Positions 1-64,000 of a stretch of 64,000 bases of DNA are shown in pieces; position 1 is the stretch's first letter; every line of letters starts with the position of its first letter. The stretch covers positions 434,001 to 498,000 of the forward strand of contig NZ_JACSCY010000001.1 of assembly GCF_014333615.1 (NCBI RefSeq), written 5' to 3'. The stretch comes from Hymenobacter citatus. Its GTDB lineage: Bacteria > Bacteroidota > Bacteroidia > Cytophagales > Hymenobacteraceae. A program made the position numbers and the translations under genes. The notes under the pieces are model-generated. The model ran no database searches, had not been told where the DNA came from, and was given only the letters and a program-made list of their open reading frames with translations.

Positions 1-2
1 CG

Positions 3-365
3 GTAGAGTCTACACTGGAAGGTGAGTGGGTCATTACTGATCAATCGGTTACTCCACTTGGCATTGCTACGCTATGCCAAGCTATCCGGCCTGGTACTAC
101 AGTCACCTTTAGCGCTACTACCCTGGCAGTGCACGCAGAGGGTGCTGCGAAGCCCTGTGCGGTTCTGAATTACAAGGCACAAGGGCGCTTTCTTAGCTTT
201 TCGCGGCAGGATATGGTGTGGGTCGCTACCCACGAGCTAACTGCGCAACGCTTGACCATACGCTCGCCCAACTTCTTTACGCCAACGGCTGCCGGGCAGG
301 TAGCAGGTGCCCCTGCGCCCGCAGGGACCGGCGCAGAAATACAAGTCACGCTAACCAGAAAGTAG
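3..365 (+). CDS. C-terminal part of an unidentified, possibly lipocalin-like protein
   Basis: An open frame enters from the left edge and ends with TAG at 363-365, giving about 120 residues with no start in the window. The opening 'LEGEWVITDQSVTPLG' resembles the first strand of lipocalin-like domains of Bacteroidota, and the rest alternates short polar and hydrophobic stretches as a small beta-barrel would. This is a weak resemblance, not a family assignment. A start at the internal GTG (129) would cut this region in half and is unlikely. A gap of about 100 bases without obvious structure separates it from the next gene on the same strand. Confidence 0.5.
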   Translation, partial: VESTLEGEWVITDQSVTPLGIATLCQAIRPGTTVTFSATTLAVHAEGAAKPCAVLNYKAQGRFLSFSRQDMVWVATHELTAQRLTIRSPNFFTPTAAGQVAGAPAPAGTGAEIQVTLTRK

Positions 366-468
366 ACGCCGCGCTGCGCCGACGAACTGGCGCAGTATGC
401 GGTGCCGCCACCTATTCTCAGGTACAACAAGCAACACGATCCATCCTTTCCACTTCATTCCACATCCT

Positions 469-3381
469 ATGAAAAACATCTACTGCTTCTTGATTTTACT
501 TCTGTCTGGGGGGCTGCTGGTGCCGGCCTATGGTCAGAAACCGCTGTACCTGGGTAAGCTCCAGGAAGTGGCCGCGCAGTATAAAAAGCACCCGCAAGCT
601 GCAACGGCCGGCGCTAAGGGGGTAGGCACAGCGGTGCGGCAAGCGGTGCCTGCAGGCAAAGACTTGGCGCTTACTCTAACGGAAAATAAGCGGCAGGGAG
701 CCGCTGAGTTGTTCTTTGGCGAAGTAGCAGGCACCAAGCACAGTTCGTTTTACCTGAAGGTATCGGACCGGGAGGCCACGGGCTCGGTGATTCTGCGCGA
801 CGAGAAGAAATACTACCGGTTTTCCTCTACTGCCGATGGCTCGGTGTACCTGACAGAGGAAAACATCGACAAAGTGCTGTGTGTGGGCTACCAAGACCGT
901 CAGCCCACTGCTCCCGCAAACACGCAAGCGGCCACCAGTGCAACGGTGGCTGCCGCCGTACCGGCTCTGGAGAGTCTGCCGGGAGCCGGCGCAGTGCTCT
1001 ACCTCGATTTTGATGGGCAGACGGTAACCAATACGCTGTGGAATTACAATTTCAACAACGGCAATTCCATTGAGGCAGCCCCCGCTACGCTTTCGGAACG
1101 GGAGATGATTGAGGTGTGGAAGCTGGTCAGTGAGGACTACCGTCCCTTTGCCCTGAACGTAACCACGAGTGAGGCCGTCTTCAACCAAGCGCCACCGAGC
1201 CAGCGGATGCGGGTTATTTTCACGCCCACTACCTACTTCTACCCAGGTGCCGGGGGCGTAGCCTATATTGGGTCCTTCACCTGGGGTGGCACCACCTACG
1301 GCGAAACGCCCTGCTGGGTCTTCAATGGGGGCGTGAAGGGCGCCGGCGAAGCCGGCTCGCACGAGGGCGGCCACACGTTGTACCTGGGGCACGATGGCCG
1401 CACTACCCCCGCCGAAGGATATTTTGCTGGTCAGCAGTCTTGGGCTCCTATCATGGGAGTGGGCTATTACGTGCCGGTGGCACAGTGGAGCAAGGGCGAG
1501 TATCCCTACGCCAACAATCTGGAGGATGACTTGCTGAAAATCAGCACCATGAACGGTTTCGGCTACCGGGCCGATGACCACGGCAACGACCTGGCCTCGG
1601 CTACCCCGTTGGTGGTAGGCGCAGGCGGGGTGGTGTCGGGGGAGGCCAACAAGGGCGTTATTTCCACCACAACGGATGTAGACGTCTTCTCCATCAAACA
1701 CGCTGGCGGCCGCCTGGCGCTCAGCGTCCGTCCCGATCCTGCCCATCCTAACCTGGACGTGCTGCTGACCCTACGCGACGCGGCCGGCACCGTAGTGACC
1801 GTGGCCGACCCAGTCACGCTCTCGGCCACGGTGGAGGGCACGTGGCCAGCTGGCACCTACTACCTAACCATCGACGGCACGGTGGGCGCGCTCGGAGCCA
1901 ACTCCGACTATGCTTCCCTGGGGGCCTACTCCATCGCCACAAAAGACTACGAGCAACCCACGTACACCGATGGCTGTACTAATTTTGCGACGCTTATCAA
2001 CAGCTTTAGCTTCAGCACGTTGGCAAATGCCAATTCGGGCTGCGGCGGTGGCACGGCCAATGGCTACACCATCTATCCTCCAACCGGTGCGCTGACTACT
2101 ACTCTTACCCGCGGTGAAAGCTACGCCATGCAGATGCAGGCGGCCAACTACCCCATGTATTTTGGCGTGTGGATAGATTACAACCAAGACAAGGATTTTG
2201 ATGACGAAGGGGAGTTTGTGTACGCCTCGCCTACCTCCTCCACGTCTCCCTTTGCGGCCACCATTGCCATTCCGGCTACGGCGCGGCTGGGCACCACGCG
2301 CATGCGGGTACGGAGCAACTACAGCCCCCAGATTACGGGTGAGCAGTCATCGTCGTCGATGAACTACGGCGAGGCGGAGGACTACACCATCACCATTCGG
2401 ACCAACGAAGCGCCTACCGTTCGCCTCACGTCGCCGGCTCCCGGTGCCATGTTCAGCGCGCCGGCCACCATCAGCCTCACAGCCGAAGCCGCCGATGCCG
2501 ATGGGCGCGTGGCGAAGGTGGAATTCTTTGTGGGCGCTACTAAGCTAGGCGAAGTCCTGGCTGCCCCTTACACCTATAGCTGGAGCGGGGTAACAGTCGG
2601 CACGTATGCTCTCACGGCCGTCGCCACCGACGACAAAGGGCTGGCCACCACCTCTGCCGCGGTGTCGGTAACGGTTAATGACAACGCCGTAGCGCAGGGC
2701 TGCGGGCTGGGCTACTGGAAAAACCACCCTGCCCAGTGGGGATGCTACACGCCCACTACTCTCTACGGCACTGTGTTTCAATCGGCTCCTGCCGACCTTA
2801 GAGCCAAAACCTTGTTGGAGGTGCTGAAGTCTGGCGGTGGCGGCAATTACAACCTGGGCCGGCAATCGGTAGCGGCGCTGCTGAATAGTTGCAGCAGCGC
2901 GGTAGCCTATAGTGCGCCTTATCGCTATAATACACAGAAGCTTATAGCAGATGTAAATGCAGCCTTCACAAGCAAAGACAAAAAAGCTGTGAACACGCTG
3001 GCTACGAAGCTCGAAGACCTCAACAGCGTTGGTTGTCCCCTGGATGGCAGCGCGGCTACCCTAGCGGCCACTGCTACAAGCAGCGCGCAATTTCTTGCCG
3101 AAGGAGAGGCAATGAGTTCAGGCAGAAAGCTGAGCATCTACCCAAATCCCTTCGCAGAAGAAGCAGTTATTGAGTTCCAGCAGGCCCAAACGCAAGAGTA
3201 CGTGCTCGAACTCTACGACATAACTGGTCGGCTGCTCAAGCGCGTGGCTACTGGCACTGCCGAAGCCGGTAAAAACTACCGCTTCCCGGTGGATAGCCAC
3301 ACCTTAGCAGAGGGCATGTATCTAGTGCGGTTGACCACGGGCGAAACGGCTCAAAACGTCCGTTTGCTGAAGGTAAAATAA
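469..3381 (+). CDS. Secreted multidomain zinc metalloprotease with T9SS sorting domain
   Basis: 970 residues. The ATG at 469 is chosen because it begins a signal peptide (MKNIYCFLILLLSGG...) ending near 'AYGQ'; the longer reading from 397 puts 24 polar residues before it. A zinc site HEGGHTLYLGH lies at about residues 298-308 (HExxHxxxxxH); the Gly typical of metzincins is displaced. Downstream are a GEVED-type domain (about 500-644, ending 'GEAEDYTITI'), an Ig-like domain (about 646-739), a domain opening with GYWKNHPAQW (about 744-858), and a type A T9SS C-terminal domain (about 886-970, 'LSIYPNPF...'). It is therefore predicted to cross the outer membrane by type IX secretion and act on or outside the cell surface. 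Substrate unknown. Confidence 0.9.
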   Translation: MKNIYCFLILLLSGGLLVPAYGQKPLYLGKLQEVAAQYKKHPQAATAGAKGVGTAVRQAVPAGKDLALTLTENKRQGAAELFFGEVAGTKHSSFYLKVSDREATGSVILRDEKKYYRFSSTADGSVYLTEENIDKVLCVGYQDRQPTAPANTQAATSATVAAAVPALESLPGAGAVLYLDFDGQTVTNTLWNYNFNNGNSIEAAPATLSEREMIEVWKLVSEDYRPFALNVTTSEAVFNQAPPSQRMRVIFTPTTYFYPGAGGVAYIGSFTWGGTTYGETPCWVFNGGVKGAGEAGSHEGGHTLYLGHDGRTTPAEGYFAGQQSWAPIMGVGYYVPVAQWSKGEYPYANNLEDDLLKISTMNGFGYRADDHGNDLASATPLVVGAGGVVSGEANKGVISTTTDVDVFSIKHAGGRLALSVRPDPAHPNLDVLLTLRDAAGTVVTVADPVTLSATVEGTWPAGTYYLTIDGTVGALGANSDYASLGAYSIATKDYEQPTYTDGCTNFATLINSFSFSTLANANSGCGGGTANGYTIYPPTGALTTTLTRGESYAMQMQAANYPMYFGVWIDYNQDKDFDDEGEFVYASPTSSTSPFAATIAIPATARLGTTRMRVRSNYSPQITGEQSSSSMNYGEAEDYTITIRTNEAPTVRLTSPAPGAMFSAPATISLTAEAADADGRVAKVEFFVGATKLGEVLAAPYTYSWSGVTVGTYALTAVATDDKGLATTSAAVSVTVNDNAVAQGCGLGYWKNHPAQWGCYTPTTLYGTVFQSAPADLRAKTLLEVLKSGGGGNYNLGRQSVAALLNSCSSAVAYSAPYRYNTQKLIADVNAAFTSKDKKAVNTLATKLEDLNSVGCPLDGSAATLAATATSSAQFLAEGEAMSSGRKLSIYPNPFAEEAVIEFQQAQTQEYVLELYDITGRLLKRVATGTAEAGKNYRFPVDSHTLAEGMYLVRLTTGETAQNVRLLKVK

Positions 3382-3388
3382 GGCGCTT

Positions 3389-3426
3389 CTGAGCACAGTA
3401 CCAGTATCTTGTGGTGCTGTGCTCAG
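3389..3426. terminator. Hairpin after the metalloprotease gene
   Basis: Arms CTGAGCACAGTACCA and TGGTGCTGTGCTCAG pair over 15 bp with one mismatch around an 8-base loop, starting 7 bases after the stop codon. There is no clear T-run, so it is a hairpin in terminator position rather than a textbook intrinsic terminator. Confidence 0.5.
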
Positions 3427-3458
3427 AGGTAGGCCAACACTGAGAGAACAGTGTGTAG

Positions 3459-3508
3459 CGGCCCCTCCGTCGAGTTTCCAAATCTCTGGAAACTCGACGG
3501 AGGGGCCG
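3459..3508. repeat. Perfect 22-bp-stem palindrome
   Basis: The arm at 3459-3480 and the arm at 3487-3508 are exact reverse complements over 22 bases with a 6-base loop (AATCTC). It lies between the metalloprotease gene and the DUF1028 gene, about 50 bases before the latter's ATG. It could be a second terminator or a dispersed palindrome; no T-run follows. Confidence 0.7.
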
Positions 3509-3556
3509 TATGTGCGTCTTCTGCTTTATCTTGATACCGACTTCACCCTAGTTCGT

Positions 3557-4549
3557 ATGCCCATCAAAACGCTGCTGTTCTTTCTTGCCCTGCTGAGTAG
3601 CCACTTTGCCACCGCACAGGTATACTCCGTCACCGACCCGCTGGCGCACACGTTTTCCATCGTGGCCCGCGACCTGAAAACCGGCGATATGGCCGTGGCC
3701 GTGCAGAGCCATTGGTTTTCGGTGGGTACCTCGGTGAGCTGGGGCGAGGCTGGGGTAGGGGTAGTGGCGACGCAATCCTTCACCAACAAATCCTTCGGGC
3801 CGCGCGGACTGGCCTTGCTCAAGAGCGGCAAAACCGCCCAGAAAGCGCTAGACGAGCTGCTGGCCGCCGATGAAAGCCGCGACGTGCGTCAGGTTGCCAT
3901 TCTCGACGCAAAAGGTAACGTAGCCACGCACACCGGCAAAAAGTGCATCGACGAGGCCGGCCATGTGCAGGGTACTCAGTTTTCGGTGCAGGCCAACATG
4001 ATGCTCAACAATACCGTGCCTGCCGCTATGGCCAAGGCCTACGAGCAGCACGCCACCCTACCTCTGGCCGAGCGCGTGCTGGCGGCCCTCGACGCGGCCC
4101 AGGCCGCGGGCGGCGACATCCGCGGGCGGCAGTCGGCGGCGCTGCTGGTGGTGCGCGGCACCGCCACCGAAGGTCCCTGGGCCGACCGCCTCATCGACCT
4201 GCGCGTGGACGATGCCGCCGAGCCGTTGCAAGAGCTGCGCCGCCTGCTGAACCTGCACCGCGCCTACGAGCACATGAACGCCGGCGACCTGGCCGTAGAG
4301 AAAAATGATGTGCCTGGTGCCATTCGCGAGTATGAAGCCGCCGAGAAGATGTTTCCCCAGAACCTGGAAATGAAGTATTGGCACGCCATCAGTCTGGCCA
4401 ACAAGCAGCAAGTGCCGGCCGCGCTGGCACTGTTGCGGCCTATCTTTCAGCAGGAACCTAACTGGCGCATCCTCACCGGGCGCCTGCCCAAGGTAGGGCT
4501 GCTCACAGTCAGCCCCGCCGAGTTGGCTCAGATCATGAGCCTGAAATAG
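3557..4549 (+). CDS. Exported DUF1028 (putative Ntn-hydrolase fold) protein
   Basis: 330 residues. ATG 3557 gives a clear signal peptide ending at 'ATAQ' (about residue 21); the frame extends upstream to 3419 only through the palindrome. Residues about 29-225 match the DUF1028 family: 'HTFSIVARDLKTGDMAVAVQ', 'GVGVVATQSF', 'RQSAALLVV'. Members are predicted Ntn-hydrolases of uncertain substrate. Residues about 240-330 look like a helical TPR-type tail ('GDLAVEKNDVPGAIREYEAA'). The product is probably periplasmic. A histidine-phosphatase lipoprotein gene follows on the same strand after 129 bases. Confidence 0.85.
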   Translation: MPIKTLLFFLALLSSHFATAQVYSVTDPLAHTFSIVARDLKTGDMAVAVQSHWFSVGTSVSWGEAGVGVVATQSFTNKSFGPRGLALLKSGKTAQKALDELLAADESRDVRQVAILDAKGNVATHTGKKCIDEAGHVQGTQFSVQANMMLNNTVPAAMAKAYEQHATLPLAERVLAALDAAQAAGGDIRGRQSAALLVVRGTATEGPWADRLIDLRVDDAAEPLQELRRLLNLHRAYEHMNAGDLAVEKNDVPGAIREYEAAEKMFPQNLEMKYWHAISLANKQQVPAALALLRPIFQQEPNWRILTGRLPKVGLLTVSPAELAQIMSLK

Positions 4550-4678
4550 GGTAGGGGCGCCTTGCTGGCGCCCATTGTCTGCTACGCTTCGTTACCGAAT
4601 AAGTCTCGTTTCGGCAAACGCCACTGCCTACTCCTTCACCTCCACGGGCGCCTGCAAGGCACCCCTACTTTTCACACT

Positions 4679-5218
4679 ATGCGCACTATTCTACTTCTCT
4701 TTTTCTCGTTACTACTGTTAGCCGGGTGTGGCGGCACCCATTCTGCCAATCCTGGCATGGCCAGTGTTACCACAGTATACATAGTGCGTCACGCTGAGAA
4801 GGACCCTACCCCTAACCTGCCAGATCCGGCCCTGACGCCGGCCGGCGAACAGCGTGCCGTGGACTTACGCGAGTTGCTGGAGCATCGGCCTATAACGGCC
4901 ATCTTCACTACCGATACCCGTCGCACCCGTGGCACCGTGGCCCCGCTGGCTACGGCGCTGCGGCTGCCACCCATTGTGTACAGCGCGCGCAACCAGCGCG
5001 GCTTGGCCGAGCAGATCCGGCAGGAATACGCGGGCAAAACGGTGGTAGTGGTAGGGCACTCCAACACACTTTTGCCCTTGCTGGACGAGCTACAAGTGAC
5101 GCGACCCTTTCAGGAAATAGCTGATAATGAGTATGATTATCTGTTTGAGGTGAAGCTGCCCCGTGCTGGTGGCCCCGGCACGGTGGCGGTGCGGCACTAC
5201 GGCGCCGGGGCGAAATAA
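4679..5218 (+). CDS. Histidine phosphatase superfamily lipoprotein
   Basis: 179 residues. ATG 4679 begins a lipoprotein signal 'LLLLAGC' with lipidation at about Cys17. The phosphohistidine motif is RHAE (Arg37-His38) and the second catalytic histidine is in 'VVVGHSNT' (about His127), as in phosphoglycerate mutase-like phosphatases. It is likely membrane-anchored and periplasm-facing. The substrate cannot be told from sequence; the short length suits a SixA/PhoE-like phosphatase rather than glycolytic mutase. The frame is open upstream to 4562, but that stretch has no signal-like sequence. Confidence 0.85.
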   Translation: MRTILLLFFSLLLLAGCGGTHSANPGMASVTTVYIVRHAEKDPTPNLPDPALTPAGEQRAVDLRELLEHRPITAIFTTDTRRTRGTVAPLATALRLPPIVYSARNQRGLAEQIRQEYAGKTVVVVGHSNTLLPLLDELQVTRPFQEIADNEYDYLFEVKLPRAGGPGTVAVRHYGAGAK

Positions 5219-5311
5219 TGCTGCTTTCGTTTCTTACGCTAAGTCGGCTTTCTATATTGCGACTTCGTTCTGCCTGCTATTCCCGATTCTCTCCACCACA
5301 CTCCTCTCTAC

Positions 5312-6697
5312 ATGCGCTTTCTCTCTCGCGGGGTAGCGGCCGTGGCCCTGGCGGCCGCGCTGGCCCCCGCTGCTCAGGCCCAGTCTGCCTCCAAAATCGA
5401 CTCGATGGCCATCCGTACACTCTACGACGAAGCCCTGCTGCGTGGGCAGAGCTACGAGAACCTGCGCCAGCTCACAGGCCAGGTAGGCGGCCGCCTCAGT
5501 GGCTCGCCGGAGGCACAAAAGGCCGTGGAGTGGGGCAAAGCAGCCATGGAAAAAGCTGGCTTCGACCGCGTGTATTTGCAGGAAGTGATGGTGCCGCACT
5601 GGGTGCGCGGCGCCAAGGAAAAGGCCGAAGCCAAAGTCGGCAGCAAAGCCACCAAGTTCAACGTGTGCGCCTTAGGCGGCTCGGTAGCCACTAAAGGCAA
5701 GCTGAAGGCCGGCGTGGTGGAAGTAACCAGCTGGGACCAGCTGGCCGCCCTACCCGACGACCAGGTGAAGGGCAAGTTCATCTTCTACAACCGCCCCATG
5801 AACCCTACCTTCATCGAGACGGGTAGGGCCTACGGCGACGCCGGCGACCAGCGCCGGCGCGGGGCCATTGAGGCCGCTAAGCGCGGCGCGGTGGGTGCCC
5901 TAGTGCGCAGCCTCTCCCTGGCCCACGACGACTACCCCCACACCGGCACCATGAGCTACGACGACAAAGTGACCAAAGTGCCCGCCGCCGCCCTCAGCAC
6001 CAACGGCGCCGACCAGCTCAGCCAGCTCCTCAAAGCCAACCCTACCCTCACCTTCGAGCTGGAAATGAGCTGCCAGCAGCTACCCGAGGTGAAAAGCTAC
6101 AATGTAGTGGGCGAGCTGAAGGGCTCGAAGTACCCCGATGAAATCATCAGCGTAGGCGGCCACCTCGACTCCTGGGACCTGGCCCAAGGTGCCCACGACG
6201 ACGGCACCGGTATTGTGCAGAGCATGGAAGTACTACGCTTGCTGAAAGCCACCGGCCTGCGCCCCGAGCGCACGGTGCGCGCCGTATTCTTTATGAATGA
6301 GGAAAACGGAACCCGCGGCGGCCTGAAATACGCCGAGCTGGCTAAAGCCGCCAACGAAAAGCACGTGGCGGCCATGGAATCGGATGGCGGCGGCTTCACG
6401 CCCCGCGGCTTCGGGGTAGAAGCAGACCCCGCCACACTAGCCAAAATCCAGAGCTGGGCGCCGTTGTTCAAACCCTACCACAGCGAGGAAATCGGCCCCG
6501 GCCACGGCGGCACCGATATCGGCCCGCTGAAGGGCCAGGTGAAAGCCCTCATCGGCTACGACTGCGACGACCAGCGCTACTTCGACATCCACCACACCGC
6601 CGCCGACACCTTCGACAAAGTGAACCGCCGCGAGCTAGAAATGGGTGGCGCCAGTATGGCCGCCCTCATCTACCTCATCAGCAAATACGGGCTGTGA
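5312..6697 (+). CDS. Exported M28-family zinc aminopeptidase with PA-type insert
   Basis: 461 residues with a signal peptide ending 'AAQAQ'. The M28 co-catalytic zinc ligands are visible: His284 and Asp286 in 'GGHLDSWD', Asp296 or 297 in 'AHDDGTG', Glu330/331 in 'NEENG', Asp358 in 'ESDGGG' and His427/428 in 'IHHTAADT'. The region before them (about 100-250) has the look of a protease-associated domain. It probably trims peptides in the periplasm or at the surface, as M28 family aminopeptidases do. ATG 5312 is the natural start. A long inverted repeat follows the stop codon. Confidence 0.92.
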   Translation: MRFLSRGVAAVALAAALAPAAQAQSASKIDSMAIRTLYDEALLRGQSYENLRQLTGQVGGRLSGSPEAQKAVEWGKAAMEKAGFDRVYLQEVMVPHWVRGAKEKAEAKVGSKATKFNVCALGGSVATKGKLKAGVVEVTSWDQLAALPDDQVKGKFIFYNRPMNPTFIETGRAYGDAGDQRRRGAIEAAKRGAVGALVRSLSLAHDDYPHTGTMSYDDKVTKVPAAALSTNGADQLSQLLKANPTLTFELEMSCQQLPEVKSYNVVGELKGSKYPDEIISVGGHLDSWDLAQGAHDDGTGIVQSMEVLRLLKATGLRPERTVRAVFFMNEENGTRGGLKYAELAKAANEKHVAAMESDGGGFTPRGFGVEADPATLAKIQSWAPLFKPYHSEEIGPGHGGTDIGPLKGQVKALIGYDCDDQRYFDIHHTAADTFDKVNRRELEMGGASMAALIYLISKYGL

Positions 6698-6698
6698 G

Positions 6699-6905
6699 AA
6701 ATGGTGAGATGGTGAAATGGTGAGTTAAAAAAAGCGGGTGTCATCCTGAGTGCAGCGAAGGACCTTATCACAATAGAACGATTGACGTACCAACGACTCG
6801 TTCTGCAAGCATAAGGTCCTTCGCTTCGCTCAGGATGACACCCGCTTTTTTTAACTCACCATCTCACCATCTCACCATCTCACCATCTCACCATCTCACC
6901 ATTTC
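6699..6905. repeat. Nested inverted repeat (family A core, family C ends) with CACCATCT tandem repeats
   Basis: A perfect 29-bp outer stem (6722-6750 with 6828-6856) reads GAGTTAAAAAAAGCGGGTGT then CATCCTGAG. An inner stem GCGAAGGACCTTAT / ATAAGGTCCTTCGC follows. Further out, the left flank has ATGGTGAGATGGTGAAATGG and the right flank has the complement as an 8-bp tandem repeat, CACCATCT x5 plus CACCATTT (6857-6904). It separates convergent genes (M28 and the OmpA-type lipoprotein) and abuts both stop codons, so it may also terminate both. Related cores are at 18168-18293 and 27187-27274. Confidence 0.88.
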
Positions 6906-7712
6906 CTAGTTCTGCTCCAGAATCTGGAAGAGTTCGTCCAGTTTTGGGGTCAGGATGATGTCGGTACGGCGGTTGAGGGCGCGGTTTTGGGGCGAATTGT
7001 TGGCTACAATCGGCAGATATTTCGAGCGGCCCGAGGGGGTTACTTGGTCGGGGTTGAGGCCGTTGGTGGTAAGCAGGCGGGTGATTTCCGTGGCGCGTAG
7101 CACGCTCAGGTCCCAGTTGTCTTGCATACCAGCGGTGCCGCGGGCAATCGGCACATCGTCGGTGTGGCCTTCTACCAGCACGTTCACGTCTTTGTTGCCT
7201 TGCAGCGCAGATGCCAACTTTTTGAGGGCATCCTGACCTTTGGGGTCTACCTTGGTAGAGCCCGATTTGAACAGCAGCTGCTCAGAAAGCGACACGTATA
7301 CTTTGCCATTCTTGAGTTGCACCTGCAAATCGTTGGCGTTAAAGCCTAGTAGGGCGTCGGCTACGCGCTGCCGCAGGTTTTGCACCCGCTCCTGCTGCTC
7401 GTCTAGCACGCGCTGTAGCTCCGCAATGCGGGCTTCACGCTCTTTGAGCTGCTGCTGCGTCATGCCCAGATTCTCGTTGAGCTGGCTTACTTGCTGGTTT
7501 TTGTTGAGCAGACTGGAACGCAATTCTTCTTCCGAACGCGTTTTCTCCTGCGCCAGTGCGTCTTTTTCGGCCTGCAATTGCTCCCGCGAACGGGTCAGTT
7601 CCTGGTTTTGCTGCTGGAGGGCAGCAATTTCTTTTTTGTTACATCCGGGGGCAACCAAGAGGGCGCCACCCAAAAGAGCAGTTAATGCCACACGGGAAAG
7701 AGGGGAGGTCAT
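6906..7712 (-). CDS. OmpA-family lipoprotein with coiled coil
   Basis: 268 residues. The lipobox 'LLVAPGC' puts the lipidated cysteine at about residue 24. Residues about 28-115 form a Gln/Glu/Leu-rich coiled coil, and about 140-255 an OmpA/MotB peptidoglycan-binding domain ('LLFKSGSTKV', 'NVLVEGHTDDVPI', 'RALNRRTDIIL'). It probably tethers a membrane to the cell wall. The coiled coil could reach across the periplasm. No partner genes of a motor lie nearby, so a structural envelope role is more likely than a MotB role. The ATG at 7712 is preceded by about 260 bases shared with the divergent subtilase gene. Confidence 0.9.
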   Translation of the reverse strand: MTSPLSRVALTALLGGALLVAPGCNKKEIAALQQQNQELTRSREQLQAEKDALAQEKTRSEEELRSSLLNKNQQVSQLNENLGMTQQQLKEREARIAELQRVLDEQQERVQNLRQRVADALLGFNANDLQVQLKNGKVYVSLSEQLLFKSGSTKVDPKGQDALKKLASALQGNKDVNVLVEGHTDDVPIARGTAGMQDNWDLSVLRATEITRLLTTNGLNPDQVTPSGRSKYLPIVANNSPQNRALNRRTDIILTPKLDELFQILEQN

Positions 7713-7990
7713 GTGCTTAAAATTCAGAGGATAAACAAAGAGGTAAGCCGGTTACTGCTGGGCTCGCCGGCGACTTGTGCTGTATACGCAAAAACTTTTG
7801 CGAAGATGATATATTGTGCTATTCCGAGAAAGGAGGTTTGCGTTGGGCAGTTGGTTGCCAGCAATAATAGTAGGAAAATTGAATATCTATAGACACGCTA
7901 ATTCTGACTAATGATGCACTCGCTCTTGACCAGCGGGTATGCTATTCGCGTTGTACCTTACGCCTCGTTTTGTTTTGGCTTTTGAACTTT

Positions 7991-9754
7991 GTGAGTAAAC
8001 GCATTTACTACTTGTGTTGCCAGTTGCTGCTAGGGGTAGGCGTATGGTTGCCCTCCACAAGTAAAGCACAGGCACCTACTGCCCATTATTGGGTGCAGCT
8101 ACGCGATAAAAAAGGTGTTGATTTCAACCCCAAGGCCTATTTCGCCCCAGCGGCACTGGCCCGGCGCGCGCGTCAGCACCTGCCCGCCTCCGATAGCACC
8201 GACTACCCTGTGCGCCCGGCCTACCTGCGTGCCATCTCCGCCTCTACCGACTCGGTGGCCCTGGTGAGTCGGTGGCTGAATGGGGTAGTGTGCTGGGCTA
8301 CGCCGGCCCAGGCGCAGGCCCTGCGCCGGCTGCCCGGCGTGCGTAGTGTGGTACCATTGCCAGAGCGTCGGGCGCAACTAGCAGCGCGCCCTACAGCAGC
8401 CGCAGAAGCGTCCATGCAGATTTCGACCGCCAACCGTCAGTTAGCCCGTCGTCAGACGGAGAGCCTGGGCGCGGTGCAGCTCCGTCGGGCCCACCTCAAC
8501 GGTCGGGGCTTGCGCATTGCCATCTTCGACGCGGGCTTCAACGGGGTAGACAGCCACCCGGCGTTTGAGCACCTACGCAGCGAGAAGCGCATTGTGGCGA
8601 CGTATGATTTTCTCAAACGTCAGCCCAACGTATACCACGGCGCCAACCACGGCGGCGAGGTGCTATCCTGTGTAGCAGGTGCCCTACCCGATGGCAGCTA
8701 CCTCGGCCTGGCCCCCGGCGCTGAGTTCTTGCTAGCGCGCACCGAGCAGATGTTTCGGGAGCGATATGCTGAGGAAGAGGCCTGGCTGGCCGCTGCCGAG
8801 TGGGCCGACCGCCAGGGCGTCGACATCATTAATTCGTCGCTGGGCTACACCAACCGCCGCTACTTTCCGGAGCAGATGAACGGCCGCACCAGTCTGATTG
8901 CCCGCGCCGCCGAAATGGCAGCCCGCAAAGGCATCTTGGTGGTGAATGCCGCCGGCAACGACGGCGAGGACGAGGACTGGCGCACCATTGGCACTCCTGC
9001 CGATGGCGACTCCGTGCTAACTGTGGGCGGGCTCGACCCCGACACGTACTTGCACAGCGACTTTAGTAGCTACGGCCCCGGTGCTGGTAGGCGGTTGAAG
9101 CCCAACGTGGTAGCTTTCGGCACGGCTCTGGTGGCTGCACCCGGCGGCTACGAGCGTATTGAAGGTACCTCATTTGCCAGTCCGCTGATGGTAGGCCTGG
9201 CGGCGTGTGTGTGGCAGCAGCAGCGTCAGCTTACAGCCATGGAGGTATTCCGGAAGTTGGAGAAGGCAGGGGAGTTGTATCCGTATTATGACTATGCCCA
9301 CGGCTACGGCCGACCACAAATTGCAAACTTGCTGGCGCCGTCTGGCCTAGTGGCCATACCGGCGCCTACCTTTGACTTTGTGCGCCGCGATACGATGGTG
9401 GCCGTTGTTATTCGGGAAGCTGCGGCTACTATACCGGCCCGCACGCTGCCGCTCTACGCCGATTCGGTGCGGGCCGTGACGCCGGCCTCGCGCTCCAACG
9501 AGGTGCCCGCTTTAGGAAAGGAGTCGACTGTGCCTACCCCCGAGGTACCCGCTGAAGAGGAACCCGTACTCCAGGAGCCACCGCGCTACCTGTATTGGCA
9601 CATTGCCAACCGCCGGGGCGTGCTGCGCCGCTATGAGGTGCGCGACGTGACCCAGCGGGCCGTGCTGGAAGTGCCCCTGCGCCTATTGCAGCCCGGCGAT
9701 GTGCTGCGCGTGCATTATCGGGGCTTTACGCAAACCTATACTGCTGCCCCATGA
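7991..9754 (+). CDS. Secreted subtilisin-like serine protease (S8)
   Basis: 587 residues. There is no ATG at the 5' end; GTG 7991 is chosen because it starts a good signal peptide ('SKRIYYLCCQLLLGVGVWL' ending near 'SKAQA'). TTG 7970 is the alternative. The catalytic triad is Asp180 ('IAIFDAGFNG'), His220 ('NHGGEVLS') and Ser394 ('GTSFASP'), with the oxyanion Asn323 ('AAGN'). A prodomain of about 120 residues precedes it, and about 130 residues, including a Pro/Glu-rich stretch, follow. No T9SS sorting domain is visible, so a periplasmic location or general export is likelier. Its stop overlaps the next gene's start (ATGA). Confidence 0.88.
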   Translation: MSKRIYYLCCQLLLGVGVWLPSTSKAQAPTAHYWVQLRDKKGVDFNPKAYFAPAALARRARQHLPASDSTDYPVRPAYLRAISASTDSVALVSRWLNGVVCWATPAQAQALRRLPGVRSVVPLPERRAQLAARPTAAAEASMQISTANRQLARRQTESLGAVQLRRAHLNGRGLRIAIFDAGFNGVDSHPAFEHLRSEKRIVATYDFLKRQPNVYHGANHGGEVLSCVAGALPDGSYLGLAPGAEFLLARTEQMFRERYAEEEAWLAAAEWADRQGVDIINSSLGYTNRRYFPEQMNGRTSLIARAAEMAARKGILVVNAAGNDGEDEDWRTIGTPADGDSVLTVGGLDPDTYLHSDFSSYGPGAGRRLKPNVVAFGTALVAAPGGYERIEGTSFASPLMVGLAACVWQQQRQLTAMEVFRKLEKAGELYPYYDYAHGYGRPQIANLLAPSGLVAIPAPTFDFVRRDTMVAVVIREAAATIPARTLPLYADSVRAVTPASRSNEVPALGKESTVPTPEVPAEEEPVLQEPPRYLYWHIANRRGVLRRYEVRDVTQRAVLEVPLRLLQPGDVLRVHYRGFTQTYTAAP

Positions 9755-10476
9755 TGCTGGTACTGAAACGAGTAGGTTTGCTGGGGCTGCTGCTGGCCTG
9801 GTGGCTGCCCGCCGCCCAGGCACAGCGGATACTGCTGCGCGCTAATGTCGCCAACGATACTACCTACGAAAACTATGGTCCGAATCGGGCTTTCTACAAC
9901 CATTTCTACTTTGGCTACGCGGCCGTGGTAGGGCCATCGGCCAGTACGGGGGCAGAGCTGGAATACGGCCGCTCGGCAGACATGTTTGTGGGCCTGCGCA
10001 ACAAGTGGCGCCTAAGCCAAACGCTAGCAGTAGGGGCTGACCTACGCTACGACCACCTGGCGTACTACCTGCGCCAGAACGACCAGAAGGTGCTACCTAC
10101 GCCCGCGCAGCACCACCGCGAGTATCTGGCGCTACACCAGGCTCAGGCCGAGGGTTTCGTACGCATCAATTACGGCCGGCGCGGCAACGCCATTGGGCGC
10201 TACGTAGATCTGCTGGGCTGGGGCGGTTGGGTGATGGGTAGCACGCACTTCTACGAAGACCGCCCCGGTCCGAATGGCGCCCGCAAGCAGCGCGTGTCGG
10301 AGCGGGGGCTGAGCTATGTGCGGCGCTGGCCCTACGGCGTGGGCGCCCGCGCTGGCATTGGGCGCTTTGCGCTGGTAGGCCGCTACCGCCTGGCCGATAC
10401 CTTCACTGGCAGCGCCCAAGCACGCTACCCCGAGCTACCGCGCTGGACGCTCGGAGTGGAGTTGAGTTGGTTGTAG
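9751..10476 (+). CDS. Predicted outer-membrane beta-barrel protein
   Basis: 241 residues with a signal peptide ending 'AAQAQ'. The rest is made of alternating aromatic and polar strands such as 'FYNHFYFGYAAVVG' and 'WTLGVELSWL', and ends in a hydrophobic residue as outer-membrane barrels do. I do not recognise a family. The ATG overlaps the subtilase stop by four bases (ATGATG at 9751), so the two are translationally coupled and probably work together, but how is unknown. Confidence 0.7.
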   Translation: MMLVLKRVGLLGLLLAWWLPAAQAQRILLRANVANDTTYENYGPNRAFYNHFYFGYAAVVGPSASTGAELEYGRSADMFVGLRNKWRLSQTLAVGADLRYDHLAYYLRQNDQKVLPTPAQHHREYLALHQAQAEGFVRINYGRRGNAIGRYVDLLGWGGWVMGSTHFYEDRPGPNGARKQRVSERGLSYVRRWPYGVGARAGIGRFALVGRYRLADTFTGSAQARYPELPRWTLGVELSWL

Positions 10477-10590
10477 GAATGCGCTCCGCACGTGACCTTA
10501 CCATTCCCTAATGCGTAGAAGAAAGGCAGAAAAGAACGCGCCCAACTGCCAATTCTGGTATAAAATTCGCGGTCGGGCGCGGTGGGTTGA

Positions 10591-10620
10591 TTTGTGAAGC
10601 GAGTCAGCCGCGTATCTTGC
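10591..10620 (+). promoter_or_regulatory. Candidate promoter for the 10651 lipoprotein gene
   Basis: TTTG at 10591-10594 and TATCTTGC at 10613-10620 with an 18-base spacer approximate the Bacteroidota -33 TTTG / -7 TAnnTTTG promoter. The -7 element lies 31 bases before the ATG. Confidence 0.5.
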
Positions 10621-10650
10621 CGCATGATTTTAATTGGCCACGGCCGCACA

Positions 10651-11247
10651 ATGAAAAAACTTCTTCTCTCCGGTGTCGCCGCTGCTTTGTTGCTCCAGGT
10701 TACGTCCTGTATCAATACCGAGCGCGAAGTAGGAAACTCCAAGAATGCCGACAAAGTGTATTCGCCGCCTACGGAAAGCAACCGCCTCACCACTCGCAGC
10801 ATCTTGAATACAGTGCGCACCACGCACTACTTCTCCAGCGCCAAAACCAAGGATAACTTCATTCTGCAACTGCAAGGCGCAAAGATTCTGAATGCTCAGG
10901 CCCGCTTTATCATCCTGACCAGCACCGGCGACACGCTGCGCAAAGAGGTGATTCCGGCCATTGCCCTCATTGAAGCCCGCAACCTGGAAGACCCGCAGGC
11001 AGCTACTACCCGCGCCAAGGAAATTGCCATTCTACAGGCCATGAATACCTTCTTTGCCGATGACCGGTTTACCCAGCCGGCTGTGCCCCGTGCCGCCACC
11101 CAGCCCGCCAACGTAGATGCCGAAAACTGGCGCGCCGTGAAAGCCGATACCAAAGCCGTGGGCTTCGACTATACCTCCAACACTGGCCGCGAGCGGCGCA
11201 TTGCCTATGCCAAAACGCTGGGCAAAGCCGTCGTTATTGCCGAGTAG
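10651..11247 (+). CDS. Hypothetical lipoprotein
   Basis: 198 residues. ATG 10651 (MKKLLLSGVAAALL) gives a lipoprotein signal with the cysteine in 'LLQVTSC' at about residue 20; the frame is open back to 10594. The middle reads as a soluble alpha/beta protein ('DNFILQLQGAKILNAQARFIIL') and there is a Pro/Ala-rich linker near residues 145-155. I do not recognise a family. It is a single-gene unit with a promoter-like sequence before it and a strong terminator after it. Confidence 0.7.
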   Translation: MKKLLLSGVAAALLLQVTSCINTEREVGNSKNADKVYSPPTESNRLTTRSILNTVRTTHYFSSAKTKDNFILQLQGAKILNAQARFIILTSTGDTLRKEVIPAIALIEARNLEDPQAATTRAKEIAILQAMNTFFADDRFTQPAVPRAATQPANVDAENWRAVKADTKAVGFDYTSNTGRERRIAYAKTLGKAVVIAE

Positions 11248-11261
11248 CCTTCGGATATATG

Positions 11262-11310
11262 AAAACGCAAAAGCCGTCCCGCATTTATTGCGGGGCGGCT
11301 TTTGCGTTTT
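11262..11310. terminator. Strong bidirectional terminator
   Basis: A 22-bp perfect stem (AAAACGCAAAAGCCGTCCCG plus CA and its complement) with a 5-base loop. Runs of A and T at the two ends let it work in both directions between the convergent lipoprotein and M23 genes. Confidence 0.9.
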
Positions 11311-11479
11311 GAGTTGCCTTAAGTTGAGGTGCCGCCAACGCAAACGCGGCACATCCTCCGAAGAGCATATGCCGCGTTGTACTCCAATCACCGGCTCGAA
11401 GGTAGGGCGTGGTGCATGAGGCGCAGATGAAGCTGGTCACATATTCTGCTTTCTTGCGTGCAGGCTAGAGACACAGCTA

Positions 11480-12829
11480 TCAGGAAGTGGGAATCTTAGT
11501 CAGCCAGCCCAGGCTGCCGCTGGCGGCGCGCACAAGCTGGTACCGGCCAAATTCGCCTAGCACGGCTACTTTGGTTTGGGCGGGTAGGGTATCCAGCATC
11601 GGCGCAGTAGGGAGGGGGGTAGCCAGGAGGTTGGTGGTGCGGGTGAGGTTCTCACGACGCAGGGGCGTGGTAGTAGGTACCACGGCGCGGGCCGCCACGT
11701 AGCCCAGCTGGCCATCGGGACGCTGTACGCGGTACCAATCGGTTTGGCTGCCTACCACCAATAGGGGGGTGTGGCGGGGCAACGCCGCCACGCGGCTGGC
11801 TTTTTTGGCGGGACTGTACTGCAAATCGGTGCTTTTATCCTGCACGCGCACCCACTCTCCCAGGCGCTCAGCCTTGGTGCGCGGCGCGGCCGGGGTAGCA
11901 TCGGCATGCCGAATGAAAGGGTAGGGGTCCACAGCCCCGCGTCCGCCCCGGTAGATGCCAAAATGAAGGTGAGGCGGTGTGGTACGGGCGTTGCCAGTGT
12001 TGCCTACCAGGCCCAGCGTGTCGCCCTGGCGCACTTGCTGGCCGGGCTGCACGAGTTGTTTATCGAGGTGAGCGTAGTAGATGTGCTGACCGTGCTCGGC
12101 ATCCGCTAGCCACACCACATTGCCGCCCAGGTTGGTTACGCCGGTGCGCGTCACGTAGCCATCTACGGCGGCCACGGCGGGCGTGCCGCGCTTGGCAAAA
12201 ATGTCGATGCCCTCGTGGCGGCGCTTGCCCCCGTCGCGGTCGGCGCCCCAAAAGCTGCCCACAGCTACATCACTCTTGCCCTTCACCGGAAAACCCAGCG
12301 AAGGCGCCCGCTGAATGCGCACAGTGTAGCGGCCGTCGCGCAGCAACTCGGGCTGCACGCGCAGCAGGTGCTGGTGGTCGTCTTTCACGTCGTAGCTGAA
12401 GGTAAGCGCCGTGGTATCAGCCGAGGTGATGGGCTGGGGGGTAGGGCGGTCGGGACTCAGCTCGAACGCATCCAGAAACACGCGAGCATCGGTGCCGGGA
12501 CTTAGGGTGAGTGTCACGCGGATGGTTTCGCCGGCGCGCACGGCGTAGCGGTAGGCAGCAGCGGAGGCTTTATCGGCCCGAAAAATGCCGGTTTCCTGGA
12601 AGGGCAGCGTCACAATCAGCGAATCGCGCAGGGCCTGGTCGGCAGCTTGCAGCCAGTCGCGGCCCAGGGCCGTTTCGTCAAGGTGAGTTTGGCGCAGCTG
12701 CCGGGCGTAGGCCTCGTGTGGGGTGCGGGGTTGATTGAAAATGCCTTGCAGAGTTTGCTGTTTGCCGCAGGCCGCAAGAAAGAAGGTAAATAGCGCAAAA
12801 TAAAAAGGAGCACGAAGGCGAAAAGACAT
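11480..12829 (-). CDS. M23 (LytM) peptidoglycan endopeptidase lipoprotein with SH3-like tail
   Basis: 449 residues. The lipobox is 'FFLAAC' (Cys21). An N-terminal region of about 150 residues containing a beta-sandwich ('GETIRVTLTLSPGTDARVFLD') comes first, then the M23 domain with zinc ligands His205 and Asp209 ('RHEGIDIF') and 'HLHF' (His287/His289). From about 318 to the end are two SH3-like repeats ('WYRVQRPDGQLGYV', 'RYQLVRAASGSLGWL'). All metal ligands are present, so it should be an active cell-wall hydrolase anchored in the membrane. It is divergent from the XRE gene with about 190 bases between them. Confidence 0.92.
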   Translation of the reverse strand: MSFRLRAPFYFALFTFFLAACGKQQTLQGIFNQPRTPHEAYARQLRQTHLDETALGRDWLQAADQALRDSLIVTLPFQETGIFRADKASAAAYRYAVRAGETIRVTLTLSPGTDARVFLDAFELSPDRPTPQPITSADTTALTFSYDVKDDHQHLLRVQPELLRDGRYTVRIQRAPSLGFPVKGKSDVAVGSFWGADRDGGKRRHEGIDIFAKRGTPAVAAVDGYVTRTGVTNLGGNVVWLADAEHGQHIYYAHLDKQLVQPGQQVRQGDTLGLVGNTGNARTTPPHLHFGIYRGGRGAVDPYPFIRHADATPAAPRTKAERLGEWVRVQDKSTDLQYSPAKKASRVAALPRHTPLLVVGSQTDWYRVQRPDGQLGYVAARAVVPTTTPLRRENLTRTTNLLATPLPTAPMLDTLPAQTKVAVLGEFGRYQLVRAASGSLGWLTKIPTS

Positions 12830-13018
12830 AGGCTATGGTTGATTTCTATAGCAAACACTAGCACGACGGAGGTAGTTCGCACGGTATCAAGGCGGAACGC
12901 AAAGAGGAAAACCATCAGCAATGGGCTTTCGAGGAAGCTAAAGTCCAGCTTGGTATTCAGTGAGAAGAATAGTGTATCATTGGTTGTCGCTACTCATTCC
13001 ACCTCCGCTGACCCTTCT

Positions 13019-13627
13019 ATGTTTTCTCCCGTTCGTATCGTCGCTCTCCGCAAAAGCAAAGGCTACTCGCAGGAAGTGCTAGCCGAAGAGTCGGGGGTAA
13101 GCCTGCGTACGATCCAACGGGTGGAGCAAGGCGAAACGGTACCACGCGGCCACACGATGCAGGCGCTGGCTGCCGCCCTGCAAGTGCCACTAGAAAGTCT
13201 CCACGAAGAGCCCGCGCCAGTGGAATTTTCTGGGGCTACAGAAGTGCCAACTACTACCCCGCTTCGGGCCGACCCGCAGTTTCTGCAACTGCTCAATCTG
13301 AGTGCGTTGAGCTTACTGCTTTTCCCGCTACTCAATATTCTGGTGCCGTTGCTGCTGTGGCGTTCCCGCCGGCACAACACGGAACACGTCGCAGAAATAG
13401 GCCGGCGGGTGGTAGGGTTTCAGGTGCTGTGGCAGGTAGGCTGCTTTTTTCTGTACCTGCTGCTGGCGTTGGCGCAGGTGGCGGCCGCTTCTTACTTCCG
13501 CGGGGTAGTACCAAGCGTTTTCATAGGGGCATTGGTGCTGACCTATGCGGCGAATGTGCTAACTGTTGGGTATTACGCCCGACAATTGCAGCTGGGGAAT
13601 TTGAATGTCTATCGGTATAGAATATAG
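13019..13627 (+). CDS. XRE-type helix-turn-helix protein with membrane segments
   Basis: 202 residues. ATG 13019 is chosen because the HTH begins immediately ('RIVALRKSKGYSQEVLAEES', residues about 4-60: 'SLRTIQRVEQGETVP'). A Pro/Thr linker is followed by three or four predicted membrane helices ('LLLFPLLNILVPLLLW', 'CFFLYLLLALAQVAAA', 'VFIGALVLTYAANVL') similar to DUF4870 proteins. HTH-DUF4870 fusions are common in Bacteroidota, function unknown. The extra 60 residues from the frame's first start (12839) have no domain and overlap the divergent promoter region. Confidence 0.8.
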   Translation: MFSPVRIVALRKSKGYSQEVLAEESGVSLRTIQRVEQGETVPRGHTMQALAAALQVPLESLHEEPAPVEFSGATEVPTTTPLRADPQFLQLLNLSALSLLLFPLLNILVPLLLWRSRRHNTEHVAEIGRRVVGFQVLWQVGCFFLYLLLALAQVAAASYFRGVVPSVFIGALVLTYAANVLTVGYYARQLQLGNLNVYRYRI

Positions 13628-13749
13628 CAGTTATTGTTGAATAGCAAGTAGTTGCAGGCTATGGCGGCACAATGACGCAGAAATGACGCAAGCGTGAACG
13701 GGCAAGGCTGGTAGGTTCGAATCAGAAAATCACCTCAGCCCTATACCAT

Positions 13750-14724
13750 ATGCGTCCGCTTACCAAAGTGCTTCTTGCCGTGCTGCTGTTGCTTTTAGTC
13801 TCTGTAGTAGGCGGTTATTTCTACGCTCGTAAGAAGTTTGAGCCACCCCTCAATCAACTGGTCGTGACGAAGCTACCAGCCACCTGTACGTTCTCGTGGC
13901 TGGCCGATACCAGTGCCGGCCGGATTACGCCGCACGCCGCATTGCTCGTGCCCGTAACCTTGCCCGGCTGCCCGCGCACATGCTACCTGCAATTTGATAC
14001 GGGCGCTCCGTATTCGGCACTATACGCCAAGCCGATGGCTGCCCTACAGAAGCAGTATCCTGCTATGCGTACCACCATCCAACCCACTACCACATCCGCG
14101 CAAAATGTCCGTTTTGCGCTAGGCCAAGCCCAGGTGCAAGCGCGCGAGATGCGGGTACTGCCTTACGGAACTGCCCAACTACCCGACAGCGCTACCCTGC
14201 TTGTCATTGGTACGCTAGGAACCGATGCCCTGGAAGGTCGTGCCCTAGTGCTCGACTACGCCCGCCACCGTTTTATGCTGAGTAACGTGGTGCCTGACAG
14301 CCTCGCACGCCACGCGGCCTTCGTGCCCCTGTCGTTCAAAAGTCGCCGGTTGCTAGTAGAGGCTGCTATAGCGGGCGAGGATCGGCAATTGCTTTTTGAC
14401 TCGGGCAGCAGCGCGTTTGCCCTCCTCACGTCTGAGTCGGAATGGCACAAAATGGCCCAGCCAGCCGCCGCGGTGCAAACCACTAGCGTCAACTCCTGGG
14501 GTAGTACGCTCACGTCGTATACCACTGCCACGGCGGCTCGGTTGCAGCTGGGAAGTACTGCGCTACCCTTGCATACGGTCACCTACATAGAAGGAATGAG
14601 CTGGTGGCAGCAGTTGCTGATGCAAACGTCGGGCATGAGTGGCATGCTTGGAAACGAGCCGTTTGCGGAGCAACTCGTTGTGCTTGATATAAGAGGTGGA
14701 CGGTTTGGAGTTGTTACGAAATGA
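13750..14724 (+). CDS. Membrane-anchored aspartic protease-like protein with two DTG/DSG motifs
   Basis: 324 residues. A single N-terminal membrane helix (residues about 5-25) anchors a periplasmic domain. Two retropepsin-type active-site motifs are visible: 'QFDTGAPYSALY' (Asp83) and 'LLFDSGSSAFALL' (Asp217), 134 residues apart. 'LGTDALEGRALVLDY' and 'LGNEPFAEQLVVLD' look like the matching flap/psi-loop segments of each half. This is the arrangement of a bilobal aspartic protease made of two retropepsin-like halves. Substrate unknown. Confidence 0.8.
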   Translation: MRPLTKVLLAVLLLLLVSVVGGYFYARKKFEPPLNQLVVTKLPATCTFSWLADTSAGRITPHAALLVPVTLPGCPRTCYLQFDTGAPYSALYAKPMAALQKQYPAMRTTIQPTTTSAQNVRFALGQAQVQAREMRVLPYGTAQLPDSATLLVIGTLGTDALEGRALVLDYARHRFMLSNVVPDSLARHAAFVPLSFKSRRLLVEAAIAGEDRQLLFDSGSSAFALLTSESEWHKMAQPAAAVQTTSVNSWGSTLTSYTTATAARLQLGSTALPLHTVTYIEGMSWWQQLLMQTSGMSGMLGNEPFAEQLVVLDIRGGRFGVVTK

Positions 14725-14790
14725 GTACGTAAGTTCACTCAGAAACAGTAATGACGTATACTGCAAATTGCACCGCTTCCTTTCCTCTTT

Positions 14791-15633
14791 ATGCAACTCA
14801 TCGAATGTCCCCGCGACGCCATGCAAGGCTTGGCCGACTTCATTCCCACGGCCACCAAAATTGCCTACCTCAACCAGTTGCTGCGCGTGGGCTTCTCGAC
14901 GCTGGATTTCGGTAGTTTCGTGTCGGCCAAAGCCATTCCGCAGCTGCGTGATACGGCCGAGGTGCTGGCCGGCCTCGACACCGGCAACTCGCCCACCGAG
15001 CTGCTGGCCATTGTGGCCAACCTGCGCGGTGCCGAAACGGCGGCTGGCTTCTCCGAAATTGCCTACCTCGGCTTCCCTCTCTCGCTTTCCGAAACCTTTC
15101 AGCAGCGCAATACCAACAAAACTATTGCTGAGGCGCTGGAAGAGGTAGCGCAGATGCAGGCGCTGTGTGGGCGCACCGGCCACACACTGGTTGTGTACCT
15201 GTCGATGGGCTTTGGCAACCCCTACGGCGAGGCCTGGCACCCCGATATTGTGGCAGAGTTTACGCGGAAGCTGGCGGCGCTGGGCGTGCGCATTGTGGCC
15301 CTGTCGGATACCATTGGCGTGAGTACGGCCGCCACCATCACGCCGCTGTTTGAAACCCTGATTCCGGCTTTTCCCGACATCACCTTCGGGGCGCACCTAC
15401 ACACCACGCCCGATGCCTGGCAGGAAAAGGTAGCCGCAGCCTACCACGCCGGCTGCCGCCGCTTCGATGGGGCGCTGGGCGGCTATGGCGGCTGCCCCAT
15501 GGCCGCCGACACGCTCACCGGCAACATGCCCACCGAGCACCTGGTCGCCTACCTCCAAACCCAGGGCGAAGCGCTGGACCTGAACATGCAGCTTTTCCAG
15601 GAAGCGCAGGTAGCGGCCGGGCAAGTATTTTAG
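14791..15633 (+). CDS. Hydroxymethylglutaryl-CoA lyase
   Basis: 280 residues, slightly shorter than typical HMG-CoA lyases (about 300). It is a TIM barrel of the HMGL-like family: 'ALSDTIGVSTAATITPLF', the metal-binding 'HLHTTP', and the signature 'GALGGYGGCPMA' with the catalytic cysteine at about 235. It cleaves HMG-CoA to acetoacetate and acetyl-CoA in leucine breakdown. ATG 14791 is 66 bases after the aspartic protease gene. No other leucine-catabolism genes are adjacent. Confidence 0.9.
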   Translation: MQLIECPRDAMQGLADFIPTATKIAYLNQLLRVGFSTLDFGSFVSAKAIPQLRDTAEVLAGLDTGNSPTELLAIVANLRGAETAAGFSEIAYLGFPLSLSETFQQRNTNKTIAEALEEVAQMQALCGRTGHTLVVYLSMGFGNPYGEAWHPDIVAEFTRKLAALGVRIVALSDTIGVSTAATITPLFETLIPAFPDITFGAHLHTTPDAWQEKVAAAYHAGCRRFDGALGGYGGCPMAADTLTGNMPTEHLVAYLQTQGEALDLNMQLFQEAQVAAGQVF

Positions 15634-15708
15634 GTGCGCTACATTGATTGTCAGGTAATAGCCGTTAGTTGTGAGATATTGGATTGATTCACAACTATCT
15701 ATTACGCT

Positions 15709-17211
15709 ATGCTGATATGTCGAATTCTACTGCTCGCTGTAGTATGTGCTTTGTTTGCCAGTACTAGCAGCTACGCCCGGCGGCGGGAAGCACTGCTGAT
15801 TGCTAGTAAGGACGGGGATGCTATTCACCCTTACTATTATAATATTTTACAAAAGGAAGGAAAGATCAAGCGCGTACACCCCGGCGATACGCTGCGCATT
15901 GCATTCGACGAAAACTCCTACGTGCCGCTGACCGTTCGCTTTATGATAGTAGCGAGCAATATGCGGGAGCAGCCGGTGTTGCTCGTGATGCCCGGTGATA
16001 TTATCACGGTGCGTTATAATGAGGCCGCCACGACGTATTCCTTCTCTGGTACATATCAGGCTGAGTTACAATTCTACCATGACCTCCGGCGCGGACCGTT
16101 CAGCTTAGATGATTGGGGAAATTTGGGCAGCATAGATTATATAAGCGACGATATCAAGCGTAGGCCTCCTACCCTAGAGGGATACATGAAGCACTGGCAG
16201 CGTCTGCGCCTCACTGGTGACAGCTTGATAGTGGCGGTGCGCACTACACCAGGCATCCGGCCGGCGGTGGCGGAGGCACTGGCGCGAGAACTGCGCCTAC
16301 AAACAGTTATCTATTTACTGCATGGCACGTGGTACCATAAACTGTACAACACGCAGCCCTTTGTGCCACGTGGCGTAAGGATGATACGGGATACAATGCA
16401 GCTGAGTATAGTAACAACGTTTCCAGCTGTTTACCAGGATTCGGTGCGGGCGCAGATGCGGCTGCTGCGGAGTCAGCAGTTGCTACCCCCGGTGGCGTCG
16501 TGGCGGCGACTACTGACGCTAAAGCAACTGGTGCCCTACCTAACGATGCTACGAAATCGACCAGCTTCCACGAGCGCGCAGTACGCGGTAGCAAAGCAGG
16601 AGCTTACAGGACTGGAGCGGGAATGGGTATGCTATGCATTGATGGAAGATGCACAGTTGATGCACCGCCCCATCGGCCCGCTGCTGAAAGACTACCGCAC
16701 CTGGGTGATGCCGGAAAGCCGTTTCGTGCGCATCCTCACCCATCAGGATCAATTCACGCTGGTGATGCCCAAGCAGCAGATGGCTACCACCGATACCCTG
16801 GTAGCCCCCGACGGCTCCCGCCAAACGCTGGCCGCGCTTCTGGCCCGGCACCGGGGCAAAGTCATCTACCTCGATCTGTGGGCCAGCTGGTGCGCGCCCT
16901 GTATCATGGAATTTCCCGCCACGGCAGCGTTGCGCCGCCACTACCAGGGCAAGCAGGTTGTGGTCATTCAGCTCTCGATTGACAAAAACAAGCAGGCGTG
17001 GCAGCAGGCCGGCAAGGAGTTCTTAGCGGGCGTGCGTGAGCAGTACCATTTTGCCAGCCCTACCACGGCTGGCTTCCTGAAACGCTTCACTGTCAACAGT
17101 ATTCCGCGCTACGTGCTACTGGATAAGTACGGCATCGTGCGCTACGCCGACGCTCTGCGCCCCAACGACCCCGAGCTAAAGCTCCTCATTGCCGATTTGC
17201 TGGCGCGGTGA
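15709..17211 (+). CDS. TlpA-like thiol-disulfide oxidoreductase with large N-terminal domain
   Basis: 500 residues with a signal peptide ending near 'SYARR'. Residues about 30-350 have no recognised motif. The last 150 residues are a thioredoxin fold of the TlpA/ResA type with active site 'WASWCAPC' (Cys395, Cys398), the cis-Pro segment 'VNSIPRYVLLDKYG' and 'VIQLSIDKNKQAW'. It probably reduces or exchanges disulfides in the periplasm. Proteins with this N-terminal extension are common in Bacteroidota. The gene stands alone on the + strand between HMG-CoA lyase and lutA. Confidence 0.85.
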   Translation: MLICRILLLAVVCALFASTSSYARRREALLIASKDGDAIHPYYYNILQKEGKIKRVHPGDTLRIAFDENSYVPLTVRFMIVASNMREQPVLLVMPGDIITVRYNEAATTYSFSGTYQAELQFYHDLRRGPFSLDDWGNLGSIDYISDDIKRRPPTLEGYMKHWQRLRLTGDSLIVAVRTTPGIRPAVAEALARELRLQTVIYLLHGTWYHKLYNTQPFVPRGVRMIRDTMQLSIVTTFPAVYQDSVRAQMRLLRSQQLLPPVASWRRLLTLKQLVPYLTMLRNRPASTSAQYAVAKQELTGLEREWVCYALMEDAQLMHRPIGPLLKDYRTWVMPESRFVRILTHQDQFTLVMPKQQMATTDTLVAPDGSRQTLAALLARHRGKVIYLDLWASWCAPCIMEFPATAALRRHYQGKQVVVIQLSIDKNKQAWQQAGKEFLAGVREQYHFASPTTAGFLKRFTVNSIPRYVLLDKYGIVRYADALRPNDPELKLLIADLLAR

Positions 17212-17284
17212 CTTTTCTAGCTATTTGCCTCTAGCTGTTAGCTGATAGCATTTCGGTAGAAGACAAACGAGACAGCATAAGCGC

Positions 17285-17312
17285 TTGCATTGCCTGGCTG
17301 CCCCTACCTTTG
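17285..17312 (+). promoter_or_regulatory. Candidate promoter for lutA
   Basis: TACCTTTG at 17305-17312 matches the Bacteroidota -7 consensus TAnnTTTG exactly. A partial -33 TTG lies at 17285-17287, 17 bases upstream. The ATG is 85 bases downstream. Confidence 0.55.
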
Positions 17313-17396
17313 CAGGGCATTGTTATTCTTTTCCAGATTCGGCTGCCGTTTCGCAGTGGAAAAGCTAGCAGCCAGTAGCCAACAGCCAAACATCCT

Positions 17397-18128
17397 ATGC
17401 CCGCCGTCGACCTCTTTATTCCTTGCTTCGTTGATCAACTGTTTCCTACCACGGCCATGAATATGGTGAAGGTATTGGAGGCCGTGGGCTGCGAGGTGCA
17501 CTACAACGGCAACCAAACCTGCTGCGGCCAGCCGGCCTATAATGCGGGCTTCAAGGCCGAAAGCTGCGAGGTAGCCACCAAGTTTCTGAAGGATTTTCCC
17601 AACGAGCCGGGCCGTTACGTGGTCAGCCCGTCGGCTTCGTGTGTGGGTATGGTGCGCAACACCTACACCGAACTGTTTGAAGGCACACCGCAGCAAAGCC
17701 AGCACTATGGCCTGCAACGGCGCGTGTTCGAGCTGACCGAATTCCTGGTAGATGTGCTGGGCATCACTACCATTCCCGGTGCCGCCCTACCTGGCCAGTA
17801 CACCTACCACGACTCCTGCTCGGCCCTGCGCGAGTGCGGTATTCGGGAGGCGCCGCGCCAGCTGCTCGACAGCGTGCAAGGCCTCACGCGCCTGGAAATG
17901 GCCGAAACCGAAACCTGCTGCGGCTTTGGGGGCACGTTTGCTGTCAAGTTTCAGGCAATTTCTGTGGCCATGGCTGAGCAAAAGGTGGAGCACGCCCTGG
18001 CCACTGGCGCCGACTACCTCATCAGCACCGATACCAGCTGCCTGATGCACCTCGACGCTTACATCCGCCGCGAGAAAAAGCCCATTAAAACCCTGCACGT
18101 GGCCGATGTGCTGGCCAGTGGGTGGTAG
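17397..18128 (+). CDS. lutA: LutA/YkgE-type (CCG-domain) lactate-utilisation protein
   Basis: 243 residues, the usual length of LutA/YkgE. Two cysteine-rich CCG domains are visible: 'CFVDQLFP...QTCCGQPAYNAG' (Cys42-Cys43) and 'YHDSCSALRECG...ETCCGFGGTFAVK' (Cys174-Cys175), the heterodisulfide-reductase-like fold binding an Fe-S cluster. In the family it acts with LutB and LutC in oxidising L-lactate to pyruvate. lutB and lutC are not in the window, so the operon is split here or the protein serves another flavin/Fe-S enzyme. Confidence 0.85.
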   Translation: MPAVDLFIPCFVDQLFPTTAMNMVKVLEAVGCEVHYNGNQTCCGQPAYNAGFKAESCEVATKFLKDFPNEPGRYVVSPSASCVGMVRNTYTELFEGTPQQSQHYGLQRRVFELTEFLVDVLGITTIPGAALPGQYTYHDSCSALRECGIREAPRQLLDSVQGLTRLEMAETETCCGFGGTFAVKFQAISVAMAEQKVEHALATGADYLISTDTSCLMHLDAYIRREKKPIKTLHVADVLASGW

Positions 18129-18167
18129 ACCACGGATTGGGGCTGATTGAGTAAGTGTGTGTAGATA

Positions 18168-18293
18168 GACGAAAAACGATTGTCATCCTGAGCTTGCGAA
18201 GGACCTTATCACGCATGAACGACAGGCGTACCAACGACTCGTTCTCATGTGATAAGGTCCTTCGCAAGCTCAGGATGACAATCGTTTTCTGTC
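18168..18293. repeat. Family A inverted repeat (CATCCTGAG / AAGGACCTTA)
   Basis: The arms GATTGTCATCCTGAGCTTGC then GAAGGACCTTATCAC and their complement pair perfectly over more than 30 bp around a loop of about 30 bases. The loop contains CGTACCAACGACTCGTTCT, identical to the loop of the copy at 6699-6905. It lies between the convergent lutA and dapA genes and ends within 10 bases of the dapA stop codon. Confidence 0.9.
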
Positions 18294-18298
18294 TCTAC

Positions 18299-19195
18299 TT
18301 ACCCTACCGTTACCCCTTGCAGCTTGTGCGTTAGTACCGTAATCTTTTCCTGCAAGCCTTTCGACGCCTCTACCAAGGGCAGCCGCACAGCGGCCGAGCA
18401 TAAGCCCTGCGCCGCCAGGGCAGCTTTCACGCCCACGGGATTTCCCTCCTCATACATCAGCGGGTTGAGGGCTACGAACTCGTACAGTAGCTGGCTGGCC
18501 TGAGCGAAGTCGCCGGCCAGGGCATGGCGGGTCATGTCGGAAAACGTACGGGGGAAGGCATTGGCCAGCACCGAGATGATGCCTACAGCCCCGAAGCTGA
18601 TGAGCGAAGTTGTCATCATGTCGTCGCCCGAAATCAGCAGAAAGTCGTTGGGCTTACCGGCGGCAATGGCAATGCACTGCTCCAGGTTGCCGCTGGCCTC
18701 CTTAATGCCCACGATGTTGGGGTGCTGGGCCAGGCGCAGGGTAGTAGCCGCCGTGATGTTGGAGCCCGTGCGGCCGGGCACGTTGTAGAGAATCAGGGGT
18801 AGGGGCGAGGCATCGGCCAGGTGCTGGTAATGCGCCTCAATACCGGTCTGCGACGGTTTGTTGTAGTAGGGCGAAGCCGACAAAACGGCCACTACGCCGG
18901 TGAGGTCGATGGTGCGCAGGGTGTGCGCCACAGCGGCGGTATTGTTTCCTCCCAATCCGAAAACCAGCGGCACGCGGCCAGCTACCTGTTCTTGCGCTAC
19001 ACGCAAAACTTCGGTACGCTCTTCCACTGTTAAGGTAGGCGACTCTGCCGTGGTGCCGTTAATCACCAGATAATCAGCGCCTCCATCTAGTGTAAAGTCA
19101 ATTATACGACGCAGCGCGGCATAGTCCACGGCGTGGTCAGTGGTGGGCAAAAAAGGCGTGACGAGCGCAACGCCCGTACCACGGAGTTGGTTCAT
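18299..19195 (-). CDS. dapA: 4-hydroxy-tetrahydrodipicolinate synthase
   Basis: 298 residues, the normal DapA length. The Schiff-base lysine is Lys165 ('GIKEASGN'), the catalytic Tyr137 lies in 'YNVPGRTG', and the 'GTTAESPTL' motif is at 47-55. It condenses pyruvate with aspartate semialdehyde, the first committed step toward diaminopimelate and lysine. ATG 19195 (MNQLRGTGVALVTPF) fits the family start; the 21-residue extension to 19258 does not. A family A inverted repeat directly follows the stop. No other dap gene is in the window. Confidence 0.95.
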   Translation of the reverse strand: MNQLRGTGVALVTPFLPTTDHAVDYAALRRIIDFTLDGGADYLVINGTTAESPTLTVEERTEVLRVAQEQVAGRVPLVFGLGGNNTAAVAHTLRTIDLTGVVAVLSASPYYNKPSQTGIEAHYQHLADASPLPLILYNVPGRTGSNITAATTLRLAQHPNIVGIKEASGNLEQCIAIAAGKPNDFLLISGDDMMTTSLISFGAVGIISVLANAFPRTFSDMTRHALAGDFAQASQLLYEFVALNPLMYEEGNPVGVKAALAAQGLCSAAVRLPLVEASKGLQEKITVLTHKLQGVTVG

Positions 19196-19334
19196 GAGTG
19201 GAAAATCAGTTGATTTGTAAGGAAGCTGCTCCGCCAAAAGTACAATGCATAAAAGCATTCAGTCAGCGTAGCCGTATCCATTAATTATTTTCAAAAATAC
19301 CCATTTTTTGAGAGCCTGGTGCTCTTAAATATCC

Positions 19335-20231
19335 ATGATTGTATTTCGTACCGCTTTGCTGGCCGCTGGGCTGGCTTCTATGCTGGCTCTACCCGCCTGC
19401 GATATCAAATCTGCCACCGCTTCTGAAGTTGATCCTCCCACTGTGACAGCCACCGATTCGGTTACTGTAACAGCGCCTGCTGCGGCCCCGGCTACCGCCG
19501 CGCCGGCCAGCATTCCGGCGGCCAGCGTAGCCAGCGCGGCGGTTATCTACGCCCGGCCGCAGGTGCCCATTCTGTGCTACCACCAGATCCGCGACTGGCG
19601 CCCGCGCGACTCCAAATCGGCCAAGGACTACATTGTGCCGGTAGACGCGTTCAAGAAGCAGATGCAGATGCTGGCCGATTCGGGCTACCACACCATCCTG
19701 CCCGACCAGCTCTACGCCTACCTGGCTACCGGCGCGGCCCTACCCCCCAAGCCAGTCATGCTCACCTTCGACGACACGGACCTGGACCAGTTCACCGTGG
19801 CCCGTCCCGAGCTGGACAAGCACGGCTTTAAGGCGGTGTATTTTGTGATGACTGTGAGCCTGGGCCGCCCCAAGTACATGAGCAAAGCGCAAGTGAAGCA
19901 GCTCGCCGATGAAGGCAACGTCATCGGCTCGCACACCTGGGACCACCACAACGTGAAGAAATACCAGGGCCAGGATTGGGTAACGCAAATCGAAAAGCCC
20001 ACCAAAACGCTGGAGGAAATTACGGGCCAGAAGATTACCTACTTCGCCTACCCCTTCGGCTTGTGGAACCCTGAGGCCATTCCGGAGCTGAAAAAGCGCG
20101 GCTTCGTGGCGGCCTTCGCCTTGGCCGAAAAGCGCGACCAGCAGGACCCGTTGTTCACCATTCGCCGCATCATTGCCAGCGGCTACTGGAGCCCGCGCAC
20201 ATTGCATAACAGCATGGTGCGTAGTTTTTAA
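19335..20231 (+). CDS. Polysaccharide deacetylase (NodB/CE4) lipoprotein
   Basis: 298 residues. The lipobox is 'ALPAC' (Cys22), followed by an Ala/Thr/Pro-rich linker to about residue 70. The NodB domain has 'LTFDDTD' (Asp146, Asp147), the metal-binding 'SHTWDHH' (His200, His204) and 'YPFG'. The usual Gly after TFDD is replaced by Thr. It probably deacetylates a cell-wall or exopolysaccharide amino sugar from a membrane anchor. It is divergent from dapA with 139 bases between the two start codons. Confidence 0.88.
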   Translation: MIVFRTALLAAGLASMLALPACDIKSATASEVDPPTVTATDSVTVTAPAAAPATAAPASIPAASVASAAVIYARPQVPILCYHQIRDWRPRDSKSAKDYIVPVDAFKKQMQMLADSGYHTILPDQLYAYLATGAALPPKPVMLTFDDTDLDQFTVARPELDKHGFKAVYFVMTVSLGRPKYMSKAQVKQLADEGNVIGSHTWDHHNVKKYQGQDWVTQIEKPTKTLEEITGQKITYFAYPFGLWNPEAIPELKKRGFVAAFALAEKRDQQDPLFTIRRIIASGYWSPRTLHNSMVRSF

Positions 20232-20264
20232 GAGGCTACATACAAGGCAAGCGTACATCAGTAC

Positions 20265-20350
20265 GTCCTGCTGAGCTTGTCGAAGCATCTCGCGTGCTGA
20301 TGTAGGATAGAAAACTATCAGGCGAGATGCTTCGACAAGCTCAGTATGAT
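20265..20350. repeat. Family B inverted repeat (CTGAGCTTGTCGAAGCATCTC)
   Basis: The arms CTGAGCTTGTCGAAGCATCT plus CGC and complement pair perfectly over 23 bp, with further imperfect pairing outside and a loop of about 28 bases. It lies between the convergent deacetylase and esterase genes. It has the same arm sequence as the element at 21885-21985. Confidence 0.88.
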
Positions 20351-20352
20351 GT

Positions 20353-21369
20353 TCAATTGTTTGTTTTGCTACTTCCACCAAACACCCTATTCAAAAAGTC
20401 CACCGTGTAGTTCAGGGTAGGCTGAAACCACGGGTTGAACAGCGGAAACGGGTGCGGCGCATCGGGGAAGGTGTGCTGCTCGTGGTAGATATTGAGCTGA
20501 CTGAGCTGCTGCATCATGTCGTCGCGGCCGGCGTGCATGCGGTCTACGGAACTGTTGAGGAACAGGGTAGGCGGCGTGTGTGGCCCTACGTAGGTGAGGG
20601 CCGACGCCTGCCGCCACAAATCAGGCCGCTCGGTTTTAGGGCTGCCAAACCAGTAGGTGGCGGCCGAAGTGCTTTTCCGGTCGTCGCCTTCGCCCGACTC
20701 AGGATGGATGAAGGCCAAAATGCCGTCTACGTCCACAATGGCCTGCACTTGGCTGGAATATCTGGTGTTGCAGGCCAGTGAGTCGAAGCGGGTTTCCTCA
20801 TTGGTAGTGCCAAGTAGCGCCGCCAGTTGCCCGCCCGCCGAAAAGCCCCACGTAGCAATCTGCTTGGAGTTTATGCGATACGCCCGCGCATTAGCCCGCA
20901 TCCACCGCACGGCGGCCTTCAGGTCCAGCACGGCCGCGGGGTAGGGTGCTTCGGTGCTCAGCCGGTACTCGGCCGTGACAGCTACAAAACCGCGGGCCGC
21001 CAGCTGCTGGGCCATCGGCACATGCTGGCTCCGGTCGCCGGAGCGCCACCCGCCCCCATGAATCAGGAGTACGGCTGGGTAGCCGCCCCGGCGGCGGGCT
21101 TTGGGGTAGAACACATCGAGCTGCAACGTCCGGCCGCCGGCCGTGCAGTACGGCACATTCATCCGGGCACGGATGGTAGCGGGCACCGCCGGCCTGGCCA
21201 GCGTAATGGTAGGGTCAGCTTTGCGGGCTTTAGCGAGGGCGCTGTAGACCGTGAAAGAGGTATCACGCGCCAGGGTAGGCGTTTGGGCCAGGCTGGGGTA
21301 GCAGCTTGCTATAACCAACAGCCCTGGCATCAGCACCCAGCCACAGCGTCTATAAAAAGAAAGCTGCAT
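20353..21369 (-). CDS. Exported alpha/beta-hydrolase (esterase, BD-FAE/lipase-like)
   Basis: 338 residues with a signal peptide ending near 'SLAQ'. The oxyanion motif is 'HGGGW' (His104), the nucleophile is in 'GFSAGG' (Ser177), the acid lies in 'NSSVDRMH' and the catalytic histidine in 'DAPHPF'. These fit the acetyl-esterase/BD-FAE-like hydrolases often found with carbohydrate use. Its ATG starts 4 bases after the rhodanese stop codon, so the two are co-transcribed. Substrate not determinable. Confidence 0.87.
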   Translation of the reverse strand: MQLSFYRRCGWVLMPGLLVIASCYPSLAQTPTLARDTSFTVYSALAKARKADPTITLARPAVPATIRARMNVPYCTAGGRTLQLDVFYPKARRRGGYPAVLLIHGGGWRSGDRSQHVPMAQQLAARGFVAVTAEYRLSTEAPYPAAVLDLKAAVRWMRANARAYRINSKQIATWGFSAGGQLAALLGTTNEETRFDSLACNTRYSSQVQAIVDVDGILAFIHPESGEGDDRKSTSAATYWFGSPKTERPDLWRQASALTYVGPHTPPTLFLNSSVDRMHAGRDDMMQQLSQLNIYHEQHTFPDAPHPFPLFNPWFQPTLNYTVDFLNRVFGGSSKTNN

Positions 21370-21373
21370 CCGG

Positions 21374-21748
21374 CTACTCCGTTGCTAAACCAGCCGTTTT
21401 CAAATCCTTGAAACCACCAGCGTTTTCCACCTTGGGGAAGCCTTTTTCGGTCATCAGCTTGGCCGTTTTGCCGCTGCGGTTGCCGGAGGCGCAGTAGAGC
21501 ACATAGGTTTTGGACTTATCGAGCTGAGCAATCCGGTCGTCAAAATCAGACGATTTGAAGTCGATATTGCGGGCACCGGCGAGGTGGCCGTCGGCATACT
21601 CCTCGGGCGTGCGCACATCCAGCACCACCACATCGGGCTTTTGCAGCAGCGCGGCGGTTTCGGTGGGCGTTACGGAGCTGTTGGAGGAGCAGGAAAGCTG
21701 CGTGAAGGCGAGGGCGCCGGTCAGGATGAATAGGAGGAAGCGGGGCAT
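21374..21748 (-). CDS. Rhodanese-domain lipoprotein
   Basis: 124 residues. The lipobox 'FTQLSC' gives Cys20. A single rhodanese domain follows with the active-site loop 'YCASGNRSGKTA' (Cys86) and 'DVRTPEEYADGHLAGARNI'. It is a likely periplasmic sulfur-carrier or thiosulfate sulfurtransferase. It is the first gene of a two-gene unit with the esterase. Confidence 0.9.
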   Translation of the reverse strand: MPRFLLFILTGALAFTQLSCSSNSSVTPTETAALLQKPDVVVLDVRTPEEYADGHLAGARNIDFKSSDFDDRIAQLDKSKTYVLYCASGNRSGKTAKLMTEKGFPKVENAGGFKDLKTAGLATE

Positions 21749-21884
21749 AGTGGGTAGGGGAAAGATGCGTTTTTAGAAAGGTAAGGAACTGCGTAAAGAC
21801 ACAGCGTTTTGTGACTTGTTGTTGAATGGCCGGTGAGAAACCTGCTTAGGAAATCATTTCGACCCAATTTGAACGTCATGGTGA

Positions 21885-21985
21885 TTGAACGTCATGCTGA
21901 GCTTGTCGAAGCATCTCGCTCGCTTCGTTGTATACTATCCAACGAAGCGAGCGAGATGCTTCGACAAGCTCAGCATGACGTTCAA
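21885..21985. repeat. Family B inverted repeat with perfect 46-bp stem
   Basis: The left arm (21885-21930) and right arm (21940-21985) are exact reverse complements over 46 bases, with a 9-base loop TATACTATC. The core CTGAGCTTGTCGAAGCATCT is shared with 20265-20350. It lies between the 5' end of the rhodanese gene and the 3' end of ligA. Confidence 0.95.
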
Positions 21986-21989
21986 CGTC

Positions 21990-24261
<2,272 letters not shown>

Positions 24262-24262
<1 letters not shown>

Positions 24263-24768
24263 TACTGCACCCGTACACCGTCGGCAATGAAGTTGTACTG
24301 CTCCACGGGCGCGGTGATGGCCGCAATTTCCTGCTTGGATTTGCCGGCGTCTTCGGCGTAGTGGCGCTGCTGGGCTACCGATACCGTTTCATGCACCACC
24401 ACGCCCTCAATCACGGCCGTTTTGCCGCTGATGTCTTTGGGCACGAAGAAGGCGTGGTCCTTGAAGCGCACGCGCATCATCTGGCCGGGGGCGGGCTGCA
24501 TGGTTAGCCAGCAGCCCTCAGCCTTGCACACATCAGCAATGGGGCCTACCAGCTTCACGCGGGCCGAGTCGCGGCCGGCCAGCACCGTTTGGAGCTGCTG
24601 CACGGGCACCGCCCCGGCGGGCGTCACGGGGGCACCGTAGGTCTGGGCCTGGGTGGTAGCCAGCAGGGCTGTGTGGGTGCCGGGCGCGGGCGTCAGCGGA
24701 GCTTTAGGGGCCTGAGCTGTGGCTAACGTGCAAGAAAGGCTAAAGGCAGCCAATAGGAAATAACGCAT
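24262..24768 (-). CDS. Exported DUF4920-family protein
   Basis: 168 residues. ATG 24768 starts a signal peptide (MRYFLLAAFSLSCTLATAQA); the 40 residues in frame upstream are not signal-like. The core matches DUF4920: 'VKLVGPIADVCKAEGCWLTM', 'FVPKDISGKTAVIEGVV', 'QRHYAEDAGKS'. The conserved cysteines in 'VCKAEGCW' hint at a metal or haem-associated role; the family's function is not established. It was probably transcribed separately from ligA. Confidence 0.82.
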
Positions 24769-24905
24769 AGGAGTGGGGTAGGAAAAGGGAGGATGCTGCC
24801 ACAACGGACCGGCCGCCGGGCGCGGCAAAAGCTGAGTATCAGATGATATGCTTGCAAAATAGCAAACATCCGACACACTGTTACCCACTTCATCGGGCGC
24901 CTACG

Positions 24906-25646
24906 CTAGCGTTTCGCCAGCTCCTTCACCTCGCGCAGCTTGTCCCGGTCGTAATACTCGGTGCGCACAACACCCACGGTAGGGGCATAATACGTGACTT
25001 CGCGCTCCACTTTGCGGATGGCCATATCGGCACGCGCCCGGGTAGTGAGGTCGCGCTCAGCTTCTACCTTATAGCACTGAAAAGTGCCGGCGGGTGTGGT
25101 CACGGCCTGGGGGCCACTTACCACCCGTCGATGTGTAAGCATGGCCTGCACCTTGGCAATGTCCACGGCCGAGCTGCTGACTTGCACCACTACGCCGCCG
25201 TCGGGCAGTTTGCTGCCCACAGTGGGGTTGTCGGGCCAAGCCAGGCGGGTAGGCTGGTAGGTGTAGATACGGTCCCGGAAGCGGCGCAGCGCATCGGGCG
25301 GCAGCTCGGCCATACCGTCGGTGAACGATGTGTCGCGGTGCGCAGCGTAGGTGAGGTCCTGCATACGTACCAGCCGGCTTTTGGCATCATAGATACCGCT
25401 TTTCAGCAGTGCGATAGTGGTGGTAAGCGTTTGTTTTTTGTTGGTTTCGGAGCCGAGCCGTACTACGCGTTGGGTGATATGGCCGGTTTTTTTGCCCTTC
25501 GCGTCTAGTAGGTTGTACACCAGCTCGGCATCATCGACGAGCTGAAACGGAGCGGGACCTTCGGGAAGAAGGCGGGTAGGAGAAAAGGCGCTGGTACCAA
25601 GCAGGAATGCCAACAGCGCAGCCGGACGCGTGAGAATGCAGGGCAT
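24906..25646 (-). CDS. Exported DUF3108-like beta-rich protein
   Basis: 246 residues. ATG 25646 starts a signal peptide (MPCILTRPAALLAFLLG). The rest is a beta-rich domain with 'ELVYNLLDAKGKKTGHITQRV', 'TPAGTFQCYKVE' and 'EVTYYAPTVGVVRTEYYDRD', the recurring features of DUF3108/TapB-like proteins of Bacteroidota. Function unknown; it is likely periplasmic. The longer frame to 25958 crosses the divergent gene's 5' region and is not used. Confidence 0.72.
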   Translation of the reverse strand: MPCILTRPAALLAFLLGTSAFSPTRLLPEGPAPFQLVDDAELVYNLLDAKGKKTGHITQRVVRLGSETNKKQTLTTTIALLKSGIYDAKSRLVRMQDLTYAAHRDTSFTDGMAELPPDALRRFRDRIYTYQPTRLAWPDNPTVGSKLPDGGVVVQVSSSAVDIAKVQAMLTHRRVVSGPQAVTTPAGTFQCYKVEAERDLTTRARADMAIRKVEREVTYYAPTVGVVRTEYYDRDKLREVKELAKR

Positions 25647-25746
25647 AGAAGGAGGAAAAATACAATATGGGTAGGAGGCTATCTGTTTTGCTCCATACGC
25701 GGGGTAGGGGGGCATAAGTTGCGTCAGGGGCAACCCTACGGGGTGT

Positions 25747-25778
25747 TTTGCGTTTGCCGGGGCAGGGCCGTAGCTTGC
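25747..25778 (+). promoter_or_regulatory. Candidate promoter for the 25830 gene
   Basis: TTTG at 25747-25750 and TAGCTTGC at 25771-25778 with a 20-base spacer resemble the Bacteroidota promoter. The start codon is 52 bases downstream of the -7 element. Confidence 0.45.
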
Positions 25779-25829
25779 GGGCAACGAGTTCTGCATCCGC
25801 TCATACCCACTTTTCTTACCAAAATCTAT

Positions 25830-26397
25830 ATGGCCGATTCTGCCACTCCTACCACCAATTGGGCCGATATGGCCGCTTCCGTACTGTCTAAGCTCTCGGG
25901 CGGCGTGGAGCTGTCCTGTGCTTTCGATCAGATAGAAGTGCAGGTGCCCAACCCACAAAGCCCCACCGGCACGCCCGCCACGTGGCGCATCAATGGCTCG
26001 TTGCGCATCCGCACGCGCGGCGAAAACCCTACCCCCGGCTCCACGCCCCAGTCCCTTGGCTAGCGGCCTCGAAGTAGACGCCCGGCTGACCGTTACGATT
26101 GAGGGCGACGAGCTGCAACTGGCGGCCTCCGGTACCTACCTCATCCTGAATGTGCCCAGCCAGCGCGTGCTCGATAAGCTCACCAGCGGCCCGCCCAAAG
26201 ACCCCAACGCCCCGCCGCGCCCCCCCGGCCCCAAAGCCGACCCCTTGCAGCAGCTACACGAGCTGGCCAAACGCCTGGGCCTGGTACTGGAGCTGCGCGT
26301 AAACGGCAAAACCTACGTCACGTTTGGGCAGGGCAAGCGACCGAGTATCACCTTTCACGCCGTGCTGGGAAAAATCGGGTCATTTTTTCGGAGCTGA
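25830..26397 (+). pseudogene. Hypothetical gene split by a +1 frameshift
   Basis: Frame one starts at ATG 25830 ('MADSATPTTNWADMAASVL') and stops at TAG 26061-26063 after '...STPQSLG'. Frame two is open across 25993-26397 and continues as 'PLASGLEVDARLTVTIEGDE...' to the end. Joining them near 26026-26058 gives one protein of about 188 residues with continuous beta-strand-like sequence and normal codon use in both halves. The overlap holds C-rich runs (TACCCCCGG, GCCCCAG, TCCC). It could be a true mutation, a sequencing error or recoding. I do not recognise the family. Confidence 0.6.
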
Positions 26398-26525
26398 GCC
26401 GGTGAAAACAAGCGGTATTCCGTAGGGGTTTTGTTTATATTGGCAAAAGGCTCAATGAGTTTGCCACGGAACTAAAGGGTCCTAAAATAGCTTGCCCAAC
26501 CGTATGCTGCTACGTCTGCTCTGTA

Positions 26526-27173
26526 ATGAATTCTGATTTCGGTAAAGAACGCCAGGGACGAATCGGGGCCAATCGCCCTACCCCCTCCACTCGTCCCGCT
26601 CGGGTGCCCTTGTCGCTGCTGCTGCTCTACCTGGGGCTGGTGGGCAGCCTGGTTTTGTTTGTGGTGCTGATATCGGCCTACGCGCACACGCGCTACACGA
26701 GCGGGGTGCCGGCGGGGCTGCACCCGTTTCCGCGCTATTTTTCTATCAGCACGGTGGTGTTGCTGGCCAGCAGCTACACGCTCAGCCAGGCCCGGCGCCT
26801 CTACCGCGACGATGACGTAACCAACCTGGCGCGCTGCCTGGGGGCTACGTTGCTGCTGGGCCTTGCCTTTGCCGGCTTGCAGGCGCTGGGCTGGCACGAG
26901 CTGCAAGTACAGGGCGTCTTTTTCAGGGACAAGCCCAGCGGTACCTACGTCTACCTCATCTCCGCCATCCACGTGATGCACTTGCTGGGAGGCGTGCTTT
27001 TCCTGACACTACTGTTTCTGCGCGCCCAACACGCCTCCCGCGACAGTATTCGTACGCTGCTATTCATCCGCGACCCGTACCGCCGCTTGCAGCTCAAACT
27101 GATGAGCACGTACTGGCATTTTGTGGATGCGCTGTGGGTGTTGTTATTCTGTGCGTTTCTGTTCTTGTATTAG
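26526..27173 (+). CDS. Cytochrome c oxidase subunit III-like membrane protein (orphan)
   Basis: 215 residues with five hydrophobic helices. It has the haem-copper oxidase subunit III signatures: 'STYWHFVDALWVLLF' at the C-terminus and 'SAIHVMHLLGGVLFL'. Subunit III stabilises the oxidase core. No subunit I, II or haem-synthesis gene is nearby, so this is a stand-alone copy. Its polar N-terminal 25 residues are longer than usual; ATG 26526 is the first start in frame. Confidence 0.85.
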   Translation: MNSDFGKERQGRIGANRPTPSTRPARVPLSLLLLYLGLVGSLVLFVVLISAYAHTRYTSGVPAGLHPFPRYFSISTVVLLASSYTLSQARRLYRDDDVTNLARCLGATLLLGLAFAGLQALGWHELQVQGVFFRDKPSGTYVYLISAIHVMHLLGGVLFLTLLFLRAQHASRDSIRTLLFIRDPYRRLQLKLMSTYWHFVDALWVLLFCAFLFLY

Positions 27174-27186
27174 GCTGAAAGTATCT

Positions 27187-27274
27187 GTCTTCCTGAACAG
27201 CGCGAAGGACCTTAGATTAGCTGAACGACCACCGTAACAATGATGCGTTTATCTGATCTAAGGTCCTTCGCTTT
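27187..27274. repeat. Diverged family A inverted repeat
   Basis: The arms GCGAAGGACCTTAGAT and ATCTAAGGTCCTTCGC pair perfectly over 16 bp, flanked by a decayed CTTCCTGA remnant on the left only. The loop GAACGACCACCGTAACAATG is similar to the loops of the other two copies. It lies between the COX3 and GNAT genes. Confidence 0.8.
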
Positions 27275-27297
27275 CCATTAGTTACAACACGTTTTCT

Positions 27298-27717
27298 ATG
27301 CCTCCACGCCTGCTACTAACTTCCGACCCGGACCTTGCCATTCGCCAGCAGCTTTTAGCAGGGTTGCAGGACTATAATCGGCAGCAAGTGCCCGGCGAGT
27401 CGCAGCTACTGGCTGTGCTGCTCCTCGATGAGCAAGACGCACCCATCGGTGGCTTGTGGGGGCGTACGTATTACGACTGGCTGTTTGTGGAACTGCTGTT
27501 TGTGCCGGAGCAGCTACGCGGCCAGGACTGGGGTGCGCGCCTGCTACAAGAGGCCGAGCAGGCCGCCCACCAGCGCGGCTGCCAGCACGCCCACCTCGAT
27601 ACGTTCGGATTTCAGGCCAAGGATTTCTACGTGAAACAAGGGTACACTGTGTTCGGGCAGCTCGACAACTATCCTACTGGCTTCACGCGCTACTTCCTAC
27701 GCAAAGCGCTTTCTTAA
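27298..27717 (+). CDS. GNAT-family N-acetyltransferase
   Basis: 139 residues, a typical single GNAT domain. The acetyl-CoA-binding turn is 'VPEQLRGQDWGARLL', followed by helix 'EAEQAAHQRGCQHAHLDT' and the closing strands 'AKDFYVKQGYTVFGQLDNYP'. It acetylates an unknown small molecule or protein amine in the cytoplasm. Its ATG follows the family A repeat directly, with only about 20 bases for translation signals. Confidence 0.88.
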   Translation: MPPRLLLTSDPDLAIRQQLLAGLQDYNRQQVPGESQLLAVLLLDEQDAPIGGLWGRTYYDWLFVELLFVPEQLRGQDWGARLLQEAEQAAHQRGCQHAHLDTFGFQAKDFYVKQGYTVFGQLDNYPTGFTRYFLRKALS

Positions 27718-27877
27718 AGTAGGTGCCGAGTGCCTAGCTTAATAGCGTAAAAGACGCTGTGCCGAAGCAAGAATTGTCTGTTTCAAATAGTATATAAATA
27801 TTGTCATAGAGTACTTGTTTCTAGATAGATAGTGAGTATTATGCGGGGTATTTATCTACTCACTTAACCACTATTCT

Positions 27878-30685
27878 ATGCGGTGTTTTGGCTCCTTTAT
27901 CCGGCTGTGGCCTTTGGTGGCTGCGCTGCTACCAAGTGCGCTGCCGGCAGCAGCGCAGACCAAGCTTCCCGAAGGTCTCACTCGCGTGGCATCGGTGGAG
28001 GGCATCACGGAGTATCAGCTGAAAAATGGCCTGCGCGTGCTGCTGTTCCCTGACAACTCCAAGCCGACTACCACCGTGAACATCACCTACCTGGTAGGCT
28101 CGCGGCACGAGGGCTACGGCGAAACGGGCATGGCGCACCTCTTGGAGCACATGGCCTTCAAGGGCTCCGCCAAGCACAAAAACATTCCGCAGGAGCTAAC
28201 CGAACACGGCGCCCGCCCCAACGGCACTACTTGGTACGACCGCACCAACTACTTCGAAACCTTCTCGACCACCGACGAAAACCTCAACTGGGCTCTCGAC
28301 CTGGAAGCGGACCGCATGGTGAACAGCTTCATCGATGCCAAGGACCTGTCCACGGAGTTTTCGGTGGTGCGCAACGAGTTTGAGATGGGTGAAAACTCGC
28401 CGAGCCGGGTGCTGATGGAGCGCGTGCTGTCATCGGCCTACCTGTGGCACAACTACGGCAAGTCTACCATCGGCTCAAAGGAAGACATTGAACGCGTGCC
28501 GATTGACAACCTCAAAGCCTTTTACCAGAAGTACTACCAGCCCGACAATGCCGTGCTAGTGGTAGCCGGCAAAATGGACGAGGCCAAAACGCTGGCTTTG
28601 GTGGATAAGTATTTCAGCCCCATCCCGAAGCCCACCCGGCAACTGCCTCAAGCCTACACCACCGAGCCTACCCAGGATGGCGAGCGGTCTGTGACCCTGC
28701 GCCGCGTGGGCGATGCGCAGAGCGTGGCTGTAGCCTACCACACGCCCGCCGGCGCCCACCCCGACTACGCCACCCTGGACGTGCTGATGGACGTGCTGAC
28801 CAACGAACCCTCGGGCCGCCTGTACAAAGCCCTCATCGACAGCAAGAAAGCGGCCTACACCTACGGCTGGACGCCCGCCCTGCACGACCCCGGCTTTGCC
28901 TTCTTCTACACTGAAGTGCGCAAAGAACAGTCCCTGGACTCGGCCCGCACCACCATGCTGCGCACCCTGGATAGGGCGTCTACCCAAGCGCCTACCCCCG
29001 AGGAGGTAGACCGCGCCAAAACCAAGCTACTCACGGGCATCGAGCTACTATTCAAGAACACCGACCGGGTAGGGCTGGACCTGAGCGAGTGGATTGCGGC
29101 CGGCGACTGGCGCCTGGTGTTCCTCTACCGCGACAACATCCGCAAGGTGAAGCCCGCCGACGTGCAGCGCGTGGCCAATGCCTACCTGAAACCCTCGAAC
29201 CGCACCGTCGGCATATTCATCCCCGAGCAGAAACCCGACCGCTCCGACATTCCCGAAACGCCCAACGTGCTGGCGCTGGTGAAGGACTACAAAGGCGAGA
29301 AAGCCGTAGCCGCCGGCGAGGCCTTCGACGCCTCGCCGGCCAACATTGAGGCACGCACTAAGCGCGGCGAAGAAGGCAAAGGCACCAAGTACGCCGTGTT
29401 GCCCAAAAGCACTCGTGGCAACAGCGTAAACGTGCAACTCACCCTACGCTACGGCGACGAAAAGAGCTTGGCGAACAAGCCCGGCCTGGCCAGCCTCACG
29501 GCCTCCATGCTGGAGCGCGGCACCAAAACCCGGTCCTATCAGCAAATACGCGACGAGCTGGACAAGCTGAAAGCCCGCGCCTACGTGTACGGCGGCAGCC
29601 AGTCGGCCGGGGTGGTGGTGGAAGCGGCGAAGGAAAACCTGCCGGCTGTGATGAAGATTGTGACGGATTATCTGAAGAATCCGACGTTCCCCGAAGCGGA
29701 GTTCAACAAACTGAAGCAGGAGCGACTGGTGTCGCTGGAGTCGCAAAAGCAGGAGCCAGATGCTATTGCTTTTAATACCAGCCAGCGCCTGCTGAATCCC
29801 TACCCCAAGGGTCATCCGTTGTATGTGATGACCTTCGATGAAGAGATTGATGCGCTGAAAAAGACGACGGTGAACGATGTGCGCCAGTTTTATAAAGACT
29901 TTTACGGCGCCGATAACGCCACCGTGGCCGTGGTAGGCGCTACTGATGTAGCAGCCGTGCAGAAGCTGGTGAAAACCGACCTGGGCAAGTGGAAAGCCAA
30001 CACGCCCTACACCCGCATTGCGCGCAACTACCACGATGTGCAGGCTGGCAAGCAGTCGGTACAGGCTAGCGACAAGGCCAATGCCGTGTACGTGGCCGGC
30101 TTCAACCTACCCATGCGCGACGACGACCCCGACTACCCGGCGCTGGTGTTGGGCAACTACCTGTTTGGGGGCGGCTTCCTGAACTCGCGCCTGGCTACGC
30201 GGGTGCGGCAGAAAGAGGGCATCAGCTACGGCATCGGCTCACAGGTGAGTGCCGACTCGCGCGACAAGCTGGCCTCCTATATGGTATACGCCATCTACAA
30301 CCCCGAAAACAACGAGCGGCTGGAAAAAGCCATTCAGGAGGAGTTTGCCACGATGTCGAAAACCGGCTTTTCGGCCGACGAAATTAAAGCGGCCAAGAGT
30401 GGTTGGCTGCAAAGCCGCTCCGTATCGCGTGCTCAGGACGATGCCCTGGCTGGCCGCCTGAACTCCTACCTCGACCTGAACCGCACACTGGCCTGGGACG
30501 CCGACTTCGAGAAGAAAGTAGCCGCCCTCACGCCCGAGCAGGTGAATGCCGCCGTGAAGAAATACCTCGATTACAACAAGCTGGTGTTCGTGGAAGCCGG
30601 CGACTTCGAGAAGGCCAAGAAGACCCTGGCCGAGAAGAAAGCCAAAGAACCCGCCTACCGCTCGGCCCCGCCCGCCAAACCGTAG
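27878..30685 (+). CDS. Exported M16-family zinc peptidase (tandem domains)
   Basis: 935 residues with a signal peptide ending 'PAAAQT'. The inverted zinc motif 'HLLEH' (His87, Glu90, His91) is in the N-terminal M16 half, with the third ligand expected near 'EFSVVRNEFEMGENSP'. The second half (about 500-910) is a homologous but inactive M16 domain lacking HxxEH ('GTKTRSYQQIRDELDKLKAR'). Fused pitrilysin/insulinase-type proteins of this length degrade peptides in the periplasm. The ATG at 27878 is preceded by an AT-rich stretch likely to hold the promoter. Confidence 0.93.
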   Translation: MRCFGSFIRLWPLVAALLPSALPAAAQTKLPEGLTRVASVEGITEYQLKNGLRVLLFPDNSKPTTTVNITYLVGSRHEGYGETGMAHLLEHMAFKGSAKHKNIPQELTEHGARPNGTTWYDRTNYFETFSTTDENLNWALDLEADRMVNSFIDAKDLSTEFSVVRNEFEMGENSPSRVLMERVLSSAYLWHNYGKSTIGSKEDIERVPIDNLKAFYQKYYQPDNAVLVVAGKMDEAKTLALVDKYFSPIPKPTRQLPQAYTTEPTQDGERSVTLRRVGDAQSVAVAYHTPAGAHPDYATLDVLMDVLTNEPSGRLYKALIDSKKAAYTYGWTPALHDPGFAFFYTEVRKEQSLDSARTTMLRTLDRASTQAPTPEEVDRAKTKLLTGIELLFKNTDRVGLDLSEWIAAGDWRLVFLYRDNIRKVKPADVQRVANAYLKPSNRTVGIFIPEQKPDRSDIPETPNVLALVKDYKGEKAVAAGEAFDASPANIEARTKRGEEGKGTKYAVLPKSTRGNSVNVQLTLRYGDEKSLANKPGLASLTASMLERGTKTRSYQQIRDELDKLKARAYVYGGSQSAGVVVEAAKENLPAVMKIVTDYLKNPTFPEAEFNKLKQERLVSLESQKQEPDAIAFNTSQRLLNPYPKGHPLYVMTFDEEIDALKKTTVNDVRQFYKDFYGADNATVAVVGATDVAAVQKLVKTDLGKWKANTPYTRIARNYHDVQAGKQSVQASDKANAVYVAGFNLPMRDDDPDYPALVLGNYLFGGGFLNSRLATRVRQKEGISYGIGSQVSADSRDKLASYMVYAIYNPENNERLEKAIQEEFATMSKTGFSADEIKAAKSGWLQSRSVSRAQDDALAGRLNSYLDLNRTLAWDADFEKKVAALTPEQVNAAVKKYLDYNKLVFVEAGDFEKAKKTLAEKKAKEPAYRSAPPAKP

Positions 30686-30701
30686 GGTAGGTGCCAGAAG
30701 T

Positions 30702-30750
30702 ACAAACAAAAGGCCCCGGTCGTGCAGCACGACCGGGGCCTTTTGTTTGT
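30702..30750. terminator. Strong bidirectional terminator
   Basis: A 24-bp perfect stem (ACAAACAAAAGGCCCCGGTC and on) with a minimal loop, ending in TTTTGTTTGT. It lies between the convergent M16 and gliding-type CTD genes and serves both. Confidence 0.92.
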
Positions 30751-30762
30751 GCAAAAGCCTCG

Positions 30763-32670
30763 CTACGGATAGGCTGGCGCCAGCGTCAGCATGCCTTTAA
30801 AGCGGCGCTTGTTGGTGTACTCAATCAGGTAGAAATACACGCCTGCGGGGCGGCCGCCGCCGTCCCAGCGGAAGTTGCGGTCAGCGGAGCTATACACTTC
30901 GTTGCCCCAGCGCGAGAAAATCTTGATGGTGGCAAAGCGGTTGTCGCAGAAGTCGGGCGGGAGGGTAGGCAGCGTAAACTCGTCGTTTTTGCCGTCGTGG
31001 TTGCCGGGGGTGATGATGTTGGGCGGTAGAAACGCCAGCGTATCGGGGTTTACTACTTCAAAGCGCACCACCTGCACCTGGGGCTGCGGGTAGCACGTGC
31101 TTTCCTGCACCCGAAAGGTGACCTCCATCTGTTGCAGGAGCGCTGCCGCGCAGGACGCCTCCCATCGGAACAGGCCCGTAGCCCGTCCGTTGCCATTCGT
31201 GGGCACAAAGCGCATACCTGCTGCGGCCATATCGAAACCAGTGCCGGCAGCCGTGAGCGTCAGCGGGTCGTTGTCGGCGTCGGTGGCTGTCAGGGTTGCT
31301 TCATACACGCTACCGGGCGCTACGCGTATCACCAGCGGCGTGCTGTTGTCTCGCATTAGGGTGGGTACTGAGGTAAGCACGGGCGCGTGGGTAGGTACGG
31401 GCTGGGCGATAATGGCCAGCTGCACGGTGTCGCGCTTGGGCAGGCTACAGCCGTTGTCGGCCACAATCACGTTCAGGTAGTACACCTGGCCTTTGGTATC
31501 GAAACAGGTAGGGAAGCACAGCTGCGAAGTAAGCGTGTCGGGCATACCCACGGCGCGCACCATACCTTGCAGAAGCGAGATGCTGGGTAGCGGCCCCGTG
31601 AAATTGACGGGCTGCAACGACAGCGACAGGGCCGATGCATTATCCGAGTCGGTGAAGCGCAGGCGTACGCAGGGGTTGCCACCCGGCACCAGCCGAATGG
31701 TGTCGCGGCCGGGGCGGTAGGTGGCGTTACCAAGCTGGGCCTGCGCCGTGATGGTCGGGTCGGCATTGGTGGGACACATAATCACCTTCAACTGAAAGTC
31801 GCGCCGCGTCTCGCCAATCTTCACTTTGTTGCGGTATTCTGAACATTTGATGCCAAACACAAACAGCCCCAACTGGGTAGGACGCACCTGTAGCCGCCCC
31901 GTGCGCCGGTTGATGGTGAGGGTAGGGGCACCCGGTATCTGACTTTGCTCGCTGCGGCCCGTGCCCCACCGAATGGTAGGATAGGGCGCCGCCGTGGCCG
32001 TAGCCGGCTTGGGTACGCGCGTAGAGGAGTAGCCGTTGAGGGGCGTGGCTAGCTCATACACCAGCGAATCGCCATCGGGGTCTTGGCCACCAAAATCGTA
32101 ATAGAACAGCTCGCCCAGGCAAGCATAGTCGCTCAGGGGCGGGAAGATGCGCGGGGTAGAGTCGCGAAACGGCTGCCCGTTGCGCAGCACCGCCGGAAAC
32201 TCCAGGTAAAACGTTTGACCCGACTCGCCCGGCCCCACAATGTTGCTGATACCGTTGTTGCGGCAGCACCGCTCCACGGCCACGTAATAGCCCTGGGCGC
32301 CGGTATACACGTTGGGTGTAAGCTGCACCACACTGCGGTACACCAGCTTGCGTGTGCTGAGCGAGGGCGACGTACAGGCCGGGTTGGTATAGGCCACATA
32401 CGTATTCTCCACCAGCGGCAGCACCACATCTTGCATCGACTGGTTGGTGGCTTTATCGAAAATGCCGGCCGTTAGGTCGTTGTCCAGCGCGCCGGGGCTG
32501 CCGTTGATGGCGTCGAAATAGAGCGTGAGCGTCAATTGATAATTGTTGCCCGACACGTATTGCAGGTCCATCTCGCCCCCCACAATGTGCGTAGCCCGCG
32601 CCGAAAAGCTCAGCAGCAATAAGAATACAAATAGGCTACAAGTACTAAAGCAGCGTAAAAAACAAGCCAT
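30763..32670 (-). CDS. Large secreted protein with gliding-motility-type (T9SS type B) C-terminal domain
   Basis: 635 residues with a signal peptide ending 'SARAT'. The body is beta-sandwich-like with paired cysteines ('RCCRNNG', 'YACLGELFYYDFGG', 'DPDGDSLVYEL'). The last 90 residues are the CHU_C/gliding-associated C-terminal domain: 'PPNIITPGNHDGKNDEFTLP', 'IKIFSRWGNEVY', 'WDGGGRPAGVYFYLIEY'. This class is exported by the type IX system and often forms surface or gliding structures. Its function beyond that is unknown. The gene is monocistronic with a strong terminator. Confidence 0.88.
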   Translation of the reverse strand: MACFLRCFSTCSLFVFLLLLSFSARATHIVGGEMDLQYVSGNNYQLTLTLYFDAINGSPGALDNDLTAGIFDKATNQSMQDVVLPLVENTYVAYTNPACTSPSLSTRKLVYRSVVQLTPNVYTGAQGYYVAVERCCRNNGISNIVGPGESGQTFYLEFPAVLRNGQPFRDSTPRIFPPLSDYACLGELFYYDFGGQDPDGDSLVYELATPLNGYSSTRVPKPATATAAPYPTIRWGTGRSEQSQIPGAPTLTINRRTGRLQVRPTQLGLFVFGIKCSEYRNKVKIGETRRDFQLKVIMCPTNADPTITAQAQLGNATYRPGRDTIRLVPGGNPCVRLRFTDSDNASALSLSLQPVNFTGPLPSISLLQGMVRAVGMPDTLTSQLCFPTCFDTKGQVYYLNVIVADNGCSLPKRDTVQLAIIAQPVPTHAPVLTSVPTLMRDNSTPLVIRVAPGSVYEATLTATDADNDPLTLTAAGTGFDMAAAGMRFVPTNGNGRATGLFRWEASCAAALLQQMEVTFRVQESTCYPQPQVQVVRFEVVNPDTLAFLPPNIITPGNHDGKNDEFTLPTLPPDFCDNRFATIKIFSRWGNEVYSSADRNFRWDGGGRPAGVYFYLIEYTNKRRFKGMLTLAPAYP

Positions 32671-32758
32671 AGCAATATCTTAAAACAAGGAAAATTTTCC
32701 TTGAAAAGATACTGCTTCGCGGTGGTAAATCATAGCGGGGTAGGCGAGGGCCCTATCC

Positions 32759-33382
32759 TTAAAACTGTTGCGCGCAAGCCTGCTCTGTTTCACTGGCGGC
32801 GGGAAGGTTGAACACGGCATCCAGCAGCTCATCAAAGGTATGAGCCGGGGAGAAGATGGTGTCGTGGTAGGGGTTGCTCACAAACCGAATGAAGCCCGGT
32901 TGGTCGTTGATGCGGACCAAATCCACTGTCACGTTGCCGAAACGCTGGTTGCAGCGCCCCGTGTCGGGACAGTCGCCGGGCGTGGGCTTTAAAAAGTGCT
33001 TTTCAATGGTTTCGGTGTACTCGGCTTGGGGTAGGCGGCGCCGGTCGGAGGTAGAAAGGTGGTAGCCCAGCGCCAGCACCCGGTCACGGATAAAATCAAA
33101 CAGGTGCTGAAAATTACCCGGCCCAATACTGGGGTCGTAAAAAAACAAGGCTCCCTGCCTACCACCCTCACTCAGCAGCTGCACCCGCAGCCCTCGGCCG
33201 CGCACGTTGGTTTTCAGGAAATGGTACGCCTTGAAAAATGGCCCCATCCAGTTCAGATACACCCGTTGCTCCACCCAATGGGCGTAGGCCTGCTGCTGTG
33301 CTTTTGTACGCACCAACGGCTGCCACTCGGCCTGGCAGGCGGTAGCAGTAGAACCAAAAAGCTGTTTGAAAAAACGACGCAA
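32759..33382 (-). CDS. Hypothetical protein
   Basis: 207 residues, soluble, no signal peptide. Visible features are an amphipathic N-terminus ('MRRFFKQLFG'), 'YLNWMGPFFKAYHFLKTN', and two nearby cysteines in 'GDCPDTGRCNQ'. I do not recognise a family. Codon use is like its neighbours. It sits on the minus strand between the gliding-type protein and two DUF2147 genes, with spacings too large to infer an operon. Confidence 0.65.
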   Translation of the reverse strand: MRRFFKQLFGSTATACQAEWQPLVRTKAQQQAYAHWVEQRVYLNWMGPFFKAYHFLKTNVRGRGLRVQLLSEGGRQGALFFYDPSIGPGNFQHLFDFIRDRVLALGYHLSTSDRRRLPQAEYTETIEKHFLKPTPGDCPDTGRCNQRFGNVTVDLVRINDQPGFIRFVSNPYHDTIFSPAHTFDELLDAVFNLPAASETEQACAQQF

Positions 33383-33470
33383 GGATGGAGGAAAAGCAGG
33401 TTCGGAGTTTCAGAAGAAACACCCGACCTTACAAATAGTTTCCAGGTACGTGCGCCGGTCTGCTGAGCGC

Positions 33471-33962
33471 TTATAGCGCCGTGCCAGGTTTTAGGCGGTG
33501 CCAGTAGTGGGAGCGACCCAGCAGCGAAAAGCCAATGTAGCCCTTCACCTCCAGCCGGTCGCGCGACTCCATGCGCAGGTAGCAGGAGTAGTAGTGGCCG
33601 CTGTGCGGATCGTAGATTTCGCCGTCTTCCCAGCGGCCCGAGTCGGGATTGTAGCGCATTTTATACAGCACCACCAGATTCTGAAGCGGGCGGGTGCGCA
33701 GCGTAGGGTTGGGGTTGCGGCCGTCGAGGTGGGGCTGACCGGTTTTGGGGTCAATAGCGTGGTGCATCCAGATCAAGCGGCCCGTCAGCTCGCCGTCGTG
33801 CACGCTCACTTCCACACGGGCCTCGCCCGAGTCGTCTTCCCACAGGCCCACCGGCGACAGCGCCTGCGCGTGGCCCGCTAGCGGTAGCAACATGCCCAGG
33901 CAGAACAGCCAGATACAAACTATAGGAAGGGCACTGGCAGTGGGGCGGGCGGGCATGGGCAT
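33471..33962 (-). CDS. DUF2147-family exported protein (paralogue 1)
   Basis: 163 residues with a signal peptide ending 'AGHAQ'. DUF2147 features: 'SPVGLWEDDSGEARVEV', 'IDPKTGQPHLDGRNPNP', 'WEDGEIYDPHSGHYYSC' and 'LEVKGYIGFSLLGRSHYW'. The family is periplasmic and of unknown function. It is 131 bases downstream of a second copy (34094-34537) that shares all these motifs, so the two arose by tandem duplication. Confidence 0.88.
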   Translation of the reverse strand: MPMPARPTASALPIVCIWLFCLGMLLPLAGHAQALSPVGLWEDDSGEARVEVSVHDGELTGRLIWMHHAIDPKTGQPHLDGRNPNPTLRTRPLQNLVVLYKMRYNPDSGRWEDGEIYDPHSGHYYSCYLRMESRDRLEVKGYIGFSLLGRSHYWHRLKPGTAL

Positions 33963-34093
33963 AGGCGCAGGGAAACAAACTGGATACGAGAGGAAGGGGA
34001 GCGTGGCTACGCCAGGGCAGTAACCGCCTGAATATAAATAAAAACAGCGGCGCTCCGCTCGGAACGCCGCTGCTCACTAAATAAGTTCGGCTA

Positions 34094-34537
34094 TTACTTT
34101 ACCCGCGTCCAGGTCTGCGAGCGACCAATCAGCGAAAAGCCAATATAACCCTTCACTTCCATGGTATTGGCGTTCAGCATTTTGATATAGCAGGAGTACG
34201 TTTTACCGCTCTCGGGGTCGTAGATTTTACCATCGTCCCACTTGTTGTCCGAGTCGTACTCGAAGCCCTGCATAAATACCATGCCCAGGCGGGGGCGGCT
34301 GCGCAGCTTGGGATCGGGATTGGGCGTATCGGTTTTAGGCTTACCGGTTTTGGGGTCGTTGGGCACAGCCAGCGACACGATTTTGCCGCACAGCTTGCTC
34401 CCATCGCACTTATAGATTTCAAATTGCGCTTTTTTATCGGCATCGGTCCAGGTGCCCAATGGCGAGAGACTCTGGGCCGCAGCAATTTTTGTGAAACCCA
34501 GCAGCATTGCCAGGCAGAGAAACAACATTTTTTTCAT
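34094..34537 (-). CDS. DUF2147-family exported protein (paralogue 2)
   Basis: 147 residues. ATG 34537 starts a signal peptide (MKKMLFLCLAMLLGF...AAAQ); the TTG-started extension to 34615 is not signal-like. It has the same motif order as its neighbour: 'SPLGTWTDADKKAQFEI', 'NDPKTGKPKTDTPNP', 'WDDGKIYDPESGKTYSC', 'MEVKGYIGFSLIGRSQTW'. It is more lysine-rich than paralogue 1, and has a Cys pair 'CDGSKLC' that paralogue 1 lacks. Confidence 0.88.
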   Translation of the reverse strand: MKKMLFLCLAMLLGFTKIAAAQSLSPLGTWTDADKKAQFEIYKCDGSKLCGKIVSLAVPNDPKTGKPKTDTPNPDPKLRSRPRLGMVFMQGFEYDSDNKWDDGKIYDPESGKTYSCYIKMLNANTMEVKGYIGFSLIGRSQTWTRVK

Positions 34538-34762
34538 GGTGATAAGAGAGAGAGTGGGTTTGAGGAAAAGATAGGGGAAAACCGCGAAATGGTCAAAGCA
34601 GCCAAGTGCAACCAAACCGCGTTAGAATACCATAACCAAAATGCAAACATAGCGCCAGCTTGCCAATCAGACGATAGCAAAAAGAAAGACACTTTTTTTC
34701 TGAAAAAAACTCGCTGATGCTCAGGTTGCTAGCTCCAGGGGGTAAAATAGTAGGGTTTTTAT
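34538..34762. other. AT-richer gap upstream of DUF2147 and of the 34763 promoter
   Basis: The stretch includes the 5' region of the DUF2147 gene on the minus strand and leads into the promoter on the plus strand. I see no ORF or strong hairpin in it. Confidence 0.4.
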
Positions 34763-34792
34763 TTTGAACCATCCGAAGGGCTTTTAACTTTA
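34763..34792 (+). promoter_or_regulatory. Near-consensus Bacteroidota promoter
   Basis: TTTG (34763-34766), an 18-base spacer, then TAACTTTA (34785-34792) closely match -33 TTTG / -7 TAnnTTTG. It points toward the short ORF at 34891; transcription would begin near 34798, giving a leader of about 90 bases. Confidence 0.6.
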
Positions 34793-34890
34793 CAAACCAG
34801 TAGCGAGTGCTACAGCCCTGTTCAAGCAGCCCTAAGGTGCTGGGCCGCGCGAGCAACGGTTATGTCGAACGTAAAGAAAGGAGGTACAAA

Positions 34891-34962
34891 ATGTCTAGTA
34901 GTCCCAACCAAATCCTGCCGAGCCTGTCGAATGTAGTCCGCATCACCGCCGGACGCGCGTAA
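34891..34962 (+). CDS. Possible 23-residue peptide with perfect Shine-Dalgarno
   Basis: ATG 34891 is preceded at 34878-34885 by AAGGAGGT, full complementarity to the usual anti-Shine-Dalgarno, with a 5-base spacing. The ORF runs 'MSSSPNQILPSL...TAGRA' to TAA at 34960-34962. Strong Shine-Dalgarno sequences are unusual in Bacteroidota; ribosomal protein bS21 genes are the well-known exception. The peptide is not bS21 and I recognise no family. A promoter lies upstream and a structured tail with a terminator downstream, so it is either a small-protein gene, a leader peptide or part of a regulatory RNA. Confidence 0.45.
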   Translation: MSSSPNQILPSLSNVVRITAGRA

Positions 34963-35088
34963 CAACAGCTTTTCGCGCGGAGCACTTGTTAGCCCAACAG
35001 GGCGTGCTCCCGCATTCTGGCAAGGTCTTATCTCACGGATGGCGGGGCTGTACCCCAGACCCGTCGCTTGGTAAGATTTGAAGGATTA

Positions 35089-35146
35089 GATGCCCGGTAT
35101 TGCCCAGCAGCCTTTCAGTAGGCCTGCACAGGCAGTACCGGGCATC
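35089..35146 (+). terminator. Terminator-like hairpin of the small transcript
   Basis: The arms GATGCCCGGTATTGCC and GGCAGTACCGGGCATC pair over 16 bp with one G-T pair around a 26-base loop that can itself fold. GCTGTTTTA follows. Confidence 0.65.
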
Positions 35147-35155
35147 GCTGTTTTA

Positions 35156-35284
35156 TAATGGTGAGTAGTGAGATGGTGAAATGGTGAGTTTGACGTTCTC
35201 ACTGTACTAAAGGCGCAGTCTGCGCAAGTGGCGCCATCAGAACGTCAAACTCACCATTTCACCATCTCACTACTCACCACTATT
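35156..35284. repeat. Family C inverted repeat (ATGGTGAG ... CTCACCAT)
   Basis: The outer arms pair over more than 40 bp with one mismatch (left TAATGGTGAGTAGTGAGATG to GTTTGACGTTCT, right its complement to 35282) around a loop of about 40 bases. It fills the gap to the NlpC/P60 stop codon, which it directly abuts. The arm words ATGGTGAGATGGTGAAATGG are shared with the left flank at 6699-6727. Confidence 0.92.
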
Positions 35285-35854
35285 TCAAAGCACCCTGCGC
35301 ACTTGCATGAAGCGGCGCTCGTAGTCGGAGCCTTCTACTTGGCTGATTTTCACGCCGGACTCGCGGCGGGCCGAGGAGGAGTGGATGAAGCGCAGTGGCT
35401 CGCCGGGTTCTGAAAGTACGATGCCTGCGTGGCCGGGTGTGGTGGAGGTAGCGGCGGTGCCCGTAAATACCACAATATCGCCGGGGCGGGCGTGGCTACG
35501 CTCCACGGGGCGACCGGTGCTGATGAGCTGCGCCGTGGAGTGCGGCACGCTGATATCGAACTGCTTGAAAACGTAGTACACAAAGCCCGAGCAGTCGAAG
35601 CCGCCAGCGGGGGTGGTGCCGGCGTAGCAGTAGCGCGTGCCCAGCTGCTGGCGGGCAAAGTCTATGATGGCCTCGGCCCGGTCGTCGTTGAGGGCGGGGG
35701 TAGGGGCGCGGTACGTACGCTGAACCACGGCCACTACGGGCGCAACGGAGGTAGGCGCAGTGCCGACGGCGTGGGAGTCCGGCTGGCGGGGCCAGAGAAA
35801 TACAGCCAGCAGCACGGCTACCAGACTCAAAAACGTTATCCAGACGTAGCGCAT
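35285..35854 (-). CDS. NlpC/P60 peptidoglycan hydrolase
   Basis: 189 residues with an N-terminal membrane helix (residues 3-21), no lipobox. The catalytic Cys88 is in 'FDCSGFV', His142 in 'PGHAGIV' and His158 in 'IHSSS', which is the complete NlpC/P60 triad. It should cleave cell-wall stem peptides (gamma-D-Glu-diaminopimelate type in this family) while anchored to the inner membrane. It is divergent from the M61 peptidase gene. Confidence 0.92.
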   Translation of the reverse strand: MRYVWITFLSLVAVLLAVFLWPRQPDSHAVGTAPTSVAPVVAVVQRTYRAPTPALNDDRAEAIIDFARQQLGTRYCYAGTTPAGGFDCSGFVYYVFKQFDISVPHSTAQLISTGRPVERSHARPGDIVVFTGTAATSTTPGHAGIVLSEPGEPLRFIHSSSARRESGVKISQVEGSDYERRFMQVRRVL

Positions 35855-36019
35855 ATACTTAGTAAGAAAGTATGCTGCCTAACGGTAACCGTAGGGTAGG
35901 GGTTCCGGCTGGGTAGGCGCGGGCGAGTAGGTGGGTTCAAAAATCGGCCTTATTTTGCAACCCCGGCTGCTTTTTTGGGTCGGGTGTACTCCTGCTTTCT
36001 TTACCCTTATTTTCTGTTC

Positions 36020-37828
36020 ATGTTGCCTACTCGTTTCCGCACGCTGGTGGCCGCCGGGGCGCTGTCGTTGCTGACGGCCGCCACGGCTGCTGCCGCTTCG
36101 CCTACCCTGCGCTACACCCTCTCCATGCCGGCTCCGCAAACCCACTACTTTGAGGTGGAAATGAGCCTGGGTGGCTTCAATAAACCCTACACCGACGTGA
36201 AAATGCCCGTATGGGCACCTGGCTCCTACCTGGTGCGGGAGTTTGAGAAAAACGTGGAAGGCCTGGTAGCCACGGCCGGCGGGCAGGCCCTGCAAGTCGA
36301 TAAGGTGGACAAAAACACCTGGCGCGTGTATCACCCCAAGGCCAAGGACTTTACTGTAAAATATAAGGTATACGCCTATGAGCTGAGCGTGCGCACCAGC
36401 TTCATCGACGCCTCGCACGGCTACCTCAACGGCACCAGCGTGTTTATGTACCCCGCCGAGGGCAAGGCGCTGGCTAGCACCGTCACGGTGCAGCCCGCTA
36501 CGGGTTGGAGCCAAGTGAGCACCAGCCTGAAGCCGGTGAGTGGCGGCGCGCCCTTTACGTTCCGCTCGGAGAGCTACGACGAGCTGGCTGACTCGCCCAT
36601 CGAAATCGGTAACCAGAAGATCCTGCAATTCACCGCCAACGGTACACCTCACACGGTGGCCATGTACGGCGAGGCCCGCTACGACGAACAGCAGCTGCTG
36701 GCCGATATGAAGAAGGTGTGCGAGGAAGCGCACCGCGTGGTGGGCCAGAACCCGCTGGACCGCTACGTGTTCATTGTGCACAACCTGGAGCGCGGCAGCG
36801 GCGGCCTGGAGCACCTGTTCTCGACTACTCTAGAGGTGTCGCGCACCACCTACAACACGCCCGGCGGCTACAAAGGCTTCCTGGGGCTGGTGGCGCACGA
36901 GTATTTCCACCTCTGGAACGTGAAGCGCATCCGCCCCATCGCGCTGGGACCGTTCGACTACGACAAGGAGAACTACACGCACATGCTGTGGGTGAGCGAG
37001 GGCGGCACCGAGTATTTCTCCAACCTCATCACCCAGCGGGCCGGTTTCGTGAAGCCCGAAAATTACCTGGCCGACCTCAGCAACGTGATTACCCGGGTAG
37101 AAAACACGCCCGGCAACAAGATTCAATCGGCCGCCGAGTCGAGCTTCGACAGCTGGATCAAGCAGTACCGGCCCAACGAAAACTCCTACAACACCAGCAT
37201 CAGCTATTATGATAAAGGCGAGGTAATCGGGGCCGTGCTGGACCTAATGGTGATAAACGCCACCAAGGGCGAGAAAAGCCTCGACGACGTGATGCGCTAC
37301 CTCTACTCGGAGTATTACACCAAGAAGAAGCGCGGCTTTACGGACGAAGAATACCAGGCGGCCGTGGCCAAAATAGCCGGCCAGCGCTTCGACGATTTCT
37401 TCCGGCGCTACGTGTACGGCACCGAAACCCTACCCTACAACACGGCCCTGGGCTACGCAGGCCTGCGTCTCACCAACACCCCCTCCACCGCCGATGGCGT
37501 GCTGGGCGCCAACATCAGCACCCGCAGCGGCGCGCCCACCGTGACGACTGTGGTGCGCGACGGTAGCGCCTGGCAGGGCGGCCTGAACGTGAACGACGAA
37601 ATTCTGGCCCTCGACGGCGGCCGCATCACCACCGACCCCAACACGGCCCTCACCGGCCGCCCGGCCGGCACCACCGTCAAGTTCTTGGTAAACCGCGACG
37701 GCCAGATCAAGGAAGTGAGCTTCCCGCTGCTGGCTGGCACCACCCAGCGCTACCGCGTAGAGCAGGTAGAAAACCCCACAGAAGCCCAGTTGAAAGTGCT
37801 GCGCAAGTGGCTGCCAGTAGGGCAGTAA
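36020..37828 (+). CDS. M61 glycyl-aminopeptidase-type protease with PDZ domain
   Basis: 602 residues. ATG 36020 gives a signal peptide ending 'AAAAS'; the frame extends to 35975 with no improvement. An N-terminal M61 beta domain is followed by the gluzincin catalytic domain with 'AHEYFHLWNVKRIRP' (His293, Glu294, His297) and 'SEGGTEYFSN' supplying the third ligand. A PDZ domain occupies about 480-580 ('VVRDGSAWQGGLNVNDEILALDG'). Family members cleave N-terminal Gly/Ala; it is probably periplasmic. A -7-like TATTTTGC at 35951-35958 may be its promoter. It ends in a very long palindrome. Confidence 0.93.
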   Translation: MLPTRFRTLVAAGALSLLTAATAAAASPTLRYTLSMPAPQTHYFEVEMSLGGFNKPYTDVKMPVWAPGSYLVREFEKNVEGLVATAGGQALQVDKVDKNTWRVYHPKAKDFTVKYKVYAYELSVRTSFIDASHGYLNGTSVFMYPAEGKALASTVTVQPATGWSQVSTSLKPVSGGAPFTFRSESYDELADSPIEIGNQKILQFTANGTPHTVAMYGEARYDEQQLLADMKKVCEEAHRVVGQNPLDRYVFIVHNLERGSGGLEHLFSTTLEVSRTTYNTPGGYKGFLGLVAHEYFHLWNVKRIRPIALGPFDYDKENYTHMLWVSEGGTEYFSNLITQRAGFVKPENYLADLSNVITRVENTPGNKIQSAAESSFDSWIKQYRPNENSYNTSISYYDKGEVIGAVLDLMVINATKGEKSLDDVMRYLYSEYYTKKKRGFTDEEYQAAVAKIAGQRFDDFFRRYVYGTETLPYNTALGYAGLRLTNTPSTADGVLGANISTRSGAPTVTTVVRDGSAWQGGLNVNDEILALDGGRITTDPNTALTGRPAGTTVKFLVNRDGQIKEVSFPLLAGTTQRYRVEQVENPTEAQLKVLRKWLPVGQ

Positions 37829-37864
37829 TACAGTAGAGCTAGAAAGCCTTAGTCCCTTCTAGAG

Positions 37865-37940
37865 GGACTGAGGCAACAAGAAAGGCGCCCGTCGTTGAAT
37901 ATCGATTCAACGACGGGCGCCTTTCTTGTTGCCTCAGTCC
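37865..37940. terminator. 76-base perfect palindrome after the M61 gene
   Basis: Two 36-base arms are exact reverse complements around a 4-base loop (ATCG), beginning GGACTGAGGCAACAAGAAAG. It lies 36 bases after the M61 stop codon. The stem is far longer than needed for termination. Confidence 0.9.
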
Positions 37941-38236
37941 AGCCTACCATCATTTAAGCGTGCTGGGCAATCCACGTGACTTGGCTGTAGCTACGCTCTA
38001 GTTATGCTAGCTGCAATGCACTCAACCTACAGCGGATAAGTAGTGATATTTTTATATGATATTTAAATAGTTATATTTAATATAATTTTAATGTTGTTTA
38101 TCAGGATTACAATCATTTGCTTTAGTTGGGACAACTTCCATAGATACGATACAAGGCATGGCTTCAAAGCAAGTGGAGAAGGGACTGTTTCGTCTAGATA
38201 CTGAGTTTGACATTCAACTATCGTAATCCTACTTAC
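37941..38236. other. AT-rich upstream region of the LuxR-type gene
   Basis: Positions about 38040-38110 are almost all A and T (for example TTATATGATATTTAAATAG), in contrast to the GC-rich surroundings, then a more normal leader of about 100 bases reaches ATG 38237. I see no ORF. It may be a nucleoid-protein binding or regulated promoter region; no exact -7/-33 pair stands out. Confidence 0.45.
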
Positions 38237-38905
38237 ATGACCGATGAAGAGCTTATTAAGCGAAAAATAACAGAGGTTGCCGCCGTGGCCGACGACCTAC
38301 CCGGCGTGATAATTATCCTGAGTGGTGACTGCCGCCAAGTGCTCTATATGTCGGCTATGGGGCTCACCAAGCTGAACACGACACTGCCGGAGCTGACGGC
38401 CATGCGCGAAGAATACTACAGCCGCTATTTCAACGCCGACGAGGCCCACGAATACGTTCCGCAAGTGGCCGACCTGCTGGAGCGAAATGATCTGAACTAC
38501 TCGCTGACGCTCTTTCAGCAGGTGCGCACAGGGCCGCAGCGTAGCTACGAGCTTCATCTGAGCACAGTGCGCATCTTGGCGCAAGGCAACCAGGGGCAAC
38601 CACTGCTGACCATCTGCTTGTCCTGCATCCTGGATCCTGATTGCCATATCAACACCAAAGCACAGCGGCTATTGGACGAGAATGCCTTTCTGCGGGCCCA
38701 ATCGGCCCGGTTTGCCAGCCTCACCAACCGGGAGCGGCAAGTGTTGGCCTGCATCTGCCGCGGGCAAAGCTCGGGCGATATTGCCGAGAACTTGTTCATC
38801 TCCGTCCAAACCGTTGATACGCACCGCCGCAACCTGCGCCAAAAGCTAGGCACCACCTCCGCCTACGAACTTGGCCAGTACGCCCGCGCCTTTGATTTGC
38901 TCTAG
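38237..38905 (+). CDS. LuxR-family (GerE HTH) transcriptional regulator with PAS-like sensor
   Basis: 222 residues. ATG 38237 (MTDEELIKRKI) is preferred to 38207. The N-terminal 140 residues resemble a PAS-like ligand-sensing fold ('DDLPGVIIILSGDCRQVLYM'). The C-terminal 65 residues are a GerE HTH: 'LTNRERQVLACICRGQSSGD', 'SVQTVDTHRRNLRQKLGTTS'. There is no receiver domain, so it senses a signal directly or through partners. Unlinked to an evident target; an AT-rich region precedes it. Confidence 0.87.
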   Translation: MTDEELIKRKITEVAAVADDLPGVIIILSGDCRQVLYMSAMGLTKLNTTLPELTAMREEYYSRYFNADEAHEYVPQVADLLERNDLNYSLTLFQQVRTGPQRSYELHLSTVRILAQGNQGQPLLTICLSCILDPDCHINTKAQRLLDENAFLRAQSARFASLTNRERQVLACICRGQSSGDIAENLFISVQTVDTHRRNLRQKLGTTSAYELGQYARAFDLL

Positions 38906-39104
38906 CAACGGGCTACACGTACAGGCTGGGTAGGGAAGTGTGCCAGCTAGGTGCTTGATGCTGAGTAGCTAGGAGGGTGCGTAAGGTAGGAGCCAATTCA
39001 GCAGTGGAAAGTACCGTGCTGCTGCGCTACTTGGCACGGCAGGCCAGCGCAGCAGCATGGCTTAGTCACTCGTCTTTCTAGGTGAGTTGCTCTCAATCAG
39101 GGTA

Positions 39105-40745
39105 TTAGTATATAATTAATCGAGCCTGTCTGACCTGGCCCTTGCGCAACGACGTGGTACGCAGCTGGTAGACGCCCGGCGCTACCCCAGCCAGCGAAAC
39201 GGCATGCGCATCGGCTCCTGCAGGCAATGCCTGGTGCCGCAGCAAGCGCCCCTGCACATCGAGCAGCTCTAGCGTGCCTCCTTCCGTAGCGGGTACTACA
39301 ATGGTGGCGCGGCCAGACGCCGGATTCGGGTACACCGCCAAGGGGGCGGCAACAGTCCGTTGGGCGCTGGCGGCAATAACACCGCCGGCCGTGAGTTTGA
39401 GCAAAAATGCGCTGGGGCTGGTAAACGTCACCGCCGGCAGCGTCCCGAAGGTCAGCGTGCCCACGGCCGCTCCCGTGACGAAAGTATTGCCGCTAGCATC
39501 GGTGGCAATGGCAAAGCCGCTGGACTGATCTGCCGCGGTGGCGGCCCCAACCTGACCTGCCCACTGCGCCGCCCCCTGGCTGTCGTAGCGGGCCACAAAG
39601 GCACTTTCGCTCGCGCTGGTGACGGTGGTGGCGCCAAAGACCGTGCTGCCGCGGCTGCTACCCGTGACATAGTAGCCCCCGCGGCCGTCGTACGCTACGG
39701 CAGTAACTTTATAGTTTCCTACCTCGCCCGGCGTGATTTGCCGGTTCCAGAGCGCCGTGCCTTGGTTGGAGTAGCGGGCCAACAAGAGTTTGCTGGTTTG
39801 CTGACCGCCCACCTGCACGCCGTCGCTGTAGCCACCCACTACCGGGTTGCCGTTGGCATCAACGGCCACGCTCAGGCCCACGTCTTCGTTCGGACCACCT
39901 TCCCGCCGGGCCCAGAGCACAGTGCCCGTCGCGTCGAGCTTGCACACGTACAGGTCCGAGCGGCCCGCGCTGGTGAGGGTAGTAGTTCCGAAGACGACGG
40001 CATCGGTGAATTCGCCCGTTATGTATGTATTACCCGTGTTGTCGGCGGTGAGGCCATAGGCAAAGCCCTGGCTGGCAACCCGGGTAGCCTGGAGCACATT
40101 TCCTGCGGGGGAGAACCGGTAGAAATAGATGCCACCCCCGGTGAGGGGCGTGCCACCAAAAGCGACGGAGGTGTTGAAGTGCCCCGTGAGCAGCACGTTG
40201 CCACTCGCATCGGTGGCGATGCCGCGGGAGGTAGTGCCGGCAGTGCCCCCCTGCCGGACCCACTGCTGCATGCCCTGCGCATCGTACTTCACTACGTACG
40301 CATCGTAAGCGGAGGTAGTAAGTGTGGTGGTACCCAGCGTGATGGTCGAATCAAATTCTCCTGCCATGTATGCGTTGCCGGCGGCATCTACGGCTACTGT
40401 GCTGGAAGCGTAAGCGCTGGCGTCGAGCTTGATGGCCCATAGCACCGCGCCGGCCGCGCTATACTTCGCCAAAAACAAATGGGTAGTGCCCGCGCCCGCC
40501 GTCAGCGTAGTGGTGCCCAGCGTGATAGTGCCGGCAAAGGCACCGGTCACGTACTGGCTACCATCGGCGCTAACGGCAACGCTCTGTCCGTAGCTGCCGC
40601 TGTTGGCGCCCGTAGAGGTGACGCGCTGCGCGCTGGCCCAGGTAGGCGTACTTTGCGCATGGGCACTTCCCCCGAGAAGTCCTAGTGCCGTACACATGCC
40701 CAAAGAGGCAAGTACCGTGCGGAGTGAGGTAAATAAGTGCTGCAT
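39105..40745 (-). CDS. Secreted beta-propeller-like (SBBP repeat) protein with T9SS sorting domain
   Basis: 546 residues. ATG 40745 begins a long signal peptide ending 'GSAHAQ'; the frame upstream to 40835 is not signal-like. Residues about 40-460 contain repeated units 'DASGNVLLTGHF', 'DAAGNAYMAGEF', 'DNTGNTYITGEF', 'DASGNTFVTGAA' alternating with 'YDAQGMQQWVRQ'-like strands. These are SBBP beta-propeller repeats, at least seven. The last 80 residues are a type A T9SS CTD ('LAVYPNPASGRATIVV'). It is predicted to be exported to the surface; role unknown. A glycan- or protein-binding propeller is possible. Confidence 0.87.
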   Translation of the reverse strand: MQHLFTSLRTVLASLGMCTALGLLGGSAHAQSTPTWASAQRVTSTGANSGSYGQSVAVSADGSQYVTGAFAGTITLGTTTLTAGAGTTHLFLAKYSAAGAVLWAIKLDASAYASSTVAVDAAGNAYMAGEFDSTITLGTTTLTTSAYDAYVVKYDAQGMQQWVRQGGTAGTTSRGIATDASGNVLLTGHFNTSVAFGGTPLTGGGIYFYRFSPAGNVLQATRVASQGFAYGLTADNTGNTYITGEFTDAVVFGTTTLTSAGRSDLYVCKLDATGTVLWARREGGPNEDVGLSVAVDANGNPVVGGYSDGVQVGGQQTSKLLLARYSNQGTALWNRQITPGEVGNYKVTAVAYDGRGGYYVTGSSRGSTVFGATTVTSASESAFVARYDSQGAAQWAGQVGAATAADQSSGFAIATDASGNTFVTGAAVGTLTFGTLPAVTFTSPSAFLLKLTAGGVIAASAQRTVAAPLAVYPNPASGRATIVVPATEGGTLELLDVQGRLLRHQALPAGADAHAVSLAGVAPGVYQLRTTSLRKGQVRQARLIIY

Positions 40746-40895
40746 CTGCTTTTGTAGGTTGGTGAAGGAAGAAAAACTAGAGGTGGTGGCGCCAGCACGA
40801 AGCTGCTGGCGCCTACCTGGTTTTAGTGGTAGCACGGTGGCCTATAGCAGGTCAGTGGGGGGAGTAGGAGCCGTTGCGGGGGCCGGCAATGGCTG

Positions 40896-42626
40896 CTAGG
40901 GGGTAGGCGTCGTCGGCGGGGTAGGGGCAACGCTTTGCTCTGGCTGCGACGGTGCGGCGGGTTCAGGGGTAGGCGCCGGCGACGCTGGAGCCGGTTGCTC
41001 GGGGGCCGGGGGTAGGGGGCAGCCTTTGTTTTCGTTGGGGCCCGCCTCCGTAGGGCAGGCGTCCGCGGCGTCGGCTATGCCGTCTCCGTCCTGGTCAGGG
41101 CAGCCCTGTAGCGCCCAGGTGCCCTTCACCTTAGGACACTTGTCCAGTTTGTTGCTGACCCCGTCTTTGTCCCGATCTTTCAGCCGCTTTTTGTGCAGGG
41201 CAAAACCCAGGCCCACGTACAGGTCTGCGCCGGTGACGGCGGTTTGGCCCAGTAGGCCGCCCAGATTATCGGAGCCAATCAGCAGCGGGCCCAGGCGCAC
41301 CATGGCCCCCAACTGCAGCGAACGGTAGCGGTTGGTGAGCAGAACCGGTACTGCTACCTCAACGCGGCTAAACTCCAGGCGCGGCGTGAGCACCAGGCTG
41401 CTGATAGAGCGATGCCCAATGGTCCGGTCTGGTAGCAGGCTTTGGGTCCACTGCAGGCCAGTATATAGGTGGTTGAGCAGGCGGTAGTCGGCGCTGAGGC
41501 GCAGGGTAGTGGGTAGGTAAGTGGTGAAGCGCTGGCTCTGTTCGGAAAGCCCAATCAGGCGGTCCAGGGTAGGCGCAATGTCATCGGCGTTGCGAATCTG
41601 GATGGTGTCGAGCTGCCCGAGTTGCAGCGTTTGGCTATTGGCTACCCGCGCCTGGCGCACATACTGCGCATTATTATAGCGGATGGCGCCTATATCGGTG
41701 AGGGCCAGGCCCAGGCGGAGCCGGTATTTGTTGCGGGTAGCATTTTCCCAAGTGCGGCCATCCATCTGGTAGTCGTACTGGTCGTGGTCGGGCCGCCATT
41801 CGTACACTACCCCCACATCAAACCCAACGCCCCGCCCCAGGCGCTGCTTACCGTAGAGGGAACCCACGCTAAAGTCCCGTTCATCGTAGAGCTCAGGGTT
41901 TGTGAAGCCGTAGCTCAGGTTGGCACTGCGCAGCTGCACGCTGTCTTCGTTGTATACCTGGTAGCCGGTGCCCTCGCTTTGCAGGTAGCCGCCGGCCAGC
42001 CCCACCAGGTATTTCGCCGTGATGCCGCCCTTCCAGAAATGCGTTTGATTGGCCGTAAACGTACGAGCGTAGGAAAAGGCAAATTCGTGGTAGGCGCCGG
42101 CCGCTAGGGTAAAGTTATTGTCGTTGGACAGCCCCAGGCTATCGGCATCATCCAGACCATAACGGGCCACCCGGGCCAGGTTTTCGCTTACGTTAGTGGT
42201 CTGCACAAACGCACGCACCCGGTTGCTAAACGCAATGCCCTGCTGCTTACCTATGGCCAACATCAAAGAAGGAAGTCGCGCTTCGCCTGTAAACGTGGCG
42301 AAGTAGGGTCCACCACCGCCTTGCTCCTGCAAATGCCGCTCGCGCAACTCCTGGCCGCTCCGTAGGAACTTCAGCGACGGGCTTGGCAGCTGCAGCTGCA
42401 GGTAGGTGTTATAAAAGGTGGCATTGCCACTGCCCAGGTTTAGGTAGGCAGCGTGCCGGGAGTCGGCCAACGAAGCCGGATTCAGATAGACGTTCTGCGT
42501 GCCCCCGTAGTTGCTATGCGCTAAACCGCTCCAGTTCTGCGCCCATCCCGGATACGCTGAGACCAGCGAAAATAGCACCACCAGTATACTTGCCGCCCGA
42601 AAGGAAGATACGTAAACGTGTTTCAT
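40896..42626 (-). CDS. DUF5723-type outer-membrane protein with thrombospondin-3 repeats
   Basis: 576 residues. ATG 42626 starts a signal peptide ending 'GWAQN'. The large beta-barrel part ('GLAHSNYGGTQNVYLNPASLADS') matches DUF5723 proteins of Bacteroidota. A calcium-binding thrombospondin type 3 pair follows ('KDRDKDGVSNKLDKCP', 'DQDGDGIADAADACP'), then a Pro/Ala/Glu-rich tail of about 45 residues. The tail does not contain an OmpA peptidoglycan-binding domain, although related proteins often carry one there. It lies 150 bases upstream of the SBBP gene on the same strand, possibly co-transcribed. Confidence 0.82.
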   Translation of the reverse strand: MKHVYVSSFRAASILVVLFSLVSAYPGWAQNWSGLAHSNYGGTQNVYLNPASLADSRHAAYLNLGSGNATFYNTYLQLQLPSPSLKFLRSGQELRERHLQEQGGGGPYFATFTGEARLPSLMLAIGKQQGIAFSNRVRAFVQTTNVSENLARVARYGLDDADSLGLSNDNNFTLAAGAYHEFAFSYARTFTANQTHFWKGGITAKYLVGLAGGYLQSEGTGYQVYNEDSVQLRSANLSYGFTNPELYDERDFSVGSLYGKQRLGRGVGFDVGVVYEWRPDHDQYDYQMDGRTWENATRNKYRLRLGLALTDIGAIRYNNAQYVRQARVANSQTLQLGQLDTIQIRNADDIAPTLDRLIGLSEQSQRFTTYLPTTLRLSADYRLLNHLYTGLQWTQSLLPDRTIGHRSISSLVLTPRLEFSRVEVAVPVLLTNRYRSLQLGAMVRLGPLLIGSDNLGGLLGQTAVTGADLYVGLGFALHKKRLKDRDKDGVSNKLDKCPKVKGTWALQGCPDQDGDGIADAADACPTEAGPNENKGCPLPPAPEQPAPASPAPTPEPAAPSQPEQSVAPTPPTTPTP

Positions 42627-42807
42627 TAATATGATTTTTACAGTTTTAGATTGCAAAAATCACAGAAAGGGCTGCGGCGTACAATACCCGATTTTAGGTA
42701 TATTTGTATATTAATATTATTATATTATTGGATTTAAAATACACACTTGTAAAGTGTTACATTTAAATTAAGAGCACCTCCGGAAGTAGGCAACAAGGGG
42801 GGAAGTG
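42627..42807. other. AT-rich leader upstream of the DUF5723 gene
   Basis: Positions about 42690-42770 are nearly pure A/T, with TATATTTG on the + strand at about 42702. There is no ORF. Together with 38040-38110 it is one of two very AT-rich intergenic patches in the window. Confidence 0.45.
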
Positions 42808-42840
42808 CAAACAACGAGATGCAAAGGAGTGCATCTCTAC
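42808..42840. repeat. Dispersed copy of the GTAGAGACGCA hairpin (family D)
   Basis: Read on the minus strand: GTAGAGATGCA, then five bases, then TTGCATCTCGTTGTTTG. The paired arms and the CGTTGTT tail match the hairpins around the RAYT gene at 57.5-58.3 kb. It stands between the KUP terminator and the DUF5723 5' region. Confidence 0.7.
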
Positions 42841-42885
42841 TTTGTTCTGGCTAGCCTAAACAATTCCCAAGCCCTACCCTTCGGC

Positions 42886-42923
42886 AACAAAAAAGGCGAC
42901 CTGTATGGGTCGCCTTTTTTGTT
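42886..42923. terminator. Terminator of kup
   Basis: The arms AACAAAAAAGGCGACC and GGTCGCCTTTTTTGTT (16 bp, perfect) have a 6-base loop and T/A runs on both sides. Further pairing AAGCCCTACCC / GGGTAGGGCTT extends it outward to about 42869-42940, reaching the kup stop codon. Confidence 0.9.
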
Positions 42924-42938
42924 ACCGATGGGTAGGGC

Positions 42939-44873
42939 TTAGCTGATGCGCTTGAGGGCCACGTCGCGCACGGGGGCAATGACCAGCGGCACCTTCTCTA
43001 CCTTCACGGAACTGGTATCGAGACCAAAATATTTGTCTTCCGAGGCAATGAACTGCTTGATGTAGAAGTACGCCTGCATCACGAGCTTCTCCACGGTAGG
43101 GAAGTCGTTTTCGACGGACAGATACTTCTCCAGCACCACAAAGCGGAAATCACCCGTCACGTGCTGCTTGCTCAGCGACTCGTAGCGCGAGGTAATGTCC
43201 ACTTCCTTGTTGCGCACCAAGTCCTCAATCACCTTGCGGAAGTACAGGTTGATACGCTGCTCGACGCGGAAGCCCAGGCGGAACGTGATGCGGAAGGCGT
43301 CGTTGGGAGCCAGCTCTACCACTTTGTACTCCATGGTATACGGCTCGTCGGTGGTGTCTACGTGCACAAACCAGTAGATGTCGGCGCGCTTGGGACGCTT
43401 CTGGAAGATGGAATAGATGATCTTCGACTCGATTTCGGAAGCCCGCTCGGCGGAGGTCATGAACACCAGGTGGGTGGAATACTTGGGGATGGAATCGTCG
43501 TGGCTCAGGTTCTTGAGCGACTCCATATACGGGTCAATCTTAACAAATTCTGTGAGGCGCTTCTTGATGTAGAAGGCCCGCAGCCACACGTACATCACGC
43601 TCACCAGCGCCGCCCCAATGGCCAGCGACACCCAGCCGCCGTGCGGAAACTTGATAAGGTTGGCTACCAGAAACGACCCTTCAATGCTGCCATAGAGCAG
43701 CACAAACAGCGCAATAGCGGCCATGGGCACCCGCTTGCTGCGCAGCCACATGGTGAGCAGCAGCGTCGTCATCAGCATGGTGAGGGTGATGGCTAGGCCG
43801 TAGGCCGCTTCCATATGCTCGGAACGCTGAAAATATAGTACCACCCCAATGCAACCAAACAGCAACAGACGGTTCATGCTGGGCACAAACAACTGGCCTT
43901 TCACGTCGGTAGGGTAGTTAAGCTTTACTTTGGGCCACATATTCAGGCGAATGGCTTCCGCTACCAGCGTAAACGACCCCGTGATAAGCGCCTGCGAGGC
44001 AATAACGGCTGCAATCGTCGCAATGCCGATACCGATGATCAAGAACCATTCGGGCATGAGAGCATAGAACGGGTTGCGACCATCCAGTTGTTCGCCCGCG
44101 TGGCTCATCAGCCAGGCGCCCTGCCCGAAGTAGTTGAGCAGCAGGCACAGCTTCACAAAAGTCCAGCTGATGCGAATGTTGCCCTTGCCGCAGTGGCCCA
44201 GGTCGGAGTACAACGCCTCGGCCCCCGTGGTGCACAGAAACACGGCGCCCAGCAGCCAGAAACCACCGGGATAGTTCACTAGCAAGTCGTAAGCATAGTA
44301 GGGGTTAGCCGCCTTTAGAATCTCGGGATGCTGCACAATGCCCAGTATGCCCAGTACAGCCAACATGCTGAACCATAAGAACATAATAGGCCCGAAAGCC
44401 TTGCCCACAATCTGCGTTCCGAAGCTCTGCAATAAAAACAGCAGCAGCAGAATACCAATGACGATGGGTACGGTAGGGATGTTGGGATAGATGGCCTCCA
44501 GGCCTTCCACCGCCGACGACACCGAAATGGGCGGCGTAATCACGCCATCGGCCAGCAAAGCCGCGCCGCCCACAATGGCCGGAATGGTGAGCCAGGCCGC
44601 CCGCCGCCGCACCAGTGCGTAGAGCGAGAAAATGCCGCCTTCGCCGTTGTTATCGGCATTTAGCGTCAGGAGCACGTACTTGATGGTGGTTTGGAGCGTG
44701 AGCGTCCAGAGCACGCAGGAAATGCCGCCGTACACCAGAATCGGGTCGATGGTGCCCGGCACAATGGCCTTCATTACGTAGAGCGGGGAGGTACCAATAT
44801 CACCGTAAATAATACCCAGGGCAATAAGCAAGCCTGCCGTAGAAATGGCGGTGTGCTGGTGTTTGGAGTCCAT
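42939..44873 (-). CDS. kup: KUP/Trk-family potassium uptake protein
   Basis: 644 residues, normal for Kup. ATG 44873 (MDSKHQHTAIST) precedes the family signature 'LGIIYGDIGTSPLYVMKAIV'. About 12 membrane helices fill the first 470 residues, and a cytoplasmic C-terminal domain follows ('HDDSIPKYSTHLVFMTSAE'). It imports potassium with protons. An exact TACCTTTG -7 motif lies on the minus strand upstream, and a strong terminator follows. Confidence 0.95.
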   Translation of the reverse strand: MDSKHQHTAISTAGLLIALGIIYGDIGTSPLYVMKAIVPGTIDPILVYGGISCVLWTLTLQTTIKYVLLTLNADNNGEGGIFSLYALVRRRAAWLTIPAIVGGAALLADGVITPPISVSSAVEGLEAIYPNIPTVPIVIGILLLLFLLQSFGTQIVGKAFGPIMFLWFSMLAVLGILGIVQHPEILKAANPYYAYDLLVNYPGGFWLLGAVFLCTTGAEALYSDLGHCGKGNIRISWTFVKLCLLLNYFGQGAWLMSHAGEQLDGRNPFYALMPEWFLIIGIGIATIAAVIASQALITGSFTLVAEAIRLNMWPKVKLNYPTDVKGQLFVPSMNRLLLFGCIGVVLYFQRSEHMEAAYGLAITLTMLMTTLLLTMWLRSKRVPMAAIALFVLLYGSIEGSFLVANLIKFPHGGWVSLAIGAALVSVMYVWLRAFYIKKRLTEFVKIDPYMESLKNLSHDDSIPKYSTHLVFMTSAERASEIESKIIYSIFQKRPKRADIYWFVHVDTTDEPYTMEYKVVELAPNDAFRITFRLGFRVEQRINLYFRKVIEDLVRNKEVDITSRYESLSKQHVTGDFRFVVLEKYLSVENDFPTVEKLVMQAYFYIKQFIASEDKYFGLDTSSVKVEKVPLVIAPVRDVALKRIS

Positions 44874-44921
44874 AGAAAATAGGAGGGAAAACGATGGTAC
44901 TAACCTGTGAAACAAGCGCGT

Positions 44922-44929
44922 CAAAGGTA
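44922..44929 (-). promoter_or_regulatory. -7 element of the kup promoter
   Basis: On the minus strand this reads TACCTTTG, an exact TAnnTTTG match, 49 bases before the kup ATG. I find no convincing -33 TTTG at the right distance. Confidence 0.45.
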
Positions 44930-44968
44930 AAGCAAAACCATTGGACGCGTGGTTGAGGCAATGACGGG

Positions 44969-45376
44969 TTAAAACGAGTCGGTAGGTGGGTCTTCTAGAG
45001 TAACGTCGGGCGGGGCGAGGGCAGCCAGCAGCTGTGCGGCGTGGGCCGCGGCGGCATCATGCTGGGCCCGGATACGGCGGTTCAGCTCCCGAATCAGGGG
45101 TTGCCAAGCGGCCGGGTCGCCGGGGAGGGCAAAGTATGTGGCTTCGCGGCCGGCCCGGTACAGGCGCAGCCGGTTGGTGCCGCGGTGGCCATAGGCCAGT
45201 AGCAGAGCACCTATCGTCAGGCCCAGCGCGGTGGGTAGGGTGCGCAGCCAGTTTTGCAGGAAAGCCAGCAGCACCCCCGCCAGCACCAAGGCGCCCAGCA
45301 TATACCAGAGCAGCCAGCGCACGGGGGTAAGCTCGGCGGCCTCCAGCTCCAGCAGGCTGTAGCGCTGGTCGTGCAC
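44969..45376 (-). CDS. Small membrane protein with unclear start, downstream of FKBP gene
   Basis: 135 residues from GTG 45376, with two membrane helices ('WLLWYMLGALVLAGVLLAFL', 'ALGLTIGALLLAYG') and a hydrophilic C-terminus. The coding look continues upstream in the same frame ('DNRLELTATTLRV', 'PFPTDFSTPLPEAT') as far as the FKBP stop codon at 45551-45553, but that stretch has no ATG, GTG or TTG. The true protein is probably longer. Possible explanations are a CTG or other rare start, a mutated start, or readthrough of the FKBP TAA. I do not recognise the family. Confidence 0.6.
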   Translation of the reverse strand: MHDQRYSLLELEAAELTPVRWLLWYMLGALVLAGVLLAFLQNWLRTLPTALGLTIGALLLAYGHRGTNRLRLYRAGREATYFALPGDPAAWQPLIRELNRRIRAQHDAAAAHAAQLLAALAPPDVTLEDPPTDSF

Positions 45377-45550
45377 GCGCAGGGTAGTAGCCGTCAGCTC
45401 CAGGCGATTGTCCTCGCTGCGCAGGGTAGGCAGGTCGGGCTGCGTAGCTTCAGGGAGAGGAGTAGAAAAGTCCGTAGGAAAAGGCAGAAAAAAGGTTTCC
45501 CCGACAGCCGCCGGGTCAGAAGACGCAACGAGTGCCGGGGAAACAGCTGG

Positions 45551-46180
45551 TTAGTTATTTACTTTCAGCAGCTCCACGTCGAAAACGAGCGTGGAGTCGG
45601 GGCCGATGTCGCGGCCGGCGCCACGCTTGCCATAGGCTAGGTCCGAGGGGATGTACAGGCGCCACTTCGAGCCCTCGGGCATCAGTTGCAGGGCTTCCGT
45701 CCAGCCGGCAATTACCTGGTTCACGCCAAACGTAGCGGGTTGGCCGCGCTGGTAGCTGCTGTCGAACACGTTGCCGTTGATGAGCGTGCCGTGGTAATGC
45801 GTGGTCACCGACGAGCTGGGGGTAGGCTTGGGGCCGTTGCCCTCGGTCAGAACTTCGTATTGCAGGCCGCTGGGCAGGGTAGTCACGCCCGGCTTGCTTT
45901 TGTTTTCCTGGAGGAAGGCTTCGCCTTCGGCTTTGTTGTTGTTCACGGCGTTGGGGTCTTGGGTGTCATCTTCTTCGGCGCCGCCCAGCTGCTCTTGCAG
46001 TTGTTGCATAGCGGCCTGAATCTGCTCGTTGGAAAGGGCGCTGGGCTTGCCGCTCAGGGCGTCCTTCATGCTTTGCGCCAGCACGTCTACGTTCAGGTCG
46101 AGACCTTGCTGCGAGAAATTGCGGGCCATGTCGCGGCCAATAATGTAGCTGATCTGCTCCTTGAGCGAAGTCAATTCCAT
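45551..46180 (-). CDS. FKBP-type peptidyl-prolyl isomerase
   Basis: 209 residues with no signal peptide. The N-terminal half is the helical dimerisation region of FkpA/FklB/Mip type ('LKEQISYIIGRDMARNFSQQ'); the FKBP fold fills about 110-209 ('VTTHYHGTLINGNVFDSSYQ', 'GWTEALQLMPEGSKWRLYIP', 'LAYGKRGAG', 'LVFDVELLKV'). It should catalyse prolyl isomerisation, here in the cytoplasm like FklB. ATG 46180 fits the family. The next gene continues in the same frame after the TAA. Confidence 0.92.
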   Translation of the reverse strand: MELTSLKEQISYIIGRDMARNFSQQGLDLNVDVLAQSMKDALSGKPSALSNEQIQAAMQQLQEQLGGAEEDDTQDPNAVNNNKAEGEAFLQENKSKPGVTTLPSGLQYEVLTEGNGPKPTPSSSVTTHYHGTLINGNVFDSSYQRGQPATFGVNQVIAGWTEALQLMPEGSKWRLYIPSDLAYGKRGAGRDIGPDSTLVFDVELLKVNN

Positions 46181-46410
46181 GGGGTAGGGGTTAGAAACGA
46201 TTAGGTGTTGTATGCAGCTCTTATACGGCTGTAGGCACGAAAGTGCAGAAAAAAAGTAGGCTCCATCTCGCGGAGCCCGTAGAACAAAGCGTGCCGGTAG
46301 GAAGAAGATCTACTAAAACGGTTTTGTCGGACAAGCAGGGTAGGGCAACCAGATCCGTGCAAAGGGCAAAGTACTAGGCTGCTACACAGTCAGTAAAGAG
46401 AGCCGCATGG

Positions 46411-47241
46411 CTACGCATTGCGGGGCTCCGTCGTTTTTCCTGCCACGAAGTTCAGGCCGAAATACAGCTTTTCTTTAAGCAACGCGTTGCGGCGCCATAT
46501 TTGGTCCTCTCGCTGTACCAGCTCCAGCGTATTGTTTTGCTTGAACATAAATGGCGGAAACAGCCGGATATACTGCACATCGGCGGGGTAGATGGTGAGC
46601 TGTTGCTTCTGCAACTCGCGCCGCCAGGTAGCCAGCGGACGAATGTTCTCATTGCCCAGCAAAATCTTCTTCTTCAACTGCTCATCATAGATTTCGATGA
46701 TGCGCTTGTTGCCGCGCCGCAGATACAGCTTCAGATTCTGCACCACGTTGCCGCCGTTTTCCTCCACAATAATGAGGTTGCCGGCGGGCCGAAGCGCCTG
46801 ATTGAAAATGCGTAGCGCATCCTGCAACGGCTCCAGGTGGTGCAGCGTGTCCTGAATGATGATGTGGTCGTAGGACGCGGGCGGCGGGGGCGCGTCGAAC
46901 AGGTTTTCGTAGCTATACGTGAAGCCCGATACGTCGCCGAACTGTGCCCAGTACTGTAGGCGCTCCGGAATATGCGCAAAGTAAAACTCAAGCGTAGTGC
47001 CGTGTACCTTATAGCCGTTGAGCGCTAGAAAGATGGCCGTGGTGCCATAGCCGCAGCCACAATCCCAGATGGCAGCATCGGTAGTAGGCAGGTGGTCCAG
47101 AATATACTGGAGCCGCTGCACCACATACGCCTTGCGAAACTCGAAGCTGGCGGGGTTTTCCAGGAATTTATAGTAGGTAGTAAGCTTGGCGTTGCTTTTT
47201 AGTTCTTCTAAAAATAGCGTGAAAAACTCTTCGATCTGCAT
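46411..47241 (-). CDS. SAM-dependent methyltransferase (class I)
   Basis: 276 residues. The SAM-binding motif I is 'IWDCGCGYGTTAIFLALNGY' at about residues 58-77, followed by 'GTTLEF' (motif II), 'YDHIIIQDTLHHLEPL' and 'PAGNLIIVEENGG', as in Methyltransf_11/25 enzymes. The acceptor is unknown; the C-terminal 90 residues are family-specific. It is a cytosolic protein with no linked biosynthetic genes. ATG 47241 is the only reasonable start. Confidence 0.85.
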   Translation of the reverse strand: MQIEEFFTLFLEELKSNAKLTTYYKFLENPASFEFRKAYVVQRLQYILDHLPTTDAAIWDCGCGYGTTAIFLALNGYKVHGTTLEFYFAHIPERLQYWAQFGDVSGFTYSYENLFDAPPPPASYDHIIIQDTLHHLEPLQDALRIFNQALRPAGNLIIVEENGGNVVQNLKLYLRRGNKRIIEIYDEQLKKKILLGNENIRPLATWRRELQKQQLTIYPADVQYIRLFPPFMFKQNNTLELVQREDQIWRRNALLKEKLYFGLNFVAGKTTEPRNA

Positions 47242-47340
47242 GTGTCAGGCCCTGCTTGAGAGGAAAGGGTGGCTATCTAATTTGGGGTGAAGATAGGGGC
47301 TTACGGGCTAATGCTCCTTTTGCTACTTTTCCAAACGCAG

Positions 47341-47365
47341 AAAACCCCACCAGAGGCGGGGTTTT
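47341..47365. terminator. Terminator of the 44-residue peptide gene
   Basis: The arms AAAACCCC and GGGGTTTT with further CC/GG pairing inside form a GC-rich stem flanked by A and T runs, 33 bases after the stop codon at 47398. Confidence 0.7.
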
Positions 47366-47397
47366 GTTATATTAATCAGCCGTGTGGGGAGGCAGCG

Positions 47398-47532
47398 TTA
47401 GAAATGCAGCTCCTCGCCGTCGTGCAGGTCAAAAAACAGGTTCAGGTCCCGTACCTGGGAAGCCAGGAAGCTCAACGACCCCAAGCTGCTCAGCAGCAGA
47501 AACGACGAAACGGCCACAGTGCTCTTTTTCAT
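47398..47532 (-). CDS. Small 44-residue peptide with hydrophobic N-terminus
   Basis: ATG 47532 starts MKKSTVAVSSFLLLSSLGSL..., a signal-like hydrophobic helix, then an acidic tail 'DLNLFFDLHDGEELHF'. Longer in-frame starts (to 47649) add a poorly hydrophobic stretch. It has its own terminator. It is either a small exported peptide or a single-pass membrane microprotein; I do not recognise it. Confidence 0.55.
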   Translation of the reverse strand: MKKSTVAVSSFLLLSSLGSLSFLASQVRDLNLFFDLHDGEELHF

Positions 47533-47808
47533 AGTGATGGATGGTAGCATGATGATGGTCAGTTGGTTGCAGCGCAAAGATACAAGGTATTTATTGAAAA
47601 TGGTAGGCGTGCATACTATCTGTATATGCAGTATATAGTATTTTCTCACAAAAAGGCTAGTGTGAAGTCCGTTTAACCGCCTGTATGTGTTTGATATACA
47701 AAGTTATGCATATGAATCCTGTTGTTATTAGAAGTCAGATAGAGCAGTGTTTTGGGTTGAGTAGCGGTGGTAAGCGCTTTACGTTTGGGCTGCACAAAAT
47801 TCTGGTAT

Positions 47809-48669
47809 ATGTCTGGCCTCCTACTTCGCTATTGCATGCTACTCATAGTGCTTTTACCCAAAATGGCTTTTGCACAGCGTGACTATTACATCCCGAAAGC
47901 TCTGTTGACTCCCCTACACGACCAGAAGGGGCAGTTACAGATAGCGGCTGGCTGGGGTGGCGGCGCCAATTTGCAGGTGTCCTACGCAGCAACCAACCAC
48001 CTGGCCGTGTTCAGCACGGTAGCACTCGATCCGTTTACCCACACTCGCACTACGCTTTTTAGTCGTTATAAGCAGAACAATAATAACTATGTCCTACAAG
48101 GCGGAGCAGGATACTTTGGTCGGCTGAACTATCGGCGCCTCAATCGGATAGAAGTGTATACTGGGGTAGGAATACAGGATATTAACAGCTCCTGGTACTT
48201 TGTATCACTGTCTGAAAGCGAGGAGTATACAAGGGCCCGATACTGGACCGCCTTTAGTCAGCTCAACATAGGGAAGACGTGGGCGAAAGGAGAGTTGGTT
48301 TTTGGTCTTCGCCTGGCTTACTCTCGCTACCTGGATTTTTCGTACTACGATGACCATCCCAACAGTAGGGCCTACCAATATCGGTACGAGCAGTTGCAGG
48401 GCGTCACGCTGGAACCGGCAGTCAGCTACGGGTATCACTGGAAGCGGTTCAAGTTAACGGCCCAAGGGGGAATAGCCGCGCCAGTGTTTGTTCCACAAGC
48501 CCGCTTGCATACCACCCAGCGCACAGATACCACCCCGTTGCTAACAGTAGGGCAGGAGCAGGTTCCTCTCGCCGCACTACTCGGACGCATCAGCTTGCAC
48601 TACCAATTTGGTCCGAAAACAAAAGGGGAAGTGCCGGCCCAACAGAAAGCCGCTACCAGTGACGAATAG
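47809..48669 (+). CDS. Predicted outer-membrane beta-barrel protein
   Basis: 286 residues. ATG 47809 gives a signal peptide ending 'MAFAQ'. The body is a run of amphipathic strands ('LQIAAGWGGGANLQVSYAAT', 'NYVLQGGAGYFGRLNYRR', 'WAKGELVFGLRLAYSRYLDF') ending in a short polar tail. I know of no family name. It is a single gene with no linked partner. Confidence 0.72.
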   Translation: MSGLLLRYCMLLIVLLPKMAFAQRDYYIPKALLTPLHDQKGQLQIAAGWGGGANLQVSYAATNHLAVFSTVALDPFTHTRTTLFSRYKQNNNNYVLQGGAGYFGRLNYRRLNRIEVYTGVGIQDINSSWYFVSLSESEEYTRARYWTAFSQLNIGKTWAKGELVFGLRLAYSRYLDFSYYDDHPNSRAYQYRYEQLQGVTLEPAVSYGYHWKRFKLTAQGGIAAPVFVPQARLHTTQRTDTTPLLTVGQEQVPLAALLGRISLHYQFGPKTKGEVPAQQKAATSDE

Positions 48670-48817
48670 CGGAAACTGACTTCTGCTACGTCGCCCACCC
48701 CAGCCGGTGCCCGCAGCGTCGGGCTGGAACCGGGTAGCCGGGCAGCTTGATGCTACCGGGGGCCGGGATGAGAGCTAACGCCGGCCAGCAGATAGCAGCT
48801 CTGCGCGGATGGGCGGG

Positions 48818-49765
48818 TTAATAATAGAGCGGGCGAAACACGAGTCCGCGCTTAGTATTGTATTCCAGGGCCGGCGCGGGTACGCGCACTATGCTGAGCA
48901 CGTAAAAGGCTGTGCGCAGCAGACCACTGCGGGTAGGAATATTCATTAAGTTCAGATCGGGGGAGAGGTAGAACTTGCGATACGGCCGGTAGCCCAGTGC
49001 CCGGTTTTGGGCCGGGTCGCCTGCTACCATCCCGGCAGCGCCGTAGCCTACGGCCACGTTCAGCCATTTAGGATAGCGCGTACCAGAGGGTAGGAAGCGG
49101 GATATATCCGTTGAGAGCCAGTAGGTTTGGCCGTTGTAATCTTTCAGCACCTGCCCGGCGTAGCTGTTGCCCAGGCTTTCGAGGCGGGTGGTGGGGTAGG
49201 AGGTGCTATGAAACGAGAACTTTGGCATCACCCTGATTTCGCCCCAGGCCAGTTGCTGCCCCAGCACCCCCGCCGCGCCGGCGGCGTTGGCTACCATGTC
49301 GCTGTTCGAAAAGCCGTAGCCCTCGCTCATGCCATCCAATATTTCGATAGGCGTTTGCAGCGCCAGGCCAACCAAACTGCCAAGCCAGATGGCCTTTTTC
49401 TCGGAGGTACCCGCCCAACGCAGTGCATCCACGCCTATGCGACTTTCATGAAAGGCCGTCCAGAAATGACCCGCCTTGTCCATCTGTTTCCAGTGGTGGC
49501 TGTCGTCGTAGAAGTGAAAGTGAGAGTGAGGATATTCTTTGTACCACGCGTCGCTGAGCAATTTGAGCGAAACCGCGTAGCCCACCACAAAGCCAGTCCC
49601 CAACACAAGCTGCCGGGTACGTTTCTGCTGGGCTGTCAGCGTGTCGCGGGGCACAGCAACGGGTTGGGCTATACCACTGTATACAGTCAAACTACTCAGA
49701 AGCAAGCCGCTGCCAACTACTTTAGAGAAAAACCTGCATGCTGTGGTTGGCGTCGAAAAAGTCAA
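48818..49765 (-). CDS. DUF2279-family exported protein
   Basis: 315 residues from a TTG start at 49765, the only start that keeps the signal-like helix ('VVGSGLLLSSLTVYSGIAQP'). Motifs of DUF2279/YfiM: 'KQMDKAGHFWTAFHESRIGV', 'GTSEKKAIWLGSLVGL', 'EILDGMSEGYGFSNSDMVAN'. Members are outer-membrane-associated or periplasmic and of unknown function. The start codon is unusual and should be treated with caution. Confidence 0.75.
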   Translation of the reverse strand: MTFSTPTTACRFFSKVVGSGLLLSSLTVYSGIAQPVAVPRDTLTAQQKRTRQLVLGTGFVVGYAVSLKLLSDAWYKEYPHSHFHFYDDSHHWKQMDKAGHFWTAFHESRIGVDALRWAGTSEKKAIWLGSLVGLALQTPIEILDGMSEGYGFSNSDMVANAAGAAGVLGQQLAWGEIRVMPKFSFHSTSYPTTRLESLGNSYAGQVLKDYNGQTYWLSTDISRFLPSGTRYPKWLNVAVGYGAAGMVAGDPAQNRALGYRPYRKFYLSPDLNLMNIPTRSGLLRTAFYVLSIVRVPAPALEYNTKRGLVFRPLYY

Positions 49766-49914
49766 TAAAATCTGATTTAAGTGAAGTAAAAGGTTTTACA
49801 TACGGGAACATGACTCGTATGGCCATCAGAAACCTCACTTTTATCAGCACACGTCGGGTTACACACCAGCAACCAGCGGCCTAGCGCAAACCACTGATTA
49901 CTGGTTGGAGGCTG

Positions 49915-51435
49915 CTACCTAGTCTGCTTATACACACCTACCTCGCTCAGGGCCACACACACCGGCGAATTGGTAATCGACACGCGTAGTTTGGTGGCCG
50001 TTACGGGGGCATCCAGCTTCACCAGCTTTTTGGCGCCAATGCTGGTGCCCGTGTAGAGCGGTTTCCAGGCGCCATCCTGCCAGGCTTCCAGCGTGAAGCC
50101 CTCCACGCGCTGGCCTAGCGGAATGTGTTCCTGCAAGCTGACGATATCGAACGTTTTGGGGCCGGTGAAGGCCATTTCCAGGGTGGGCGTGTGCACGTTA
50201 TCGGTGGTGGCCCAGTAGGTTTGGCGGTTGCCATCGAGCAGCTTGGCGGGGGCGTAGGTGCTGTGGCGGGTGTTGCTGGCCGTGAGGCGGGCACCCTTGG
50301 CTAGGTTGTTTGCGAAGGTGTGCTGCACCATATCGCCGAAGGTTTTGAGGGCGGCTACGTCATCGGCGTGTAGCTGGCCGCGAGTGTCGGGGGCCAGGCC
50401 TAGGTCGAGGGCGGCGCCGCGGCCCACGCTTTTCAGGTACAGGTCGAACAGCACGTCGGGCGTTTTGGGGGCCTCGGTGGGGTGGTAGAACCAACCCTTG
50501 CGCAGCGGTACGTCGCACTCGGCGGGCATCCAGAACTCGCCGTTGCGGATACCCATAGGGCTCTGCGGATAGTTGGCCTGGCCCGGCACAGCCACGTTTT
50601 TACCCTCGGGCGGGCGGGGCGTGAAGGTGGCCCAGCTGGTCTCGGCGGCATGGCCTTCCTCGTTGCCTACCCAGCGCACATCCCAGCCAATGTCGCTGAA
50701 GATATTGGCCATGGGCTGCATGTTGCGGGTGATGCCCCAGGTGTTATTCCAATCGTAGTAAGTGGTGTTGTCGATGGAGCGTTTTTCACGGGCGCCACCG
50801 TAGTAGCCGTCGCCGCCGTTGGCGCCGTCGTGCCAGCTCATAAACAGCTCCCCGTAATTGGTATACAGCTCCTTCAGTTGAGCCTGATAGATGGGTAGGT
50901 AGGCAGAGGTACCGTAGGCGGCGTTGTTCCGGTCCCAGGGCGAGCAGTACACCCCGAACTTCAGGCCATGCTTGCGGGCGGCCTGCTCCATCTCCTTCAC
51001 GTAGTCTCCTTTGCCGCCCCGGAAAGGACTTTTCGAGATATTGTAGGTCGTGGTTTTGGTGGGCCACAGCGCAAAACCGTCGTGGTGCTTGGCTACCAGC
51101 ACAATACCGCGCAAGCCCCCAGCCTTCGCGGCCTTGATAATCTGCTCCGCGTTGAAATCGGTGGGGTTGAAAACGCTCGGGTCTGCATCGCCATAACCCC
51201 ACTCTTTGTTCTCAAAGGTAGTGGGTGTGAAGTGCACGATGCCATATACCTCCGTGGTATGCCAGGCCTGCTGCCGGGCAGAGGGTAGGGCGCCATAGGG
51301 GGTGGGCGGAGCTGCCGGCGCGCTGATGCCAGGCCCGACCAGCGAGTGGAAATCGAATAGATAGTCGGGGGTGTTGCTGGCTGCAAAGCAAGTGGAACCA
51401 CAGACTAGAACGGCGCTGAGGAAGCTTCTCGACAT
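49915..51435 (-). CDS. Alpha-L-fucosidase (GH29) with C-terminal F5/8-type domain
   Basis: 506 residues with a signal peptide ending near 'CFAAS'. GH29 features: 'GIVHFTPTTFENKEWGYGDA', 'VLVAKHHDGFALWPTKTT', 'GLKFGVYCSPWDRN', and the nucleophile Asp in 'SWHDGANG'. The last 130 residues form an F5/8-type carbohydrate-binding domain ('NLAKGARLTASNTRHS', 'YWATTDNVHTPTLEM'). It removes terminal fucose in the periplasm or outside. It lies 78 bases downstream of the aldo/keto reductase gene on the same strand. No SusC/SusD pair is present. Confidence 0.9.
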   Translation of the reverse strand: MSRSFLSAVLVCGSTCFAASNTPDYLFDFHSLVGPGISAPAAPPTPYGALPSARQQAWHTTEVYGIVHFTPTTFENKEWGYGDADPSVFNPTDFNAEQIIKAAKAGGLRGIVLVAKHHDGFALWPTKTTTYNISKSPFRGGKGDYVKEMEQAARKHGLKFGVYCSPWDRNNAAYGTSAYLPIYQAQLKELYTNYGELFMSWHDGANGGDGYYGGAREKRSIDNTTYYDWNNTWGITRNMQPMANIFSDIGWDVRWVGNEEGHAAETSWATFTPRPPEGKNVAVPGQANYPQSPMGIRNGEFWMPAECDVPLRKGWFYHPTEAPKTPDVLFDLYLKSVGRGAALDLGLAPDTRGQLHADDVAALKTFGDMVQHTFANNLAKGARLTASNTRHSTYAPAKLLDGNRQTYWATTDNVHTPTLEMAFTGPKTFDIVSLQEHIPLGQRVEGFTLEAWQDGAWKPLYTGTSIGAKKLVKLDAPVTATKLRVSITNSPVCVALSEVGVYKQTR

Positions 51436-51513
51436 AAGAAAGTTGAAAGGTGCGGGCCTACAAGAAACAAACTTTGTCGGTAGGCCGCCCTATTGACTAT
51501 GCTTCAAGGCTTC

Positions 51514-52389
51514 CTACCCCAAATACGCCATGTCCTCCGCGCTCAGCTGAATAGCGGCTGCCGCCAGGTTCTCGCGCAAGTGCGCCAGCGACGAGGTGCC
51601 CGGAATCGGCAGAATCCAGGGCGACTTATGCAGCTGCCAGGCAATGTTAATCTGGGCGGGTGTAGCGTGGTGGCGGCGGGCTACCTCTCCGATTTTATCG
51701 AGTTGCTTGGGTAGGGCGTGCAGGAGCGAAAAGAACGGAATCAGCGGAATTTCGCGGGCTTCGCAGAGGTCCAGCACTTCCTCGCCGCCGGGGTTGTGGC
51801 CGTGCGCGTGCGCTAGCGTGGTGCGCTGGGCGTAGCCGTACATGTTTTCCACGGTGGCAATGTCGCCCAACTGCAAGCCGGTTTCCAGCTCCTCGCGGGT
51901 CACGTTGCTGAGGCCCACGTGCAGGATTTTGCCCTCGCGCTGCATCTCAAACATGGCGCCCAACTGCTCGTCTAGGGGCACCGCGCCGGGGCCCATCAGG
52001 CGTAGGTGCACCAACTGGATCTGCTCCTGACCCAGGGTGCGCAGGTTGTTTTCGATGCTCTGGCGCAGTTGCTCGGGCCGGTTAAAGGGTACCCAGCTTT
52101 TATCGGACCGGCGGGTGGCGCCTACCTTGGTGCAGATGACCAGGTCTGATGGGTAGGGATGCAGTGCCTCGCGGATGAGACGGTTGGTGACGTCCTCGCC
52201 GTAATAATCGGCCGTGTCGAGAAAGTTGACGCCGTTTTCTATGGCCGTGTGGAGGATTTGCAGGGCCTCGGGCCGGTTGGCCGGCTCGCCCCATACCTCT
52301 GGGCCAGGTAGGCGCATGGTGCCGTAGCCCAACCGGTTGACGGTGAGTGGTTGGGCGGAGTTGAGGGCAATGATGATGGTGGAAGGCAT
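51514..52389 (-). CDS. Aldo/keto reductase
   Basis: 291 residues, a TIM-barrel NADPH oxidoreductase. The catalytic tetrad is visible: Asp58 and Tyr63 in 'FLDTADYYGED', Lys88 in 'VICTKVG' and the His in 'IQLVHLRL'. C-terminal cofactor motif: 'ILPIPGTSSLAHLRENLAA'. Start 'MPSTIIIALNSAQPLTVNRL' at 52389 is preceded by an AT-rich leader. It reduces aldehydes or ketones in the cytoplasm, specific substrate unknown. It is likely upstream of the fucosidase in a transcript, though a sugar link is only a guess. Confidence 0.93.
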   Translation of the reverse strand: MPSTIIIALNSAQPLTVNRLGYGTMRLPGPEVWGEPANRPEALQILHTAIENGVNFLDTADYYGEDVTNRLIREALHPYPSDLVICTKVGATRRSDKSWVPFNRPEQLRQSIENNLRTLGQEQIQLVHLRLMGPGAVPLDEQLGAMFEMQREGKILHVGLSNVTREELETGLQLGDIATVENMYGYAQRTTLAHAHGHNPGGEEVLDLCEAREIPLIPFFSLLHALPKQLDKIGEVARRHHATPAQINIAWQLHKSPWILPIPGTSSLAHLRENLAAAAIQLSAEDMAYLG

Positions 52390-52521
52390 AAAGGAGAGGC
52401 AGTTTAGATGAGTGGGAGGGTGTTAAGTAAACTGGCTCGGTCCGTGCAGGTTCTATGTAGCTGTATGAGTTGATTGTTTTTGCGTTGCGGCAACTGAAAA
52501 CCGTTTTCGCGACACAGCCAA

Positions 52522-53055
52522 CTACCGGCCAGCCAGTACGAGCCGTACCCGCTCGCGCTTTACAAACCGCCCCGCAACGGCTGAGGCTACAAAGTCACCC
52601 GTTGTCAGGACTTCAGTGAGCGGACGGGGCTTAGCAAAGATTCCGGTCAGGCTAAAGCGCCAGACAGCAGACGCCCACGACCTATTGAATAGCCAACACA
52701 GGCTAGCTACTGCCGTTTTGATCAGCCACAAAGACAGCAGGATTGGCAAAAGAATCGTTACTAGAAATCCTGGCCACGATGAAATGCCTTCGGGGCTGAT
52801 AAAGTCTGTAAAGTCGAATTTGGTTAAATCAACCCGGTACTTTTCGCCGAATGCGAGCAGCAGTTCTTCTGTATCTAATCCAGCTACCCCCCAATCGTCT
52901 TCCACAGCGGTCCGCAACGTCCACGGCTCGTTTTTTACGCCAACAAAATCCGCCAAAAAGGGCGGTACTTCACAGGCCAATCGGCGTAGGTCGGCAAATC
53001 GAACAACTATTTCCGGACGGTCCATGGGCTGGTAATTGGCAGGTGAAGCTTGCAT
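52522..53055 (-). CDS. DUF1493-like protein with membrane helix
   Basis: 177 residues. The segment 'VEDDWGVAGLDTEELLLAFG' then 'EKYRVDLTKFDFTDFISPEG' matches the DUF1493 acidic motif. A membrane helix ('GFLVTILLPILLSLWLIKTA') and a basic tail follow. Its ATG is 15 bases after the PBP2 stop codon, so they share a transcript. In other bacteria DUF1493 proteins are small and cytosolic; the added helix is uncommon. Function unknown. Confidence 0.65.
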   Translation of the reverse strand: MQASPANYQPMDRPEIVVRFADLRRLACEVPPFLADFVGVKNEPWTLRTAVEDDWGVAGLDTEELLLAFGEKYRVDLTKFDFTDFISPEGISSWPGFLVTILLPILLSLWLIKTAVASLCWLFNRSWASAVWRFSLTGIFAKPRPLTEVLTTGDFVASAVAGRFVKRERVRLVLAGR

Positions 53056-53070
53056 AGTTATAGAGGAAGG

Positions 53071-54945
53071 TTAGTGGGATACGCTGTCAGCTACTACTGG
53101 TTTTTTGGGCGGTGCTTTGATTAGTGGTGCGCGCTCGGCCCTGCTTTGTATCCGCCGCTCCCAGCGCTTGCGCTTGGGCGCAATGCTGCCGCGTAGGTAT
53201 TTCTCCATCACCAGCACGGCACAGGGCGCGGCGGCCGTAGCCCCAAAACCCGCATTTTCGAGGTATACCGCCACGGCTATCTTCGGATTATCAGCCGGGG
53301 CAAAACCGACGAAAGCGGCGTGGTCGTCGCCCTCGTCGTTTTGCACAGTGCCGGTTTTGCCGGCCACCGTGATGCCCACATCCGAGAGGCTGGAGGCTTC
53401 GGCGGTGCCGCCGCGCTGCATCACGGCTACCATGCCGGGCAGCAGCGCCGCAAAGTTGGCGCTATCAATCAGGGTATGGTGCTTTTCGCGGAAGCGGGGT
53501 AGGGGACCGTTGTTGCCCACGCTACGCACCAGGTGGGGCAGGTAGTACCAGCCGCGGTTGGCCACAATGGCCGCCATATTGGCCATTTGCAAGCCCGTCA
53601 GGTTAATTTCGCCCTGCCCAATGCTGAGCGAATAGATAGAGCGGTAGGTCCACTGCTTGGTGCCGCGAGTCTTGTCGTAGTAGGCGGGGGTAGGGAGAAA
53701 GCCGGGCGCCTCGCGGGCTACATCAGTCCCCAGCACCGAGTCTAGCCCAAAGGACCGCACGTAGCGCCGCCACAACGCCAGATTGGCATGGCGAGCGGCC
53801 GCCGAGTCTTGGGCCAGCGAGTCGGGCACGCGGTTGATAAGCTGCTGCATCACCTGATAGAAATAAGGATTGCAGCTGTACTGCAGGCCCGCCGTCAGGC
53901 TGTTGGCCTGGGGGTGATGATGCACGCAACGCACCAACGATTGGTCGCAGCGAAACCCGGTGGTAGGACTAATGGCACCCAGCTGCAACGCGGCGGCGGC
54001 ATTCACCAGCTTAAACACCGAGCCCGGCGGGTTGGCCAGCATGGCCGGCCGGTTCAGCAGCGGCATGTCGGCATCTTGCAGCAGCTGGGTGCGCACGCCC
54101 GCCTGGTCGGGGGCGGTGATGGTGCTGGCCGGGTACACCGGCGCCGACACGTAGGCGAGGATTTCGCCGGTGCTGGGGTCCAGGGCTACCAGGTAGCCCT
54201 TGCGGCCGCCCAATAGCTTTTCGGCGTAGGCCTGTAGCTTCGCATCGATGGTGAGGTGGATATCCTGGCCTTGCTGAAAAATGGTATCCTGCGCCCAGGT
54301 GCCGTGCTGGTTGCCCTGTGCATCTACCAATGGGTGCAAGTAGCCGTGGTGGCCGGTCAGCAACCCATTATAATAGGTTTCGACCCCACCATTGCGCAGG
54401 CGGTAGAAGCGGCCGCGCTGGGTGCGCCGGGCCTGACGGTAGAAGCTTTGCGCCTCGGCACCCAGGTAGCCCAGCACGGGCGCACCCGCATTGGTAGTGT
54501 ACACGCGCTGGCGCTGCTGGGTGAGTACCAGCTTTTGCAGCGCGGTGGCGCTGCTGTCGCGGCGTACCCGCTCGGCTTCCCGGGCCGTGAGGCGGAGCTG
54601 GATGGGGTAGCCGGCCGAAGCCCGGCCGTAGGGTAAGGCATCGGCAAGACGCTGCCGCACGGTGGTAGAATCCCAGCCCAGCAGCTGGCCCAGCGCCAGC
54701 GTATCGAGCAGGCGGCGCGGGAGTTTCAGCAGGTACTGCGGGCGCGTATCTACCAGCACCGAGTCGTGCCGGTCGAGGATGCGGCCCCGGTGCAACGAGT
54801 CGGATACCACGATGCGCTGCCGGGTATAGGTAGGGTCTGCGGCCTGGGCTGGGTCGCTGGTTTGCTGGTCCGACGAGGAACAAGCAGCCATGCCCACAAG
54901 CAGCAGGAAGAAGAGTAGGCCTTGAGTAGTGAAAACCGTGCGCAT
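53071..54945 (-). CDS. Penicillin-binding protein 2-like transpeptidase, predicted lipoprotein
   Basis: 624 residues. ATG 54945 gives a signal-anchor that also carries a lipobox-like 'VGMAACSS' (Cys22). A PBP dimerisation domain is followed by the transpeptidase domain with Ser309 and Lys312 ('PPGSVFK'), 'YSCNPYF' (SxN) and 'AGKTGTVQN' (KTG). All three class B PBP motifs are present, so it should cross-link peptidoglycan. There are no mreBCD/rodA neighbours; instead DUF1493 follows by 15 bases. Gene name left open because no rod cluster supports mrdA. Confidence 0.9.
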   Translation of the reverse strand: MRTVFTTQGLLFFLLLVGMAACSSSDQQTSDPAQAADPTYTRQRIVVSDSLHRGRILDRHDSVLVDTRPQYLLKLPRRLLDTLALGQLLGWDSTTVRQRLADALPYGRASAGYPIQLRLTAREAERVRRDSSATALQKLVLTQQRQRVYTTNAGAPVLGYLGAEAQSFYRQARRTQRGRFYRLRNGGVETYYNGLLTGHHGYLHPLVDAQGNQHGTWAQDTIFQQGQDIHLTIDAKLQAYAEKLLGGRKGYLVALDPSTGEILAYVSAPVYPASTITAPDQAGVRTQLLQDADMPLLNRPAMLANPPGSVFKLVNAAAALQLGAISPTTGFRCDQSLVRCVHHHPQANSLTAGLQYSCNPYFYQVMQQLINRVPDSLAQDSAAARHANLALWRRYVRSFGLDSVLGTDVAREAPGFLPTPAYYDKTRGTKQWTYRSIYSLSIGQGEINLTGLQMANMAAIVANRGWYYLPHLVRSVGNNGPLPRFREKHHTLIDSANFAALLPGMVAVMQRGGTAEASSLSDVGITVAGKTGTVQNDEGDDHAAFVGFAPADNPKIAVAVYLENAGFGATAAAPCAVLVMEKYLRGSIAPKRKRWERRIQSRAERAPLIKAPPKKPVVADSVSH

Positions 54946-55747
54946 GAGAGTAAAGCTAGGCATTTGCGGAGCTTTGGGCAGCGCTTCCTGATCGAGTAGA
55001 AGTGTTGCCTTCGCTTTTTAGTCAGAAAGAGGGCATACTACCCCTAAAGGCACAGAAGGGGGAAGGCCCGTTGCGACATGCATAAGGAAATTAAAATTGG
55101 GGCTAGCTAGCGTGGGCAGCGTGTCCTGTCGGAGCGGTTTGCCCGCGGGGTCACGGGCGTTACAGCCCGTTTCCAGCCGTGCCAACCGCGAGGTAGGCCG
55201 TGCTACCTCCGCGTCAGCTAGGATCATATCGGCGTTCGACTACCTCCCGCTTCTTAATCTAGGGGTGCTTTTTCTACAGGATATTGTCATTTTACTGACT
55301 CGGCGCTAGGGGTTCCTCTGCTTCCGCCGCGGATGTAACTGCCACAGTACCCTTCCCAGTTACCTTCTTTTCGGGCAACGGGTAGTATCACGAAAGAACG
55401 ATTGACTCCATGGAAGCTTCGTGCATTGGGGCGGCATTAGGGCGCAGTGGCTGCAACGCTATACCCTTGACTACTATGGGTTGCTTCGTGGCAGAAAGCT
55501 GAAGCATAACCTCAACTCTGACGCAACAACTGCAATAGGATTTACAGACTAATAGACGTCAAATGTCTTTCGTGTCAATAAGGATTCAGGAGTTGCATAG
55601 AAAGTGTAAAATATTGATAAATAAGTAGTAATGGCATGATAGCCCGCGAGCTTTGGCACTGTTAGGAGGAGCTAACCAATCAGCAAAAGGGTCGTTGAAA
55701 GGGTAGAATAAATGATTCTCACCCTTCCTTTTTATCCTTCTGTGATT
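54946..55747. other. 800-base region without a supported gene
   Basis: The stretch holds small hairpins (ACGGGC/GCCCGT near 55153-55170; CGCGAGGTAG / CTACCTCCGCG near 55189-55215), AT-rich sequence from about 55500, and only short overlapping ORFs with no domain or signal. It may contain decayed genes or a regulatory region for DUF892 and PBP2. I see no tRNA or known RNA. Confidence 0.5.
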
Positions 55748-56236
55748 ATGAAATCCGACGACCTGAAACAACTCATCAAAGACGGCCTATCGGCTCAGCG
55801 AGCCGGCAGCGAAGTAGCCGCCAAAGCAACCGACGAAATCCTCAACGATGCCACGCACCCCGAGCTGAAAGCGGCTCTCAAGGAAGGCAACGAAACCTCC
55901 AAAGAGTGGGCCAAGCGTATCGACCGCGCCATTGAAGAGGTAGGTGGCGTAAGCAGCCAAGACAACGAAATCCTGGAAGCGCACTATAAAGTGAGCAAAG
56001 AGATTCGGGCGCAAGCCGACACCGACACCGTGCGCGACCTGGGCATCATTGCCAGCGGCCAAATGGCCCTGCACTACTGGATTGCTTCCTTCGGCACGGT
56101 GGCCTCATACGCTGCCTCCGCCGGCCTCACCCAAACCGAGCAAGAGCTGAAAGCCTCCGTGCAAGAAGCCAAACAAGCCGACGACAAACACACCGACATC
56201 GCCCAGCGCATCCTCGCTGAGCAAGGCCAAGGGTAA
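55748..56236 (+). CDS. DUF892-family ferritin-like protein (YciE/YciF type)
   Basis: 162 residues. ATG 55748 follows a TTATG leader; the longer form to 55712 adds 12 hydrophobic residues. The sequence is a four-helix-bundle ferritin-like protein: 'LIKDGLSAQRAGSEVA', 'ETSKEWAKRIDRAIEEVG', 'HYWIASFGTVASYAASAG'. These proteins are linked with stress responses and may bind metal; direct function is not known. The gene ends with a GC-rich hairpin terminator. Confidence 0.82.
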   Translation: MKSDDLKQLIKDGLSAQRAGSEVAAKATDEILNDATHPELKAALKEGNETSKEWAKRIDRAIEEVGGVSSQDNEILEAHYKVSKEIRAQADTDTVRDLGIIASGQMALHYWIASFGTVASYAASAGLTQTEQELKASVQEAKQADDKHTDIAQRILAEQGQG

Positions 56237-56269
56237 GGGAAGTATTCTTCTCTTCTTACCATTAGAAAG

Positions 56270-56301
56270 CCGCGCCGCCTGGATAGCTCCAGGCGGCGCG
56301 G
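56270..56301. terminator. GC-rich terminator of the DUF892 gene (family E-like)
   Basis: CCGCGCCGCCTGGA and its complement form a perfect 14-bp stem around TAGC, followed by TTTTGGTTT. It sits 34 bases after the stop codon. Its stem words (CGCGCCGCC / GGCGGCGCGG) recur in the elements at 56419, 58339 and 59522. Confidence 0.85.
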
Positions 56302-56418
56302 TTTTGGTTTGACTTATTGTGGCTAGATGAAATGGTTTGAAGTACCGTCGTGCGCCACCTGCCGCAGTTAAAGCAAGAAGTAATGCCGCTACTGGCGGAA
56401 GAGTAACTTTGTAAACAA
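56302..56418. other. Gap between two GC-rich hairpins
   Basis: A short stretch with no ORF. Together with the hairpin element at 56419-56476 and the following 127 bases to the MBL-fold gene's stop codon, it makes up a 367-base intergenic region between convergent genes. Confidence 0.4.
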
Positions 56419-56476
56419 ACCGCGCCGCCCGCACCTCTACAAGCGGCGCGGTTCCGGCTCGCCGCGTGGCGGCCGG
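56419..56476. repeat. Family E GC-rich hairpin element
   Basis: Stem AACCGCGCCGCC / GGCGGCGCGGTT-like (56419-56452) plus a second hairpin CCGG..CGCC / GGCGGCCGG (56454-56476). The order 'CGCCGCC ... GCGGCGCGGT ... CCGGCT.GCCGC' is shared with 58339-58404 and 59522-59588. Confidence 0.7.
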
Positions 56477-56603
56477 GGAGGTACAGCCGCCACAGTATAG
56501 CTGGTCACGAGCTACGGCGGCATCTAAACTCGCACCAATTCGGGGGGCAGAACGTTCTGCTGAGTCCGGTGCCTGGCAGGACGTTCTGCGTTATGGGGTT
56601 GGC

Positions 56604-57392
56604 TTACTGGGCCGCCGGATACCAGTTGCGCAGCCGAACGTCAATTTTCTTGTTGGCTGTGTTCACGGTTTTCTTGAAGCCGTCCACGTCGCTCAGGCCG
56701 TTCTGGCCCCGGTAGTGATACGGATACACAATGCCAGGCTTGAAGGCTAATACGCCCTGCGCGGCCTGTTGCACATCCATGGTATAGGGCAGGTTCATGC
56801 ACACAAATGCTACATCGATACCCTTGAGGGCGCGCATCTCGGCAATGTCTTCGGTGTCGCCGGACAGGTACACGTTCTTGCCGCCCAGGTTCAGCACGTA
56901 GCCATTGCCCCGGCCTTTGGTGTGCGGCGCGTCGGGCGCTTCGGGCAGGTTGTACATCGGAATGGCCGAAACCTGCAGGCCCAGCGTATCAAGCTGCTGC
57001 CCGTTGCCCAGGATGCGGACCTGGGCTTTGTACTCGGCGGGCAGCTTATCGGCTACTGCCTGGGGCACTACCATCAGAGCCTTGCCCACAGAAAGACCCG
57101 CCAGCGTCTTCGGGTCCAGGTGGTCGCCATGAATGTCGGTAATCAGGATAATATCGGGGGCGGCCAGGCCGGCATAGGCAGCTGCCCCGCCGTAGGGGTC
57201 CACGTAAATGGTCTTACCGTTCCACGAAAACACCACGCTGCCGTGGGTAATAGGCTGAACCGTGAGTGGGCCCTTCTTGGTGGCAATCTGGTCGGCGGCC
57301 GCGCGCGGCGCGGGGGTAGAGGGGGCGGTTTGCGCCTGCACCGACGTGGCAACTGTAGCCAGGGCAGCCGCGAGGATAAGGAGGGATTTCAT
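56604..57392 (-). CDS. Exported metallo-beta-lactamase-fold hydrolase
   Basis: 262 residues. ATG 57392 begins a signal peptide (MKSLLILAAALATVATSVQA). The MBL motifs are 'LITDIHGDHLDP', 'YLSGDTEDIAEM' and 'YPYHYRGQ', in the order expected for a UlaG-like hydrolase. The first HxHxDH position reads Asp-Ile-His-Gly-Asp-His, with one histidine replaced by Asp, as in some UlaG-like members. Substrate unknown; periplasmic. The start is 117 bases before the RAYT-linked hairpin. Confidence 0.85.
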   Translation of the reverse strand: MKSLLILAAALATVATSVQAQTAPSTPAPRAAADQIATKKGPLTVQPITHGSVVFSWNGKTIYVDPYGGAAAYAGLAAPDIILITDIHGDHLDPKTLAGLSVGKALMVVPQAVADKLPAEYKAQVRILGNGQQLDTLGLQVSAIPMYNLPEAPDAPHTKGRGNGYVLNLGGKNVYLSGDTEDIAEMRALKGIDVAFVCMNLPYTMDVQQAAQGVLAFKPGIVYPYHYRGQNGLSDVDGFKKTVNTANKKIDVRLRNWYPAAQ

Positions 57393-57508
57393 TGAGTTTT
57401 TATTGCTGGTGCGCGAATGGGAACAGGGTCTTAACCCGGGGCGGGGGCGAAAGTTCTGAGAGAGGAGGGTAGACTCTGTGTCGCTGGTGCGGTTGTGACA
57501 GCACGGGC

Positions 57509-57542
57509 TGTAGAGACGCATACTTGCGTCTCATCGTTGAAC
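57509..57542. repeat. Family D hairpin, copy a
   Basis: TGTAGAGACGCA + TACT + TGCGTCTCATCGTTGAAC forms a hairpin (arms GAGACGCA / TGCGTCTC). Together with copy b (57576-57612) it forms an inverted doublet downstream of the RAYT gene. Confidence 0.9.
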
Positions 57543-57575
57543 GACTGACGCCCGAACGATTTCTTGGCGGCGCGG

Positions 57576-57612
57576 ACGAAGAGACGCAAATATGCGTCTC
57601 TACACGTTCAAC
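57576..57612. repeat. Family D hairpin, copy b (inverted)
   Basis: GAGACGCA + AATA + TGCGTCTC with TACACGTTCAAC on the right; the minus strand reads GTTGAAC...TGTAGAGACGCAT, matching copy a. It abuts the RAYT stop codon at 57617. Confidence 0.9.
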
Positions 57613-57616
57613 GCGG

Positions 57617-58174
57617 CTACCGGTACAATCCTTCTTCGCCGAACTGCTCGTGTTGCCAGCGGCTGGGATTGTTGAGAATGTAGTGTCGAATCTTTTCTAG
57701 TTCCTGACCATTGCGCACTACCCGGTCGTGGAAGCGCGCTTGCCATTGAAAAGCCAAGCCCGCCTGCCGGGCCTGCGACGTGACGCCGGCTTTATAGCCG
57801 CGCAGAATAGCCGCCAAATTGTCGTGCTGTGGGGCAAAGCGATTTTCATAATAGAGCGAAGGGGTAGTTTCGATTGGCTTATCGACGAGTAGCAGACTGT
57901 GTATATGGTCGGGCATCACAACGAAAGCATCCAGCACTACAAAAGGAAACCGCACCGGAATCTGCTGCTAGCAGGCCGCGGCAATAGCGGCTAACGGGGT
58001 AGGACGTAGGTAGGCTCTGGTCCAATCCTGGGCTGATACCTCCATCTCTCCGAAGTAGCGCACCCGATTTCGCGTGCAGATGGTCACGAAGTACGCGCCG
58101 TTCTGCCCATAATCATAGCCCCGCAGCCGGGCCGTGGCCACGCGGTATTGGTCCTTAAATAATTCGGTATCCAT
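57617..58174 (-). pseudogene. RAYT (REP-associated tyrosine) transposase broken by an in-frame TAG
   Basis: ATG 58174 starts 'MDTELFKDQYRVATARLRGY'. The catalytic HUH motif is in 'VVMPDHIHSLL' and the C-terminal helix carries 'FHDRVVRNGQELEKIRHYIL'. Translation stops at TAG (57968-57970) after 'AAIAAAC', then resumes in the same frame with 'QQIPVRFPFVVLDAFVVMPD'. The stop stands where family members commonly have Trp (CW..IP), so TGG to TAG is the simplest change. The rest, 185 codons, is intact. Y1-type enzymes of this family act on REP hairpins, and hairpin doublets flank this gene on both sides. Confidence 0.9.
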
Positions 58175-58213
58175 AACGAATCATAGAAGCAGGTAAACGA
58201 CACCGCCCAACGA

Positions 58214-58247
58214 TGTAGAGACGCGTATTCGCGTCTCGTCGTTGAAC
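58214..58247. repeat. Family D hairpin, copy c
   Basis: TGTAGAGACGCG + TATT + CGCGTCTCGTCGTTGAAC, 40 bases upstream of the RAYT start codon. It pairs with copy d in inverted orientation. Confidence 0.9.
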
Positions 58248-58291
58248 TACACCGCTTGGATAAAACCCAAGATAAACAACATCAGCAACGC

Positions 58292-58317
58292 TTGAGACGC
58301 AAATATGCGTCTCCACA
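58292..58317. repeat. Family D hairpin, copy d (inverted)
   Basis: GAGACGCA + AATA + TGCGTCTC followed by CACA. With copy c it makes a second doublet on the other side of the RAYT gene. Confidence 0.88.
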
Positions 58318-58338
58318 TCCGCCGGAACCGCCTACGAA

Positions 58339-58404
58339 AACGCCGCCCAGACGACTCCGAGCGGCGCGGTACTGGCTGGCCGCTGCGGCGGCTGGGGAGG
58401 CTGG
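58339..58404. repeat. Family E GC-rich element after the fic gene
   Basis: CGCCGCC...CGACTCCGAGCGGCGCGGTA then GGCTGGCCGCT and GGAGGCTG. It ends 10 bases from the fic stop codon. The minus-strand stem is followed by TTTTCG, so it may terminate fic. It shares more than 40 positions with 59522-59588. Confidence 0.85.
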
Positions 58405-58414
58405 GGCTTTTTCG

Positions 58415-59455
58415 CTATAGCAGGTAGTAAACTGTAGCGGGGCCTTGGCCCTGCTTTTCAATTCGCCCTTGGGCCATCAGCTCCGCCAACGTACGCTTCA
58501 CGGATGGTCCAGGAATGTCAAGCTTTTCGGCTATTTGACCCGACTTGCAGCCGGGGTGATTCCCGATAAAGCCTAGGACCGCTTTTTCGCGGGGTGACAG
58601 TTGCGTGGCCGCTTCCTGCACGGTCAGCTTTTGCAGCAGTTGTTGCTGCACATTCAATAGGGCATCGAAAAAGAAGGCCAGCCAGGCCGAAACATTCTCC
58701 CCCGGCCGCTGCGACTGGCACTGCTGCAACACCCGGTAATACTCCGTCTTGCGGTTTTCGATTTCGTGCTCCAGGCTCACGTACTGAATCCAGATGTAGC
58801 CGTGCCGCAGCAGAAGCAAGGTAGCCAGCAGGCGGCTCAGGCGACCGTTGCCGTCCTGAAAGGGGTGGATACTGACGAAATCGTAGGCAAACAGGGCGCA
58901 CTTCACCAGCGGGTGTGTGGCCTCGTCGTGGTGAAACCAGGCTACCAACTCGCGCATGGCATCTTCGGTGGCGAAGCCGGGCGCGGTGGTCTGGAAGATA
59001 ACTTGCCGGGTACCGTCGGGTAGGGACGCTTCCACGGCGTTGCTGTGCTGCTTGTAGTTGCCGCGGTGCCACTCGTCTTTGCGGCTAAAACGCAGCAGGT
59101 GGTTGTGCAGGCCTTTGAGACTGTTCTCGCTGATGTCGATATCGGGGTAGGATTCGGAAATCAGATCCAGCACCTGAAAGTAGCCGACTACCTCCTGTGC
59201 GTCGCGGTCTTCGAGCTTGCTGATATCCGTGTTGCGCAGCAGCACGTCCACTTCCTCGTCGCTCAGGCGCGAACCCTCGATGCGGGTAGAGGCGCCTACG
59301 CTACGTACCGTGGCAATAGCTTTGAGCTGCTTAAGCGTCTGGCCTTCCCGCCGTTCAATAGCCGACCAACTGGCATCAAACCGGTCCAGCTTGCTGATGG
59401 TGCCCAGCAACGCCCAATCCAGCGTCACGCGCATGGTGTGTACGTGTTCGTCCAT
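58415..59455 (-). CDS. Fic-domain protein with N-terminal inhibitory helix and winged-helix tail
   Basis: 346 residues. The Fic catalytic motif 'HPFQDGNGRLSR' starts at His197. The self-inhibitory motif (S/T)xxxE(G/N) is 'STRIEG' at residues 56-61, ahead of the Fic domain, so it is an intramolecularly inhibited (class II) Fic. The last 80 residues are a winged-helix domain ('LSPREKAVLGFIGNHPGCKS...VKRTLAELMAQGRIEKQGQG'). It probably AMPylates a protein on relief of inhibition; target unknown. ATG 59455 is the natural start. GC content is like the neighbours. Confidence 0.93.
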   Translation of the reverse strand: MDEHVHTMRVTLDWALLGTISKLDRFDASWSAIERREGQTLKQLKAIATVRSVGASTRIEGSRLSDEEVDVLLRNTDISKLEDRDAQEVVGYFQVLDLISESYPDIDISENSLKGLHNHLLRFSRKDEWHRGNYKQHSNAVEASLPDGTRQVIFQTTAPGFATEDAMRELVAWFHHDEATHPLVKCALFAYDFVSIHPFQDGNGRLSRLLATLLLLRHGYIWIQYVSLEHEIENRKTEYYRVLQQCQSQRPGENVSAWLAFFFDALLNVQQQLLQKLTVQEAATQLSPREKAVLGFIGNHPGCKSGQIAEKLDIPGPSVKRTLAELMAQGRIEKQGQGPATVYYLL

Positions 59456-59521
59456 GCGGCAAAGCTACGGGTTGATACGATTTGATACGATTTGATTCGT
59501 TCGTGATACGATAGGAAACGC

Positions 59522-59588
59522 TCCGCGCCGCCTGGGCGACTCCGAGCGGCGCGGTACCGGCTGGCCGCTAGGACGACTGCGGAGGCTG
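59522..59588. repeat. Family E GC-rich element between HEPN-like and fic genes
   Basis: TCCGCGCCGCC...CGACTCCGAGCGGCGCGGTA, CCGGCTGGCCGCT and GGAGGCTGAGACTTTTTGAG: the same order of words as 58339-58404. It lies 40 bases after the HEPN-like stop codon and 66 bases upstream of the fic start. Confidence 0.85.
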
Positions 59589-59628
59589 AGACTTTTTGAG
59601 TAGTAGATTATTGACAGTAATCATTCCC

Positions 59629-60513
59629 CTACAAAGCGAATGCTTTGTCTAAAATCTCAGTACTGAATACGCTTTTTTCCTTTGCTTCCTTTATTATATT
59701 GAAAATTTCCAATCCATCGTTAAATATTTCTTGTATCCTTTCCTTTGTAATCTCTTTATTATTTAGGCTTCCGTGGGATATTTCAACCCGTAATTGGGAA
59801 AATATTTTGTATTTATCTGCTAGTTCTTCGTATCGCCCATGTGATACATGCTTAGAAATCATTAATGCGGAAATTATCGGTTCTGCTTTATTCCAAAATT
59901 TGTAAAAGTATTTATTTCTAAATTCTTGGTCTGAAGCTTCTTTTGATTCTTTGTATGGCTCCAAAATTTCACGCGTTTCTCTTTCAATATCACTACTAAT
60001 TTGTAATATTGCCATTTCAGGAGATACTTCCTTTAGTTTATTTAAGTTTGTGGTTTCACTGTCTGATAACCCAATTAATTCTAGATAGTCATTTTTAAGG
60101 TGTGGCTTTAGTTCTTCTGCTAAATCAACATTATACTCGTCTTTTAAAAATCTTTGTAAAAAATCTTTAGTAGCTGACAGATAATAAAAGACAGATTCCT
60201 CGTTGGGAAAACCAAATCTGTGTTGGATAGTGTTTCTGTCGTCTACTAGGAGTTCAATGATGGGTTTTTCTGGAATGGATATTCCTTTGCCGTCAAGAGA
60301 TGTGAAAGTATCCCAAATAGTCAGGGTTAGATTTTGATTTTTAGGGCTGTAAATGGAGTGGCCACATGATAGTAGTCGGTCTTTTAGCATTAGTTCAATT
60401 GAATTAGTCAAGTGTAATATTATAAATTTATATTTTTTTGGATTCTTGCTTCCAAATAGCTCTGTTGCATGAGCTAATAGCTCAATCGAGCTAATGAATA
60501 GTGGTGACTTCAT
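59629..60513 (-). CDS. AT-rich gene for a helical protein with two HEPN-type RxxxxH motifs
   Basis: 294 residues. ATG 60513 (MKSPLFISSIELLAHAT) is preferred; the extension to 60561 runs into the icmF terminator. The sequence is nearly all helix. Two RxxxxH motifs typical of HEPN ribonucleases occur: 'DDRNTIQHRFG' (Arg93-His98) and 'LRVEISHGSLN' (Arg242-His247), each in a helical context like that of HEPN domains. The gene is strongly AT-rich (roughly one third GC by eye, with many TTT/AAT codons) against GC-rich neighbours, which suggests recent acquisition. A defence or toxin role is inferred only. I recognise no named family. Confidence 0.6.
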   Translation of the reverse strand: MKSPLFISSIELLAHATELFGSKNPKKYKFIILHLTNSIELMLKDRLLSCGHSIYSPKNQNLTLTIWDTFTSLDGKGISIPEKPIIELLVDDRNTIQHRFGFPNEESVFYYLSATKDFLQRFLKDEYNVDLAEELKPHLKNDYLELIGLSDSETTNLNKLKEVSPEMAILQISSDIERETREILEPYKESKEASDQEFRNKYFYKFWNKAEPIISALMISKHVSHGRYEELADKYKIFSQLRVEISHGSLNNKEITKERIQEIFNDGLEIFNIIKEAKEKSVFSTEILDKAFAL

Positions 60514-60544
60514 ATTACGACAAAAGAGAAAAACGATTACAAAA

Positions 60545-60575
60545 ACGGGTGCTACCTCCACAAGGTAGCACCCGT
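60545..60575. terminator. Terminator of icmF
   Basis: ACGGGTGCTACCT and its complement form a 13-bp perfect stem with a 5-base loop; on the minus strand TTTTTGTAAT follows. It lies 27 bases after the icmF stop codon and just upstream of the HEPN-like gene. Confidence 0.9.
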
Positions 60576-60601
60576 TCTCATTCAGCCAAAGTAACTGCCG
60601 C

Positions 60602-63600
60602 TTACATATTTCGCCGGTACTGCCCGCCTACCTCAAACAGCGCATTCGTCACCTGCCCGAGCGAGCAGAACTTCACGGTTTCCATCAGCTCCTCGAACAG
60701 ATTTCCGTTGGCAATGGCGACTTGTTGCAGCTGTTTCAGGCGCTGCTCGGCGGTGCCGTGGTTGCGGGCGTGCAGGGCTTCCAGCATCGTGATTTGGTAC
60801 TGCTTTTCCTCCTCCGTGGCCCGGATAACCTCGGCCGGGATGACCGTGGGCGAGCCTTTGGAGGAGAGGAAGGTATTCACGCCGATGATGGGATACTCGC
60901 CCGTGTGCTTCAGCATCTCGTAGTGCATGCTTTCCTCCTGAATCTTGCCGCGCTGGTACATGGTTTCCATGGCGCCCAGCACGCCGCCGCGCTCCGTGAT
61001 ACGGTCAAACTCGGCCAATACGGCTTCCTCTACCAGGTCGGTCAGCTCCTCGATGATGAAGGAGCCCTGGATCGGGTTTTCGTTTTTTGCCAGGCCCAGC
61101 TCGCGGTTTATGATGAGCTGGATAGCCATAGCCCGGCGCACCGACTCCTCCGTGGGCGTGGTGATGGCCTCATCGTAGGCGTTGGTGTGCAGGGAGTTGC
61201 AGTTGTCGTAGATGGCGTAGAGCGCCTGCAACGTGGTACGGATATCGTTGAAGTCGATTTCCTGGGCGTGCAGGCTGCGGCCTGAGGTCTGGATGTGGTA
61301 CTTCAACATCTGCGAGCGGGCGTTGGCGCCGTACTTCAGCTTCATGGCCTTGGCCCAGATGCGGCGCGCCACGCGGCCAATCACGGCGTACTCGGGGTCG
61401 ATGCCGTTGGAGAAGAAGAACGACAGGTTGGGCGCGAAGTCGTTCACGTCCATGCCCCGGCTCACGTAGTACTCCACAAAGGTGAAGCCGTTGCTGAGGG
61501 TAAGGGCCAGTTGGGTGATGGGGTTGGCGCCCGCCTCGGCAATGTGGTAGCCCGAAATCGAGACGGAGTAGAAGTTGCGCACCTTCTCCTGGATGAAGTA
61601 CTCCTGCACGTCGCCCATCAGGCGCAGGGCAAACTCGGTGCTGAAGATGCAGGTGTTCTGAGCCTGGTCTTCCTTCAGGATATCGGCCTGCACGGTGCCG
61701 CGCACCTGCGAGAGGGTGCGCGCCTTGATGGGGGCGTACACGTCGGCGGGTAGGACCTGGTCGCCGGTGACGCCGAGGAGCAGCAGGCCCAGCCCGTCGT
61801 TGCCTTCGGGTAGGGCGCCTTGGTAGCGGGGGCGGGGCTGGCCGTATTCTTTATATAAGGAGTCGATTTTCTGGTTGACTTCGTCTTCCAGCCCGTTCTC
61901 CTTAATATATAGCTCGCACTGCTGGTCGATGGCGGCATTCATGAAGAAAGCGGCCAGCGTGGCGGCGGGGCCGTTGATGGTCATGCTCACCGACGTGCTG
62001 GGGTTGGCCAGGTTGAAGCCGGAGTAGAGCTTCTTGGCGTCGTCGAGGCAGCAAATGCTCACGCCCGCGTTGCCGATTTTGCCATAGATGTCGGGCCGGT
62101 GGTCGGGGTCCTCGCCGTAGAGCGTCACCGAGTCGAAGGCCGTGCTCAGGCGCTTGGCGGGTAGGCCCATGCTCACGTAGTGGAAGCGCCGGTTGGTGCG
62201 CTCGGGACCGCCTTCGCCGGCAAACATGCGGGTAGGGTCTTCGCCCTCGCGCTTAAACGGAAACACGCCGGCTGTGTAAGGAAACTCGCCGGGCACGTTT
62301 TCCTGGAGCTGCCAGCGCAGCAAGTCGCCCCAGGCCGTGTAGCGGGGTAGGGACACCTTGGGAATCTGCTGGCCCGAGAGGCTCTGGGTGTGCGTCTGGA
62401 TGCGGATTTCTTTGTCGCGCACCTTAAACACAAACTCCGGCGCTTTATAGGCGGCTACCTTGTGCGGCCAGGTTTCCAGGAGTTTCCAGTTTTGCCCGTC
62501 CAGCCGCAGCTTGACTTCCTCGAATGCGGCCTCCAGGCCGGCCACGAGTGTGCCGGCGTCGAGTCCTGGGCTGCTCCCGCTGGCTCCGCTAGGGCTTCCG
62601 GCCCCGAGGCTGCGGACGGTTTCGACACTTTGCTGAAGTCCGAAAAGCTGCTGGGCAGTTGCGGATTGTTGCTGGACCCACTGGTCATATTGGCGGTTGG
62701 TTTCGGCTATTTCAGAAAGATAACGCGTGCGGTGGGGCGGAATGATATAAATCTTCTCCGATTCGCCCACCGGCGTTTCTAGGTGCGAGGCAAAGGTAGC
62801 GCCCGTTTTTTCCTCCAGCACGTGCAGCACGGCCCGGTAGAGGCGGTTCATGCCGGGGTCGTTGAACTGGGAGGCAATGGTGCCGAACACCGGCATCTGG
62901 TCCAGCGGCGCGTCCCACTGCTGGTGGTTGCGCTGATACTGCTTGCGCACGTCGCGCAGGGCGTCGAGGGCGCCGCGCTTGTCGAACTTGTTGAGGGCGA
63001 TGACGTCGGCAAAGTCCAGCATGTCAATCTTTTCCAGCTGGGTAGCGGCGCCGTACTCGGGTGTCATCACGTAGAGGCTGGCGTCGGAGTGCTCGGTTAT
63101 TTCCGTGTCGGACTGCCCAATGCCGGAGGTTTCGAGGATAATCAGGTCGAAGTCGGCGGCGCGCACCACGTCCACGGCGTCCTGCACGTACTTGCTGAGC
63201 GCCAGGTTGCTCTGGCGGGTAGCGAGGCTGCGCATATACACCCGCGGCGAGTTGATGGCGTTCATCCGAATCCGGTCGCCTAGAAGCGCCCCGCCGGTCT
63301 TGCGCTTGCTGGGGTCGACGGAAATGATGGCAATGGTCTTATCAGGAAAGTCGAGCAGAAAGCGCCGCACCAGCTCGTCCACGAGGCTGGACTTGCCTGC
63401 CCCACCGGTGCCGGTGATGCCTAAAATAGGAGCCGTCTGCCGGTCCGACGCCGTAGGCGTCCGACCGGTTGTCGTTGTAGTCGTTGCTGATTCAGGAGCA
63501 GCTTCACTTGCTACCGGTGCGGCCGGTTCGCTCGGCGCGGGCGTCAGCAACGACGACCGGTCGGACGGCTGCGCCGTCGGACCGGGGGACGACACCTCTT

Positions 63601-64000
63601 GCCGCACCCGCTCGAACTCCTGCGGGAAGTTTTCGGCAGCCGAAATCAGGCGGCCGATGCTGCGGGCGTCTTTCTCTTTCAGGTGCTTCACCTCGCCGTT
63701 GAGGTGCTGGCCGGTCGGGAAGTCAGCCTTTTCCAGCAGGTCGTTGATCATGCCTTGTAGGCCCAGGGCGCGGCCGTCGTCGGGCGAGTAGATGCGGGTG
63801 ATGCCGTACTGCATCAGCTCCTCAATCTCGGAGGGCAGAATCACGCCGCCGCCGCCGCCGAAGATGCGGATGTGGCCCGCGCCGCGCTCCTGCAGCAGGT
63901 CGTGCATGTACTTAAAGTACTCGTTGTGCCCGCCCTGGTAGCTGGTAATGGCAATGGCCTGCGCATCTTCCTGCACGGCGCAGTCCACAATCTCCTGCAC
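60602..64000 (-). CDS. icmF: Fused isobutyryl-CoA mutase (IcmF), 5' end outside the window
   Basis: 1132 residues are visible; the gene runs past the right edge and its N-terminus is missing, including the expected DxHxxG B12-binding motif. Visible order: the end of the B12-binding domain ('[31 protein letters not shown]'), an unusually long Ala/Pro/Thr-rich linker, the MeaB-like G-protein chaperone domain with P-loop 'GTGGAGKSS', a linker, then the mutase substrate domain ('[20 protein letters not shown]', '[16 protein letters not shown]'). IcmF isomerises isobutyryl-CoA and butyryl-CoA using adenosylcobalamin. The linker DNA (63440-63585) carries palindromes. A terminator follows. Confidence 0.93.
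63440..63585. repeat. Palindrome doublet inside the icmF linker coding sequence
   Basis: Two 29-base hairpins, CCGGTCCGACGCC+GTA+GGCGTCCGACCGG (63440-63468) and CCGGTCGGACGGC+TGC+GCCGTCGGACCGG (63557-63585), each with one mismatch pair, are joined by sequence that also pairs (GTCGTTG..GTCGTTGCTGA with TCAGCAACGAC). The arrangement resembles REP doublets. Translated, it gives the Ala/Pro/Thr-rich linker between the B12-binding and G-protein domains. Confidence 0.8.

Follow-up and report, generated by a model that had tools for sequence, protein, structure and literature searches.

Within the window, the 64,000-nucleotide stretch of Hymenobacter citatus DNA analysed here, the + strand between positions 34763 and 35155 reads as a standalone transcription unit whose parts are collected in Table 1. 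Promoter, leader, Shine-Dalgarno (SD) sequence, 23-codon open reading frame (ORF), structured stretch, and terminator all lie where a preliminary description of the locus had placed them. That description also reported a perfect SD five bases before the ATG, and this is borne out: AAGGAGGT occupies 34878–34885, the ATG at 34891 follows five bases further on, and the SD is longer still, extending to the 11 nt of AGAAAGGAGGT. The ORF ends with a TAA stop codon and is followed by ~125 bases of structured sequence. Transcription probably starts near 34799, so that the unit's promoter is predicted to yield an RNA of ~350 nt running from ~34799 to 35154.

Table 1. Features of the unit in window coordinates.
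Feature	Position	Strand	Remarks
Promoter	34763–34792	+	TTTG 34763–34766, 18-nt spacer, TAACTTTA 34785–34792; Bacteroidota type
5′ terminal hairpin GUAGC-GAGU-GCUAC	34800–34813	+	5/5 pairs with compensatory double changes, 26 diverse sequences
Second leader hairpin	34816–34859	+	Main stem: double changes at 8/10 pairs, genus-level alignment, n = 64
Leader motif UUAUGUC, core AUGU	34860–34866	+	AUGU invariant, 26 diverse sequences
Extended SD AGAAAGGAGGT (11 nt)	34875–34885	+	Complement of the 16S 3′ tail
23-codon ORF, MSSSPNQILPSLSNVVRITAGRA	34891–34962	+	Codon-position bias; frame, start, and stop maintained from genus to genus
Long-range closing helix, 5′ arm	34899–34904	+	Partner 35083–35088; UAGUCC with GGAUUA
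Long-range helix in ORF, 5′ arm	34909–34923	+	Partner 35066–35080; 8/10 pairs with double compensatory changes
Hairpin in ORF codons 16–22 (GUCCGC...GCCGGAC)	34936–34954	+	Stem-pair exchange, n = 64
3′ element GCUUGGUAAGAUUUGAAGGAUUA	35066–35088	+	3′ arms of the long-range helices
Intrinsic terminator	35089–35154	+	Hairpin 35089–35146, U run (TTTT) 35151–35154

The unit had been thought to fill a space between opposing genes. Both flanking genes lie on the minus strand, the upstream one diverging from the unit and the downstream one converging on it, so they oppose the unit and not each other. We take the upstream neighbour to be a DUF2147-like gene and the downstream neighbour to be NlpC/P60-like, as read from their sequences; directly upstream of the unit, two adjacent paralogous genes for DUF2147-like secreted proteins occupy 33471–34615 of the minus strand. 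Just past the terminator, at 35163–35276, lies a long near-perfect inverted repeat (GTGAGTAGTGAGATGGTGAAATGG...). Similar palindromes stand behind the copies at L075 and L076 and are absent from most other members read, so the repeat is probably a MITE/REP-like element.

The leader carries further detail. The loop of its second hairpin includes UAAGGUGCU in many lineages. The word AUGUC occurs twice between 34863 and 34895, once at the start codon and once upstream of the SD, where its AUGU is the invariant core listed in Table 1. No conserved reading frame begins at the upstream AUGUC: an overlapping ORF from this position is present in the genus and, when the sequences are read by eye, is lost across genera.

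Distribution and conservation of the unit

A BLAST search with a 408-base query region matched all genomes of a genus sample of 37, its own included, with one other genome at 98% identity and the rest at 77–85%. In most of them the match starts at the promoter and stops slightly beyond the terminator, and in 37/37 conservation begins at the promoter and stops at the terminator. AAAGAAAGGAGGTAC and ATGTC are unchanged in all 37, the ORF has exactly 23 codons in each, and several stems carry compensatory changes. The promoter is kept throughout the 37-genome alignment, and a Bacteroidota-type promoter pattern stands upstream of the unit in 49 of the 58 members tested.

The first distant relatives came from a pattern search, and a scan of named sequences gave matches in Pontibacter, Chryseolinea, Parachryseolinea, Dawidia, Xanthocytophaga, and Cyclobacteriaceae/Cytophagales MAGs. 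A covariance model, R1, built from 26 sequences, carries the family well beyond the genus. It finds exactly one copy per genome in 79/79 Hymenobacteraceae genomes sampled, one copy in each of seven of the eight genomes of family f5 (the genome without a copy is 72% complete), and a single copy in each of families f17 and f20; elsewhere in the order, ~300 genomes gave none. Outside the order, a search of the wider class with the same model recovered copies in family f23, and probably also in f51, with the same layout. A match in genome G221 (L175, E = 0.004) was judged to be chance, as it has neither start codon nor terminator context. The three f23 copies (L256, L257, L258) have 19-residue peptides with the same SD and layout and quite unlike the Cytophagales peptide; two of the three share a CSNC motif (MSCSNCNLINFITINAYRR, MLCSNCSLTKFFTINAPRR).

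Outside the family, neighbouring genes change from one lineage to the next and mostly lie on the strand opposite the unit. This variation argues against a role in cis and indicates that the unit acts alone.

The unit is both a coding gene and a structured RNA

Substitution patterns show coding constraint on the ORF. Among 64 sequences drawn from two related genera, the unit's own included, parsimony assigns 22, 12, and 40 substitutions to codon positions 1, 2, and 3, and codons 1–15 alone show the same bias (6/5/23). Across members, 59 distinct peptides of 19–23 residues are all open, and over the same span the +1 and +2 frames contain stops in 47/59 and 59/59 sequences, respectively. The peptide set was filtered on length; 31 genuine covariance-model matches fetched without that filter all contain the ORF, those starting with GTG being identified by eye. 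Start codons are ATG in 79 cases and GTG in 6, with GTG replacing ATG at the same position in two lineages; all three stop codons are in use, and serine codons alternate between TCN and AGT. The N-terminal motif MS(S/N)P..(I/V)L is widely kept across the Cytophagales, and the first codons are nearly invariant across genera, wobble positions included. The second half of the peptide is poorly conserved between families and wholly different in other orders. The ORF is presumably translated.

The RNA is conserved in structure as well, with clear covariation. The transcript folds with z = −4.9 against shuffled sequences. In the genus-level consensus, the 5′ strand of a long, multi-branched hairpin (34899–35088) contains the ORF, and the terminator comes directly after this hairpin. 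The helix joining ORF codons 6–10 to the 3′ element was scored in the 26 diverse sequences, where the closing helix UAGUCC/GGAUUA is 100% paired and mostly invariant. Taken as a whole, the long-range structure has 97.9% of its cells paired, and sliding the partner strand destroys the pairing. The covariation score of the long-range structure was reached by none of 500 shuffles, and the same holds for the 5′ hairpin (0/500). Inside the ORF, one stem pair of the codon 16–22 hairpin exchanges between C-G, A-U, and U-A, with a double change in 33 of 64 sequences and no broken pair. The terminator stem shows double changes at 7/14 pairs, and among the members inspected, AGGAUU leads into a hairpin with a U run.

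Two further candidate features were rejected. The segment GGATTAGATACCC, which resembles 16S rRNA, is actually terminator stem and varies along with its partner. A pseudoknot between GGUAC of the SD and a GUACC loop is unsupported: the SD is constant, yet the loop takes other forms (GCUGAACC, GCUGCACC).

Database searches returned nothing for the unit. All 4227 Rfam families were run against the window at the gathering score and none matched; at relaxed thresholds, applied to the window region and to divergent members, miRNA, Phe-leader, and sRNA models matched far below gathering. The sole Rfam match above gathering is a separate cobalamin riboswitch near one member, at 1191–1417 of L256 (family f23), just downstream of that unit's copy. 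ARAGORN and Rfam detected no tRNA or tmRNA in the window, and the 23-residue peptide matched no entry in Pfam or NCBIfam.

The unit thus belongs to a real, uncatalogued, and dually constrained small gene/RNA family. The preliminary description had proposed conservation in relatives as one check, with synonymous substitutions pointing to a coding gene and covariation without ORF conservation pointing to an RNA. Conservation from promoter to terminator holds throughout the genus sample and, by covariance model, reaches beyond it. Coding signal and covariation were both found, and with both constraints present the unit is a tiny gene and a structured RNA at once. The suggestion that another type of gene, besides rpsU, has an extended SD gains support from the coding conservation of the ORF. 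The alternative of an RNA regulator is also partly right, in that the RNA has a covarying structure, and the earlier interpretation as a whole is partly supported.

Complementarity to the 16S tail and a possible link to bS21

Genomes of the genus and of its relatives have GGATCACCTCCTTTCT at the 3′ end of 16S rRNA. AGAAAGGAGGT is an 11-nt perfect complement of ACCTCCTTTCT, the end of the 16S as read in close relatives. The duplex of SD and 16S tail has a predicted energy of −17.6 kcal/mol, and none of 50 window genes reaches −12 or below. Invariance of the SD among the 26 seed sequences is partly circular, as these were mostly gathered by patterns containing the SD; less biased in this respect are the BLAST set, where the extended SD is intact in 37/37 genus genomes, and the divergent covariance-model set, where it is intact in 27/31. 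Weakened SDs occur in a few members (L156, L160, L170, L174). By partition function, the SD is only slightly more accessible than average (0.39 unpaired versus 0.35). A second exact AGAAAGGAGGT occurs on the + strand at window positions 7827–7837, within the intergenic stretch that precedes a protease-like gene (7970–9754); it has no ATG close behind and is probably there by chance.

In the Bacteroidia, bS21, bS18, and bS6 sequester the 16S tail, SDs generally go unrecognised, and ribosomes without bS21 initiate preferentially on extended SDs (PMC9976891). The gene for bS21, rpsU, is the only one known in the class to need such an SD; in Flavobacterium johnsoniae an obvious SD is found on rpsU only, and control by bS21-less ribosomes is held to be limited to rpsU autoregulation (PMC9976891). 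By the extended-SD criterion, ~80% of Cytophagales are without rpsU autoregulation (PMC9976891).

In the genome studied here, rpsU lies elsewhere, without an SD, and its bS21 product keeps Tyr54, the residue mutated in the PMC9976891 study. A strong SD on rpsU is found in 0/32 unit-bearing genomes versus 6/36 without the unit (p = 0.026, ancestry ignored), and many lineages have neither the unit nor an rpsU SD. This distribution is weakly suggestive of mutual exclusion between the unit and the rpsU SD. Pairing of the unit with rpsU mRNA, the one target tried, shows no excess over shuffles (mean z +0.20). Taken with the 11-nt complementarity and the published behaviour of extended SDs (PMC9976891), the weak exclusion suggests that the unit is linked to ribosome state through bS21.

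Proposed mode of action and alternatives

Our main reading, to which we give a probability of roughly one half, is that the unit is a small structured mRNA translated by ribosomes with an exposed anti-SD, namely bS21-deficient ones, and that it serves as a regulator responsive to ribosome state. The 5′ hairpin would cap the ~350-nt RNA, and the 11-nt SD would recruit to the leader those 30S subunits whose 16S tail is exposed. Because the tail is normally tucked away by bS21, bS18, and bS6, efficient initiation should need ribosomes with an exposed tail, for example subunits without bS21. The start codon sits at the mouth of the long hairpin, with the ORF as its 5′ strand and the 3′ end of the RNA as the other, and translation would melt this ORF-3′ pairing. 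A ribosome translating the ORF must open the hairpin, so the state of the ribosome would be reported both by peptide output and by the structure of the RNA. The downstream effect may be a regulatory peptide or the freeing of the 3′ element. We regard as tentative, and as somewhat doubtful in its full form, the stricter proposal of a trans-acting sensor of ribosome composition, in which only bS21-less 30S subunits translate the ORF and the peptide or opened 3′ element controls ribosome homeostasis where rpsU is without an extended SD.

An ordinary small-protein gene is an unlikely alternative that still deserves weight. Here the peptide itself would do the work, the SD would secure high expression, and the structure would stabilise the mRNA or tune its translation, with no link to ribosome state. 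The coding constraint, the widely kept N-terminal motif, and the strong, conserved promoter all fit such a gene. However, sequestration of the anti-SD generally keeps SDs in this class from being recognised (PMC9976891), and a strong SD would therefore not be expected to raise expression by itself. The near-invariance of the first codons, wobble included, together with the drift of the C-terminal half, points instead to a constraint at the RNA level.

Rather improbable is a non-coding, ribosome-binding RNA with an incidental ORF, one that would use its SD to pair with exposed 16S tails and so sequester or mark defective 30S subunits. The extensive covarying structure and the near-invariance of the SD and its flanks agree with it, as do the unusually stable complexes that extended-SD rpsU mRNA forms even without initiator tRNA (PMC9976891). 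Against an incidental ORF stand the frame kept open in all 59 distinct sequences, the exchange of ATG and GTG, the use of three stop codons, and the third-position bias.

The hok-type type I toxin mRNAs combine a small ORF with back-folding of the mRNA's 3′ end onto the translated region. The unit resembles them in its tiny ORF, its presumed mRNA stability, and its long-range 5′-3′ folding, with the 3′ end folded back on the ORF, and we nevertheless hold a toxin of this kind to be very improbable. The window peptide is not hydrophobic (mean hydropathy 0.12) and has no membrane segment. Opposite-strand promoter-like matches occur in 7/58 members, at differing places and in none of the genus, so there is no consistent antisense promoter. 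Moreover, the unit is single-copy and family-universal rather than scattered, and a search of plasmids and viral contigs found none. Least credible of all is a leader or attenuator of a neighbouring gene, suggested by the unit's resemblance to leader-peptide attenuators, where hairpins and a terminator come after a short ORF; the next gene in the window is convergent, and neighbours elsewhere vary by lineage and are usually on the other strand.

The RNA family and the small protein family are both absent from the curated libraries searched (Rfam, Pfam, NCBIfam). Single-copy and family-wide, the unit is a second gene with an equally extended SD, unrelated to bS21, in a class credited until now with essentially one such gene. 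If the bS21 reading is true, rpsU is not the only client of specialised ribosomes, and the unit offers a ready-made natural reporter of ribosome state.

Among known systems, 6S RNA (RF00013) shares with the unit a long hairpin-like fold and the size class of small stable RNAs; it differs in that the unit has a conserved coding ORF and no Rfam match, and a search of the unit's own genome with RF00013 gave none. Dual-function small RNAs such as SgrS/SgrT and RNAIII combine a tiny ORF with conserved structure under their own promoter and terminator. The unit has the same combination, including coding selection on the ORF and a covarying RNA structure, and differs in that its ORF forms one arm of the main helix and that it matches no Rfam family. 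Closest in its SD is the extended-SD rpsU mRNA of Flavobacteriales (PMC9976891). The unit differs from it in encoding a 20–23-residue peptide unrelated to bS21, in being standalone and heavily structured with ORF-3′ pairing, and in occurring where rpsU has no SD. The two share a short spacing to the start codon within an SD-avoiding class and an SD that complements the far 3′ tail of 16S rRNA over ~11 nt; the extended-SD class is defined by more than 8 nt of pairing with this tail before the start codon, and the unit pairs over 11.
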